Positions 1 to 47,888 of a stretch of 47,888 bases of DNA are shown piece by piece. Each line of letters begins with the position of its first letter. The first letter of the stretch is position 1. Under the pieces are notes generated by a model. The model had not been told where the DNA came from and made no database searches. It saw only the letters and a list, made by a program, of their open reading frames with translations. The DNA lies in the NCBI RefSeq assembly GCF_001428025.1, contig NZ_LMSC01000012.1:371798-419685 (forward strand), read 5' to 3'. The position numbers and the translations under genes are program-made. Source of the stretch: Phycicoccus sp. Soil748 (GTDB lineage Bacteria > Actinomycetota > Actinomycetes > Actinomycetales > Dermatophilaceae).

Positions 1-22
1 GGACCCCGCTGGGACGGGCTGC

Positions 23-2209
23 TCAGGCGTCGCGCAGCTGCGCGGCGTACGCGTGGAGCGCCCGCTGGTAGCTCAGGGTGTCCTCGTCACCCGCGTGGTG
101 CAGCAGCAGGTCGACGAGGTCGGCCACCGCCTCGCGGGCGCGACCGGTGTCGACGGCCGCCAGGGCGCGGAACGCCTCGACCGCCACGCTGCCGGGCCGC
201 TCGGCAGAGAGCTCGGTGAGCAAGGAGTGGGCCAGCTCGGCCTGGCCGGTGACCCGCAGGCTGGAGGCGAGCTGGATACGGGCGCGGTGCCGGTGCGGCT
301 CCCGCAGGCCGGCGGCGAGGGCCTTGCGGTAGAGGTCGATCGCCTCCGCCTCGCGCCCGGCCGCATCGAGGGCTGATGCCAGCTCGTGGACCAGACGGGC
401 GTCGCCGGGCCTGGAGGCCTGCAGGGCCTGGGCGCACTCCACGCGGGAGACGTCGTCGGACAGGTCCCACATGGCGGTGATCTGCGCCTCGAGCTCATGC
501 TCGCCGCGGGCGGCGACCACCTTGCGCCGGATGTCCTCGGGACCGTCGGCGGTGGCCCCCTGCCCGGCGAGCCAGGCGGCGACCTGTGCGCGCTCGGCAT
601 GGCACATCAGGGCCACGACGTCACCGTCCGCGGCACCGGGCACCAGGGCCTGCAGGCCCCCGAGCTCGGTGTCGTAGGAGTCGATGTCGGAGACACCCGC
701 ACGGGCCAGGCCGACGCGCAGGTGGCTCTCGAGCTCGGCCATGGTGCGGCCGCGCAGGTAGTGGGCCTTGTGGGCCGCGACGACGCGGTCGGCGCGCAGA
801 CCCGCCATCTCCCCGATGGCCTCCAGCAGCTCGTCGGTGCGGTCACCGGCCAGCCCGAGGCCCAGGTGCACCTGACCACCCGGGACCTTCATTCCGTGCG
901 CGACGTCCATGAGCGCCTCGAGACCCGCCTCGTTGTGGGCGAGGTCGACGATGACGGTGATGGCCGACCCGTCTTCCCGGCGCAGCGTGTAGGTGTTCAT
1001 CCGCCCGGGGTTGAGCCGGTCGTCGGGCACGAAGGTGCGCAGGCCCTCGATGACGGCGGCCCGTGGAAGTCCGAGGCCGAGGGCTGCCGCCGCGCCCGCG
1101 AGGGCGTTGGCGATGTTGTGCACCGAGAGCCCGGACATCGTCGCGGGCACGTCGAGGATGCTGACCAGCCGGTCGGGGTCGCGACCGTTCTCGAGCACCG
1201 CGATGTCGCCGTCCAGGACGGTGATGGCCCGGCCACCGACATCCAGGGCCTCTCGCACGGCGGGGGCGTCGGCCCGCAGCGTGAAGACCCACGGCCTGCC
1301 CTTGGAGCCGGTGCGCATGGCCCACACGCGGGGGTCCTCGCCGTTGAGGACGGTCCAGCCGCCGATGCGGGTCGCCTTGGTGACGATGGCCTTGACCTCG
1401 GCGAGCTGGTCGACGGTGTCGATGCCCTGCAGGCCGAGGTGGTCGGCCGAGACGTTGGTGACCACCGAGACGTCGTTGTGCGCGACGCCCATCCCCTTGA
1501 GCAGCATGCCGCCACGGGCGGTCTCGAGGATGCCCAGCTCGACACCGGGCGCGCTGAGCACGCCACGCGCACCGGCCGGGCCGGAGTAGTCGCCCGCCTC
1601 CACGAGCTCGCCCTGCACGACGACGCCGTCGGTCGACGACCACGCCGTGCGCAACCCCGCCGTCATGCCGATGTGGCCGAGCAGCCGGGTCGTGGTGGTC
1701 TTGCCGTTGGTGCCCGTCACGGAGGCGACGGGGATGGTCGGCACGAGGATGGAGGGACGGTCCCCCTCCGGTGCCGCGGCCACCTGCGCTCCGAGCTCGG
1801 CCACGTCGTCGCGGCGCTCGAGCCACGCCGCCAGGACGGGTGCCACTCCCTCTCCGAGGGCACGGGCGCGACCACGGCGGCGCCACACGAAGGCGACGAC
1901 GACCTGGTCGGGCCGGCTCCCGGGACGGGTACGGACGCCCAGGCGCGTGGTGCCGCTCGCGGCAGCGAGCCGCCGGGTGGCGCGCTCGACCAGGCGCATG
2001 ACGAACCGCTGGCGCTGCTCCGTACCCGGTGACCCCGGCCTCGGGCTGCGCAGCGCCACCGCCCGCGCGACCTCCTTGAGGACCGCCTCGTCGGCGGCGA
2101 GGTAGCCCGGCAGCTCCAGGCTGACCTTGATGGCCGGCTTGGCGAAGTAGAGGTTGGGGCCCTCCAGGACCCGTACCTCCGTCACGGCGACGGGGGTCTC
2201 GGAAGTCAT
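23..2209 (-). CDS. Mur-ligase family protein (cyanophycin-synthetase-like) fused to a C-terminal TPR domain
   Basis: This 728-residue protein resembles the Mur-ligase half of cyanophycin synthetase. It has an ATP P-loop GTNGKTTTTR at 166-175, ETARGGML at 229-236, NVSADHLG near 252 and the substrate-domain signature VDLAHNEAG at 421-429. No ATP-grasp domain precedes it, so the usual cyanophycin polymerase architecture is incomplete and the ligated substrate is unknown. After about residue 565 it continues into a TPR_5-like helical segment (about 570-728), which I know as a separate small protein in other actinobacteria; the fusion is unusual. The ATG start is supported by a TAGGCT -10 box 6 bases upstream, which implies a leaderless mRNA. 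It is transcribed away from fabI. The Mur-ligase family call is secure; the function is not. Confidence 0.85.
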   Translation of the reverse strand: MTSETPVAVTEVRVLEGPNLYFAKPAIKVSLELPGYLAADEAVLKEVARAVALRSPRPGSPGTEQRQRFVMRLVERATRRLAAASGTTRLGVRTRPGSRPDQVVVAFVWRRRGRARALGEGVAPVLAAWLERRDDVAELGAQVAAAPEGDRPSILVPTIPVASVTGTNGKTTTTRLLGHIGMTAGLRTAWSSTDGVVVQGELVEAGDYSGPAGARGVLSAPGVELGILETARGGMLLKGMGVAHNDVSVVTNVSADHLGLQGIDTVDQLAEVKAIVTKATRIGGWTVLNGEDPRVWAMRTGSKGRPWVFTLRADAPAVREALDVGGRAITVLDGDIAVLENGRDPDRLVSILDVPATMSGLSVHNIANALAGAAAALGLGLPRAAVIEGLRTFVPDDRLNPGRMNTYTLRREDGSAITVIVDLAHNEAGLEALMDVAHGMKVPGGQVHLGLGLAGDRTDELLEAIGEMAGLRADRVVAAHKAHYLRGRTMAELESHLRVGLARAGVSDIDSYDTELGGLQALVPGAADGDVVALMCHAERAQVAAWLAGQGATADGPEDIRRKVVAARGEHELEAQITAMWDLSDDVSRVECAQALQASRPGDARLVHELASALDAAGREAEAIDLYRKALAAGLREPHRHRARIQLASSLRVTGQAELAHSLLTELSAERPGSVAVEAFRALAAVDTGRAREAVADLVDLLLHHAGDEDTLSYQRALHAYAAQLRDA

Positions 2210-2215
2210 GCGGGG

Positions 2216-2221
2216 AGCCTA
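2216..2221 (-). promoter_or_regulatory. -10 box TAGGCT of the Mur-ligase gene, leaderless geometry
   Basis: TAGGCT (TANNNT type) on the minus strand ends 6 bases before the ATG at 2209. That places the transcription start at or next to the start codon, and there is no Shine-Dalgarno sequence between. The rest of 2210-2285 holds nothing else that I can identify. Confidence 0.5.
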
Positions 2222-2285
2222 GTGGCGGCCCGCCGCGCGGGCAGAACCGGCGGTCGCGCCGGTCAGTGGGTGGGCACCCCCCGCG

Positions 2286-3044
2286 TCACTGGCCCATCGC
2301 GTGCACGCCGCCGTCGACGTGGACGATCTCGCCCGTGGTCGCGGGGAACCAGTCGGACAGCAGCGCGGCGCAGGCCTTGGCTGCCGGGACCGCGTCGTTG
2401 ACGTCCCACCCGAGCGGCGCCCGGGTGTTCCAGGTCTCCTCGAACGTCGCGAACCCCGGGATCGACTTGGCCGCCGTGGTGCGGATCGGGCCTGCCGCCA
2501 CGAGGTTGCAGCGGATGCCCTTGGGGCCGAGGTCGCGGGCCAGGTAGCGGTTGGTCGACTCGAACGCGGCCTTGGCGACGCCCATCCAGTCGTAGACCGG
2601 CCAGGCGAACTTGGCGTCGAACGTCAGGCCCACGATGCTCCCGCCGCCCTGCATCAGCGGCAGGGTCGCGACGCCGAGGGCCTTGAGGGAGTAGGCGGAG
2701 GCGTGCATCGCGGTGGACACGTCCTCGAACGTCCCCTCCATGAAGTTGAACGCACCCTGGGGGGCGAACCCGATCGAGTGCAGCACGCCGTCGAGGCGGT
2801 CGACGTGCTCGCCCAGCCGCTCGGCGAGGCTGTCGAGGTCCTCGGGGTTGGTGACGTCGAGCTCGACGACCGGCGGCGTCGTGGGGAGCCGCTTGGCGAT
2901 GGTCTGGGTGATCCTGAACGTCCTGCCGAACGACGTCAGCACGACCTCGGCACCCTGCTCCTGCGCGATCTTGGCGACGTGGAAGGCGATCGAGGAGTCC
3001 ATGAGGACACCGGTGATGAGCAGCTTCTTGCCCTCGAGCAGCAT
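2286..3044 (-). CDS. fabI: Enoyl-[acyl-carrier-protein] reductase (NADH), InhA/FabI type
   Basis: It catalyses the last reduction of each fatty-acid elongation cycle, trans-2-enoyl-ACP to acyl-ACP with NADH. The 252-residue short-chain dehydrogenase has the FabI/InhA hallmarks: an SSIA nucleotide-binding stretch near 17-20, HSIGFAP at 89-95, and the catalytic Tyr151 and Lys158 pair with six residues between them. The length matches the family. The start has GGAG 8 bases upstream. It follows fabG on the same strand after 86 bp, the same order as mabA-inhA in mycobacteria, so the two probably form a fatty-acid synthase II operon. It would be expected to be a triclosan- or isoniazid-type target; this is family knowledge, not seen here. 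Confidence 0.95.
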   Translation of the reverse strand: MLLEGKKLLITGVLMDSSIAFHVAKIAQEQGAEVVLTSFGRTFRITQTIAKRLPTTPPVVELDVTNPEDLDSLAERLGEHVDRLDGVLHSIGFAPQGAFNFMEGTFEDVSTAMHASAYSLKALGVATLPLMQGGGSIVGLTFDAKFAWPVYDWMGVAKAAFESTNRYLARDLGPKGIRCNLVAAGPIRTTAAKSIPGFATFEETWNTRAPLGWDVNDAVPAAKACAALLSDWFPATTGEIVHVDGGVHAMGQ

Positions 3045-3130
3045 GGGCGGTTCTCCGATCTGGGGGTTGAGGGGTGAGGTGGCGATCCGGCGTCCGGCGT
3101 CACGTCCGGCCCGGCGTCCGTCGGGTGGGG

Positions 3131-3925
<795 letters not shown>

Positions 3926-3926
3926 T

Positions 3927-3932
3927 TATCGT
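3927..3932 (+). promoter_or_regulatory. -10 box TATCGT of the DUF3099 gene, leaderless geometry
   Basis: TATCGT ends 6 bases before the GTG start at 3939 and there is no Shine-Dalgarno sequence. This fits a leaderless transcript and also supports the GTG as the true start. Confidence 0.5.
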
Positions 3933-3938
3933 GGACAG

Positions 3939-4262
3939 GTGCCCCGCCCACGCCGCCACCGTCCCGACGAGCCCGTCGTCCAGTCGGTGACGTCCGCCCC
4001 GGCCAACCTCGCCGACGAGCAGGCGGGCCGGATCCGCCGCTACCTGGTCACGATGGGCGTCCGCACGGTCTGCTTCATCGGCTCGGTCCTGACCGCCACG
4101 GCGGGTGCCCCGTGGTGGGTGTGGGGCTCGCTGGCGCTGCTTGCCGTCGTGCTCCCCTACATCGCCGTCGTGATGGTGAACGCCGTCGCACCGCGGGCAC
4201 CGGGCAACGGTGGAGCGCCGGTCACGCCGCGTGGCGACGGCCCGGACCAGATCGGGCGCTGA
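3939..4262 (+). CDS. DUF3099 family small membrane protein
   Basis: A 107-residue protein with the typical DUF3099 layout. It has a polar N-terminus containing SVTSAP and RIRRYLVTMGVRTVCF, then two hydrophobic segments (about residues 46-62 and 66-85) joined by a tight PWW turn, and a short polar tail. It probably sits in the cytoplasmic membrane; no molecular function is known for the family. The GTG start is chosen over longer in-frame starts because the family begins here and a -10 box sits 6 bases upstream. Its TGA stop shares one base with the ATG of the next gene, so the two are probably translated together. Confidence 0.8.
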   Translation: MPRPRRHRPDEPVVQSVTSAPANLADEQAGRIRRYLVTMGVRTVCFIGSVLTATAGAPWWVWGSLALLAVVLPYIAVVMVNAVAPRAPGNGGAPVTPRGDGPDQIGR

Positions 4263-4471
4263 TGGAGGCGATGGTCTGCAGCGCCAAGGCCTGCCGCCAG
4301 CCCGCGACGTGGGCGCACCTGTGGAACAACCCGAAGCTGCACGACGCCGACCGGCGCAAGGTGTGGCTGGCGTGCGAGGACCACCGGTTGTCCCTGGGCG
4401 AGTTCCTGTCGGTGCGGGGCTTCCTCGTCGAGACGGTGGCCGTCGACGCCATCCCGGCCGGCGCCGGCTGA
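4262..4471 (+). CDS. Small conserved Cys/His-containing protein of unknown function
   Basis: A 69-residue protein that starts inside the stop codon of the DUF3099 gene (TGATG). It contains Cys6, Cys11, Cys38 and His41, spaced like a small metal site, and a WNNPKLHDADRRKVWLACED stretch that looks like a conserved core. A second ATG three codons in is an alternative start. I do not recognise a function. I recall similar small proteins next to DUF3099 in other actinobacteria, so the pairing may be conserved. Metal binding is inference from the four ligand-type residues only. Confidence 0.7.
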   Translation: MEAMVCSAKACRQPATWAHLWNNPKLHDADRRKVWLACEDHRLSLGEFLSVRGFLVETVAVDAIPAGAG

Positions 4472-4481
4472 GCCTCAGCCG
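4465..4481. terminator. Palindrome covering both convergent stop codons
   Basis: CGGCTGAG, one base, then CTCAGCCG forms a perfect 8-bp dyad. It contains the TGA of the small protein on the plus strand and the TGA of moaA on the minus strand. A bidirectional terminator is plausible, but there is no T-tract and the loop would need to open several pairs. Confidence 0.35.
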
Positions 4482-5563
4482 CCGATGGCGGACATGGGGC
4501 GGTCGGGCTGCACGAAGTCGCTGGTGCCGATCCCGTGGCCGGGCGCCTTGCGCCACATCTCACCCTGGATGAGGCGCGCGAGGTCGTCGTCGCTCGCCCC
4601 GTCACGCATCGGGCCGCGCAGGTCGGTCTCCCTCTGCGAGAACAGGCAGTTGCGCACCTGCCCGTCGGCCGTGAGCCGGGTGCGGTCGCAGGCCGCGCAG
4701 AAGGGCGCCGTGACGCTCGCGATGATCCCGACGGTGGCCGGCCCCCCGTCGACGAGGAACCGCTCGGCCGGCGCGCTCCCCCGGTCCTCTCGCGGCAGCG
4801 GGGTGAGCCGGAAGCGTTCGGCGAGGCGCTCGTGCAGCTCCTGGGAGGACACCATCGTCGAGGCGTCCCAGCCGTGCTGGGCGTCCAACGGCATCTGCTC
4901 GATGAAGCGCAGCTCGTAGCCGCGGTCGAGGCACCACTGCAGCAGGTCGGTCACGGAGTGGTCGTTGATGCCACGCATGGCGACGGCGTTGACCTTGACC
5001 GGGACCAGGCCGGCGGTGGCCGCCGCCTTGAGCCCGGCCTCGACGTCGTGGAGGCGGTCACGGCGCGTCAGGTCGGCGAACTCCTGCGGGTCGATGGTGT
5101 CGAGGCTGACGTTGACCCGGTCGAGGCCGGCGTCGGCGAGCGGCTGGGCGAGGCGGTCCAGGCCGACGCCGTTGGTGGTCATGGCGATCCGCGGCCGGGG
5201 CTCCAGCGCGGCGATGCGCCGGACGACGTCGACCAGCGACCTGCGGAGCATGGGCTCGCCGCCGGTGAGCCGGACCTGGCGGACGCCGAGCCGCACGAAG
5301 ACGCTGACGACGCGGACGAGCTCGTCGTCGCTGAGCATCTCCGGCTTGGCCAGCCACGGCAGCCCCTCGGCCGGCATGCAGTAGCGGCACCGCAGGTTGC
5401 ACCGGTCCGTCACCGACACCCTCAGGTCGCGGGCCACCCGGCCGAAGCGGTCCGGCAGCCCGACCGTGCCCTCGGGGGCCCCCTCCGTGCCCGGTGAGGA
5501 CCCTGCGGCACCCCCGGGCACGGGGGATGCGCCGCGCACGGTCGGGAACGGGAGGCCGGTCAT
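4475..5563 (-). CDS. moaA: GTP 3',8-cyclase, molybdenum cofactor biosynthesis
   Basis: A radical SAM enzyme that converts GTP to 3',8-cyclo-7,8-dihydro-GTP, the first step of molybdopterin synthesis. The N-terminal 4Fe-4S cluster ligands are Cys55, Cys59 and Cys62 (CNLRCRYCMP). The second cluster that binds GTP uses Cys289, Cys292 and Cys306. The protein ends in Gly-Gly (361-362), which is essential in MoaA. The extra 35-40 residues at the N-terminus are low complexity. No other moa or mog genes are in the window, so it stands alone here. The ATG has a TAGGCT -10 box 7 bases upstream (leaderless). It is divergent from the SURF1 gene. Confidence 0.95.
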   Translation of the reverse strand: MTGLPFPTVRGASPVPGGAAGSSPGTEGAPEGTVGLPDRFGRVARDLRVSVTDRCNLRCRYCMPAEGLPWLAKPEMLSDDELVRVVSVFVRLGVRQVRLTGGEPMLRRSLVDVVRRIAALEPRPRIAMTTNGVGLDRLAQPLADAGLDRVNVSLDTIDPQEFADLTRRDRLHDVEAGLKAAATAGLVPVKVNAVAMRGINDHSVTDLLQWCLDRGYELRFIEQMPLDAQHGWDASTMVSSQELHERLAERFRLTPLPREDRGSAPAERFLVDGGPATVGIIASVTAPFCAACDRTRLTADGQVRNCLFSQRETDLRGPMRDGASDDDLARLIQGEMWRKAPGHGIGTSDFVQPDRPMSAIGG

Positions 5564-5570
5564 GGTCCCC

Positions 5571-5576
5571 AGCCTA
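5571..5576 (-). promoter_or_regulatory. -10 box TAGGCT of moaA, leaderless geometry
   Basis: TAGGCT on the minus strand is separated by 7 bases from the moaA ATG at 5563, with no ribosome-binding site between them. It sits only 8 bases from the -10 box of the divergent SURF1 gene. Confidence 0.5.
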
Positions 5577-5583
5577 AGCCGGG

Positions 5584-5589
5584 TACCGT
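5584..5589 (+). promoter_or_regulatory. -10 box TACCGT of the SURF1 gene, leaderless geometry
   Basis: TACCGT ends 6 bases before the GTG start at 5596 and there is no Shine-Dalgarno sequence. moaA and the SURF1 gene share a 32-bp intergenic space, so the two promoters must overlap. Confidence 0.5.
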
Positions 5590-5595
5590 GATGAA

Positions 5596-6402
5596 GTGCT
5601 CAGGGTTCTCATATCGCGGCGTTGGCTGGGAGCCCTGGCAGCAGCCGTCGGCTTCGCCGTGGCGGCGTTCTTCCTCGGCCAGTGGCAGTGGCACCGCTAC
5701 GAGGCCAAGGCTGCGCGGGCCGACCGGATCAACTCCCACTACTCCGCGAAGCCCCAGCCGCTGGCCGACGTGCTGGGGACGGCACCCATGGCGCTCAGCA
5801 AGGAATGGACCCGGGTCACCGCCACCGGCACGTATGCCGTGGACCGGACGCTGCTGGTCCGCAACCGTCCCTACAAGGGCACCTACGGGTACGAGGTGCT
5901 CGTCCCGCTCACGCTGCAGGGCGGCAGCACCGTCCTGGTCGACCGCGGCTGGGTCGTCAACGCCGAGACCGCCGAAGCCGCCCCGGCCGTCCCGGCCGCC
6001 CCGACGCAGCCCGTCACGGTGACCGGGTGGCTGCGCCGCTCCGAGCCGTCGCTGGGCAAGTCGCTCCCGAAGGGCCAGCTGGCCAGCATCAACCTCGGTG
6101 AGGCGAGCCGACAGGTGGGCTCCCCCGTGCTGGGCGCCTACGTGGTGCTCGAGGTGGAGCGCCTGTCCGACGGCAGCGCACCGGCCAGGCCGACGGCCCT
6201 CGAGGCCCCCGACACCGACCTCGGCCCGCACCAGGCTTACGCGTTCCAGTGGTGGATGGGCATGGTCGGCGGTTTCGTCCTCGTGTGGTTCGGCGCCCGA
6301 CGCGAGTACCGGGACGGGCTCCCTGAGCCGGTAGAGGCCCCCGCAGGGGCGAAGGCGCCCAAGCCGAAGCGCACCCGAATCTGGGACGAGGAGGACGGCT
6401 GA
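5596..6402 (+). CDS. SURF1 family cytochrome oxidase biogenesis protein
   Basis: A 268-residue SURF1/Shy1-type membrane protein that helps insert heme A into cytochrome c oxidase subunit I. It has the family topology: a transmembrane helix near the N-terminus (about 9-27), a large extracytoplasmic domain, and a second helix near 215-235 (QWWMGMVGGFVLVWFGARRE). Typical SURF1 stretches are GQWQWHRYE after the first helix, WTRVTATGTY and VLVDRGWVVN. A basic tail follows the second helix. The GTG start matches a -10 box 6 bases upstream. It fits with ctaA and ctaB elsewhere in the window, which make heme A. Confidence 0.9.
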   Translation: MLRVLISRRWLGALAAAVGFAVAAFFLGQWQWHRYEAKAARADRINSHYSAKPQPLADVLGTAPMALSKEWTRVTATGTYAVDRTLLVRNRPYKGTYGYEVLVPLTLQGGSTVLVDRGWVVNAETAEAAPAVPAAPTQPVTVTGWLRRSEPSLGKSLPKGQLASINLGEASRQVGSPVLGAYVVLEVERLSDGSAPARPTALEAPDTDLGPHQAYAFQWWMGMVGGFVLVWFGARREYRDGLPEPVEAPAGAKAPKPKRTRIWDEEDG

Positions 6403-6406
6403 GGCC

Positions 6407-6486
6407 GCTCCCGGGCGCAGGCTGACCGCCGCCCCCGGCCGCAGGATGACCGCCGCTCCCGGCCGCAGGCTGACCGCCGCCCACGG
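6407..6486. repeat. 24-bp tandem repeat, three copies plus a partial fourth
   Basis: Copies lie at 6407-6430, 6431-6454 and 6455-6478, each beginning GCTCCCGG or GCCCCCGG and ending TGACCGCC, with a truncated fourth copy after 6479. Copies differ at only one to three positions. The array fills the gap between the convergent SURF1 and ABC-exporter genes. The unit length is a multiple of three, but both flanking genes have already stopped. It may act as a transcription end region or simply be a slippage product. Confidence 0.85.
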
Positions 6487-6493
6487 ACGGCGG

Positions 6494-8371
6494 CTACGCG
6501 GGGACGTCGGTCTCCTGGTCGGCGAACTGCGTCGTGTAGAGGTCGCGGTAGACCCCACCCCGCGTCATGAGCTCGCGGTGGGTGCCGCGCTCGACGATGC
6601 GGCCGCCGTCGACCACGAGGATCTGGTCGGCGCCGCGCACGGTCGAGAGGCGGTGGGCGATGACCACGGCGGTGCGACCGCGCAGGGCGGTGTCGAGGGC
6701 ACGCTGCACCGCCGCCTCGGACTCGCTGTCGAGGTGGGCGGTCGCCTCGTCGAGGACGATGAGGCCCGGGCTCTTGAGCAGCAGGCGAGCCAGCGCCAGC
6801 CGCTGCTTCTCCCCGCCGGACAGGCGGTGGCCACGGTCGCCGACGACCGTGTCGAGGCCCTCCGGGAGGGCGCTCACGAGCGACCAGACCTGCGCGGCCT
6901 TGAGGGCGGCCACGACCTCCTCGTCCGTGGCGTCCGGCGCGGCGTAGGTGAGGTTGGCCCGGATGGTGTCGTGGAAGAGGTGGGCCTCCTGGGTGACCAT
7001 GCCGACCGTGGCCGCCACGGAGGCGGTCGTGGCCTGGCGCAGGTCGAGGCCGTTGACCCGGACGGTGCCTGCGCTGGGGTCGTAGAGCCGCGCGAGCAGG
7101 GCGGTGATCGTCGACTTGCCGGCGCCACTGGGGCCGACGAGGGCGACCAGCTGCCCGGGCTCGACCTCGAAGTCGACGTCGCGCAGCACGAGCCCGGAGC
7201 CCTTGCGGTCACCGGCCGCCACGCTCTCCAGCGAGGCCAGGGACACCTCGTCGGCCGAGGGGTAGCGGAAGGCCACGCCGTCGACCTGGACCCGCACCGG
7301 TCCGGCCGGGATGGGCTCGGCCCCGGGGAGCTCGGTCACCAGCGGCTTGAGGTCGAGCACCTCGAAGACGCGCTCGAACGAGACGAGGGCGGTGAGGACG
7401 TCGACGCGCACGTTGGACAGGGTCGTCAGGGGTCCGTAGAGCCGCGCGAGCAGGGCCGTCAGCGCCAGCAGGGTGCCGACGCTGAGCGAGCCGCCGACCG
7501 CCATCAGGCCGCCGACGCCGTAGACCATGGCGGTCGCGAGCGAGGCGACCAGCGTGAGGGCCACGAAGAACACGCTGCGGTTGAGCGCGATCTTGACCCC
7601 CATGTCGCGCACCTGGCCGGCCTGGGCGGCGTACTGGCTGTCCTCGCGCCTGGGGTCACCGAAGAGCTTGACCAGCAGGGCACCGGCGACGTTGAACCGC
7701 TCGGTCATGCGCGACCCGAGGTCGGCGTTGAGGCCCATCTGCGCGTGCGTCATGCCGGCGAGGCGGCGTCCCATGACCCGGGCAGGCACGAGGAAGAACG
7801 GCACCAGCGCGAGCGAGGCGAGGGTGAGCTGCCACGACAGGGAGGCCATCGCGACGACGATGAGGGTCACCGAGACGACGTTGCTGACGACGCTGGACAG
7901 CACGGACGTGAAGGCCTGCTGCGCCCCGATGACGTCGCTGTTGAGCCGGCTCACGAGGGCGCCGGTCTGGGCGCGGGTGAAGAACGCGATCGGCTGGCGC
8001 AGTACGTGGTTGAACACCTCGGTGCGCAGCGAGTAGATGAGTCCCTCGCCGATGCGGCTGGAGTACCACCGCTGCACCAGGGTCAGGGCGCCGTCGGCGA
8101 GGGCCAGCGCGGCCACGACCAGGGACAGCTCCACGACGACTGAGCGGTTGCGCGCCGTGATGCCCTTGTCGATGAGCTCCTTGAGCAGCAGCGGGGTGGC
8201 CACGACGAGGGCGGCGCTGACGACCACGAGCACCAGGAACACGACGATCTGCCGCCGGAACGGCGAGGCGTAGCCGAGCACCCTGCGGGCGGTGCCAGGG
8301 GCGAGCTTGCGGTCCTTGACGGAGTCGTCCCTCGCCAACGAACGCATCGCTGCCCATCCGGACATGCTCAC
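6494..8371 (-). CDS. ABC exporter, fused transmembrane and ATPase domains
   Basis: A half-size type IV (B-family) ABC exporter that would work as a homodimer in the cytoplasmic membrane. The N-terminal part holds six hydrophobic helices (about residues 40-325). The ATPase part has Walker A GPSGAGKST at 413-421, the signature LSGGEKQ at 517-523, Walker B LIVLDEATAHLD and the switch His in AHRLSTVRGADQI. At 625 residues it is of normal length. I chose the GTG at 8371 because AGGAGG stands 6 bases upstream; an ATG two codons later is also possible, and a longer in-frame start at 8518 would add an improbable Pro/Arg-rich leader. The substrate cannot be told from sequence; drug or lipid export is usual. 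Confidence 0.88.
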   Translation of the reverse strand: MSMSGWAAMRSLARDDSVKDRKLAPGTARRVLGYASPFRRQIVVFLVLVVVSAALVVATPLLLKELIDKGITARNRSVVVELSLVVAALALADGALTLVQRWYSSRIGEGLIYSLRTEVFNHVLRQPIAFFTRAQTGALVSRLNSDVIGAQQAFTSVLSSVVSNVVSVTLIVVAMASLSWQLTLASLALVPFFLVPARVMGRRLAGMTHAQMGLNADLGSRMTERFNVAGALLVKLFGDPRREDSQYAAQAGQVRDMGVKIALNRSVFFVALTLVASLATAMVYGVGGLMAVGGSLSVGTLLALTALLARLYGPLTTLSNVRVDVLTALVSFERVFEVLDLKPLVTELPGAEPIPAGPVRVQVDGVAFRYPSADEVSLASLESVAAGDRKGSGLVLRDVDFEVEPGQLVALVGPSGAGKSTITALLARLYDPSAGTVRVNGLDLRQATTASVAATVGMVTQEAHLFHDTIRANLTYAAPDATDEEVVAALKAAQVWSLVSALPEGLDTVVGDRGHRLSGGEKQRLALARLLLKSPGLIVLDEATAHLDSESEAAVQRALDTALRGRTAVVIAHRLSTVRGADQILVVDGGRIVERGTHRELMTRGGVYRDLYTTQFADQETDVPA

Positions 8372-8396
8372 AGTGGTCCTCCTCCAGTCACGCCGT

Positions 8397-8425
8397 GGAA
8401 CGTCGCGGGCGGCCCGCGGCATTCC
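8397..8425 (-). promoter_or_regulatory. Imperfect palindrome in the leader of the ABC exporter
   Basis: GGAA, three bases, CGCGGGC, one base, GCCCGCG, three bases, TTCC forms a 29-bp dyad about 26 bp before the GTG start. It could be an operator or a leader hairpin. The rest of 8426-8536 is GC-rich, with short GGGC/GCCC repeats and no recognisable gene. Confidence 0.35.
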
Positions 8426-8536
8426 CCATGGTGCTGGTGGCCACCGACAGCCGGTGCGGTGGGGGTGTGGGCAGGGCACGCCCACGACCGGCCAGGGCCG
8501 TGACCCAGGCGTGCCCAATGCCTCAGGGGCGGCCCG

Positions 8537-9316
8537 TCACCCGCTCACGAGGCCGCGCAGCAGCCGCGCCTGGGCCCCGCGCTCGGCAGCGAGCTGGGCG
8601 TCGCGCGGCAGGATCTCGGCGGACCGCAGGAGTGGCTTCAGCTCCCGCAGGGCGGCCTCCGGGGTCGCGAGCAGGGCTGCGACGAGGTCGGCCGTGGTGG
8701 CCTCGAGCTCGGCGCGGGGCACGGCCACGTTGGCCAGTCCTGTGGCCACGGCCTCATGGGCCCCCACGAACCGCCCGGTGGCACAGATCTCGAGCGCCCG
8801 CGCGGGACCGACGAGCCTGACCAGCGGCCCCGTACCGCCCAGGTCGGGCACCAGACCCAGCGAGGTCTCGCGCATGGCCAGCTGCACGTCGTCGGCGACC
8901 ACGCGCAGGTCCGCCGCCAGGGCCAGCTGGAGACCGGCGCCGATCGCATGTCCCTGCACTGCTGCCACCACCACGGCCGGGACCTCCCCCCACGCGGTGA
9001 AGCCGCGCTGTAAGCCGGCGATGACCTCCGCCGCCCGGGCCTCGTCGCGCCCGAGGGAGAGCAGGTCGACCTCACCGTCCTCGCCGCCCCCGGAGAGGAC
9101 CGAGCGGTCGAGCCCTGCGGAGAACGACGGTCCCTCTCCCTGGAGCACCACGACGCGCACCTCGGGGTCGAGCCCGTCGGCGACCTCCGCGAGGGCGGTC
9201 CAGAGGCTGGGCACCTGGGCGTTGCGGCGCGACGGGTTGGTGAGGGTGACGGTGAGCACCGACCCGTCACGGGCGACGTGCAGGTGCGGGTGGGGCGTGC
9301 TGCTCGCGTCGGTCAC
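8537..9316 (-). CDS. Enoyl-CoA hydratase/isomerase family (crotonase fold) protein
   Basis: A 259-residue crotonase-superfamily protein. The oxyanion-hole stretches are FSAGLD near 65-70 and AVQGHAIGAGLQLALAADLR at 119-138. Of the two hydratase acids, the first appears conserved (Glu150) while the second position is Asp158 in PDLGGT, a pattern also found in enoyl-CoA isomerases. The exact reaction (hydration, isomerisation or other) therefore stays open. Its GTG start overlaps the stop of the sirohydrochlorin chelatase gene by 4 bases (GTGA), placing it as the last gene of the sulfate-assimilation operon. This is odd, because it has no obvious role in sulfur metabolism. Confidence 0.85.
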   Translation of the reverse strand: MTDASSTPHPHLHVARDGSVLTVTLTNPSRRNAQVPSLWTALAEVADGLDPEVRVVVLQGEGPSFSAGLDRSVLSGGGEDGEVDLLSLGRDEARAAEVIAGLQRGFTAWGEVPAVVVAAVQGHAIGAGLQLALAADLRVVADDVQLAMRETSLGLVPDLGGTGPLVRLVGPARALEICATGRFVGAHEAVATGLANVAVPRAELEATTADLVAALLATPEAALRELKPLLRSAEILPRDAQLAAERGAQARLLRGLVSG

Positions 9317-10017
9317 GCGGGCAGGCTACCGGCGCGCTCCAGGACCAGCTGGGCCATGGCGCCCGTCTGCGCCAGGGCGCCGGACACCATGGTGACCCCG
9401 GCACGCCCGCAGTTCTGGGCCATCCGGTCGCGCAGGACGCCCTCGGCCACCATGAACGGCACGGCGACGGTCCGCTCCACCTCGTCGGGCATGGTGCGCA
9501 GGACCTGCTCCATCGTCGCGCCGCCGTCCAGGGCCGCCACGCCCCAGAAGCCCCACCCGGTGCGGGGGTGGGCGGCGATGGTGTGGCCCACCGTGGCGAC
9601 GGCCTCGCTGTCGCTGGACCCCGCGGCGTACAGCACGACGGCGGTGGCGGGGTCTGGGTGGATGCCCTCCGCGGCGAGGAGCTCCTCGGCCGCGTCGAGC
9701 AGCAGCCGGTGCGGGCCGAGCGCAGGCGCCACGCCGACCTCCGAGCCGGAGCCGGACGCCATGACGCCCACCGCTGCCGGGACGTCGACCTTCGCGTGGA
9801 ACGCCGGAGTGAGGAGCACGGGGACGACGACGGCCCGCGTCCCGAGGCCCGCTGCGGCCTCCTGGGGCGTCGGCGCGTGGTGGTCGAGGTATGCGGTGTG
9901 CACCGGCCGGTGGGGCACGAGGGTGCGGACGTGGTCGGCCAGGACCTCGACGCCGCGCGCATGGCGCGGGTCGGGCGACCCGTGGGCCAGCAGGACGATG
10001 TCGGGCTCGGTGCTCAC
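9313..10017 (-). CDS. Sirohydrochlorin ferrochelatase-like protein (CbiX/SirB family)
   Basis: It inserts Fe2+ into sirohydrochlorin to give siroheme, the Sir prosthetic group; CbiX relatives insert cobalt instead, but the operon favours iron. The 234-residue protein has the metal-binding pair His12 (LLAHGSPDPRH) and His74 (LLTPAFHAKVDVP), and a second, diverged half as in two-domain CbiX/SirB proteins. I chose the GTG at 10017 because the family begins only a few residues before the HGS motif; a longer in-frame start would overlap cysG by more than 100 bp. It follows cysG after 10 bp and overlaps the next gene by 4 bp. Confidence 0.88.
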   Translation of the reverse strand: MSTEPDIVLLAHGSPDPRHARGVEVLADHVRTLVPHRPVHTAYLDHHAPTPQEAAAGLGTRAVVVPVLLTPAFHAKVDVPAAVGVMASGSGSEVGVAPALGPHRLLLDAAEELLAAEGIHPDPATAVVLYAAGSSDSEAVATVGHTIAAHPRTGWGFWGVAALDGGATMEQVLRTMPDEVERTVAVPFMVAEGVLRDRMAQNCGRAGVTMVSGALAQTGAMAQLVLERAGSLPA

Positions 10018-10027
10018 CGGGTGGACG

Positions 10028-11314
10028 CTACTCCCCCGACAGGTCCCCGAGCCGGTTGCGCACCGACACGACGTCGCCGACCACGACGACGGCCGGGGCC
10101 CGGACGCCGGCGGTTGCGGCGTCCTCGGCCGCACGGTCGAGGGTCGTGACGGTGGTGCGCTGCTCGGGGGTCCAGCCGCGCTCGACCAGCGCCACCGGCG
10201 TGTCGGGGCGGCGCCCCGACCGGACCAGGGCGGCTGCGGTGTCGCCCAGGCGGGTCACGCCCATGAGCAGGACGAGGGTGGCGTCCGGGGCCGCGTCGGA
10301 CGCGGCACGAAGGACCGCGTCGGCACCGTCGTGGGCCGAGGCGACGACGAACGAGGCGGTGATGCCCCGGTGGGTCACCGGGATGCCGGCAGCGGCGGGC
10401 ACGGACACCGCGGAGGTGACCCCGGGGACCACCTCGATGGGGATCCCGTGCTCGGCGCAGTGCAGGGCCTCCTCGCCGCCGCGCCCGAGGACGAAGGGGT
10501 CGCCGCCCTTGAGCCGGACGACGCGCTTCCCGAGGGACGCGTGGTGCACGAGCAGCTCGTTGATCCGGTCCTGGCTGACCGGGTGGTTGCCGGGGGTCTT
10601 GCCGACGTCGACGACCTCGACGTCCGCGCCCAGGGTCGTGAGGAGCGACCGCGGCCCGAGCCGGTCGGTCACCACCACGTCGGCCGCGGCGAGCAGTGCC
10701 CGCCCACGGACGGTGATGAGGTCCTCCGCGCCGGGCCCCCCGCCCACCAGCGCGACCCGGCCGACGGCGGGCTGCTCGCCCCCAGCCCTGTCGGACGGCG
10801 GCGCCGTCCCGCGCACGCGGCGTACCGGCAGGGTGCCGCTGTCGAGCGCGGCCAGCACCGCGTCGCGCACCGCGGTGGCACGGCGCGGGTCGCCACCGGC
10901 GGTCACCGCCACGCTGAGGCCCTCGCTGGCCTGCCCCGTGCGTCCCCTCGCCACTGCGGGCGTCCATGCCGAGGAGACGGAGGCGTCGTCGGCGCGGACG
11001 CACCAGACACGGGCGGCATCGGCCTCCGCTGCGACCTGGGCGTCGACGTGCGGGTCGCCGGTCGCGGTGTGGACGAGCCAGGCAGGGTCCGGGAGCACCA
11101 GGTCGCCGGCGACGAACTCCCGCTCGTGCCAAGTGATCCCACCGTCTGCGACCTGGGCAGCGACGTCCTCGCACACCCACGGCGCGATGAGCTCGACCGC
11201 CCCACCGGCCTCCACCAGTCCGCGTGCACGTCGCGCGGCGACCGGGCCACCGCCCACGACGACCACCCGACGCCCGGTCAGGTCGAGGGTCAGCGGGTAG
11301 CTGGGGACGCCCAT
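10028..11314 (-). CDS. cysG: Siroheme synthase: precorrin-2 dehydrogenase fused to uroporphyrinogen-III C-methyltransferase
   Basis: A two-domain enzyme of 428 residues. Residues 1-165 form the precorrin-2 dehydrogenase domain with an NAD-binding GGGPVA at 21-26. Residues 185-428 are the SAM-dependent uroporphyrinogen-III methyltransferase, with VGGGPGAEDLITVRG near 190, RLKGGDPFVLGRGGEE near 268 and VPGVTSAVSVPA near 297. It makes sirohydrochlorin from uroporphyrinogen III. The chelatase domain activity of enterobacterial CysG may be supplied or aided by the separate chelatase encoded just downstream. Its ATG shares one base with the cysN stop (TGATG), so translation is coupled. Confidence 0.93.
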   Translation of the reverse strand: MGVPSYPLTLDLTGRRVVVVGGGPVAARRARGLVEAGGAVELIAPWVCEDVAAQVADGGITWHEREFVAGDLVLPDPAWLVHTATGDPHVDAQVAAEADAARVWCVRADDASVSSAWTPAVARGRTGQASEGLSVAVTAGGDPRRATAVRDAVLAALDSGTLPVRRVRGTAPPSDRAGGEQPAVGRVALVGGGPGAEDLITVRGRALLAAADVVVTDRLGPRSLLTTLGADVEVVDVGKTPGNHPVSQDRINELLVHHASLGKRVVRLKGGDPFVLGRGGEEALHCAEHGIPIEVVPGVTSAVSVPAAAGIPVTHRGITASFVVASAHDGADAVLRAASDAAPDATLVLLMGVTRLGDTAAALVRSGRRPDTPVALVERGWTPEQRTTVTTLDRAAEDAATAGVRAPAVVVVGDVVSVRNRLGDLSGE

Positions 11315-12663
11315 CAGATGCCCTCGCCGACGCTGCGGTCCGGCGCGTCGGCCATCCCCGCCGCAAGGGTCGACCCGTCGTTCTCGTCGATGAGCAGGAA
11401 CGCCCCGGTACGTCGCAGCGAACGGTAGTCGTCGATGGCCACGTCCTCGGCCAGCCGGATCCGCACCCGGCCGATCGCGTTGAGGGCCAAGCCGTCCGGG
11501 GCGGTCCGCTGCTCCATGGTCTCGATGTCGAGCTGGTCGACGACGTCGTCGACGATGGCGCGCACGGTGCGGGTGCCCACGCGCAGCAGCACGCGGTCAC
11601 GCTGACGCACGGGCCGTTCGTCGACCACGGCGATGGTGCCCGACAGCGACCGGGTGACCAGCCCGGGGTCGCCGGCGGCTGCGATGAGGTCGCCACGCGA
11701 GACGTCGACGTCATCGGTGAGCCGCAGCACCACCGACTGCGGGGCGAACGCGACCTCGAGCTCCTCGAGCCGGCCGTCCGGACCGGAGCGGTCGATGCCT
11801 TCGACCCGGCTGCGCTGGCCCCCGGGCAGCACGACGACCTCGTCACCGGGCCGGACCACCCCGCTCGCCAGCCGTCCGGCGTAGCCGCGGTAGTCGCGGC
11901 GCTCACCACGCTGGGGCCTGATGACGTACTGCACCGGGACGCGCAGCGGCTGCTCCGACGGGTCGGTGCCCACCGGCACCGCCTCCAGGTGCTCGAGGAG
12001 GGTGGGCCCGGTGTACCACGGCGCGCGGTCCGAGCGGTCGACGACGTTGTCGCCGAACAGTGCGGACACGGGTACGGCGGCGACGTCCTCGATGCCGAAA
12101 CGCGTTGCGTGCCGGGCGAACTCGGCGACGATGGAGTCGAACCGCTCCTGGTCCCAGTCGACGAGGTCCATCTTGTTGACGGCGACCGCGATGTGCCGCA
12201 CACCCAGCAGCCCGGTGACGGCGAGGTGGCGACGGGTCTGCTCGACGACCCCGTGCCGGGCGTCGATGAGGATGAGCGCCAGCTCGGCCGTCGACGCACC
12301 GGTCACCATGTTGCGCGTGTACTGGACGTGGCCCGGGGTGTCGGCGAGGACGTAGGAGCGCGTCGCCGTGGAGAAGTAGCGGTAGGCGACGTCGATGGTG
12401 ATGCCCTGCTCGCGCTCGGCCCGCAGGCCGTCGGTGAGCAGCGCCAGGTCGGCGGCGTCGAGCCCACGCTCTCGGCTGACCCGCTCCACGGCGTCGAGCT
12501 GGTCGGCCAGCACCGACTTGGTGTCGTAGAGGAGGCGGCCGACGAGCGTCGACTTGCCGTCGTCCACGGACCCGGCGGTGGCGAGCCGCAGCAGGTCGTG
12601 CCGGGCAGCCGGCGGCACCGCGGCCTCGGTGGTGCGGGGCTTGCGGTCGGCCGTGGTCGTCAT
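11314..12663 (-). CDS. cysN: Sulfate adenylyltransferase subunit 1 (GTPase)
   Basis: The regulatory GTPase of ATP sulfurylase, which with CysD activates sulfate to adenosine 5'-phosphosulfate. It is 449 residues long, an EF-Tu-like protein with P-loop GSVDDGKST at 31-39, DTPGH at 108-112 and NKMD at 163-166, followed by two beta-barrel domains. There is no fused CysC (APS kinase) domain, in contrast to mycobacterial CysNC. That agrees with a reductase that uses APS directly. The ATG at 12663 overlaps the cysD stop by one base and is the only start that matches the family; longer readings are Arg-rich antisense-type sequence. Confidence 0.94.
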   Translation of the reverse strand: MTTTADRKPRTTEAAVPPAARHDLLRLATAGSVDDGKSTLVGRLLYDTKSVLADQLDAVERVSRERGLDAADLALLTDGLRAEREQGITIDVAYRYFSTATRSYVLADTPGHVQYTRNMVTGASTAELALILIDARHGVVEQTRRHLAVTGLLGVRHIAVAVNKMDLVDWDQERFDSIVAEFARHATRFGIEDVAAVPVSALFGDNVVDRSDRAPWYTGPTLLEHLEAVPVGTDPSEQPLRVPVQYVIRPQRGERRDYRGYAGRLASGVVRPGDEVVVLPGGQRSRVEGIDRSGPDGRLEELEVAFAPQSVVLRLTDDVDVSRGDLIAAAGDPGLVTRSLSGTIAVVDERPVRQRDRVLLRVGTRTVRAIVDDVVDQLDIETMEQRTAPDGLALNAIGRVRIRLAEDVAIDDYRSLRRTGAFLLIDENDGSTLAAGMADAPDRSVGEGI

Positions 12664-13592
12664 CAGAAGTACCCCTGCTTCTTGCGGTCCTCCATGGCGG
12701 CCTCGGACATGCGGTCGTCGGCCCGGGTGGCGCCGCGCTCGGTGAGGCGGGAGCCGGCGAGCTCGAGGATCACGCCCGCGACGTCGGTGGCGTCGGAGTC
12801 GACAGCGCCGGTGCAGCTCATGTCGCCGACGGTGCGGTAGCGGACCTGGCGCGTCTCCACCTGCTCGGACGACTTGGGACCGCCCCACTCCCCTGCCGAC
12901 AGCCACATGCCGTCACGCGAGAACACCTCGCGCTCGTGCGCGTAGTAGAGGTCGGGCAGGTCGATGCCCTCGCGCTCGATGTAGCGCCACACGTCGAGCT
13001 CGGTCCAGTTGGAGAGCGGGAAGACCCGCACGTGCTCGCCCGGGGCGTGCTTGCCGTTGTAGAGGTCCCAGAGCTCGGGGCGCTGGCGCCGGGGGTCCCA
13101 GGCGCCGAACGAGTCGCGGAGGCTGAAGACGCGCTCCTTGGCGCGGGCCTTCTCCTCGTCGCGCCGGCCACCGCCGAAGACCGCGTCGAACCGGTTGCCC
13201 TCGATGGCGTCGAGCAGCGGCACCGTCTGCAGCGGGTTGCGGGTGCCGTCGGCGCGCTCACGCAGCCGCCCGTCGTCGATGTAGTCCTGGACGTGGGCCA
13301 CCACGAGGCGCACGCCGAGGCGCTCGACCGTCTCGTCGCGGTACCGGAGCACCTCGGGGAAGTTGTGCCCGGTGTCGACGTGCAGCAGTGAGAAGGGCAG
13401 CGGCGCGGGCGCGAACGCCTTCAGCGCCAGGTGCACCATGACCACCGAGTCCTTGCCGCCGGAGAACAGGATGACCGGGCGCTCGAACTCGCCGGCGACC
13501 TCGCGGAAGATGTGGACCGCCTCGGACTCGAGGTGGTCCAGGTGGTCGAGGGTGTACTGGGCGGGCAGCGCCCGCGCGGCAGTCGTCGTCAT
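12663..13592 (-). CDS. cysD: Sulfate adenylyltransferase subunit 2
   Basis: The catalytic PP-loop subunit of ATP sulfurylase, 309 residues. The pyrophosphate-binding loop SGGKDS is at 44-49 within ILFSGGKDSVVMVHLALKAF, and the family stretches HVDTGHNFPEV and GGGRRDEEKARAKER follow. The ATG at 13592 overlaps the cysH stop by 4 bases (ATGA). It lies between cysH and cysN in a tightly packed operon and forms the CysDN complex with the next gene product. Confidence 0.95.
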   Translation of the reverse strand: MTTTAARALPAQYTLDHLDHLESEAVHIFREVAGEFERPVILFSGGKDSVVMVHLALKAFAPAPLPFSLLHVDTGHNFPEVLRYRDETVERLGVRLVVAHVQDYIDDGRLRERADGTRNPLQTVPLLDAIEGNRFDAVFGGGRRDEEKARAKERVFSLRDSFGAWDPRRQRPELWDLYNGKHAPGEHVRVFPLSNWTELDVWRYIEREGIDLPDLYYAHEREVFSRDGMWLSAGEWGGPKSSEQVETRQVRYRTVGDMSCTGAVDSDATDVAGVILELAGSRLTERGATRADDRMSEAAMEDRKKQGYF

Positions 13593-14371
13593 GTGTGCAA
13601 CCCGCATTCGGTCTTGTCCTTGCCGGCCCAGCGGCCGGCCCTGGGGTCCTCGCCCTCCGCGACGGGGCGGGTGCAGGGTGCGCAGCCGATCGACGCGTAC
13701 CCCTCCTGGCGCAACGGGTTGAGGAAGACCCCGTGCTCCTCGACGTAGCGGTCGACGTCCTCGTCGGTCCACGCCGCAATGGGGTTGAGCTTCACCATTG
13801 CCCGGGCGGCGTCCCAGCCGACGAGGCCGATGTCGGTGCGCGTCGGCGCGTCCACCCGACGCATGCCGGTCACCCAGGCGTCGTGGGTCGACAGCGCGCG
13901 GTTGAGCGGCTCTACCTTGCGCATGGCGCAGCAGGCGTTGGGGTCGCGGTCGTGCAGCCTGGCGCCGTGCCGCTCGTCCTGCTGCGCGACCGTCAGCAGC
14001 GGCAGGATCGTGCGGATCCGGAGAGGCAGCATGGCCTGGTAGGCGTCGCGCGTCCCGAGCGTCTCGGCGAAGTGGTAGCCGGTGTCGAGGAAGAACACGT
14101 CGGCGCCGGGGACGGTGGTGCCGACGAGGTGCACCAGCACCTCGTCGCCCATCGAGGAGGCCACGGTGAGGCGGTCGCCGAACGTCTCGGCGCCCCAGTG
14201 CAGCACGTCGCGCGACAGCTCGACACGCTCCTCGTACGAGGCGTGCACGCCGTCGGCCTCGAGGGCCTCGAACCGCTCCGCGGCCTCAAGCGCGAGCTCC
14301 TGCAGCGCGTGGGCGTCCCTGGCGGCGCTGCCACTGCGGGCCCGGCCGACGTGGGTGGTGGTGGCGGTCAT
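13589..14371 (-). CDS. cysH: Adenylylsulfate (APS) reductase, thioredoxin-dependent, 4Fe-4S type
   Basis: It reduces activated sulfate to sulfite. The 260-residue protein carries the four cluster ligands of the APS-reducing branch: Cys147-Cys148 (NACCAMRKVEPL) and Cys230 and Cys233 (GCAPCTRP). The catalytic Cys is in the C-terminal TECGLHT. Enzymes without the cluster use PAPS, so the cysteines together with the lack of an APS kinase gene argue for APS as substrate. The ATG at 14371 has AGGAGG 6 bases upstream and overlaps the preceding zinc-ribbon gene by 4 bases. Confidence 0.95.
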   Translation of the reverse strand: MTATTTHVGRARSGSAARDAHALQELALEAAERFEALEADGVHASYEERVELSRDVLHWGAETFGDRLTVASSMGDEVLVHLVGTTVPGADVFFLDTGYHFAETLGTRDAYQAMLPLRIRTILPLLTVAQQDERHGARLHDRDPNACCAMRKVEPLNRALSTHDAWVTGMRRVDAPTRTDIGLVGWDAARAMVKLNPIAAWTDEDVDRYVEEHGVFLNPLRQEGYASIGCAPCTRPVAEGEDPRAGRWAGKDKTECGLHT

Positions 14372-14583
14372 GACGAACCTCCTCCTCGGTGGGCCTCGAG
14401 GTCGGCCTCCTCGCGGACGCGCCCGGGGATGCGGGTGGTGTCGAGCGAGACCATCTGGACGGTGAAGACGCGGGCGCAGGCGTTGCAGCGCCAGGCTCCC
14501 CGCGGCTCCTCGACGGGGCGCAGGTCCTCCTCGGCGCAGAAGGGGCAGTAGTAGATGACGCTGCCGCGCGGGCTGTCGCTCAT
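14368..14583 (-). CDS. Small zinc-ribbon protein in the sulfate-reduction operon
   Basis: A 71-residue protein with two CxxC knuckles, Cys13/Cys16 (YYCPFCAEED) and Cys33/Cys36 (WRCNACARVF), giving a rubredoxin- or zinc-ribbon-like site. It is wedged between sir and cysH with ATGA overlaps on both sides, so it is certainly co-translated with them. I recall comparable short two-CxxC proteins beside sir in other actinobacteria, but no function is assigned. It might be a small redox or assembly partner for Sir or CysH; that is inference from position alone. Confidence 0.8.
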   Translation of the reverse strand: MSDSPRGSVIYYCPFCAEEDLRPVEEPRGAWRCNACARVFTVQMVSLDTTRIPGRVREEADLEAHRGGGSS

Positions 14584-16256
14584 CGCAGGTCGTCCTCCTC
14601 GGCTCGGTGCGCCCAGTGCGCGAAGGACTCGCCGTCCTGCCGCTGCTCGAGGAACCGGCCCGCGATCCGCTCGACGTAGTCGGGCAGGTCAACGGCGCGG
14701 ACCTTGAGGGCCCGGGTCTTGCGGGCGAGCTGTGGCTCGGTGCCGAGACCGCCGCCGAGGTGCACCTGGAAGATCTCCACGAGGTTGCCGTTGTCGTCGG
14801 TCTGCACCATGCCCTTGAGGCCGATGTCGGCGACCTGCGTGCGGGCGCAGGAGTTGGGGCAGCCGTTGACATGGATGGAGAACGGCACGTCGAAGTCAGG
14901 GAGCCTGCGCTCCATCTCGGCGATGACCGTGCCGCCGCGGGCCTTGGTCTCGACGAGGGCGAGTTTGCAGAACTCGATACCGGTGCACGCCATGAGGCCC
15001 CGGCGCCACTCGCTCGGGTTCGCCGGGAGGCCGAGCCCGTCGAGGCCCGCCTGCAGCGCGTCGGCGTTCTCCGGCGGCACGTCGAGGACGAGCAGCTTCT
15101 GGTGGGCCGTGAGCCGCACTCGGCCGGACCCGTGGCGCTCGGCGAGCTCCGCGACGGCGTACAGGGTGGTGCCGCTGACTCGGCCGGCGACAGGGGCCAC
15201 ACCGACCCAGACGTTGCCGTCCTTCTGCGCGTGGACGCCGACATGGTCGCGCCGGTGCCGCGAGGGCGGCAGGGGCCCGGGGCCGTCGAGGAGCTTGCGC
15301 CCGAGGTAGTCGTCCTCGAGCACCTCGCGGAACCGTTCGGGGCCCCAGTCGGCCATGAGGAACTTCAGCCGTGCGCGGTTGCGCAGGCGGCGGTAGCCGT
15401 GGTCGCGGAAGATCGAGACGACGCCTTTCCAGACGTCGGCAACCTCCTCCAGCGGCACCCAGGCGCCGAGCCGCTGCGCGAACATCGGGTTGGTGGAGAG
15501 GCCGCCGCCGACCCAGAGGTCGAAGCCGGGGCCGTGCTCGGGGTGCTCGACGCCGACGAACGAGATGTCGTTGACCTCGTGGGCGACGTCGAGGCTGGGC
15601 GAGCCGGAGATGGCCGTCTTGAACTTGCGCGGCAGGTTGGAGAACTCAGGGCTGCCGATGTAGCGCTCGAGGATCTCGCGGACGGCAGGCGACCCGTCGA
15701 GCACCTCGTCGGCGGCGATGCCGGCGACCGGGGAGCCGAGGATCACGCGTGGGGTGTCGCCGCAGGCCTCGGCCGTGGTGAGGCCCACGGCCTCGAGGCG
15801 CGACCAGATCTCCGGCACGTCCTGGATGCGGATCCAGTGCAGCTGGATGTTCTGGCGGTCGGTGATGTCAGCGGTGTCGCGAGCGAACTCGGTGCTGATC
15901 GTGGCCACCGTGCGCAGTTGCTCACCGGTGAGGGCGCCGCCGTCGCTGCGGACGCGGAGCATGAAGTGCTCGTCGTCGAGGTCGGCGGGGTCGAGCGTGG
16001 CCGTCTTGCCGCCGTCGATGCCGGGCTTGCGCTGGGTGTACAGGCCCCACCACCGCATCCGGCCACGCAGGTCCTCCCCCGGGATGGAGGCGAACCCCTC
16101 GCGGGCGTAGACCTCCTCGATCCGGGCGCGGACGTTGAGGCCGTCGTCGGCCGCCTTGAACTCCTCGTTGGCGTTCAGCGGGGTGCGGTCACCGTCGGCC
16201 CAGGCGCCGGTGGCCTTGCCGGTCTGGCGCTGTCGACGGGTAGGGGTCTGCGTCAC
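14580..16256 (-). CDS. sir: Assimilatory sulfite reductase (ferredoxin type), siroheme and 4Fe-4S enzyme
   Basis: It reduces sulfite to sulfide by six electrons. The 558-residue protein has the two ferrodoxin-like half-domains typical of the family and the cluster/siroheme ligands in ACTGIEFCKLA (about 440) and NGCPNSCAR (about 480), the C-x5-C and C-x3-C pattern. Tyr73 (GLYTQRKPG) and Cys165 (TAEACGDTP) lie 92 residues apart. That matches the Tyr69-Cys161 crosslink of M. tuberculosis SirA (formerly NirA), which favours sulfite over nitrite. The GTG start is the first gene of the operon and follows an upstream inverted repeat. No sulfate transporter or ferredoxin gene is in the window. Confidence 0.93.
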   Translation of the reverse strand: MTQTPTRRQRQTGKATGAWADGDRTPLNANEEFKAADDGLNVRARIEEVYAREGFASIPGEDLRGRMRWWGLYTQRKPGIDGGKTATLDPADLDDEHFMLRVRSDGGALTGEQLRTVATISTEFARDTADITDRQNIQLHWIRIQDVPEIWSRLEAVGLTTAEACGDTPRVILGSPVAGIAADEVLDGSPAVREILERYIGSPEFSNLPRKFKTAISGSPSLDVAHEVNDISFVGVEHPEHGPGFDLWVGGGLSTNPMFAQRLGAWVPLEEVADVWKGVVSIFRDHGYRRLRNRARLKFLMADWGPERFREVLEDDYLGRKLLDGPGPLPPSRHRRDHVGVHAQKDGNVWVGVAPVAGRVSGTTLYAVAELAERHGSGRVRLTAHQKLLVLDVPPENADALQAGLDGLGLPANPSEWRRGLMACTGIEFCKLALVETKARGGTVIAEMERRLPDFDVPFSIHVNGCPNSCARTQVADIGLKGMVQTDDNGNLVEIFQVHLGGGLGTEPQLARKTRALKVRAVDLPDYVERIAGRFLEQRQDGESFAHWAHRAEEDDLR

Positions 16257-16276
16257 CCGTCCATTGTGACAACTCA

Positions 16277-16293
16277 GTTATGGATTGCATAAC
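16277..16293. promoter_or_regulatory. Inverted repeat upstream of the sulfate operon (candidate operator)
   Basis: GTTATG, 5 bases, CATAAC is a perfect dyad 21 bp upstream of the sir start. It is unusually AT-rich for this genome. A second pattern overlaps it: TCCAT at 16260 and 16296 with ATGGA at 16280. A poor -10 (CACAAT) lies 6 bases before the GTG on the minus strand. The repeat would therefore sit within the promoter, where a sulfur-responsive regulator could bind. Which regulator is unknown. The rest of 16294-16361 holds nothing else I can name. Confidence 0.5.
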
Positions 16294-16361
16294 CGTCCAT
16301 TATCCGACCCCATCCCCCACCGGACCGGTGGGAGTTCGCCGCCGCAGCGTCGCCGGCCGGG

Positions 16362-17963
<1,602 letters not shown>

Positions 17964-18132
17964 AGAGGTACTCCAGACATGGTTCAGGTTTCGGCGTGCA
18001 GGCGGGACGTTCCGGTGTCCCAGGTCGCCCAGCCCCGGCGGGGTCGGACTCCGGGCGCCGGTGCCGGGACGGTCCGACCGCTCGATGCGGCTCACCCTGC
18101 ACAGGTTGCGCGGGCGCCGCTCAGCGGCTGAG
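17964..18132 (-). promoter_or_regulatory. Long structured leader of the ABC-F gene with a short upstream ORF
   Basis: If transcription starts just after the TAGACT box at 18139-18144, the leader is about 170 nt. It contains a hairpin with a perfect 8-bp stem GGTCGGAC/GTCCGACC (18042-18049 with 18072-18079) and nested CCGG pairs. A six-codon reading frame MSGVPL (17980 down to 17960) ends in a TGA that overlaps the GTG of the ABC-F gene and contains its ribosome site. Antibiotic-resistance ABC-F genes are often controlled by such leaders; here it is only a structural resemblance. Confidence 0.4.
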
Positions 18133-18137
18133 ATCAC

Positions 18138-18144
18138 TAGTCTA
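18138..18144. promoter_or_regulatory. Shared -10 sequence of two divergent promoters
   Basis: The seven bases TAGTCTA read TAGTCT on the plus strand (for the metallopeptidase gene, 48 bp before its ATG) and TAGACT on the minus strand (for the ABC-F gene). Both are good TANNNT boxes, so the two promoters would compete for the same DNA. Confidence 0.4.
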
Positions 18145-18191
18145 CCGACGTCGCTCGACCCCGAGTGCACGCCCGATGCCGTGGAGGGCAG

Positions 18192-19115
18192 ATGAGCTTC
18201 AACGACAACGTGCAGCTGGACACCTCACAGGTGGAGTCGGGCGGTCGCGGTGGCGCTCCCGGCGGCATGGTCGTCGGCGGCGGCATCGGCGGGATCATCC
18301 TGCTGATCATCGCCCTGGTCTTCGGGATCAACCCCGGCTCGCTGCCTGGCGGCGGCACCGGCACCGACCCCGGGGCCGGTGGCAACGGCCAGGTGGAGCC
18401 CGGTGGCTCGACCGACCCGAACGCCTTCGCCCAGTGCAGGACGGGGGCCGACGCCAACCGTGACGACACCTGCCGCGTCATCGCCACCGTCAACTCCGTC
18501 CAGGACTTCTGGGCCGAGGAGCTCCCCCGCTACCAGCGCCGCTACACGCCGGCGAAGACCAAGCTGTACACGGGTTCGACGCAGTCGGCGTGCGGCACCG
18601 CCTCCAACCAGGTGGGGCCGTTCTACTGCCCGCTCGACAAGAAGGTCTACATCGACGCCAGCTTCTTCCAGATCCTCACGCAGCAGTTCGGCTCCAGCGG
18701 CGGACCCCTTGCCCAGGAGTACGTGGTGGCGCACGAGTACGGCCACCACATCCAGGACATCCTCGGCCTCCTCGACCGGGCGCAGCAGGACCCCCAGGGA
18801 GCCCAGAGCGGCGGCGTGCGGGTCGAGCTCCAGGCCGACTGCCTCGGTGGCGTGTGGGCCCACCACGCGACGCAGACCAAGGACGCGCAGGGCACGACGT
18901 TCCTCAAGCCGCTCTCCCAGAAGGACATCGACGACGCGCTGTCCGCCGCGGCATCGGTCGGCGACGACCGCATCCAGCAGAAGACCCAGGGCCAGGTGAA
19001 CCCCGAGTCGTGGACCCACGGGTCGGCCTCAGCCCGTCAGAAGTGGTTCACCACCGGCTACCGCAGCGGCAACCTCAACGACTGCGACACCTTCAGCGTC
19101 GCCAACGTCGAGTAG
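18192..19115 (+). CDS. Neutral zinc metallopeptidase, YpfJ family
   Basis: A 307-residue membrane-anchored protein. A glycine-rich N-terminus leads into one transmembrane helix (about 27-46) and a Gly/Pro-rich linker; the rest would lie outside the cytoplasmic membrane. The zinc-binding motif HEYGHH is at 181-186, with a downstream acidic ligand in RVELQADCLGG (Glu212), and Cys pairs that may form disulfides. The family (COG2321, YpfJ) is widespread but its substrate is unknown. GGAGG lies 6 bases upstream of the ATG, which fixes the start. Confidence 0.9.
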   Translation: MSFNDNVQLDTSQVESGGRGGAPGGMVVGGGIGGIILLIIALVFGINPGSLPGGGTGTDPGAGGNGQVEPGGSTDPNAFAQCRTGADANRDDTCRVIATVNSVQDFWAEELPRYQRRYTPAKTKLYTGSTQSACGTASNQVGPFYCPLDKKVYIDASFFQILTQQFGSSGGPLAQEYVVAHEYGHHIQDILGLLDRAQQDPQGAQSGGVRVELQADCLGGVWAHHATQTKDAQGTTFLKPLSQKDIDDALSAAASVGDDRIQQKTQGQVNPESWTHGSASARQKWFTTGYRSGNLNDCDTFSVANVE

Positions 19116-19158
19116 CCACCACCCCTCGAGGACCGACGGAAGAGCACCGGGAGGCCGT

Positions 19159-19512
19159 ATGCGCGTCATGGGCGTGACCACGAACCTGACCGTCCCCGAC
19201 ATCGAGGAGGCCAAGGCCTTCTGGTCCGGCGTCCTCGGCCTGTCGACCGAGGAGATGAACCTCGGTTGGGTCGCGCGGCTGACGGACCCCGCGACGGGCG
19301 CCCACGTGCAGCTCGTCACCAGGGACGCGACGGCACCGGAGGACTCGGCGGTCACGGTCAAGGTGGACGACGTCGACGAGGCGTGGGCTCAGGTGCAGGC
19401 GGCCGGCATCGAGGTCGTCCATCCCCTCGTCACCGAGGAGTGGGGGGTGCGGCGGTTCTTCGTCCGCGCGCCCGGCGGGACCGTGGTCAACATCGCCCAG
19501 CACCACGTGTAG
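19159..19512 (+). CDS. VOC (glyoxalase/bleomycin-resistance) superfamily protein
   Basis: A 117-residue single VOC domain with the expected paired beta-alpha-beta-beta-beta modules: TTNLTVPDIEEAKAFWSGVL at the N-terminus and GGTVVNIAQHH at the end. Such proteins usually work as dimers and bind a metal or a small ligand. The canonical metal-binding His near the N-terminus is replaced (TTNLTV), so a metal enzyme is not assured. The ATG has GGGAGG 4 bases upstream. It follows the metallopeptidase gene after 43 bp on the same strand and may be co-transcribed. The substrate is unknown. Confidence 0.8.
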   Translation: MRVMGVTTNLTVPDIEEAKAFWSGVLGLSTEEMNLGWVARLTDPATGAHVQLVTRDATAPEDSAVTVKVDDVDEAWAQVQAAGIEVVHPLVTEEWGVRRFFVRAPGGTVVNIAQHHV

Positions 19513-19518
19513 CCGGGC

Positions 19519-20064
19519 TCAGCCCGCGCCCGCGCCCACGTCCTCGATCGTGACGCGCACCGCCCGGGCCCGCCGCAGGGCCTCCTCGAGGACCGCGCGC
19601 CTCGGGTCCGGGAGGTCGTAGAGCTCGCGCCGTGGCAGCGCGTCGAGGTGGGCCAGCCTCGGGTCGTCGAGGACCGCCCGGACCAGCGCCCGGTCGCCAC
19701 CGACCACCAGGCCGTCGACCGAACCGGCCGGGAGGATGCGCAGGGTGTGCTCGCCGACCGCGCGGACCAGCTCGTCGGCCTGGTTGCCGCGGCGCCGGGC
19801 GAACCGCTGCTGCGACCAGCCACCGGCCGCCGTGCGTGACTGGACGTGCCGGGTGCCGACTTTCGACGCGGTGAACGCGGCCCCGCGGGCCAGCCCCACG
19901 GCATACCCGCCGCGACGCAGCAGCAGGATCCCCAGGGGGTCGTGCGGGAAGTCCTCACGCGCGCAGATGCGTTGGCGCGCAGACGGACCCGCGTTGTTCG
20001 CGGCGAACCGCTGGAGCCAGCCGTCGAGGCGCTCGGGGGTCACCTCGACGACGCGGGTGCTCAC
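19519..20064 (-). CDS. acVLRF1 family peptidyl-tRNA hydrolase/release factor
   Basis: A 181-residue protein of the actinobacterial Vms1-like release factor 1 family, related to eRF1 and Vms1/ANKZF1. These cleave peptidyl-tRNA, in eukaryotes on stalled 60S subunits. The signature is SRTAAGGWSQQRFARRR at 76-92, where the GGWSQQ stretch (81-86) stands in place of the GGQ loop and carries the putative catalytic Gln. This suggests a role in rescuing stalled ribosomes; the family assignment is by recognition and the role by homology. It starts with a GTG and ends 7 bp from the convergent VOC gene. Confidence 0.82.
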   Translation of the reverse strand: MSTRVVEVTPERLDGWLQRFAANNAGPSARQRICAREDFPHDPLGILLLRRGGYAVGLARGAAFTASKVGTRHVQSRTAAGGWSQQRFARRRGNQADELVRAVGEHTLRILPAGSVDGLVVGGDRALVRAVLDDPRLAHLDALPRRELYDLPDPRRAVLEEALRRARAVRVTIEDVGAGAG

Positions 20065-20110
20065 GGGCGGCCGCGGGTCAGTGGTGCTCGGCGCTCAGGA
20101 CGAGGTGCGA

Positions 20111-20440
20111 TCAGAGGTTGAAGCCGAGGGCGCGCAGCTGCTCGCGGCCGTCGTCCGTGATCTTGTCCGGGCCCCACGGCGGCATCCAGACCCAGTTGAC
20201 GCGGTAGGACGCGACGAGGCCCTCGAGGGCCTGTGCGGTCTGGTCCTCGATGACGTCGGTGAGCGGGCAGGCCGCCGACGTGAGCGTCATGTCGAGGACG
20301 GCGTGCTTCTGGGCGTCGACGGTGATGCCGTAGACGAGGCCGAGGTCGACGACGTTGATGCCCAGCTCGGGGTCGACGACGTCGCGCATGGCCTCCTCGA
20401 CGTCCGCGACGTTGGGGGTGGCGGTGGTCGTGTCGCTCAT
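20111..20440 (-). CDS. sufT: Fe-S assembly factor, MIP18/DUF59 family (SufT-like)
   Basis: A 109-residue single-domain protein of the MIP18 (DUF59) family, with DPELG at 23-27, a DLGLVYG loop and the reactive Cys58 in TSAACPL. In bacteria such proteins help Fe-S cluster maturation or transfer. It is the last gene of the suf operon, 14 bp after sufU. I chose the ATG at 20440, the family start with GGAAG 8 bases upstream; an in-frame extension lies antisense-like within sufU. Confidence 0.9.
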   Translation of the reverse strand: MSDTTTATPNVADVEEAMRDVVDPELGINVVDLGLVYGITVDAQKHAVLDMTLTSAACPLTDVIEDQTAQALEGLVASYRVNWVWMPPWGPDKITDDGREQLRALGFNL

Positions 20441-20454
20441 CGTCTCAACTTCCT

Positions 20455-20939
20455 TCACAGTGCTGTGTTCGTGGCGGCCGTGGTGCCGGACTCGCTGGTG
20501 GTGTCGATGCCTGCCTGGTGCAACGCGTCCGTGAACGCCATCCATCCCAGCAGAGCACACTTGACGCGGGCGGGGTACTTCGCGACGCCGGCGAACGCGA
20601 CCCCGTCGCCGAGGACGTCCTCGTCACCGGCGTCCTCGCCCTTGGAGGTGAGCATGGCGCGCATCGCCTCGTGGGTGGTCATGGCCTCGCGGACGGTGCG
20701 GCCGATGACCTCGTCGGTGAGGACGCTGGTCGACGCGGTCGAGATGGAGCAGCCGAGGGCGTCGTAGGACACGTCGCGGACGACGGCGTCCAGCCCCTCC
20801 CCCTCGACGTCGACGCGCAGGGTGACCTCGTCGCCGCAGGTGGGGTTGACGTGGTGCACCTCCGCGCCGAACGGCTGGCGCAGCCCGGCGTGGTGGGGTC
20901 GCTTGGAGTGCTCGAGGATGAGCTCCTGGTAGAGGTCCA

Positions 20940-20940
<1 letters not shown>
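20455..20940 (-). CDS. sufU: SUF system NifU-like sulfur-transfer protein
   Basis: A 161-residue SufU that takes sulfur from SufS. The zinc ligands Cys35, Asp37, Cys64 and Cys128 (NPTCGDEV, ALGCSIS, RVKCALL) are all present, which marks the zinc-dependent sulfurtransferase type of Gram-positive bacteria. It also has the insertion that separates SufU from IscU. Its ATG shares one base with the sufS stop (TGATG). The last 20 residues are a Thr/Ser-rich tail. Confidence 0.95.
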
Positions 20941-23052
<2,112 letters not shown>

Positions 23053-23054
23053 GC

Positions 23055-23414
23055 TCAGCGCTCCAAGCTCTGGGGGGTGGTGGCGACGTAGACGTCGTCG
23101 CCGTCGATCTTCACGGGGTACACGTTGATGGGGACGATCGCGGGCGGGCCAGACGGCTCTCCGGTGCGGATGTCGAACCGCGAGCCGTGCAGCCAGCACT
23201 CCAGCGTGCAGCCGTCCAGCTCGCCCTCGGACAGCGAGACGTTGGCGTGGCTGCAGGTGTCGTCGACCGCGTGGACGCTGCCGTCCTTGGTCCGGACGAG
23301 GGCCACGATCGTGCCGTTGATGTCGGCCGCGGCCGCGCCGACCTCCGGCAGCTCGTCGAGCCGGCAGACGCGCACGAACTCCTCGTCGGGGACGAGCTCT
23401 GCGGCTGCGCTCAC
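23055..23414 (-). CDS. Rieske 2Fe-2S ferredoxin-like protein in the suf operon
   Basis: A 119-residue single Rieske domain with ligands Cys54, His56, Cys73 and His76 (CSHANVS and CTLECWLHGSRFD). It resembles the ferredoxin component of non-heme iron oxygenases. It is embedded between sufD (GTGA overlap) and sufC, a position I know from other actinobacterial suf operons. Its role there is not established; it could carry electrons for cluster assembly or be an early client. The start is a GTG. Confidence 0.92.
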   Translation of the reverse strand: MSAAAELVPDEEFVRVCRLDELPEVGAAAADINGTIVALVRTKDGSVHAVDDTCSHANVSLSEGELDGCTLECWLHGSRFDIRTGEPSGPPAIVPINVYPVKIDGDDVYVATTPQSLER

Positions 23415-24625
23415 GAGGAGACCTCGACGAGGTCGGCGTCCGCAGCGGCCGTGCCGCCGAGCTCGACGTCGATGGCGGCCATGAGCCGCTCGGAGACCTC
23501 GGGCACCCCGATGCGGGCCACCACACTGGCGAAGAAGCCACGGACCACCAGGCGTCGGGCGACGTCCTCGGGGATGCCGCGCGCCTGCAGGTAGAAGAGC
23601 TGCTCGTCGTCGAAGCGACCCGTCGCCGAGGCGTGGCCGGCGCCGACGATCTCGCCGGTCTCGATCTCGAGGTTGGGGATCGAGTCGGCCCGGGCCCCGT
23701 CGTCGAGGATGAGGTTGCGGTTGAGCTCGTAGGTGTCGGTGCCCTCGGCGCTGGCGCGGATGAGCACGTCGCCGACCCAGACCGTGTGGGCGGTCTCGCC
23801 CTGCAGGGCGCCCTTGTACTCGACGTTGGAGTGGCAGTGGGGCGCCTCGTGGTCGACGAAGAGCCGGTGCTCCTGGTGCTGTCCGGCGTCAGCGAAGTAG
23901 ACGCCCAGACCCTCGAACGAGCCACCGGGACCGGAGTACCGCGCGTTGGTGGACACCCGCACGATCTCACCGCCCAGCGTGACGGTGATGTGGCGCAGGT
24001 GGGCGTCGCGGCCGATGAGCGCGTCGTTCTGGGCGACGTGGATGGCGTCGTCGTCCCACTCCTGCACGGTCACGAAGGTCAGGTCCGCGCCGTCGCCGAC
24101 CCGGATCTCGACGCCGGCGGTGTGCTCACCGGTGCCGGAGTGCTCGAGGACGACGGTGGCCTTGCTGTGGCGGCCCGCGTCGACGACGAGGTGGGCGTTG
24201 TCACGACCGGCGTGGCCGGTGACGCGCACGAAGACGGGCGCAACGAGCTCGGCCTCGTTCGGGACCCCGACGTAGAGAGCCTTCGCTGCGCCGGCGTACG
24301 CGGTCACCGCGGCCCGGTCGGCGGGGCGGTAGGCGGAGCCCACGCGCTCGTCGTCCATGGCCAGCTCGAGGACCTCGACGCCCTCGGGGGCGTCGGTCGC
24401 GACGGTGACGGCACCCTCGGTGCTGCCCTCCTCGGCGAACAGGCCCTTGAGGCGGTCGACGGGGGTGAACCGCCACTCCTCCTCACGGCCACCGGGGACG
24501 GGGAAGTCCGCCACGGAGTACGAGGTCCTGCGCTCGGCCCGCGACTGGTCGGGCACGAAGGCCTCGGCGGAGTCGGTGTGGGATGCGGCGCTCTGGGCAG
24601 GGTTCTTCTCGGCCAGAAGGCTCAT
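23411..24625 (-). CDS. sufD: Fe-S assembly scaffold subunit SufD
   Basis: A 404-residue SufD that pairs with SufB and SufC. Family stretches include GGREEEWRFTPVDRLKGLF near 50, GLGVYFADAGQHQEHRLFVD in the beta-helix core and a C-terminal GFFASVVARIGVPEV helix region. The length is normal. The ATG follows sufB after 61 bp, the only sizable gap in the operon; that gap contains no ORF, only a weak CGAAGT/ACTTCG dyad. Confidence 0.94.
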   Translation of the reverse strand: MSLLAEKNPAQSAASHTDSAEAFVPDQSRAERRTSYSVADFPVPGGREEEWRFTPVDRLKGLFAEEGSTEGAVTVATDAPEGVEVLELAMDDERVGSAYRPADRAAVTAYAGAAKALYVGVPNEAELVAPVFVRVTGHAGRDNAHLVVDAGRHSKATVVLEHSGTGEHTAGVEIRVGDGADLTFVTVQEWDDDAIHVAQNDALIGRDAHLRHITVTLGGEIVRVSTNARYSGPGGSFEGLGVYFADAGQHQEHRLFVDHEAPHCHSNVEYKGALQGETAHTVWVGDVLIRASAEGTDTYELNRNLILDDGARADSIPNLEIETGEIVGAGHASATGRFDDEQLFYLQARGIPEDVARRLVVRGFFASVVARIGVPEVSERLMAAIDVELGGTAAADADLVEVSS

Positions 24626-24686
24626 TTGACGGGGTCCTCGCGAAGTATCTGGGGGAACGGAGTGGAGGAAGAACTTCGTGGGGAGG

Positions 24687-26108
24687 TCAACCGACGGCTC
24701 CTTCCATCTGAAGCTCGATGAGGCGGTTGAGCTCGAGGGCGTACTCCATGGGCAGCTCGCGCGCGATGGGCTCGACGAACCCGCGCACGATCATGGCCAT
24801 GGACTCCTCCTCGGTCATCCCGCGGGACATGAGGTAGAACATCTGGTCCTCGGAGACCTTGGAGACGGTGGCCTCGTGGCCCATCGTCACCTCGTCCTCG
24901 CGGATGTCGACGTAGGGGTAGGTGTCGGACCGGCTGATGGTGTCGACCAGCAGCGCGTCGCAGACCACGCTCGAGCGGGAGCCGTGGGCACCCTCGAGCA
25001 CCTGGACCAGGCCGCGGTAGGAGGTGCGGCCGCCACCGCGAGCCACCGACTTCGACACGATCGTCGAGGAGGTGTTGGGGGCGGCGTGCACCATCTTGGC
25101 GCCGGCGTCCTGGTGCTGGCCCTCACCCGCGAAGGCGATGGACAGCGTCTCGCCCTTGGCGTGCTCGCCGAGGAGGAACACGGCCGGGTACTTCATCGTC
25201 ACCTTGGAGCCGATGTTGCCGTCGATCCACTCCATCGTCGCGCCCTCGGCGCAGGTCGCGCGCTTGGTGACGAGGTTGTAGACGTTGTTGGACCAGTTCT
25301 GGATGGTCGTGTAGCGGACGCGGGCGTTCTTCTTCACCACGATCTCGACGACCGCAGAGTGCAGCGAGTCGGACTTGTAGATCGGCGCGGTGCAGCCCTC
25401 GACGTAGTGCACGGAGGAGCCCTCGTCGGCGATGATCAGCGTCCGCTCGAACTGGCCCATGTTCTCGGTGTTGATGCGGAAGTAGGCCTGGAGCGGGATG
25501 TCGACGTGGACGCCCGGCGGGACGTAGATGAACGAGCCACCCGACCAGACCGCGGTGTTGAGCGCCGCGAACTTGTTGTCACCGGCGGGGATCACCGAGG
25601 CGAAGTACTCGCGGAACAGGTCCTCGTGCTCGCGCAGGCCGGTGTCGGTGTCGACGAAGATGACGCCCTTCTCCTCCAGGTCCTCGCGGATCTGGTGGTA
25701 GACGACCTCGGACTCGTACTGCGCCGCGACACCGGCGACGAGGCGCTGCTTCTCCGCCTCCGGGATGCCGAGCTTGTCGTAGGTGTTCTTGATGTCCTCG
25801 GGCAGCTCGTCCCAGGTGGTCGCCTGCTTCTCCGTCGACTTCACGAAGTACTTGATGTTCTGGAAGTCGATGCCGGTGAGGTCCGAGCCCCAGCTGGGCA
25901 TGGGCTTCTTGCCGAACAGGCGCAGCGACTTCAGCCGCAGGTCGCGCATCCACTCGGGCTCGCTCTTGCGGCCGGAGATGTCGCGCACGACGTCCTCGTT
26001 GAGGCCACGCTTGGCCGTGGCGCCGGCGCTGTCGCTGTCGGCCCAGCCGTACTCGTAGCGGCCCAGGTCCTTCAGACCCGGGTTCAGCTCCTCGATGTGG
26101 GTGGTCAT
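24687..26108 (-). CDS. sufB: Fe-S assembly scaffold subunit SufB
   Basis: A 473-residue SufB, the main scaffold on which new clusters form. Highly conserved stretches are [25 protein letters not shown]-type [39 protein letters not shown] (conserved Cys) and [14 protein letters not shown]. Two of the regions that carry inteins in some actinobacterial SufB proteins are uninterrupted here. The ATG overlaps the sufR stop by 4 bases (ATGA), so the regulator and scaffold are translated in series. Confidence 0.96.
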
Positions 26109-26881
26109 CGCGTGGACCCTTCTGTTGGTGTGACAGCGGTGGTGGTGGCGGGTGGGGTGCTCGGGGGGTGGGTGCCGGTCGCGGCCGGTGGGCTCGCGCC
26201 GGTCGGCACGAAGGTGGTGCACACGTGGTCGCCGTGGGCGAGCGTGGCGAGGCGCTGGACGTGCACGCCCAGCAGCCGTGAGAACGCATCAGTCTCAGCG
26301 TCACAGAACTGGGGAAATTCCCGGGCTGCGGCCTGGACCGGGCAGTGGCCCTGGCACAGCTGGATGCCGGTGAACGGCGACGGGCTCGCCTGCTCCCCCA
26401 CCGGGCGGGCTGACGCGGCGAACCCGTCGCGGGTCAGGGCGCCCACGAGGGCGTCGACCCGGGCGGCCGGTGAGGTGCCAGCGTCGGCGAGCTCCGCGGC
26501 GTACCGCTGCTCCAGGTCCGCGACACGCTGCTCGGCGAAGCGCCGGACCGCACCGTCGCCGGCCTCGTCGGACAGGAAGCGCAGCGCCTCCATGGCGAGG
26601 TGGTCGTAGTCGGAGTCGAGGGCCTGGTGGCCGGCGTCGCTCACGACGTAGGCCCGGGCGGGACGGCCGCGGCCGCGGTGGACGCCGGTCGGAGCCTGCT
26701 CGCGCTCGACGATGAGGCCGGCCTCCTCGAGGTTCTCGAGGTGGCGGCGGACGGCGGGGGTCGTGAGGCCGAGCTCCTCGGCGAGGGTCGCAGCCGTGAC
26801 CGGGCCCCGCTCGCTGGTCACCTTCAGCACCCGGTCGCGCGTGCGCGACTCGAGCACCTGGGGGGCGACAGCGATATTCAC
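26105..26881 (-). CDS. sufR: SufR, Fe-S-sensing transcriptional repressor of the suf operon
   Basis: A 258-residue regulator with an N-terminal winged helix (about 26-57, [20 protein letters not shown]) and cluster-ligand cysteines Cys176, Cys180 and Cys193 (LCQGHCPVQ and QFCDAE), as in cyanobacterial and mycobacterial SufR. Holo-SufR represses the suf genes and loses its cluster under iron limitation or oxidative stress. It is the first gene of the operon. I chose the GTG at 26881 because a TAACAT -10 box lies 7 bases upstream, giving a leaderless mRNA; the in-frame extension upstream is not conserved-looking. The C-terminal 35 residues are Pro/Thr-rich. Confidence 0.92.
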
Positions 26882-26888
26882 AACGCCA

Positions 26889-26899
26889 ATGTTACGTAA
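26889..26899 (-). promoter_or_regulatory. sufR promoter -10 box overlapped by a TTACGTAA palindrome
   Basis: TAACAT on the minus strand (26889-26894) ends 7 bases before the sufR GTG. The perfect palindrome TTACGTAA (26892-26899) overlaps it, with CAAT/ATTG flanks nearby. This AT-rich patch in a GC-rich genome is the likely promoter and autoregulatory operator of the whole suf operon. It does not match the mycobacterial SufR site that I remember. Confidence 0.5.
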
Positions 26900-26954
26900 T
26901 TGCGGTGACACTGCGAAAGCAAGGCCTGCCTTACCCGGCCGGGCCCGGCCCCCT

Positions 26955-29939
26955 TCAGCGGAGCAGGCCCCGCTCGCGGGCGACGGCGACCGCCTCACCG
27001 CGCCCGGCGACCCCGAGCTTGGCGAGGATGTTGGAGACGTGGACGCTGGCCGTCTTCGCGCTGATGAACAGCTGGGTGCCGATCTGCCGGTTGCTGCGCC
27101 CGAGCGCCACCAGGGCCAGGATCTCCTCCTCCCGTGGGGTCAGGGCCTCGCCCCGCCGTGAGGTCGGGCGCGCCGCGGGTCGCGCTCCGCCGGTGGCCCG
27201 GATCTCGGCCCGCAGGGGTTCTGCGCCCAGCCGCTGGGCCACGGCGAGGGCGGCCGACAGCTCCGCGGAGCCGCGCGGGTCACCGGCCGACTTCAGGGCG
27301 ACCCCGAGCCGGGCACGTGACCGGGCCGCTTCATAGGGGTGGCCGTAGGCGTCGAAGGCCGCGACCGCCTCCTCCCACCGCAGCACCAGCTGACCGGGGT
27401 CGACGTCCTCGCCACCGAGCCAGCGCAGTCGCAGCGCCTCGGCGCGCGAGCGGGCCAGCCACGCCGTCGACTCGGGCCCGTCGTTGCCGGGGCGCTGCAC
27501 CGCCTGGTCCCAGACGCGCTGCGTCGAGGCCTCGAGCTCGGCCCCACGGGCCAGCAGGGCAGCGCGCTGGGCCGACGGCACCCGCTGGACGTGGCTGCCC
27601 AGCTGGCCCAGCAGCAGCGTGTCGAGCCGCAGCTGCCCCTGGAAGAACGGGTGCCACACCCGGGTGAGCACCTCGACGACCTCGTCGTGGACCTCGATGG
27701 CGCGGTCGAGGTCCCCGGCATGGCCGAGGAGGTCGACGGCGGCACTGCCCGTGATGAGGGAGACCAGCCCCTCGCTGTCCCACCACGGCCGCGACGCGTC
27801 GTACCCCGCGACCGCGGCGCTCTCGCCGCGGCCCGCGGCGACGTACATCCGGGCACCGGTCAGCAGCGACGCGGCCGGCTCCGGGGGCATCTCACCCGCC
27901 ACGTCGAGGATCTCCAGGGCCTCGTCCCACCGGCCGCGCTCGTAGGCCGCGATGCCGGCCAGCAGGCGGCCGTCGAAGGCGTACGGGGCCCACTGACGGC
28001 CCCCGGCACGCGCCCGCTCGACGCCGCGGCGGTAGACGTCGACGGCCTCGTCGAGGCGGCCGGCGCGGTGGTGGAGCCAGCCGAGGTGGTGGTAGGCGCG
28101 CACCTCCGCGGGGTCGCCCGGCATGTGCGACGCGGCGATGACGGCCTCGAGCGCCGCTCGGGAGCCGTCAGGGTCGCCCGCACGCTCGGTGATGCGGGCG
28201 GCAACGACCTTCACCTCGTCGGCGAGCGCCGACTGCCGGGTGGCGAGGGCGGCGTCGACCGCCTCCTGCACGGCAGCCAGGGCCTCCTCGTCGCGACCGC
28301 GGTCGGCCAGGGCCTGCACCCGGGCGGCGAGCAGCTGGGCGCGCACGACCGGGTGGCCTTCCGCGACCAGGTCGAGCAGGCCGAGGCCCTCCTTGGTCGC
28401 CGCGAGGGTGTCGAGAGTGCTCTCGGTGATGCGGGCGGTCGTCGCGAGCGCCGCGAGGAGCTCGGCCCGACCGGCGGGGTCTGCGTCGACAGGACGCCGG
28501 GCCAGCCGCTCCTCGAGCAGGTCGAGGGCCTTGAGGGCACGCCCGGCGGCCGTGGCGGCGGTCGCCGCCTGCAACGTCACCGCGTCGAGCTCGCCCGCGG
28601 GGTCGTCCTCGGACACGAGCGCGAGCGCGCGGCTGAAGTGGCGGTAGGCCTCCTCGGGGCCCGCCATGCGCAGCGCCGACCCGCCGGCGCGGATGCTGGC
28701 GTCGCGGGCGACGTCGCGCAGGCCGGCCGCCTCCGCGTGACGGGCGAGGTCGGCCCACGTGCCCAGGGTGCGGTCCTCCGCGAGCGCCGCGGCATACCGC
28801 TCGTGGGCCCGGACGCGCTCCCCCGGCAACAGGTCGTCGTAGACCGTCTCGCCCAGCAGCGCGTGCCGGAAGGCGTAGCCGCCGCCCTCGCCGGGCACCA
28901 GGACGTGGTGCTCCACGGCGTCGCGCAGGCCGGCGTCGAGCTCGGCCTCGCCCAGCCCGGCGACCGCAGCCAGGGCGCGGTGCGAGACGTGGCGACCGGC
29001 CGCCGAGGCCATGCGCACCACGTGCTGGCCGGCGGCTCCGAGCTGGTCGAAACGCACGAGGAGCAGGCGCGAGAGGTCGTCCGCGAGCGCGGTCCGGCCG
29101 AGCGACGACGCAGCCACGAGCTCCTCGGCGAAGAACGCGTTGCCCTCGGCCCGCTGGACGACCGCACGGACGTCGCGCTCGGGCAGGGGCCGGGTCTGCA
29201 GGGCGTGGACCAGCTCGCGCACGGCCGCGTCGGGCAGCGGGTCGAGGTCGAGCCGCCCGACCTCGCCGAGGCGCGACCAGTGGGCGAGGGTGGCTCGCAG
29301 CGGGTGCCTGCGGTGCAGGTCGTCGCTGCGGTAGGAGGCCACGACGCTGACCGCTGAGGTGAAGCCGCGGGTGAAGAGGAGGGTGAGCAGGTCGCGGGAG
29401 GACTGGTCGGCCCAGTGCACGTCCTCGACCACGATCAGCACGGGGGTGCGGGAGCCGAGGTCCTCGAGAGTTGCGTGGACGGCCTCGACGAGGTCGCCCC
29501 GGTCGGCCGCGCCCCGAGGAGCGTCGTCGCCCAGCTCGGGGCGCCCCGCCCGGTCGTCGCGCCCGGGTACGTCGGAGCGCTCGGCGCGGCGGCCGGGTAC
29601 GAGGCGCGCCACGCCCGGGTGGGCAGCCACGAGCCGGTCGACCGCTTCCGGCTGGGCGCCCTCGAGCCGGCCGAGGAGCTCGCTGAAGGGCAGGTAGGGC
29701 AGGGACTGGCCCGTCTCGCCGAGGCAGTGGCCCACGAGGACCAGCCAGCCCGAGGCGCGGGCGGTGGCGACCACCTCGGACAGCAGCCGCGTCTTGCCGA
29801 TGCCGGCGTCGCCGGACAGCACGACGCTACCGTGACGGGACGACGACGCCGGCCCCCCTACGCCGAGCAGCTCGACGAGCCGCGCGACCTCGTCGTCGCG
29901 GCCGACGAACAGGCCGTTGCCGGCAGCCTCGAGACCCAC
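26955..29939 (-). CDS. LAL-type transcriptional regulator: AAA ATPase plus LuxR helix-turn-helix
   Basis: A 994-residue signal-transducing ATPase regulator of the LAL class (like MalT). It has an N-terminal FVGRDDEV start, Walker A GDAGIGKT at 43-50 and Walker B VLIVVEDVHWAD at about 167-178, a long helical repeat region rich in Ala/Glu/Arg (about 400-900, TPR-like), and a C-terminal LuxR helix-turn-helix from about 933 (LTPREEEILALVALGRSNRQ). I chose the GTG at 29939. A CATAAT box lies 7 bases upstream, and an earlier ATG at 30095 would overlap the small gene before it. Two small related genes lie directly upstream on the same strand and are the obvious candidate targets. The ligand is unknown. 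Confidence 0.9.
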   Translation of the reverse strand: MGLEAAGNGLFVGRDDEVARLVELLGVGGPASSSRHGSVVLSGDAGIGKTRLLSEVVATARASGWLVLVGHCLGETGQSLPYLPFSELLGRLEGAQPEAVDRLVAAHPGVARLVPGRRAERSDVPGRDDRAGRPELGDDAPRGAADRGDLVEAVHATLEDLGSRTPVLIVVEDVHWADQSSRDLLTLLFTRGFTSAVSVVASYRSDDLHRRHPLRATLAHWSRLGEVGRLDLDPLPDAAVRELVHALQTRPLPERDVRAVVQRAEGNAFFAEELVAASSLGRTALADDLSRLLLVRFDQLGAAGQHVVRMASAAGRHVSHRALAAVAGLGEAELDAGLRDAVEHHVLVPGEGGGYAFRHALLGETVYDDLLPGERVRAHERYAAALAEDRTLGTWADLARHAEAAGLRDVARDASIRAGGSALRMAGPEEAYRHFSRALALVSEDDPAGELDAVTLQAATAATAAGRALKALDLLEERLARRPVDADPAGRAELLAALATTARITESTLDTLAATKEGLGLLDLVAEGHPVVRAQLLAARVQALADRGRDEEALAAVQEAVDAALATRQSALADEVKVVAARITERAGDPDGSRAALEAVIAASHMPGDPAEVRAYHHLGWLHHRAGRLDEAVDVYRRGVERARAGGRQWAPYAFDGRLLAGIAAYERGRWDEALEILDVAGEMPPEPAASLLTGARMYVAAGRGESAAVAGYDASRPWWDSEGLVSLITGSAAVDLLGHAGDLDRAIEVHDEVVEVLTRVWHPFFQGQLRLDTLLLGQLGSHVQRVPSAQRAALLARGAELEASTQRVWDQAVQRPGNDGPESTAWLARSRAEALRLRWLGGEDVDPGQLVLRWEEAVAAFDAYGHPYEAARSRARLGVALKSAGDPRGSAELSAALAVAQRLGAEPLRAEIRATGGARPAARPTSRRGEALTPREEEILALVALGRSNRQIGTQLFISAKTASVHVSNILAKLGVAGRGEAVAVARERGLLR

Positions 29940-29946
29940 ACCGGCG

Positions 29947-29952
29947 ATTATG
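29947..29952 (-). promoter_or_regulatory. -10 box CATAAT of the LAL regulator gene, leaderless geometry
   Basis: CATAAT on the minus strand ends 7 bases before the GTG at 29939 and no Shine-Dalgarno sequence intervenes. It supports a separate promoter for the regulator, downstream of the small genes. Confidence 0.45.
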
Positions 29953-30006
29953 TCGGAGGGCACCGACGTCGTGGGGTGGGTCCGGGGGGCCGCGGTGGCC
30001 GCCACG

Positions 30007-30183
30007 TCAGGCGGTGCGAGCCACGCCGTGGCGGTGGTGCAGCCGCGGTGCTCGGCTGAGCAGCGCGAGGGCTGCACCGTGGTGTCGGCGGGCACGCCGC
30101 GCGGTGGGCAGCCCGGAGGCCAGCCTCTCGCGGCGGTAGTCGACCTCTGCGGTGACGAACAGCGGGTCTGCGGTGATGCTCAT
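30007..30183 (-). CDS. Small basic protein, first of two related genes upstream of the LAL regulator
   Basis: A 58-residue protein of unknown function. The first 20 residues follow the pattern T-A-x-P-L-x-V-x-A-E-V/L-x-aromatic-basic-x-E-x-L that it shares with the next gene (positions 4-21 of each). The rest is Arg- and His-rich (RRARRHH, LHHRHG). GGAG lies 5 bases before the ATG at 30183. It is preceded, 70 bp upstream, by a 15-bp element that is repeated in front of its relative. No transmembrane segment or signal peptide is seen. The gene is real on the evidence of the ribosome site plus the paired paralogue; the function cannot be guessed. Confidence 0.6.
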   Translation of the reverse strand: MSITADPLFVTAEVDYRRERLASGLPTARRARRHHGAALALLSRAPRLHHRHGVARTA

Positions 30184-30252
30184 GGTGCTCTCCTTCGACG
30201 GTCGTGCTCTGGTGGTGTGGTTCCACGCTGCGGTCCTGAGGTGCCTGCCCAC

Positions 30253-30267
30253 ATGGGGCAGGTGCCC
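30253..30267 (-). promoter_or_regulatory. Copy 1 of a duplicated 15-bp palindromic element
   Basis: ATGGGGCAGGTGCCC on the plus strand, containing the dyad GGGCA-GG-TGCCC, is identical to the copy at 30587-30601. It lies 70 bp upstream of the start of the 58-residue gene. A second conserved block, GCTGCGNTCCTGAGG, adjoins both copies on the gene-proximal side. In this copy CCTGCCC at 30244-30250 also mirrors GGGCAGG, extending the dyad. Confidence 0.6.
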
Positions 30268-30321
30268 TATTCGGCGGCGCGCTCCGGAGCGGGGGCCTCA
30301 GACAGGCCCTCGGACGGGCCC

Positions 30322-30513
30322 TCAGACAGGGCGGGGCGTGTGCCGCGGTCGCCGCGCGGAGAGGCGCACGACCAACCTGCGCCAGGGGTGGCTGCCTCTG
30401 GTGGCGTGCCGCGTGTGGGCGCTCGCGGTCGTCGCGAGGTTGGCGCCGCCGAGGCTCTCCTGCTTCCACTGCAGCTCGGCGAGGACCGTGAGGGGGTGGG
30501 CGGTGAGGTTCAT
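30322..30513 (-). CDS. Small basic protein, second related gene upstream of the LAL regulator
   Basis: A 63-residue protein that begins like its neighbour (L-T-A-H-P-L-T-V-L-A-E-L-Q-W) and then turns into a Thr/Ala and Arg-rich tail. The sequence GAGGAG stands 6 bases before the ATG at 30513, a better ribosome site than most genes here have. The same 15-bp palindromic element as in the neighbour lies 74 bp upstream. The two proteins share the N-terminal pattern but diverge afterwards, so they look like old duplicates. The function is unknown, and no homologue can be named from sequence alone. Confidence 0.6.
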   Translation of the reverse strand: MNLTAHPLTVLAELQWKQESLGGANLATTASAHTRHATRGSHPWRRLVVRLSARRPRHTPRPV

Positions 30514-30586
30514 GTCTTCTCCTCGGGTGGGACGTCCCCGGGTGGGGCGCTGCAGTCGAGGCTGCGCTCCTGAGGCCCCCTCGGGC

Positions 30587-30601
30587 ATGGGGCAGGTGCC
30601 C
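30587..30601 (-). promoter_or_regulatory. Copy 2 of the duplicated 15-bp palindromic element
   Basis: ATGGGGCAGGTGCCC, identical to copy 1, 74 bp upstream of the 63-residue gene. The flanking block GCTGCGCTCCTGAGG is one base different from that of copy 1. On the other side it lies 46 bp before the -10 box of the divergent ABC transporter gene, so it could influence both directions. Confidence 0.6.
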
Positions 30602-30646
30602 AGTCCTCACCGGCGCCCCGTGGCACTGAGGTGGGCGCGTCGCGCC

Positions 30647-30652
30647 TAGACT
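30647..30652 (+). promoter_or_regulatory. -10 box TAGACT of the ABC transporter pair, leaderless geometry
   Basis: TAGACT ends 6 bases before the GTG at 30659 and there is no ribosome-binding site. No clear -35 box is visible. Confidence 0.5.
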
Positions 30653-30658
30653 CGGGGC

Positions 30659-31378
30659 GTGCCACCAGCAGTCGTCGTCCAGGGCCTCGCCAAGCGCTAC
30701 CGCGGCGTCGTCGCCCTCGACGGAGCGACGTGGACCGCGTCCGCAGGCCGGGTCACCGCCGTGCTGGGACCCAACGGCGCCGGCAAGACGACGATGGTCG
30801 AGTGCTGCGAGGGCCTGCGCCGTCCTGACTCCGGCGAGGTGCGCGTCCTCGGCACCGACCCCTGGCACGCGGCTGCCGACCACCGCGCCCGCGTCGGCGT
30901 GATGCTTCAGGACGGCGGCCTGCCCAACTCCGCCCGCCCCCTGCCCCTGCTGCGCCACCTCCGTTCCCTGTATGCCGCGCCGGCCGACCTCGAGGGACCG
31001 GAGGGGCTCGTCGCCCGCCTGGGCATCGGCGCCTTCGGCGCGACGTCGGTGCGCCGACTGTCCGGCGGCCAGCGCCAGCGGGTCGCGCTCGCGGCCGCGC
31101 TCGTCGGACGGCCCGAGGTCGCCTTCCTCGACGAGCCGAGCGCCGGCCTCGACCCGCACGCCCGACTCGACGTCTGGGACCTCGTCCGCGAGGTCGCCGA
31201 CGCGGGCGCAGCCGTGGTCCTCACGACCCACTCGTTCGAGGAGGCCGAGCGCCTGGCCGACCACATCGTCGTCGTGGCCGCGGGTCGCGTCGTGGCCGAG
31301 GGCACGCTCGACGAGGTCACGGCCGGCCAGCGGCTCGAGGACCGCTACTTCGCCCTCACCCGCAAGGCGGTCGCATGA
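30659..31378 (+). CDS. ABC transporter ATP-binding protein (exporter type)
   Basis: A 239-residue single ATPase domain with Walker A LGPNGAGKTTMVE near 33-45, Q-loop MLQDGG, signature LSGGQRQR and Walker B VAFLDEPSAGLD, followed by an H-loop (TTHSFEEAE). It pairs with the next gene, whose ATG overlaps its stop by 4 bases (ATGA). Together they form an ABC-2 exporter. A similar pair stands next to ctaA in Mycobacterium (Rv1457c-Rv1458c region), so the linkage to heme A synthesis is old. The substrate is unknown. Confidence 0.92.
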   Translation: MPPAVVVQGLAKRYRGVVALDGATWTASAGRVTAVLGPNGAGKTTMVECCEGLRRPDSGEVRVLGTDPWHAAADHRARVGVMLQDGGLPNSARPLPLLRHLRSLYAAPADLEGPEGLVARLGIGAFGATSVRRLSGGQRQRVALAAALVGRPEVAFLDEPSAGLDPHARLDVWDLVREVADAGAAVVLTTHSFEEAERLADHIVVVAAGRVVAEGTLDEVTAGQRLEDRYFALTRKAVA

Positions 31379-32130
31379 CCACCGCCACCGCCGCGGCCCC
31401 TGCCCGCGCCCGCGTGCTCTCGCAGGCCCGGTTCGAGGCCGTCACCCTCCTGCGCAACGGCGAGCAGCTGCTCGTGGCCCTCGTCCTGCCCATAGCCGTC
31501 CTCGTCGGGCTCGTGTCGACCACCGGCATCTCGGTGGGCAGCGGACGACGCGTCGACCTCGTGGTGCCCGGCGTGCTGGCCCTGTGCGTGATCTCGTCCG
31601 CCTTCACCGGCCAGGCGATCTCCGTGGGTTTCGACCGCCGCTACGGCGTGCTGCGGCTGCTCGGGGTCTCGCCCCTGGGCCGCACCGGGCTGCTCGCGGC
31701 GAAAGCCACCGCGGTCCTGTCGGTCATCGGCCTGCAGCTCGTGGTCCTCGGCGCGGTAGGCCTCGCACTCGGCTGGAACCCGGCGTGGTCCGGGGTGCCG
31801 GCTGCGCTGGTGTCGGTGCTGCTGGGGACGTGGGCGTTCGTGGCCCTGGCCCTGCTGCTCGGCGGAACGCTGCGGGCCGAGGGCGTGCTCGCCCTCGCCA
31901 ACCTCGTGTGGCTGGTCCTGCTCGCCCTCGGCGGCGTCGTGATCGCCGGGAGCGAGCTGCCGGACCGGTTTGCCCCGGTCGTGGCGCTCCTCCCCTCGGC
32001 GGCCCTCGGCGACAGCCTGCGGGTCGCGCTGGTCCACGGGTCGGTGAGCCTCTCGGACTGGGCCGTCCTGGTCGTGTGGGGCGCGCTCGCCACCGCGCTG
32101 GCCCGGCGCCTGTTCCGCTGGAGCGACTGA
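31375..32130 (+). CDS. ABC-2 type transporter permease
   Basis: A 251-residue membrane protein with about six hydrophobic helices, including LLVALVLPIAVLVGLVS, LVVPGVLALCVISSAFTG, VLSVIGLQLVVLGAVGLAL and ALVSVLLGTWAFVALALLL. It forms the membrane part of the exporter whose ATPase is encoded just upstream with a 4-base overlap. The topology fits the ABC-2 family, with short cytoplasmic ends and a conserved glycine-rich third helix. A long reading frame on the opposite strand overlaps its second half; codon pattern and family match clearly favour this strand. Confidence 0.9.
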   Translation: MTTATAAAPARARVLSQARFEAVTLLRNGEQLLVALVLPIAVLVGLVSTTGISVGSGRRVDLVVPGVLALCVISSAFTGQAISVGFDRRYGVLRLLGVSPLGRTGLLAAKATAVLSVIGLQLVVLGAVGLALGWNPAWSGVPAALVSVLLGTWAFVALALLLGGTLRAEGVLALANLVWLVLLALGGVVIAGSELPDRFAPVVALLPSAALGDSLRVALVHGSVSLSDWAVLVVWGALATALARRLFRWSD

Positions 32131-32531
32131 GCCGACAGCTCCCGACGGAACCCCACCACCGTCGCAACCAGGGCGACGCCACCGACCAGCCAGGCACCCT
32201 CGCGGGCACCGAACCCCGCCCAGCCCTCGACGCCCCAGTCGGCCACCGGCGTCCGCTCAGCCTGCAGTGCGCCGGCGCACACGACCTGGACCAGCACGAC
32301 CGCGCCGCCCAGGGCCGTCGGGCACACCAGCCACGCTCGTCGCAGGAGCCTGCCCCTGCGCTGGGCCGGCCTCAGCACCCAGGCCGCGGCCGCCCCGCCC
32401 AGGCACAGCACGCCGGTCAACAGGTCCGACACGACGGCGGCCGCGCTCGATTCGTGGACGACCCCGTGGAGGTGCGTCGCGGCCAGGAACAGCATCGCGA
32501 CGACAGCCACCGGCCATGCTCGCTGCGTCAT
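31641..32531 (-). CDS. Four-helix membrane protein with an antisense-extended reading frame
   Basis: The first 135 or so residues (from the ATG at 32531) form four hydrophobic segments: AWPVAVVAMLFLAATHLHG, VVSDLLTGVLCLGGAAAAWV, AWLVCPTALGGAVVLVQVV and GAWLVGGVALVATVVGF. This part lies between the permease and ctaA and looks like a genuine small membrane protein. No stop follows in frame, so the frame runs 490 bp more, antisense to the permease, giving an Arg/Ser/Thr-rich tail that is probably not functional. The true 3' end may have been lost by a frameshift, or the extension may be tolerated. There is no good ribosome-binding site. Family unknown. Confidence 0.5.
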   Translation of the reverse strand: MTQRAWPVAVVAMLFLAATHLHGVVHESSAAAVVSDLLTGVLCLGGAAAAWVLRPAQRRGRLLRRAWLVCPTALGGAVVLVQVVCAGALQAERTPVADWGVEGWAGFGAREGAWLVGGVALVATVVGFRRELSAQSLQRNRRRASAVASAPHTTRTAQSERLTDPWTSATRRLSPRAAEGRSATTGANRSGSSLPAITTPPRASRTSHTRLARASTPSARSVPPSSRARATNAHVPSSTDTSAAGTPDHAGFQPSARPTAPRTTSCRPMTDRTAVAFAASSPVRPRGETPSSRSTP

Positions 32532-32596
32532 GCCACCAGTCAGGCAGCGACGAGGCCGGCCCACCATGGGGTGTCTCCCCCACGCACCTCGGGGTT

Positions 32597-32621
32597 CCCC
32601 CTGAGACGTACCCTCAGGGGG
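32597..32621 (+). promoter_or_regulatory. Inverted repeat spanning the -10 box and start codon of ctaA
   Basis: CCCCCTGAG, 7 bases, CTCAGGGGG is a perfect 9-bp dyad. Between and within the arms lies the -10 box TACCCT (32609-32614), which ends 6 bases before the GTG at 32621; the last G of the right arm is the first base of the start codon. A repressor bound here would block both the promoter and the leaderless start. Additional GGGG/CCCC runs sit just upstream (32570-32600). Confidence 0.55.
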
Positions 32622-33562
32622 TGACCGCAGCACCCGTCTCGACGTCCCGCCCCACCCCCGTGGCGGCCACAGCGAGCGCCACCTGGCTCCCCCGCATCCT
32701 CCTCGCCAACCTCGTCGTCGAGGTGCTCATCGTCGTCACCGGCGGCCTCGTCCGGCTCACCGGCAGCGGTCTCGGGTGCCCGACCTGGCCGGAGTGCGTG
32801 CCGGGCTCCTTCACGCCGGTCCCCCACCAGGCCGAGGGCTACCACCGCTACATCGAGTACGGCAACCGCACCCTCACCAGCGTCGTCAGCATCGCCGCCC
32901 TGCTGGCGGTCGTCGCGGTCTGGCGCTGGGCCGGCCGGCGCCGCGACCTGCTCGTCCCCGCCTTTGTCGTCCTCGGTGGGGTCGCCGTCCAGGCCGTCCT
33001 CGGCGGGATCACGGTCCTCACCGGCCTGAGCCCGCTGACGGTGGCCGCCCACTTCCTGGTGTCGATGGTGCTCGTCGCGGCGGCTGCCTACCTCTACTTC
33101 CGCGCGCAGGAACCCGCCGGCGCGCGGCCACTGGTGGTCCACCCGCTGGCCGAGCGGCTCGGCTGGGCCACGTCCGCGGTGGGCGCGGTGGTGCTGGCCC
33201 TCGGCACCGTCGTGACCGGTTCGGGGCCGCACTCCGGTGACGCCAAGGACCCGGCCCGGTTCGGCTTCGACCCCCGTACCGTGTCCTGGCTGCACGCCGA
33301 CGCCGTGATGCTCTTCGTGGGCCTGGTCCTGGCCGTGTGGGTTGCTGCCCGCCTCACCGGTACGCGGCCGGAGCCCGCCCGCGCCTGGGCCGCCGTCGCT
33401 GCGGTGACCGTCGCCCAGGGTGTCGTGGGCTACACGCAGTACTTCACCGGCCTGCCCTGGCCGGTGGTGGTCCTGCACATGCTGCTCGCCACCCTGCTGG
33501 TGGTCGCCCTCACCCGCGCGGTCGTGCGCCAGCGTGCCGCCGCCCACGTCTCGGCGGCCTGA
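32621..33562 (+). CDS. ctaA: Heme A synthase (COX15/CtaA family)
   Basis: It oxidises heme O to heme A for aa3-type cytochrome oxidase. The 313-residue membrane protein has about eight helices. It has the paired extracytoplasmic cysteines Cys53 and Cys59 (LGCPTWPECVPG), the conserved Glu79 in YIEYGNR, and four heme-ligand-type histidines, of which HFLVSM, WLHADAVMLF and VLHMLLA are in helices. The GTG start fits the family and sits 6 bases after a -10 box, inside an inverted repeat. It acts after CtaB, encoded 2 kb downstream on the other strand, and with the SURF1 protein. Confidence 0.92.
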   Translation: MTAAPVSTSRPTPVAATASATWLPRILLANLVVEVLIVVTGGLVRLTGSGLGCPTWPECVPGSFTPVPHQAEGYHRYIEYGNRTLTSVVSIAALLAVVAVWRWAGRRRDLLVPAFVVLGGVAVQAVLGGITVLTGLSPLTVAAHFLVSMVLVAAAAYLYFRAQEPAGARPLVVHPLAERLGWATSAVGAVVLALGTVVTGSGPHSGDAKDPARFGFDPRTVSWLHADAVMLFVGLVLAVWVAARLTGTRPEPARAWAAVAAVTVAQGVVGYTQYFTGLPWPVVVLHMLLATLLVVALTRAVVRQRAAAHVSAA

Positions 33563-33603
33563 AGGCCTGCACCACCGACCCCCCACGGGTGCATACTCGG
33601 CCC

Positions 33604-33795
33604 ATGGGGACGATGAGGGGGACCATCAACCGTCGGGTGGCGCTGCGGCTCGTGCTGGCGCTCGTGGCCGTCTGGGCGTTCTGGCAGGCCGCGCAGCCGA
33701 CAGCCGAGTGCAGCCAGTGGGGTCAGGCCAGCCCCGTGGAGACCGCCATGCCGGCCACCGGCATCGTGCAGACGCCAGTGGGCTGCCAACGCTGA
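33604..33795 (+). CDS. Small hypothetical membrane-anchored or secreted protein
   Basis: A 63-residue protein with a basic start (MRGTINRRVALR) and one hydrophobic segment at about 13-29 (LVLALVAVWAFWQAAQ). This would serve as a signal anchor, leaving a short outside tail with two cysteines (in AECSQ and VGCQR) that could form a disulfide. A CATACT sequence 6 bases before the ATG fits a leaderless promoter. It stands between ctaA and the ArsR-like regulator on the same strand, and its stop codon abuts the long inverted repeat. Unknown function; the short length keeps confidence moderate. Confidence 0.5.
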   Translation: MGTMRGTINRRVALRLVLALVAVWAFWQAAQPTAECSQWGQASPVETAMPATGIVQTPVGCQR

Positions 33796-33845
33796 ACCCC
33801 TATTGCACAAGGATTCTTGTGCAATAGGGGTTGTACAACTAGTCT
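33795..33845 (+). promoter_or_regulatory. Operator and promoter region of the ArsR-like regulator, three TTGYRCAA boxes
   Basis: A perfect 17-bp inverted repeat (AACCCCTATTGCACAAG, 4-base loop, and its complement, 33795-33832) is followed by the perfect palindrome GTTGTACAAC (33830-33839) and a -10 box TAGTCT (33840-33845) ending 6 bases before the ATG at 33852. Inside these lie three related 8-mers, TTGCACAA at 33803, TTGTGCAA at 33817 and TTGTACAA at 33831, exactly 14 bp apart. The middle one coincides with the -35 position. The hairpin could also end the upstream transcript. Confidence 0.7.
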
Positions 33846-33851
33846 TGCGGC

Positions 33852-34430
33852 ATGCCACCAGAACGTGACGGCGTGCGCCGCATCACCGAGGCCAAGGCCC
33901 TGTCCGCCATGGCCAACCCGTTCCGCGCCCGGATGATGGACGCCCTGAAGGTCGACGGCCCGTCGACCGCCTCAGCACTCGCCCAGCGCACCGGCCAGGC
34001 GGTCGGCAGCGCCAGCCACCACCTCAAGGTCCTGGCCGAGGCAGGCCTCGTCGAGGAGGCACCCGAGCTGGCCAAGGACCGCCGCGAGCGCTGGTGGCGG
34101 CTGGTCGACCCCGGCACCCGGTGGTCCCGCGCCGACTTCGCCGACGACACCGCAGCCGTCACGGCCGCCTACGCCGCGGAGGCGCTGGCCCTGCAGCGGC
34201 AGTTCGAGCGGACCCGGGAGTGGAACGCCAACGCCGCCTCCGTCCCCGAGTGGGACGAGGCCGCCTTCGCCACCCAGAACTGGATGCGGCTCACCCCTGC
34301 CGAGCTCGGCGAGCTCTCGGTCGAGCTGGTCGACGTGCTCGTGCGCTGGTCGCGGCGCGAGGTGCCCGACGACGGGCAGGAGCGCGAACCCGTGTTCGTC
34401 TTCGCCCGAGGGTTCCCGGCCCAGCCGTGA
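33852..34430 (+). CDS. ArsR-like winged-helix transcriptional regulator
   Basis: A 192-residue regulator with an N-terminal winged helix-turn-helix: ALSAMANPFRARMMDALKVD, then STASALAQRTGQAVGSASHH as recognition helix region, and LKVLAEAGLVEEAPE as the wing. The C-terminal 100 residues form a charged ligand- or dimerisation region. No ArsR-type metal-binding CxC is present, so a small-molecule or unknown signal is likely. Its ATG is leaderless. It lies directly behind a strong palindromic operator and overlaps the MFS gene by 4 bases (GTGA), the usual layout of a repressor controlling an efflux pump. Confidence 0.85.
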   Translation: MPPERDGVRRITEAKALSAMANPFRARMMDALKVDGPSTASALAQRTGQAVGSASHHLKVLAEAGLVEEAPELAKDRRERWWRLVDPGTRWSRADFADDTAAVTAAYAAEALALQRQFERTREWNANAASVPEWDEAAFATQNWMRLTPAELGELSVELVDVLVRWSRREVPDDGQEREPVFVFARGFPAQP

Positions 34431-35749
34431 CGACCCGCCCCGCACCGGTTGCCGCAGCCCTCCCCCTGCGCCACAACCGGGACTTCAGCCTGCTCTGGTT
34501 CGGCGAGAGTGTCAGCGTCCTCGGCAACGCCACCACCTCGGTCCTGCTGCCGCTGCTCGCCGTCGTCGCGTTCGACGCCGGCCCGGGCTGGATGGGGCTG
34601 CTCACTGCCGCGGCGTGGGTGCCGTGGCTGGTCATCGGCCTGCCGGCGGGCGCCTGGGTGGACCGGCTGCCCGCCCGCCGGGTCATGGTCGCCAGCGACC
34701 TCGCCGCCGCGGCGGTCCTCGCCGGCGTGCCCGTGGCGTGGACCCTCGACCGGCTCACCCTCACCCACGTGGTCCTCGCCGCGCTCGGCAACGGTGTGTG
34801 CACCGTCTTCTTCCGCGCCGCGTACCCCGCGCTCGTCAGGCACGTCGCACCGCCCGCGCAGCAGGAGCAGGCGTTCGCGCGGCTGTTCGGCACCGAGTCG
34901 GCGATGCAGGTCGCCGGACCCGGGGTGGGTGGGCTGTTGGCGCAGCTCGGCTCGGCGGCCCTGGGCCTGGCCGTCGACGCCGCGAGCTTCCTGGTCTCGG
35001 CCGTCTGCCTCGCCAGGCTGCGGCTGGCCCCGACCCCGCACACCGACGCCACGGCGGTCGCGCCGCTGCGCACCCGCATCCGGGAGGGCGTCGACTACAT
35101 CCGCGGCGACCGGCTGCTGCGCTTCTTCACCGTGTTGGGCGGGGTGTCCAACTTCGGGCTCACCGGGTACGGCGCGCTGCTGGTCCTCTTCCTGGTGCGC
35201 GAGCTGCACCTCGCCCCTGCGGCGGTGGGTGCCGTCATGGCGACCGGGAGCCTCGGCGGGTTCCTCGGTGCGGCGGTCGCCACCCGCGTCTCCGCACGCC
35301 TCGGCAGCGCCCGCGCACTGGTGTGGCTGCAGGTCCTCGCCGGGCCCACCGCCCTGCTGCTCCCCCTGGCCACCCGGGGAGCCGGGCTGGTGCTGTTCGT
35401 CCTCGGCCAGCTGCTCGTCGGCACGGCGGTGGTCGCGGGCAACGTCATCCGCGGGGCCTGGCGCAACCGCTACGTGCCCGAGTCGATGGTCGCCCGGCAG
35501 GTCACCACCGCGCAGGTGGTCAACCTCGGCACCATGCCGCTGGCGGGGCTCGCCGCCGGCTGGCTGGGCAGCGGGCTGGGACTGCGGCCCACCATCGCGA
35601 TCATGGCGGCCATCCACGCGGTCGCCTGCCTGGCGATGTTCTGGAGCCCGCTGCGCGGTCTGCGCGACCTGCCCGACGACGCGGGTCAGCCGACCGGCAG
35701 GTGGAACAGCGGGTCGAGCGCGACGCCGAGGAACAGGATCCCGACGTAG
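34427..35749 (+). CDS. Major facilitator superfamily efflux transporter
   Basis: A 440-residue membrane protein with about 12 hydrophobic helices and the MFS loop motif [14 protein letters not shown] between helices 2 and 3. The general type resembles MFS_3/enterobactin- or macrolide-efflux exporters. The GTG start is inside the stop of the regulator (GTGA), so translation is coupled and expression should follow the operator upstream. The last 22 residues are encoded antisense to the end of ctaB; they are polar and lie outside the membrane core, so they look like an extension after loss of an earlier stop. The drug or substrate is unknown. Confidence 0.87.
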
Positions 35750-36630
35750 GTGATGGAGAAGTGGAACAGCCGCATCGGTCGCAGCACCTTCGGACCCTCG
35801 CCGGCCTTGGCTGCGCGCAGCAGGCGGTGTGCCTCGGCGAGGAACATCGCACCGGTGACGACCGCGGTGACGAGGTAGAGCCAGCCCATCGGGTGGACCC
35901 ACACGAGCACCAGCGACGCGGCGACCATGGCCCACGAGTAGGCGACGATCTGCCTGGCCACCACGACGAACCGCTCCACGACCGGGAGCATCGGCACGTG
36001 CGCGGCGGCGTAGTCGTCCTTGAACTTCATCGACAGCGGCCAGTAGTGCGGCGGCGTCCAGAAGAAGATGACGAGGAAGAGCATCACGGCCGACCACGAC
36101 AGCGAGTTCGCGACCGCGGACCAGCCGATCAACACCGGCATGCAACCGGCGGCGCCGCCCCAGACGATGTTCTGGGCGGTGCGGCGCTTGAGGACCATGG
36201 TGTAGCCCACGGCGTACATGAGGATCGCGCCCAGCGACAGCGCGGCCGACAGCCAGTTGACGAACAGCGCGAACCAGACCGTCGAGGCCACGGTCAGGAC
36301 GGCGCCGAACACCAGTCCCTCGCGCGGCGTGATCTCGCCGGTCACCATGGGGCGGTTGCTCGTGCGGTGCATCTCCGCGTCGATGTCGCGGTCGTAGACG
36401 CAGTTGAACGTGTTGGCCGCGCCGGCACTGAGTGCACCGCCGACCAGCGTCGCCACGATGAGCAGCAGCGAGGGCACGCCACCCTGGGCCAGGAACATCA
36501 CCGGCACGGTCGTCACGAGCAGCAGCTCGATGATGCGTGGCTTGGTGAGGGCGAGGTAGGCCGCGGCCTTGCGCCGCCGGGGCGGAGCGGGGGACGCGGA
36601 GATCCGGGCAGTCGGATCGAGTGCGGTCAC
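35686..36630 (-). CDS. ctaB: Protoheme IX farnesyltransferase (heme O synthase)
   Basis: A UbiA-type prenyltransferase that adds a farnesyl group to heme B, giving heme O, the substrate of CtaA. The 314-residue membrane protein has the polyprenyl-diphosphate motif [17 protein letters not shown] near 73-89 and the helices typical of CtaB, including [20 protein letters not shown] at the start. I chose the GTG at 36630 because AAGGA lies 5 bases upstream; earlier in-frame starts reach into the promoter region. It is divergent from tkt, with the ctaB-tkt order known from mycobacteria. Confidence 0.93.
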
Positions 36631-36673
36631 GGCGTCCTTCGCGGGTGCTGCTGGGGGGCTGGCGGGCGCGCCC

Positions 36674-36679
36674 AGTCTA
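36674..36679 (-). promoter_or_regulatory. Candidate -10 box TAGACT of ctaB
   Basis: TAGACT on the minus strand lies 43 bp upstream of the ctaB GTG, giving a leader of about 36 nt that contains the AAGGA ribosome site. Confidence 0.45.
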
Positions 36680-36738
36680 TCCCCGGCCGGAGGGTGCCGA
36701 CCGACGGGACTCGATGCGACGCGGCTCACGCTCAGGAC

Positions 36739-36744
36739 TAGTCT
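36739..36744 (+). promoter_or_regulatory. Candidate -10 box TAGTCT of the pentose-phosphate operon
   Basis: TAGTCT lies 50 bp upstream of the tkt GTG, allowing a leader of about 43 nt with a GAGGAG ribosome site. No clear -35 box was found. Confidence 0.45.
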
Positions 36745-36794
36745 CGGACCCGTTGTCGTGCGACGCCTGCAGCTCAGTGTGAGGAGAACCATCC

Positions 36795-39092
36795 GTGCCC
36801 ACCGCATCCCGTTCCGCCAAGGCCACTCCCCCGAGGAAGCGCAGCAGCTCGCTCCGCCGGCCCGTGGCCCGCAAGGCCGGCTGGACCGACCTCGACGTAC
36901 GCGCGGTCGACACCGCTCGCCTGCTCGCCGCCGACGCCGTGCAGAAGGTCGGCAACGGCCACCCCGGCACCGCGATGAGCCTCGCGCCGGCGGCGTACCT
37001 GCTCTACCAGCAGGTGATGACGCACGACCCCAGTGACGCCGCCTGGCTCGGCCGCGACCGGTTCGTCCTGTCGGCCGGCCACTCGAGCCTGACCCAGTAC
37101 ATCCAGCTCTTCCTGTCCGGCTACGGCATGGAGCTGAAGGACCTGAAGGCGTTGCGCACGTGGGGATCCATCACCCCAGCGCACCCCGAGGTCCACCACA
37201 CCACCGGCATCGAGATCACCACCGGGCCACTGGGTTCGGGCCTGGCCTCGTCGGTCGGCATGGCCATGGCGCAGCGTCGCCAGCGTGGCCTGCTCGACCC
37301 GGAGGCCAAGCCGGGCGAGAGCCCGTTCGACCACCACATCTGGGTCATCGCCTCCGACGGCGACCTCATGGAAGGCGTGTCGGCAGAGGCCAGCTCGCTC
37401 GCCGGCCACCAGCAGCTCGGCAACCTCACCGTCATCTACGACGCCAACCAGATCTCCATCGAGGACCAGACCGACATCTCGTTCTCCGAGGACGTCGCGG
37501 CGCGATACCGGGCCTACGGCTGGGATGTCGTGGACGTCGACTGGCGCGGCGACGGTGACGGCGCCTCCTACGTCGAGAACATCGACGCGCTGTACGCGGC
37601 GCTCGAGAAGTCCAAGAAGGGCAACCGCCCCACGCTGGTGCAGCTGCACACGATCATCGCCTGGCCGGCCCCGACCAAGCAGGACACCGGCAAGTCGCAC
37701 GGCTCCGCCCTCGGCGACGCGGAGATCGCGGCGACCAAGGAGCTGCTCGGCTTCAACCCCGCGAAGACGTTCGAGGTCGACCGTCCGGTCCTCGCGCACG
37801 CCCGCCAGGTGACCAAGCGCGGCAAGGCGGCGCACAAGGCCTGGGACAAGCGGTATGCCGCGTGGCGCAAGGCCAACGCGGACCGCGCCGCCATGCTCGA
37901 CCGCCTCGTCGCGGGCGAGCTGCCCGACGGCATCGACGCCGCCCTCCCCACGTTCCCGGCCGACGCGGAGAAGGGCATGGCCACCCGCGCCGCGTCCGGC
38001 AAGGTGCTCACCGCACTCGCCGACGTGATGCCGGAGCTGTGGGGCGGCTCGGCCGACCTCGCCGAGTCCAACAACACGACGATGGAGGGCGAGCCGTCCT
38101 TCATCCCGCGCAACCGCCAGACCCGCGAGTGGAAGGGCGGCCCCTACGGCCGCACGCTCCACTTCGGCATCCGCGAGAACGGCATGGGCATGATCCTCAA
38201 CGGGATCGCGCTCGAGGGGCTCACCCGCCCGTACGGCGGCACCTTCCTCGTCTTCTCCGACTACATGCGCCCCGCGGTGCGGCTCGCGGCCATCCAGCAG
38301 CTGCCCGTCACCTACGTGTGGACGCACGACGGCATCGGCCTCGGCGAGGACGGGCCCACCCACCAGCCGGTGGAGCACCTCGCCTCGCTGCGCGCCATAC
38401 CCGGCCTCGACGTCGTCCGTCCCGCGGACGCCAACGAGACCGCGGCCGTGTGGGGCCAGGTCCTGCGCAACGCTCGTCCCGCCGCGCTGGCCCTGACCCG
38501 ACAGAACGTCCCCGTGCTCGACCGCACCGTCTACGCGAAGGCTTCGAACGCGGCCAAGGGCGCCTACGTCCTCATCGACGGCGGCAAGGACGGCCGGTCC
38601 GCGCCGGACGTCATCCTCATCGCCACCGGCTCCGAGGTCGCGATCGCCCTCGAGGCGCGGGAATCTCTGGAGCGCCAGGGCGTTGCCACTCGTGTGGTGT
38701 CCATGCCGTGTCGCGAGTGGTTCGAGCAGTCCGGCAAGGCCTACCAGAACCGCGTCCTGCCGCCCGAGGTCCGGGCCCGGGTCAGCGTCGAGGCCGCCGT
38801 GTCGATGGGTTGGCACGACCTCGTCGGTGACGCCGGCCGCAGCGTGAGCCTCGAGCACTTCGGCGCCTCCGCCGACTACAAGACCCTCTACCGGGAGTTC
38901 GGCATCACGCCGGAGGCCGTCGTCAAGGCCGCCAAGGACTCCCTCAAGGACGCCAGGGCCACCGCGCGCAAGAGCGCGGCGCCCGCCGTCAACCAGACCC
39001 GGCCCCGGGCCGCGGTCTCGCCGACCAAGGCGACCGACACCACGACCAAGCGCAGCGCCGCCACGAAGAGCGCTGCATCCAAAGGGAAGTGA
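36795..39092 (+). CDS. tkt: Transketolase with basic N- and C-terminal extensions
   Basis: A thiamine-diphosphate enzyme that transfers two-carbon units in the pentose-phosphate pathway. Signatures are [10 protein letters not shown] at 53-62, the cofactor motif [14 protein letters not shown] at 188-201 with NANQISI-type DANQISIED downstream, and [15 protein letters not shown]. It is 765 residues long, against about 700 in most relatives. The first 29 residues are basic (many Lys/Arg/Ser), and the last 45 are a low-complexity Lys/Ala/Thr tail. The GTG start has GGAG 8 bases upstream. It is the first gene of a six-gene operon. Confidence 0.95.
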
Positions 39093-39097
39093 CTCAC

Positions 39098-40228
39098 GTG
39101 ACTGACAACGCACTCAAGGCCCTCGCAGACCAGGGAGTCTCCGTCTGGCTCGACGACCTCTCGCGCGAGCGGGTCGAGACCGGCAACCTGCAGGAGCTCA
39201 TCGAGAAGGGGGTCGTCGGGGTCACCACGAACCCGTCGATCTTCCAGGCCGCCCTCGCCAAGGGCGACCGGTACGACGCCGACCTGCGCCGGTTCGCCGC
39301 CGAGGGCAAGACCGTCGACGAGGTCGTCTTCAACCTCACCACCGAGGACGTCCGCAACGCGTGCGACGCCTTCACGCCGATCTACGAGTCGACCCACGGC
39401 GTCGACGGCCGGGTGTCGATCGAGGTCGACCCCCGCCTGGCCAAGGACACCGGCCGGACCGTCGAGGAGGCCAAGAAGCTCCACGACGCCGTCGACCGCC
39501 CCAACGTCCTCATCAAGATCCCCGCCACGGTCGAGGGCCTCCCGGCCATCTCGCAGGTGCTGGCCGAGGGCATCAGCGTCAACGTCACGCTGATCTTCTC
39601 CCTCGACCGCTACCGCGGTGTCATGAACGCCTTCCTCACCGGCCTGGAGCAGGCCCGCGAGAAGGGCAAGGACCTGTCGACGATCCACTCGGTCGCCTCG
39701 TTCTTCGTGTCCCGCGTGGACACCGAGGTCGACAAGCGGCTCGACAAGATCGGCACCGACGAGGCCACGGCCCTCAAGGGTCGCGCGGCCGTCGCGAACG
39801 CCCGTCTGGCCTACCAGGCCTACGAGGAGGTCTTCTCGACGCCGCGGTGGAAGAACCTCGAGGACGACGGTGCCCGCGTGCAGCGTCCCCTGTGGGCATC
39901 CACCGGTGTCAAGGACCCGGCCTACTCCGACACCCTCTACGTCTCCGAGCTGGTCGCCCCGCACACGGTCAACACCATGCCGGAGAAGACCCTCGACGCG
40001 GTCGTCGACCACGCCGACATCACCCGTGACACCGTGACGGGCGCCTACGCTGACGCCGCCGAGGTGCTCGACGCCCTGGAGGGGCTCGGCATCTCCTACG
40101 CCGAGGTCACCTCGCAGCTCGAGCGCGAGGGCGTCGACAAGTTCGAGGTCGCCTGGGGCGAGCTGATCGACGAGGCCCAGAAGGACATGGACCTCGCGCG
40201 CGCCGACGTGGAGCAGGGCGACAAGTGA
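39098..40228 (+). CDS. tal: Transaldolase
   Basis: It transfers a three-carbon unit between sugar phosphates in the non-oxidative pentose-phosphate pathway. The 376-residue protein has the Schiff-base lysine Lys140 (NVLIKIPAT) and [10 protein letters not shown] near 41-50, and is of the large TalB-like actinobacterial type. I chose the GTG at 39098. It gives the family N-terminus, and AGGGAA lies 9 bases upstream; the GTG at 39089 that overlaps the tkt stop is too close to that site. Confidence 0.95.
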
Positions 40229-41892
40229 GCGCACTCGGTGTGGTCGCCTCCGGCCCCGCCGCGGACGCCATCGCCTCCGCCGTCCCGGCGCTGGTCGAGG
40301 CGCAGTTCGCGAGCAAGCTGTTCGCGCAGGACGCGACGCTGTGGGGCGAGGAGGCCGAGTCCGAGTCGGCCATCCGCCTGTCGTGGGTCAACCTCGCCCG
40401 CACGTCGCGGCCGCTGCTCGGTGAGATTGCCGCGCTGCGCGACCAGCTGCGCGGCGAGGGCGTCGACCGGGTCGTGCTCTGCGGCATGGGTGGCTCCTCG
40501 CTCGCGCCCGAGGTCATCTGCGCGACGGCCGGGGTCGATCTGGTCGTCCTCGACTCCTCGCAGCCCGACATGGTGCGCTCCGCGATCGTCGACCTCGAGC
40601 GCACGGTCGTGGTCGTGTCAAGCAAGTCCGGCTCCACGGTCGAGACCGACTCGCAGCGCCGCGCCTTCCGGGCGGCGTTCGAGGACAAGGGGATCGACCC
40701 CACGACCCGCATCGTCGTGGTCACCGACCCCGGCAGCCCCCTCGACAAGGAGTCGCGGGCCGGTGGCTACCGCGTCATCAACGCCGACCCCAACGTCGGC
40801 GGGCGCTACTCGGCCCTGACCGCCTTCGGGCTCGTCCCCTCCGGCCTGGCGGGCGCCGACATCGAGGCGCTGCTCGACGACGCGGAGGCCGTGGCTGACG
40901 TGCTCAGCGCCGACGACGACGGCAACCCCGGGCTGCGCCTGGGTGCCGCCATGGCCGGCACGAGCCCCCTGCGCGACAAGCTCGTCCTCGTCGACGACGG
41001 CTCCGGCATCGTCGGGTTCCCCGACTGGGCCGAGCAGCTCATCGCCGAGAGCACCGGCAAGCAGGGCACGGGCATCCTGCCCGTGGTGGTCGGCTCGACC
41101 AGCGACCCCGAGGCAGCTTCGCCCGACGCCGACGTGAGCGTCGTCCGCCTCACCGGCGACGACGACGACACCGAGTCCTCCCACGAGGTCGTCCACGCCG
41201 ACCGGTCCGAGATCGCGGTCAGCGGCCCGCTCGGTGCCCAGCTGCTGCTGTGGGAGGTCGCGACCGCGGCCGCCGGCAGGCTGCTCGGGATCAACCCGTT
41301 CGACCAGCCCGACGTGGAGAGCGCCAAGAAGGCTGCACGCACCCTGCTCGACCAGGGCATGGGCTCCTCCGACGCCCCGGCGGCGACCGACGGTGCGGTG
41401 GAGATCCGCGCCCTCGGCGGCAACTGGCTGGGTGGTGCCACGACGGTCCCCCAGGCGCTCGAGGCGCTGTTCGGACAGCTCGACACCGACCGTGGCTACG
41501 TCGCGGTCATGGCGTACCTCGACCGGCTCGCCGACGCCGGCCTGGCGTCCGTGCGGCCCGGGCTCGCGCGGCGTACCCACCGCCCCGTCACCTTCGGCTG
41601 GGGGCCGCGGTTCCTGCACTCCACCGGCCAGTTCCACAAGGGTGGCCCGGCCACCGGGGTCTACCTCCAGGTCACGACCGCGCCCCACGAGGACCTCGCC
41701 GTCCCGGGGCGGGAGTTCAGCTTCGGCGACTTCGTCGCGGCCCAGGCCGCCGGCGACGCGCAGGTCCTGGCCGAGCACCACCGCCCGGTCCTGCAGCTCC
41801 ACCTCACCGACCACGACGCCGGACTGGCCCAGGTGCGCGAGGCCCTCGCGGCCCCGGCCGCCGAGGGCACGGACGCGAAAGGCAGTGCATGA
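40225..41892 (+). CDS. pgi: Glucose-6-phosphate isomerase (actinobacterial type)
   Basis: A 555-residue isomerase of the phosphoglucose isomerase superfamily, with two SIS domains. The phosphate-binding stretches are [11 protein letters not shown] near 86-96 and [10 protein letters not shown] near 131-140, and the C-terminal part has [13 protein letters not shown] with a conserved Lys and His. It connects glucose-6-phosphate, used by Zwf, with fructose-6-phosphate, used and formed by Tkt and Tal. It overlaps the tal stop by 4 bases (GTGA) and the zwf start by 4 bases (ATGA). The sequence is the branch usually found inside actinobacterial pentose-phosphate operons, which is somewhat different from classical Pgi. 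Confidence 0.92.
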
Positions 41893-43433
41893 GCCCCACC
41901 CGCGTGACGCAGGACAACAACCCCCTGCGCGACCCGCGTGACAAGCGCCTCCCCCGCATCGCCGGTCCCTGCGGCATGGTCCTGTTCGGTGTCACCGGCG
42001 ACCTCGCCCGCAAGAAGCTCATGCCGGCGATCTACGACCTGGCCAACCGAGGACTGCTGCCGCCGGGCTTCTCGCTCGTCGGCTTCGCCCGGCGCGACTG
42101 GGCCGACCAGGACTTCGGCAAGATCGTGTACGACGCGGTCAAGGCCCACGCGCGCACGCCGTTCCGGGAGAGCGTGTGGCGCAACCTGGCCGAGGGGTTC
42201 CGTTTCGTGCCGGGCACGTTCGACGACCCCAACTCCTTCGACCTGCTCGCCGAGACGGTCAAGCTGCTCGAGGACGAGCGCGGCACCGGTGGCAACCAGG
42301 CGTTCTACCTGTCCATCCCGCCGGGCTCGTTCTCGACGGTCTGCGAGCAGCTGGAGCGCTCGGGCCTGAGCCGTCCCGAGGGCGACTCGTGGCGTCGCGT
42401 CGTCATCGAGAAGCCGTTCGGGCACGACCTCAAGAGCGCCCGTGAGCTCAACGACATCGTCGAGGGCGTCTTCCCCGCCGACTCGGTGTTCCGCATCGAC
42501 CACTACCTCGGCAAGGAGACGGTCCAGAACCTGCTGGCCCTGCGCTTCGCCAACCAGCTGTTCGAGCCGGTCTGGAACGCCAACTACGTAGACCACGTGC
42601 AGATCACCATGGCCGAGGACATCGGCATCGGTGGCCGCGCGGGCTACTACGACGGCATCGGCGCCGCGCGCGACGTCATCCAGAACCACCTGCTGCAGCT
42701 CCTCGCGCTGACCGCCATGGAGGAGCCCGTCTCCTTCGCCGCGGAGCACCTGCGGGCCGAGAAGGAGAAGGTCCTGTCGGCAGTGCGCCTGCCCAAGGAC
42801 CTGTCCAAGGCCACCGCCCGCGGCCAGTACGCCCCCGGCTGGCAGGGCGGCGAGGAGGTCATCGGCTACCTCGACGAGGACGGCGTCGCCAAGGACTCGC
42901 GCACCGAGACGTATGCCGCGGTCAAGCTCGAGATCGACTCGCGCCGCTGGGCCGGGGTGCCCTTCTACCTGCGCACCGGCAAGCGCCTCGGCAAGCGCGT
43001 CACCGAGATCGCCGTGGTGTTCAAGAAGGCCCCGCACCTGCCGTTCAACGACACGGCCACCGAGGAGCTGGGGCAGAACGCCATCGTCATCCGCGTGCAG
43101 CCCGACGAGGGCATCACCATGCGCTTCGGCGCCAAGGTGCCCGGCGCGCAGATGGAGGTGCGCGACGTGACGATGGACTTCGGCTACGGGCGTGCGTTCA
43201 CCGAGTCCAGCCCCGAGGCCTACGAGCGCCTCATCCTCGACGTCCTGCTCGGCGACCCGCCGCTGTTCCCCCGTCACGAGGAGGTCGAGCTCTCCTGGCA
43301 GATCCTCGACCCGGTCGAGGCGTTCTGGGCAAAGCAGAAGACCGCACCCGAGCCCTACCTCTCCGGAGGCTGGGGCCCCGAGTCAGCCGACGAGATGATG
43401 CGCCGCGACGGCCGCGTCTGGAGGATGCCTTGA
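41889..43433 (+). CDS. zwf: Glucose-6-phosphate 1-dehydrogenase
   Basis: It oxidises glucose-6-phosphate to 6-phosphogluconolactone with formation of NADPH. The 514-residue enzyme has the nucleotide-binding motif GVTGDLARKK at 34-43, EKPFG at 174-178 and the substrate motif RIDHYLGKE at 202-210. The length is normal. OpcA, encoded next, is its allosteric or assembly partner in actinobacteria. The ATG is inside the pgi stop (ATGA). Confidence 0.97.
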   Translation: MSPTRVTQDNNPLRDPRDKRLPRIAGPCGMVLFGVTGDLARKKLMPAIYDLANRGLLPPGFSLVGFARRDWADQDFGKIVYDAVKAHARTPFRESVWRNLAEGFRFVPGTFDDPNSFDLLAETVKLLEDERGTGGNQAFYLSIPPGSFSTVCEQLERSGLSRPEGDSWRRVVIEKPFGHDLKSARELNDIVEGVFPADSVFRIDHYLGKETVQNLLALRFANQLFEPVWNANYVDHVQITMAEDIGIGGRAGYYDGIGAARDVIQNHLLQLLALTAMEEPVSFAAEHLRAEKEKVLSAVRLPKDLSKATARGQYAPGWQGGEEVIGYLDEDGVAKDSRTETYAAVKLEIDSRRWAGVPFYLRTGKRLGKRVTEIAVVFKKAPHLPFNDTATEELGQNAIVIRVQPDEGITMRFGAKVPGAQMEVRDVTMDFGYGRAFTESSPEAYERLILDVLLGDPPLFPRHEEVELSWQILDPVEAFWAKQKTAPEPYLSGGWGPESADEMMRRDGRVWRMP

Positions 43434-43450
43434 CCACCCCATCCAGTTCG

Positions 43451-43467
43451 CCCACGCAGAGCGTGGG
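43451..43467 (+). other. Small hairpin in the zwf-opcA gap
   Basis: CCCACGC, AGA, GCGTGGG forms a perfect 7-bp stem with a 3-base loop, in the only non-overlapping gap (76 bp, 43434-43509) between zwf and pgl. A GATACT sequence (43490-43495) lies 14 bases before the opcA GTG. A processing site, partial terminator or internal promoter are all possible. Confidence 0.35.
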
Positions 43468-43509
43468 ACCCGCGCTCGTGCCTCACTCCGATACTGAACG
43501 GGGACCCCG

Positions 43510-44856
43510 GTGATCATCGACCTGCCCAGCACCTCGACGGTCGCGATCAGCAAGAAGCTGGTCGCGCTCCGCCAGGACACCGGTGCCATGGCGCTCGGTC
43601 GCGTGCTCACCCTCATCATCGTCGTCGACGAGCAGGAGGCCGACGAGGCGATCGAGGCGGCCAACGACGCGAGCCGGCAGCACCCGTGCCGCATCATCGC
43701 GGTCGTCATCGGCAACAAGCGCGGCGCGTCGCGCATCGACGCCCAGATCAGGGTCGGCGGTGACGCCGGAGCCAGCGAGGTCGTCGTGGCCCGCCTCTAC
43801 GGCCCGCTCACCGAGCACGGACGCAGCGTCGTCATCCCGTTGCTGCTGCCCGACTCCCCCGTCGTCGCGTGGTGGCCGAGCGAGGCACCCGTGAACGTCT
43901 CGAAGGACCCGATCGGCTCGATGGCCCAGCGCCGCATCACCGACTCGGCCGAGTCCAAGAACCCCCGCAAGTCGCTGCTCAACCGGGCCGACACCTACGC
44001 CGACGGTGACACCGACCTGGCGTGGACGCGCATCACCCTGTGGCGCGGCCTGCTGGCCGCCGCACTGGACCAGCGCCCGTTCGAGCCGGTCATCGAGGCC
44101 ACCGTCACCGGTGGCAGCGACTCGCCTTCGACCGACCTGCTCGCGGCTTGGCTCGCAGAGACGTTGCGCTGCAAGGTGACTCGCGCCCGCAGCCGCGCCG
44201 GCACCGGCATGATCAGCGTGCGCCTCGAGCGCCGCAGCGGCGCCGTCGACCTCGTCCGTCCCGACGGCACCGTCGCCACCCTGACCCAGCCGGGCCAGCC
44301 CGTGCGCCGGATCACCCTGGCCCGCCGGGCGACCGCCGAGTGCCTGGCCGACGAGCTGCGCCGGCTCGACCCCGACGACATCTACGAGGCGGCGATCCGC
44401 AAGGGCCTGGCCCGGGTGGGGCGCTCGAGCCCGACGGCGAGCGAGGCGGTCCGCGAGGGCGATGCGCCCTCGCCCAAGGAGGCCGAGACCGAGGCGCGAC
44501 GCATCGCCCGGGCGCAGCCCAAGGCGGGCAGCTCGGCCATGGTGGCGGCCTCCGACCCGGAGCAGTCCCCGGGGACGACGACCACGGTGAAGAAGGCTGC
44601 CGCCCGCAAGCTCGACGAGGCCAAGTCGGCACGTGTCGCGAAGTCGGGTGCGCCCAACAACGGCGCGGCGGGGGCGTCGGCGGACAAGGCGTCCCCCGGC
44701 GCCGCGTCCCCCAGCACGGCCAAGGTCCCCGCCAAGAAGAGCTCGGCGGCCGGGAGCAGCACCAAGAGCTCGGTCAAGGCGTCCGCGACGAAGGGCGCCG
44801 CCAAACCGTCCAAGGCGCCGAAGGCGTCCAAGTCGGCGGCGAAGGCGGGCTCGTGA
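43510..44856 (+). CDS. opcA: Glucose-6-phosphate dehydrogenase assembly protein OpcA with a long lysine/alanine-rich tail
   Basis: The OpcA core (about residues 1-305) activates or assembles Zwf; stretches such as VAWWPSEAPVNVSKDPIG and FEPVIEATVTGGSDSPSTDL are typical. The family is usually a little over 300 residues, but this protein has 448. The last 143 form a disordered low-complexity tail rich in Lys, Ala, Ser and Pro, with repeated AKKSSAA- and KAPKASKS-like segments that recall histone H1 tails. The GTG at 43510 starts the family sequence; GGGGAC is the only weak ribosome-like site. It overlaps pgl by 4 bases. Confidence 0.92.
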   Translation: MIIDLPSTSTVAISKKLVALRQDTGAMALGRVLTLIIVVDEQEADEAIEAANDASRQHPCRIIAVVIGNKRGASRIDAQIRVGGDAGASEVVVARLYGPLTEHGRSVVIPLLLPDSPVVAWWPSEAPVNVSKDPIGSMAQRRITDSAESKNPRKSLLNRADTYADGDTDLAWTRITLWRGLLAAALDQRPFEPVIEATVTGGSDSPSTDLLAAWLAETLRCKVTRARSRAGTGMISVRLERRSGAVDLVRPDGTVATLTQPGQPVRRITLARRATAECLADELRRLDPDDIYEAAIRKGLARVGRSSPTASEAVREGDAPSPKEAETEARRIARAQPKAGSSAMVAASDPEQSPGTTTTVKKAAARKLDEAKSARVAKSGAPNNGAAGASADKASPGAASPSTAKVPAKKSSAAGSSTKSSVKASATKGAAKPSKAPKASKSAAKAGS

Positions 44857-45605
44857 CCGCGGCGCCCGTGGTGCTGGTGCACGCCACCAAGCAGCTGCTC
44901 TCCGACGCGTCGGGGGCCAGGCTCGTCACGGCCCTGGTCGACGCCCAGGCTGCCCGCGGCCAGGCGCACCTGGTCCTGACCGGTGGGTCCATGGGCTCAG
45001 CCATCCTCGCCTCCGTCGCCGCCAGCCCGGCACGCGACGCGGTCGACTGGTCGCAGGTGCACGTGTGGTGGGGCGACGAGCGCTTCCTACCCATGGGCGA
45101 CCCCGAGCGCAACGAGACGCAGAACCGTGAGGCGCTGCTCGACGCCATACCGCTCGACCCGGCCAAGGTGCACTCGGTCCCGGGCCCCGACGGGCCGGAC
45201 GGCGACGACGTCGCAGCTGCAGCGCGCCGCTACGCCGACGAGCTCGCGGCCGCGTCGGACGAGGGCGCCGCGTCGCCGGTGTTCGACGTCCTGCTGCTGG
45301 GCGTGGGGCCCGACGGGCACGTCGCCTCGCTCTTCCCGGGCCACCCCGACCAGCTCGTCTCGGGGGTGTCCGTCGCACCCGTGCACGGCTCCCCCAAGCC
45401 GCCGCCGACCCGCATCACCCTCACCTTCGAGGCCCTCGCGCGCGCCGAGCGCACATGGTTCCTCGTCGCGGGTGCTGACAAGGCGCACGCCGTCGCCCTC
45501 GGCGTGGCCGGCGCCCCGCCTGAGCAGTCCTCGTGCGCCCAGGTCAAGGGACGAGCGGAGACGCTGTGGCTGCTGGACGCCGACGCGGCGTCCGAGCTCG
45601 CCTGA
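44853..45605 (+). CDS. pgl: 6-Phosphogluconolactonase
   Basis: It hydrolyses 6-phosphogluconolactone to 6-phosphogluconate. The 250-residue protein of the NagB/DevB family has LVLTGGSMG near 40, WWGDERFLPMGDPERNE near 72-88 and GVGPDGHVASLFPGHP near 150. It is the last gene of the operon and its GTG overlaps the opcA stop (GTGA). No 6-phosphogluconate dehydrogenase gene is seen in this window. Confidence 0.94.
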   Translation: MTAAPVVLVHATKQLLSDASGARLVTALVDAQAARGQAHLVLTGGSMGSAILASVAASPARDAVDWSQVHVWWGDERFLPMGDPERNETQNREALLDAIPLDPAKVHSVPGPDGPDGDDVAAAARRYADELAAASDEGAASPVFDVLLLGVGPDGHVASLFPGHPDQLVSGVSVAPVHGSPKPPPTRITLTFEALARAERTWFLVAGADKAHAVALGVAGAPPEQSSCAQVKGRAETLWLLDADAASELA

Positions 45606-45649
45606 CCTCGCGTCGCGATCGGCTGCCCCAGGCGCCACGTCCCTGCAAG

Positions 45650-45691
45650 TTTGAGCGGTTGACCCGGTCCTGGCCGGGTCAACCGCTCAAA
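45650..45691. terminator. Strong bidirectional hairpin between convergent genes
   Basis: TTTGAGCGGTTGACCCGG, a 6-base loop, and its exact complement form an 18-bp perfect stem, 44 bp after the pgl stop. The minus-strand glycosyltransferase stop codon (45679-45681) lies inside the right arm. It has no T-tract beyond the AAA/TTT ends, as often in actinobacteria. Termination in both directions is likely. Confidence 0.8.
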
Positions 45692-46413
45692 GACTGCGTC
45701 GCCCCGGGTGCCGCGACGTCACTCACCTCGGAGGCCAGCTCACGCAGGTAGGTCGCGAACCCGCCACTCACCCGCCCACGCCAGCGGCTCGCCGTCCTCA
45801 CCCGTACGGCGTCGGTGGCCACCCACGCGCTGCCGGACGCCTTGACCGCCTCGGCCAGCAGGACGTCCTCGTGCAGCGGCACGGCGGCGAACCCCCCAGC
45901 CGCCAGGTAGCTGCTCGCCCGGACGCCCAGGTTCGCCCCGTGGACGTGCGGGTGCCCCTCCCCGAGGTGGTGCCGCTGGGACCAGGCCCGGAGCACCCGC
46001 GTCTCGAGGTCGTAGGGCACCACGGTGCCGAGGACGAGGTCCAGGCCCTCGTCCGCGAGCCCGACCTGGGCCAGCAGCCAGTCGGCGGGTACCTCGGTGT
46101 CTGCGTCGGTGCTGGCGAGCCAGGTCCGGCGGTCGTCACCTCCCGCGGGGAGGGCGGCGGCGACGCCGGCTGCCCGCGCGGCGCCGACGCAGCCGGCGGT
46201 GGACACGAGGCTGGTCACGTCGCCGTACCCGGCCACGACCTGCGCCGACTGGTCCGTGCACCGGTCGAGGACGACCACCACCTCGACGCCGAGCTCGGGT
46301 CGCCGCTGCGCGAGGGCATGCCTCGCCACGCGTATCGAGTTCAGGCAGGCAGGCAGCAACCGTTCCTCGTCACGGGCCGGCACGACCACGACGACGCGCT
46401 CGACCGACGTCAC
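45679..46413 (-). CDS. Glycosyltransferase family 2-like protein
   Basis: A 244-residue GT-A-fold protein starting VVVVVPARDEERLLPACL, with the nucleotide-sugar metal motif DAD at 103-105 (ASTDADTEVPADW) and a catalytic-type ED at about 181 (PLHEDVLLAEA). There are no transmembrane helices, so it acts in the cytoplasm or at the inner membrane face. I chose the GTG at 46413, which overlaps the stop of the upstream deacetylase/methyltransferase gene (GTGA); longer readings enter that gene. The acceptor and donor are unknown. Confidence 0.85.
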   Translation of the reverse strand: MTSVERVVVVVPARDEERLLPACLNSIRVARHALAQRRPELGVEVVVVLDRCTDQSAQVVAGYGDVTSLVSTAGCVGAARAAGVAAALPAGGDDRRTWLASTDADTEVPADWLLAQVGLADEGLDLVLGTVVPYDLETRVLRAWSQRHHLGEGHPHVHGANLGVRASSYLAAGGFAAVPLHEDVLLAEAVKASGSAWVATDAVRVRTASRWRGRVSGGFATYLRELASEVSDVAAPGATQSLSG

Positions 46414-47834
46414 GCCAGCCCCTCCGCGGCCGCAGGCGACGCGAAGCCGGGTCGGGCCAGCACGTCGACCCTGAAGTCCTGCTCCACATGGCTCACGACC
46501 GTCTCCATACCCACGATCCCCGAAGCCACTCGGTGCACGGTGTCCCCGTCCAAGGGCCAGCCTTGCACCGGGTGGCGCCAGTGGCACAGGACCAGGACCC
46601 CGTGCGGGGCAAGACATCCCACGGCGCGGCGCAGGGCCTCGTCGAGCTCGTCGGCGTGCCAGAAGTAGCCGATCTCCGACAGCACGACGACGTCGAACTC
46701 ACCCTCCGGCCACTGCTGCGGGGCACGCAGCCGCAGCACCTGCACTCCGGGCACGTCGGCGAACCGTCGACGGGCTCGCGCCACCGCCTCGGCACTGAGG
46801 TCGGTCGCCACGACCGAGGTCGCCCGGGACGCCAGCTCGGCGGTGAGGACGCCGGTCGAGCAGCCCACCTCGAGCACCCGGCCCAGCCGCGCGGTGGGCA
46901 GGCACGACATCGTCACAGCCCGCTTGCGCTGCTCGTACCAGGAGCTCTCGAACCCCCACGGGTCGTCGCCGTCGCCGAACATCGCGTCGAAGTCCTGGTC
47001 GCTCCCCCGCGCCAGGTCGTCACTGTCGGGGGCCCGGGCGTCATCGACCTCGGGCCGCGCGCCGGACAGGAACACCTCGAAAGGACGGGCGAAGTGGACC
47101 AGGAACTCGGGCGTGAGCAGGGCCTCGTCACCCGGCGACGGCGACAGGGCCGCGGTCTGTGACGTGTGGCAGGCCAGCGCCTCGGCCTTGAGCCGCTGCA
47201 GCTCGGGGTCGAGGTCGAGGCACGTCACGTCCAGGCTGTCGAGGGCCGCGGTGGCACCCCAGTGCCACAGCCACACGGGGTACTCCAGCAGGCGGGCGCC
47301 GGCCCCGGACGCGACGCGAGCCGCGACCCGCCCGGTTGCCTCGTGGTCTGCGTGGCCGTCGCGGCGCCACGGCGCGGCGACCAGGGTGCTCGGGCCGACC
47401 AAGGGCGCCAGCGCCTGCTCCAGCTCGTCCTCGTGGTCGGCGAGCTGGCTGTCGGGCAGCGCGAGCAGCACCAGGTCGGCTCGCGCGTGCACCCGCACCA
47501 CCGCATGCCGGACCTCCTCCACGCGCAAGGCCGCGAGCTGGTCCGGGCGGTGGGTCGTGGAGTCGGGGTGTGACGCCTCCCCCGACGTCGCGACGACGAC
47601 GGTGGCGGGCAGCCCCGCCCGTCCTGAGGCGGCGAGCAGGCCCGCAGCGGCCAGCGTCTCGTCGTCCGGGTGGGCCGCGACCACGACGACTCCCGTCGAG
47701 GCGCCGAGCAGCTGCCGGTCGCCGACGCGGGTGTGGGTCCACAGGGCGCGGAGCCACTGCGCCTCCGGGGTACCCGCGGCGTGCGGGTCGAAGCCGGGTG
47801 CCTCGCCGTCCGGACGGCTGCCGGCGTCGCTCAC
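46410..47834 (-). CDS. PIG-L deacetylase fused to a SAM-dependent methyltransferase
   Basis: A 474-residue two-domain protein. Residues about 45-260 form a PIG-L/LmbE zinc deacetylase with AHPDDE at 54-59 and HADH at 161-164. Residues about 285-465 form a class I (NodS-like) methyltransferase with EVGCSTG at 322-328. PIG-L enzymes remove acetyl groups from GlcNAc-type sugars; the methyltransferase might methylate the freed amine, which recalls Nod-factor synthesis. The downstream glycosyltransferase overlaps by 4 bases, so the three activities probably act on one glycoconjugate. The GTG start lies within a 14-bp tandem repeat, so its regulation may be unusual. The promoter is outside the window or in the repeats. 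Confidence 0.88.
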   Translation of the reverse strand: MSDAGSRPDGEAPGFDPHAAGTPEAQWLRALWTHTRVGDRQLLGASTGVVVVAAHPDDETLAAAGLLAASGRAGLPATVVVATSGEASHPDSTTHRPDQLAALRVEEVRHAVVRVHARADLVLLALPDSQLADHEDELEQALAPLVGPSTLVAAPWRRDGHADHEATGRVAARVASGAGARLLEYPVWLWHWGATAALDSLDVTCLDLDPELQRLKAEALACHTSQTAALSPSPGDEALLTPEFLVHFARPFEVFLSGARPEVDDARAPDSDDLARGSDQDFDAMFGDGDDPWGFESSWYEQRKRAVTMSCLPTARLGRVLEVGCSTGVLTAELASRATSVVATDLSAEAVARARRRFADVPGVQVLRLRAPQQWPEGEFDVVVLSEIGYFWHADELDEALRRAVGCLAPHGVLVLCHWRHPVQGWPLDGDTVHRVASGIVGMETVVSHVEQDFRVDVLARPGFASPAAAEGLA

Positions 47835-47888
47835 GGTCGGTCGCTCACGGTCGGTCGCTCACGGTCGGTCGCTCACGGTCGGTCGCTC
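47829..47888. repeat. 14-bp tandem repeat at the start of the PIG-L fusion gene, running off the window
   Basis: The unit GCTCACGGTCGGTC is repeated four times without a change (47829-47842, 47843-47856, 47857-47870, 47871-47884) and a fifth begins at 47885. On the minus strand each unit contains GTGAGCGAC, the same start as the gene itself (GTG at 47834). The unit is not a multiple of three, so the extra GTGs lie in successive frames. The total number of copies cannot be seen because the window ends. Confidence 0.95.

Follow-up and report, generated by a model that had tools for sequence, protein, structure and literature searches.

A gene for a large LAL regulator in the genome of Phycicoccus sp. 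Soil748 is preceded by two copies of a conserved promoter-like element, each followed by a tiny ORF. Judging from sequence comparisons, we consider it somewhat probable that this element serves an autoregulated module as both promoter and operator, and that the module co-expresses the LAL with a fast-evolving microprotein partner. To our knowledge, few actinobacterial LAL/STAND regulators have a defined operator or input. The sharp promoter motif and its clear geometry allow the regulon of one LAL subfamily to be computed, reveal tiny proteins absent from family libraries, and suggest an input upstream of WhiB7-like regulators. What this LAL binds, and what controls it, thus become questions open to direct testing in laboratory strains.

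Architecture of the locus and of the conserved element

The window, a 47,888-nucleotide stretch of contig NZ_LMSC01000012.1 (positions 371,798 to 419,685), contains two tandem cassettes of promoter element and tiny ORF preceding the LAL gene, where relatives usually have a single one. The features are as follows.

30559..30601, minus strand: element copy 2, putative promoter of the 63-aa ORF; core at 30570-30591, differing from the family core at 5 positions
30559..30564, minus strand: predicted -10 hexamer CAGCCT of element copy 2, with the A and T that are invariant across 104 sites
30322..30513, minus strand: tiny ORF A (63 aa; coordinates include the stop), MNLTAHPLTVLAELQWKQESL..., without Pfam or NCBIfam match
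30225..30271, minus strand: element copy 1, putative promoter of the 58-aa ORF, aataGGGCACCTGCCCCATGTGGGCAGGCACCTCAG...; core at 30236-30257, differing from the family core at 2 positions
30225..30230, minus strand: predicted -10 hexamer CAGCGT of element copy 1
30007..30183, minus strand: tiny ORF B (58 aa; coordinates include the stop), MSITADPLFVTAEVDYRRERL..., the copy adjoining the LAL gene
29945..29958, minus strand: CTCCGACATAATCG, directly 5' of the LAL GTG, a possible second LAL-proximal promoter
26955..29939, minus strand: LAL regulator, 994 aa, GTG start at 29939, with AAA_16 ATPase, TPR, and C-terminal GerE/LuxR HTH

Judged by these differences, it is copy 2 that has diverged. The ACATAAT core of CTCCGACATAATCG was present in 9 of 111 loci, confined to the window genus and g42.

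The original prediction had described an identical 15-mer and a second block on the gene side, upstream of two small ORFs. Both ORFs are present on the minus strand with the predicted lengths of 58 and 63 aa. Exact copies of the 15-mer (coding strand, GGGCACCTGCCCCAT) were located at 30253-30267 and 30587-30601, at the predicted 70 bp from the ATG of the 58-aa ORF and 74 bp from that of the 63-aa ORF, and the block GCTGCGNTCCTGAGG was found at 30227-30241 and 30561-30575, equally spaced from the 15-mer in both copies. Scattering of the 15-mer through the genome would have spoken against a link to these genes, and its exact form occurs only twice in 3.97 Mb. With the 13th base left free there were three exact matches, namely the window copies and a one-base variant within a CDS read as methionyl-tRNA-synthetase-like, as well as four places with 1 mismatch. 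The proposal that the duplicated promoter is under selection was likewise supported. In the window's genus, 11 of 11 genomes carry two copies of the longer element ahead of the small ORF pair. At up to 2 mismatches these genomes held only two further places, G005:C1:3247450 and G010:C28:227850, the latter tying at 2 mismatches with the two true sites of that genome; matches with 3 mismatches resembled the reversed control.

The palindrome GGGCA-GG-TGCCC, previously taken as the functional core of the 15-mer, was rejected in that role, since it varies outside the genus. Conserved instead is gATARGGCR...CCSATGTG-N5-CTACCTCAG-N6-A-N3-T, an element of roughly 50 bases. Its downstream A and T are invariant in 104/104 sites, and T is the first base of the -10 in none of the 104; these columns of the -10 played no part in site selection. 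The two invariant bases would fit a sigma-70-type -10, which places predicted transcription starts near 30218 for copy 1 and near 30552 for copy 2. The 15-mer thus would lie about 35-49 bp 5' of the start, in keeping with the distance of about 40 bp proposed earlier. Five leaderless tiny ORFs begin 17-18 nt past the core, in agreement with the predicted start site, the ATG lying 7 nt after the -10 in G501, G604, G741, and G748 and 6 nt after it in G754. Two others among the seven picked starts within 18 nt of the core (G121 and G768) were judged to be wrong picks, since in each the same frame holds a start more typical of the tiny ORFs further 3'. An RNA element was rejected, as the element sits 5' of the predicted start; an Rfam search at gathering thresholds of window positions 26000-32000 returned 0 matches. 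By eye only, the element can also be read as a dyad, C-Y-GA-K-GT-R-G, at 6 of 9 positions.

Association with LAL genes and other targets

The 994-aa protein was classed as a LAL by its N-terminal AAA_16-type ATPase (7.9e-25), TPR region (TPR_12, 8.5e-9), C-terminal GerE HTH (4.6e-17), and a length within about 900-1000 aa. It was rejected as MalT proper, scoring 43.3 bits against a cut-off of 537 with the NCBIfam MalT model, in the HTH part only. MalT boxes of the form GGGGA(T/G)GAGG were absent from the element consensus when it was compared by eye with the box given in PMC7567727.

With up to 3 mismatches allowed and within 1.6 kb, the element was found upstream of 83 of 86 LAL orthologs in the window's family and 21 of 25 outside it, 20 of the latter 25 loci having been first found via the element itself. 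The reversed control gave 0/111 at the same threshold. The LAL genes of G052, G043, G676, G684, G706, and G761 had no element upstream in this search. Among family genomes, a match was present in 61 of 88 with the LAL and 7 of 98 lacking it (Fisher p 7e-20), and in family f45 in 16 of 21 versus 0 of 9 (p 1e-4). Most elements adjoin the LAL gene, and this co-occurrence therefore partly reflects linkage. Matches in LAL-less genomes are at chance level, the reversed pattern matching 17 of 186 family genomes and five of the seven lacking A-N3-T. The one true exception is G100, in which element and tiny ORF are kept and no LAL ortholog was found.

Neighborhoods at 29 relatives' loci from 19 genera were compared with the eight window neighbors; four genera keep any of them and 15 keep none. 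By this comparison the triad of element, tiny ORF, and LAL keeps together while its surroundings change, and passive linkage to the SUF/cox15 block was rejected. Co-occurrence, together with linkage in changing neighborhoods, upholds the adjacent LAL as the best candidate regulator.

Orphan sites in genomes having the LAL likewise carry A-N3-T. They precede further tiny ORFs as well as WhiB7-like genes, the latter in two genera, so that the targets extend beyond the small basic proteins of the earlier view. The WhiB domain was identified with Pfam Whib in G146 (5.5e-13) and G123 (2.7e-13), neither of which had a match in NCBIfam, while the G145 and G149 proteins were recognized by eye only. 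The G146 protein, the one compared, was nearest WhiB7 of M. tuberculosis (1e-23, versus 1e-6 for WhiB1). WhiB7 features include an EPW motif and an RGRP-type AT-hook (PMC10727445); by eye, EPW is seen in G123 and ERW in G145, G146, and G149, with tails of GRPRK or GRPPK.

Recurrence and divergence of the tiny proteins

Behind every one of the 104 element sites there is a candidate tiny ORF (35-106 aa), a biased count given that the picker favored an AE..YR-like signature. Searches of 10 relatives from the same genus each gave a match to tiny ORF B, and seven tiny proteins searched against Pfam and NCBIfam returned 0 families. Differences by codon position in g18 were.152/.105/.355, versus a flat leader near.6. 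The dN/dS values were 0.30 in g18, 0.40 in g28, 0.64 in g40, 0.65 in g81, 0.72 in g1, 0.86 in g47, 0.88 in g48, and 1.61 in g173. The first 22 codons are the part most alike between genera, and their dN/dS was near 1 (0.93-1.05) in g1, g81, g47, and g40 and above 2 in g48 and g173. Chance ORFs were rejected on the recurrence behind elements and the g18 codon periodicity, with dN/dS lending only partial support. The predicted conservation of the small ORFs thus stands as recurrence in relatives, while selection at the protein level varies by genus, from clear to weak. We consider the tiny protein likely to be functional, and would say so slightly more firmly were it not for the near-neutral dN/dS of the first 22 codons. 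Since the protein diversifies as the promoter stays nearly fixed, a more tentative reading is that it may serve the LAL as a lineage-specific ligand or as part of its sensor.

Regulatory readings and known systems

In the mechanism we propose, there is no consensus -35, and RNA polymerase would rely on a -10 that departs from consensus (generally SANNST, the first base never T). The site gATARGGCR...CCSATGTG-N5-CTACCTCAG, at about -53 to -18, would be bound by an activator. The likeliest candidate is the LAL, a STAND ATPase of the MalT type that carries a C-terminal LuxR helix-turn-helix. We infer that binding activates rather than represses, giving a transcript for the mostly basic microprotein of 35-106 aa and, in most genomes, the LAL downstream. 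The microprotein would then most likely feed back on the LAL, much as MalT is acted on by MalY and Aes. More tentatively, the module may represent a widespread, undescribed actinobacterial signaling switch in which a promoter of roughly 50 bp with a conserved spacer operator drives both a hypervariable microprotein and its STAND/LAL sensor partner, and whose output would feed WhiB7-like regulators in some lineages.

Other readings were weighed against this one. The element might be read by a different regulator or by an alternative sigma factor of the ECF type, the LAL being only a target. The absence of T from the first -10 base would suit this, as would G100, but the chance-level matches in LAL-less genomes argue against it, as does a conserved block of 9 bases in the interval from the -35 to the -10. 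Such a block is unusual for sigma recognition, and we regard this explanation as very improbable. The LAL could instead be an autorepressor, occluding the -35/spacer region and so silencing its own promoter; the core spans about -39 to -18, and an operator overlapping the -35/-10 spacer also suits a repressor. We think this improbable, since the lack of a consensus -35 and the unvarying absence of T suggest a promoter needing help, and MalT activates from -35-overlapping sites in Actinoplanes and E. coli (PMC7567727).

Alternatively, the tiny ORF could be a uORF that, through being translated, controls the regulator encoded behind it (the LAL, or the WhiB7-like protein in G145), its peptide having no function in trans. 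The tiny ORF does lie between promoter and regulator, with a gap of at most 150 nt in 96 of 104 cases, and in G145 ends 4 nt before the WhiB-like gene; the peptide evolves fast, and attenuation by a whiB7 uORF is known in actinobacteria (PMC10727445). However, a search of window positions 29800-30700, this locus only and with a T run required, found 0 terminator-like hairpins (0.1 in shuffles), ORF A of the window has another promoter behind it, and the copies in G100, G002:C11, G741, and G748 stand away from any LAL start. We hold this reading to be unlikely and prefer the autoactivated LAL module.

Among the papers listed for LAL, MalT, whiB7, RRNPP, and small ORFs, none revealed the module in its title or abstract opening, and the matches listed for the string CTACCTCAG were unrelated by title. 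Several described systems nonetheless share parts of it. RRNPP peptide-receptor pairs also place a TPR regulator next to a small ORF (PMC10075063), but here the HTH is C-terminal, an ATPase is present, and most tiny ORFs by eye have no obvious secretion signal. The whiB7 uORF/attenuator shares the short ORF between promoter and regulator (PMC10727445), and WhiB7-like genes are among the element's targets; it differs in that a terminator hairpin was not found at the window locus and that tiny ORFs here also occur with no regulator behind them. There is also a likeness in architecture to MalT-type LAL/STAND proteins of E. coli and Actinoplanes, which also combine ATPase, TPR, and C-terminal GerE HTH and have an operator overlapping the -35 (PMC7567727). 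A half-site reading of yGA(T/G)GT resembles the MalT hexamer GGA(T/G)GA by eye, which we take as a lead only. Unlike that of MalT, the operator here joins CCSATGTG-N5-CTACCTCAG to the upstream gATARGGCR block and extends into the spacer, the full MalT box being absent, and its targets are tiny ORFs, the LAL itself, and WhiB7-like genes. MalY and Aes offer the precedent of a second protein by which a STAND regulator's activity could be tuned (PMC10427625); they are enzymes, whereas the putative partner here is a tiny, mostly basic protein encoded between the promoter and the regulator.

Conservation of the duplicated locus

On the minus strand of the window, element copy 2 precedes tiny ORF A (63 aa) and element copy 1 precedes tiny ORF B (58 aa), followed by the LAL gene (994 aa; AAA_16, TPR and GerE domains) and SufR-like and SufB-like genes. 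An ABC transporter gene flanks the other side divergently; the SufR-like, SufB-like and ABC transporter names are our reading of the translations. Both 15-mers, the second block and both small ORFs were confirmed in place as first described, and the 15-mer proved not to be scattered genome-wide: its exact copies in the organism's own genome are these two promoters only, with a one-base variant within a coding sequence. Neither tiny protein matched Pfam or NCBIfam. The sequence CTCCGACATAATCG at 29945-29958, immediately 5' of the LAL GTG, resembles a leaderless promoter for LAL alone; its ACATAAT core was present in 9 of 111 LAL loci.

The small ORFs are conserved in relatives. Tiny ORF B has a match in 10 of 10 same-genus relatives, with E values between 1.7e-21 and 0.004, and a profile built on the two paralogs gave at least two matches per genome in 11 of 11 same-genus genomes. 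All 11 carry two elements before two tiny ORFs (0-2 mismatches). Just two extra places in these genomes reached 2 mismatches or fewer, one of them equal in mismatches to the genuine sites of G010, and matches with 3 mismatches resembled the reversed control. A third, distant paralog of the tiny ORFs, accompanied by an element with 3 mismatches, is present in genome G002.

Association of the element with LAL orthologs

LAL orthologs, called at E <= 1e-85 (other long matches lay at about 1e-44 to 1e-53), were found in 88 of 186 genomes of the window's family. Upstream DNA was read for 86 of these, G038 and G185 being omitted with LAL at a contig end, and 25 loci were added from outside: 21 from the 30 genomes of family f45, which at a guess may be Nocardioidaceae, plus G081, G248, G492 and G509. 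The 1.6 kb upstream of each LAL was scanned for the core, CCSATGTG-N5-CTACCTCAG, and the best site was taken. At up to 3 mismatches the element preceded 104 of 111 LAL loci in 34 genera, comprising 83 of 86 family loci and 21 of 25 outside loci, a set that is biased because 20 of the 25 were first noticed through the element. Mismatches of 0, 1, 2 and 3 occurred at 44, 31, 19 and 10 loci, and the reversed control in the same regions gave 0 of 111, with 3 at 4 mismatches.

The G002 site before LAL has 4 mismatches and was judged the same element by its surroundings. No element was found in the 1.6 kb upstream of LAL in G676, G684, G706, G761 or G043, the last having an element and tiny ORF at the end of another contig; G052 has a tiny-ORF-like ORF, with no element found upstream of LAL. 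G727 (L255) has a further CCTACCTCAG block some 30 bp 5' of the CTACCTCAG that belongs to the element, which hints that direct repetition of half-sites may occur. The LAL ortholog appeared split in two or with internal stops in G005, G053, G143, G157, G166, G174 and G185, with broken genes and assembly errors treated as one class, and a remnant was seen in G047.

Co-occurrence of element and regulator, a check proposed with the original prediction, was borne out among family genomes: the core pattern at up to 1 mismatch matched 61 of 88 with LAL versus 7 of 98 without (Fisher p 7e-20), this strict pattern missing 27 LAL-containing genomes, the window's own among them. Since the reversed pattern matched 17 of 186 family genomes, the rate in genomes lacking LAL is that of chance. 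Five of the seven matches (G047, G050, G161, G194, G222) lack A-N3-T, the two invariant bases of the predicted -10, and show no such tiny ORF; in G172 a tiny ORF is present at the end of a contig. The true exception is G100 (G100:C5:20388, L150), where the element and its tiny ORF are both kept although the search of the genome found no LAL ortholog. In f45 the pattern matched 16 of 21 genomes with LAL versus 0 of 9 without. Class-wide, 22 of 345 genomes matched (reversed control, 1), of which G528, G715 and G723, without A-N3-T or a nearby LAL match, look like chance; of 297 genomes sampled from the order, 12 matched (reversed, 1), all in the window's family except G248.

The triad of element, tiny ORF and LAL stays together while its surroundings change: when 29 loci of relatives in 19 genera, read over some 12-17 kb, were compared for eight window neighbours, any neighbour was retained only in genera g1, g42, g2 and g44. 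At G171:C1:1434658 (L166 6160-6420), a 2-mismatch element and tiny ORF (MSQLDLHLARSIAAERHRTVV...) come immediately behind a more distant LAL-like gene rather than in front of it.

Predicted promoter anatomy and orphan copies

With sites aligned on the core and genera weighted equally, the conserved columns were gATARGGCR (one G at 0.97, one T at 0.88), CCSATGTG, CTACCTCAG, 6 bases, A, 3 bases and T. This A and T, neither part of the search pattern, were present at 104 of 104 sites, and the first base of the hexamer was T in none. A-11 and T-7 are the signature of a sigma-70-type -10, with which A-N3-T is identified from its sequence; TGTGGG-like hexamers occupy the -35 position. The predicted hexamers in the window are:

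30230-30225, minus strand: -10 hexamer CAGCGT, element copy 1
30564-30559, minus strand: -10 hexamer CAGCCT, element copy 2

Five tiny ORFs begin 17-18 nt past the core, and because their ATG falls 7 nt (G501, G604, G741, G748) or 6 nt (G754) after the -10, they appear leaderless, consistent with the predicted start site. From this geometry and the conserved columns, the operator is therefore placed at about -53 to -18. We judge the element very likely to be a promoter with such a predicted operator.

Element copies away from any LAL start, all carrying A-N3-T
G145: WhiB-like gene 4 nt downstream of the end of a tiny ORF
G146, G149: WhiB-like gene directly behind the element
G123:C237: small ORF followed at about 304 nt by a WhiB-like gene (uncertain start codon)
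G123:C173: small ORF and membrane-protein-like ORF
G034 (second site, L152): small ORF, hydrophobic/membrane-like at its start
G002:C11, G741, G748, G100: tiny ORFs

The small ORF behind the element in G029 (L153) is likewise hydrophobic at its start, unlike the usual type. The best solved relative of the G146 protein was M. tuberculosis WhiB7 (1e-23; WhiB1, 1e-6); the G123 protein is WhiB by Pfam, and those of G145 and G149 are WhiB-like by eye. A uORF and attenuator are described as usually preceding whiB7 genes (PMC10727445).

Tiny proteins and a proposed regulatory circuit

Tiny-ORF candidates, chosen with a preference for an AE..YR-like signature, lay behind 104 of 104 elements (median 55 aa; start a median of 50 nt past the core). 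Almost every candidate either is leaderless or shows a ribosome-binding-like sequence, and the gap to LAL was at most 150 nt in 96 of the 104. An SSLEVIRR-like second motif, by which the pooled SSL group was chosen, is common to eight genera. The expectation that substitutions would depart from a random pattern held in part. Differences by codon position were coding-like in g18 (.152/.105/.355; leader flat at about.6), and in g81 (.144/.109/.171) fell below the leader (.24-.27); third-position bias was mild in g28 with g40 (.374/.358/.474) and in g1 (.291/.340/.395), the pattern was nearly flat in g47 and the SSL group, and it was inverted in the poorly aligned g173. Tiny-ORF dN/dS, which strong codon bias may confound, ranged from 0.30 to 1.6 across groups, and over the first 22 codons was about 1 or higher in 6 of 8 groups (exceptions, g18 at 0.39 and g28 at 0.44). 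From these sequence comparisons we conclude that the tiny ORFs are translated, fast-evolving and probably functional.

We consider LAL likely to be the regulator of the element and, with moderate confidence and by analogy, an activator. LAL would activate its own promoter, and the tiny protein would be a partner co-expressed with it; that this protein acts on LAL is suggested only tentatively, again by analogy. LAL regulators and autoregulation are already known, and neither an operator of this type, with its spacer block, nor these microproteins turned up in Pfam, NCBIfam or the literature searched by title and abstract. We favor self-activation with a tiny-protein partner because of the analogy with MalT, for which activation from sites over the -35 (PMC7567727) and restraint by separate proteins (PMC10427625) are described.
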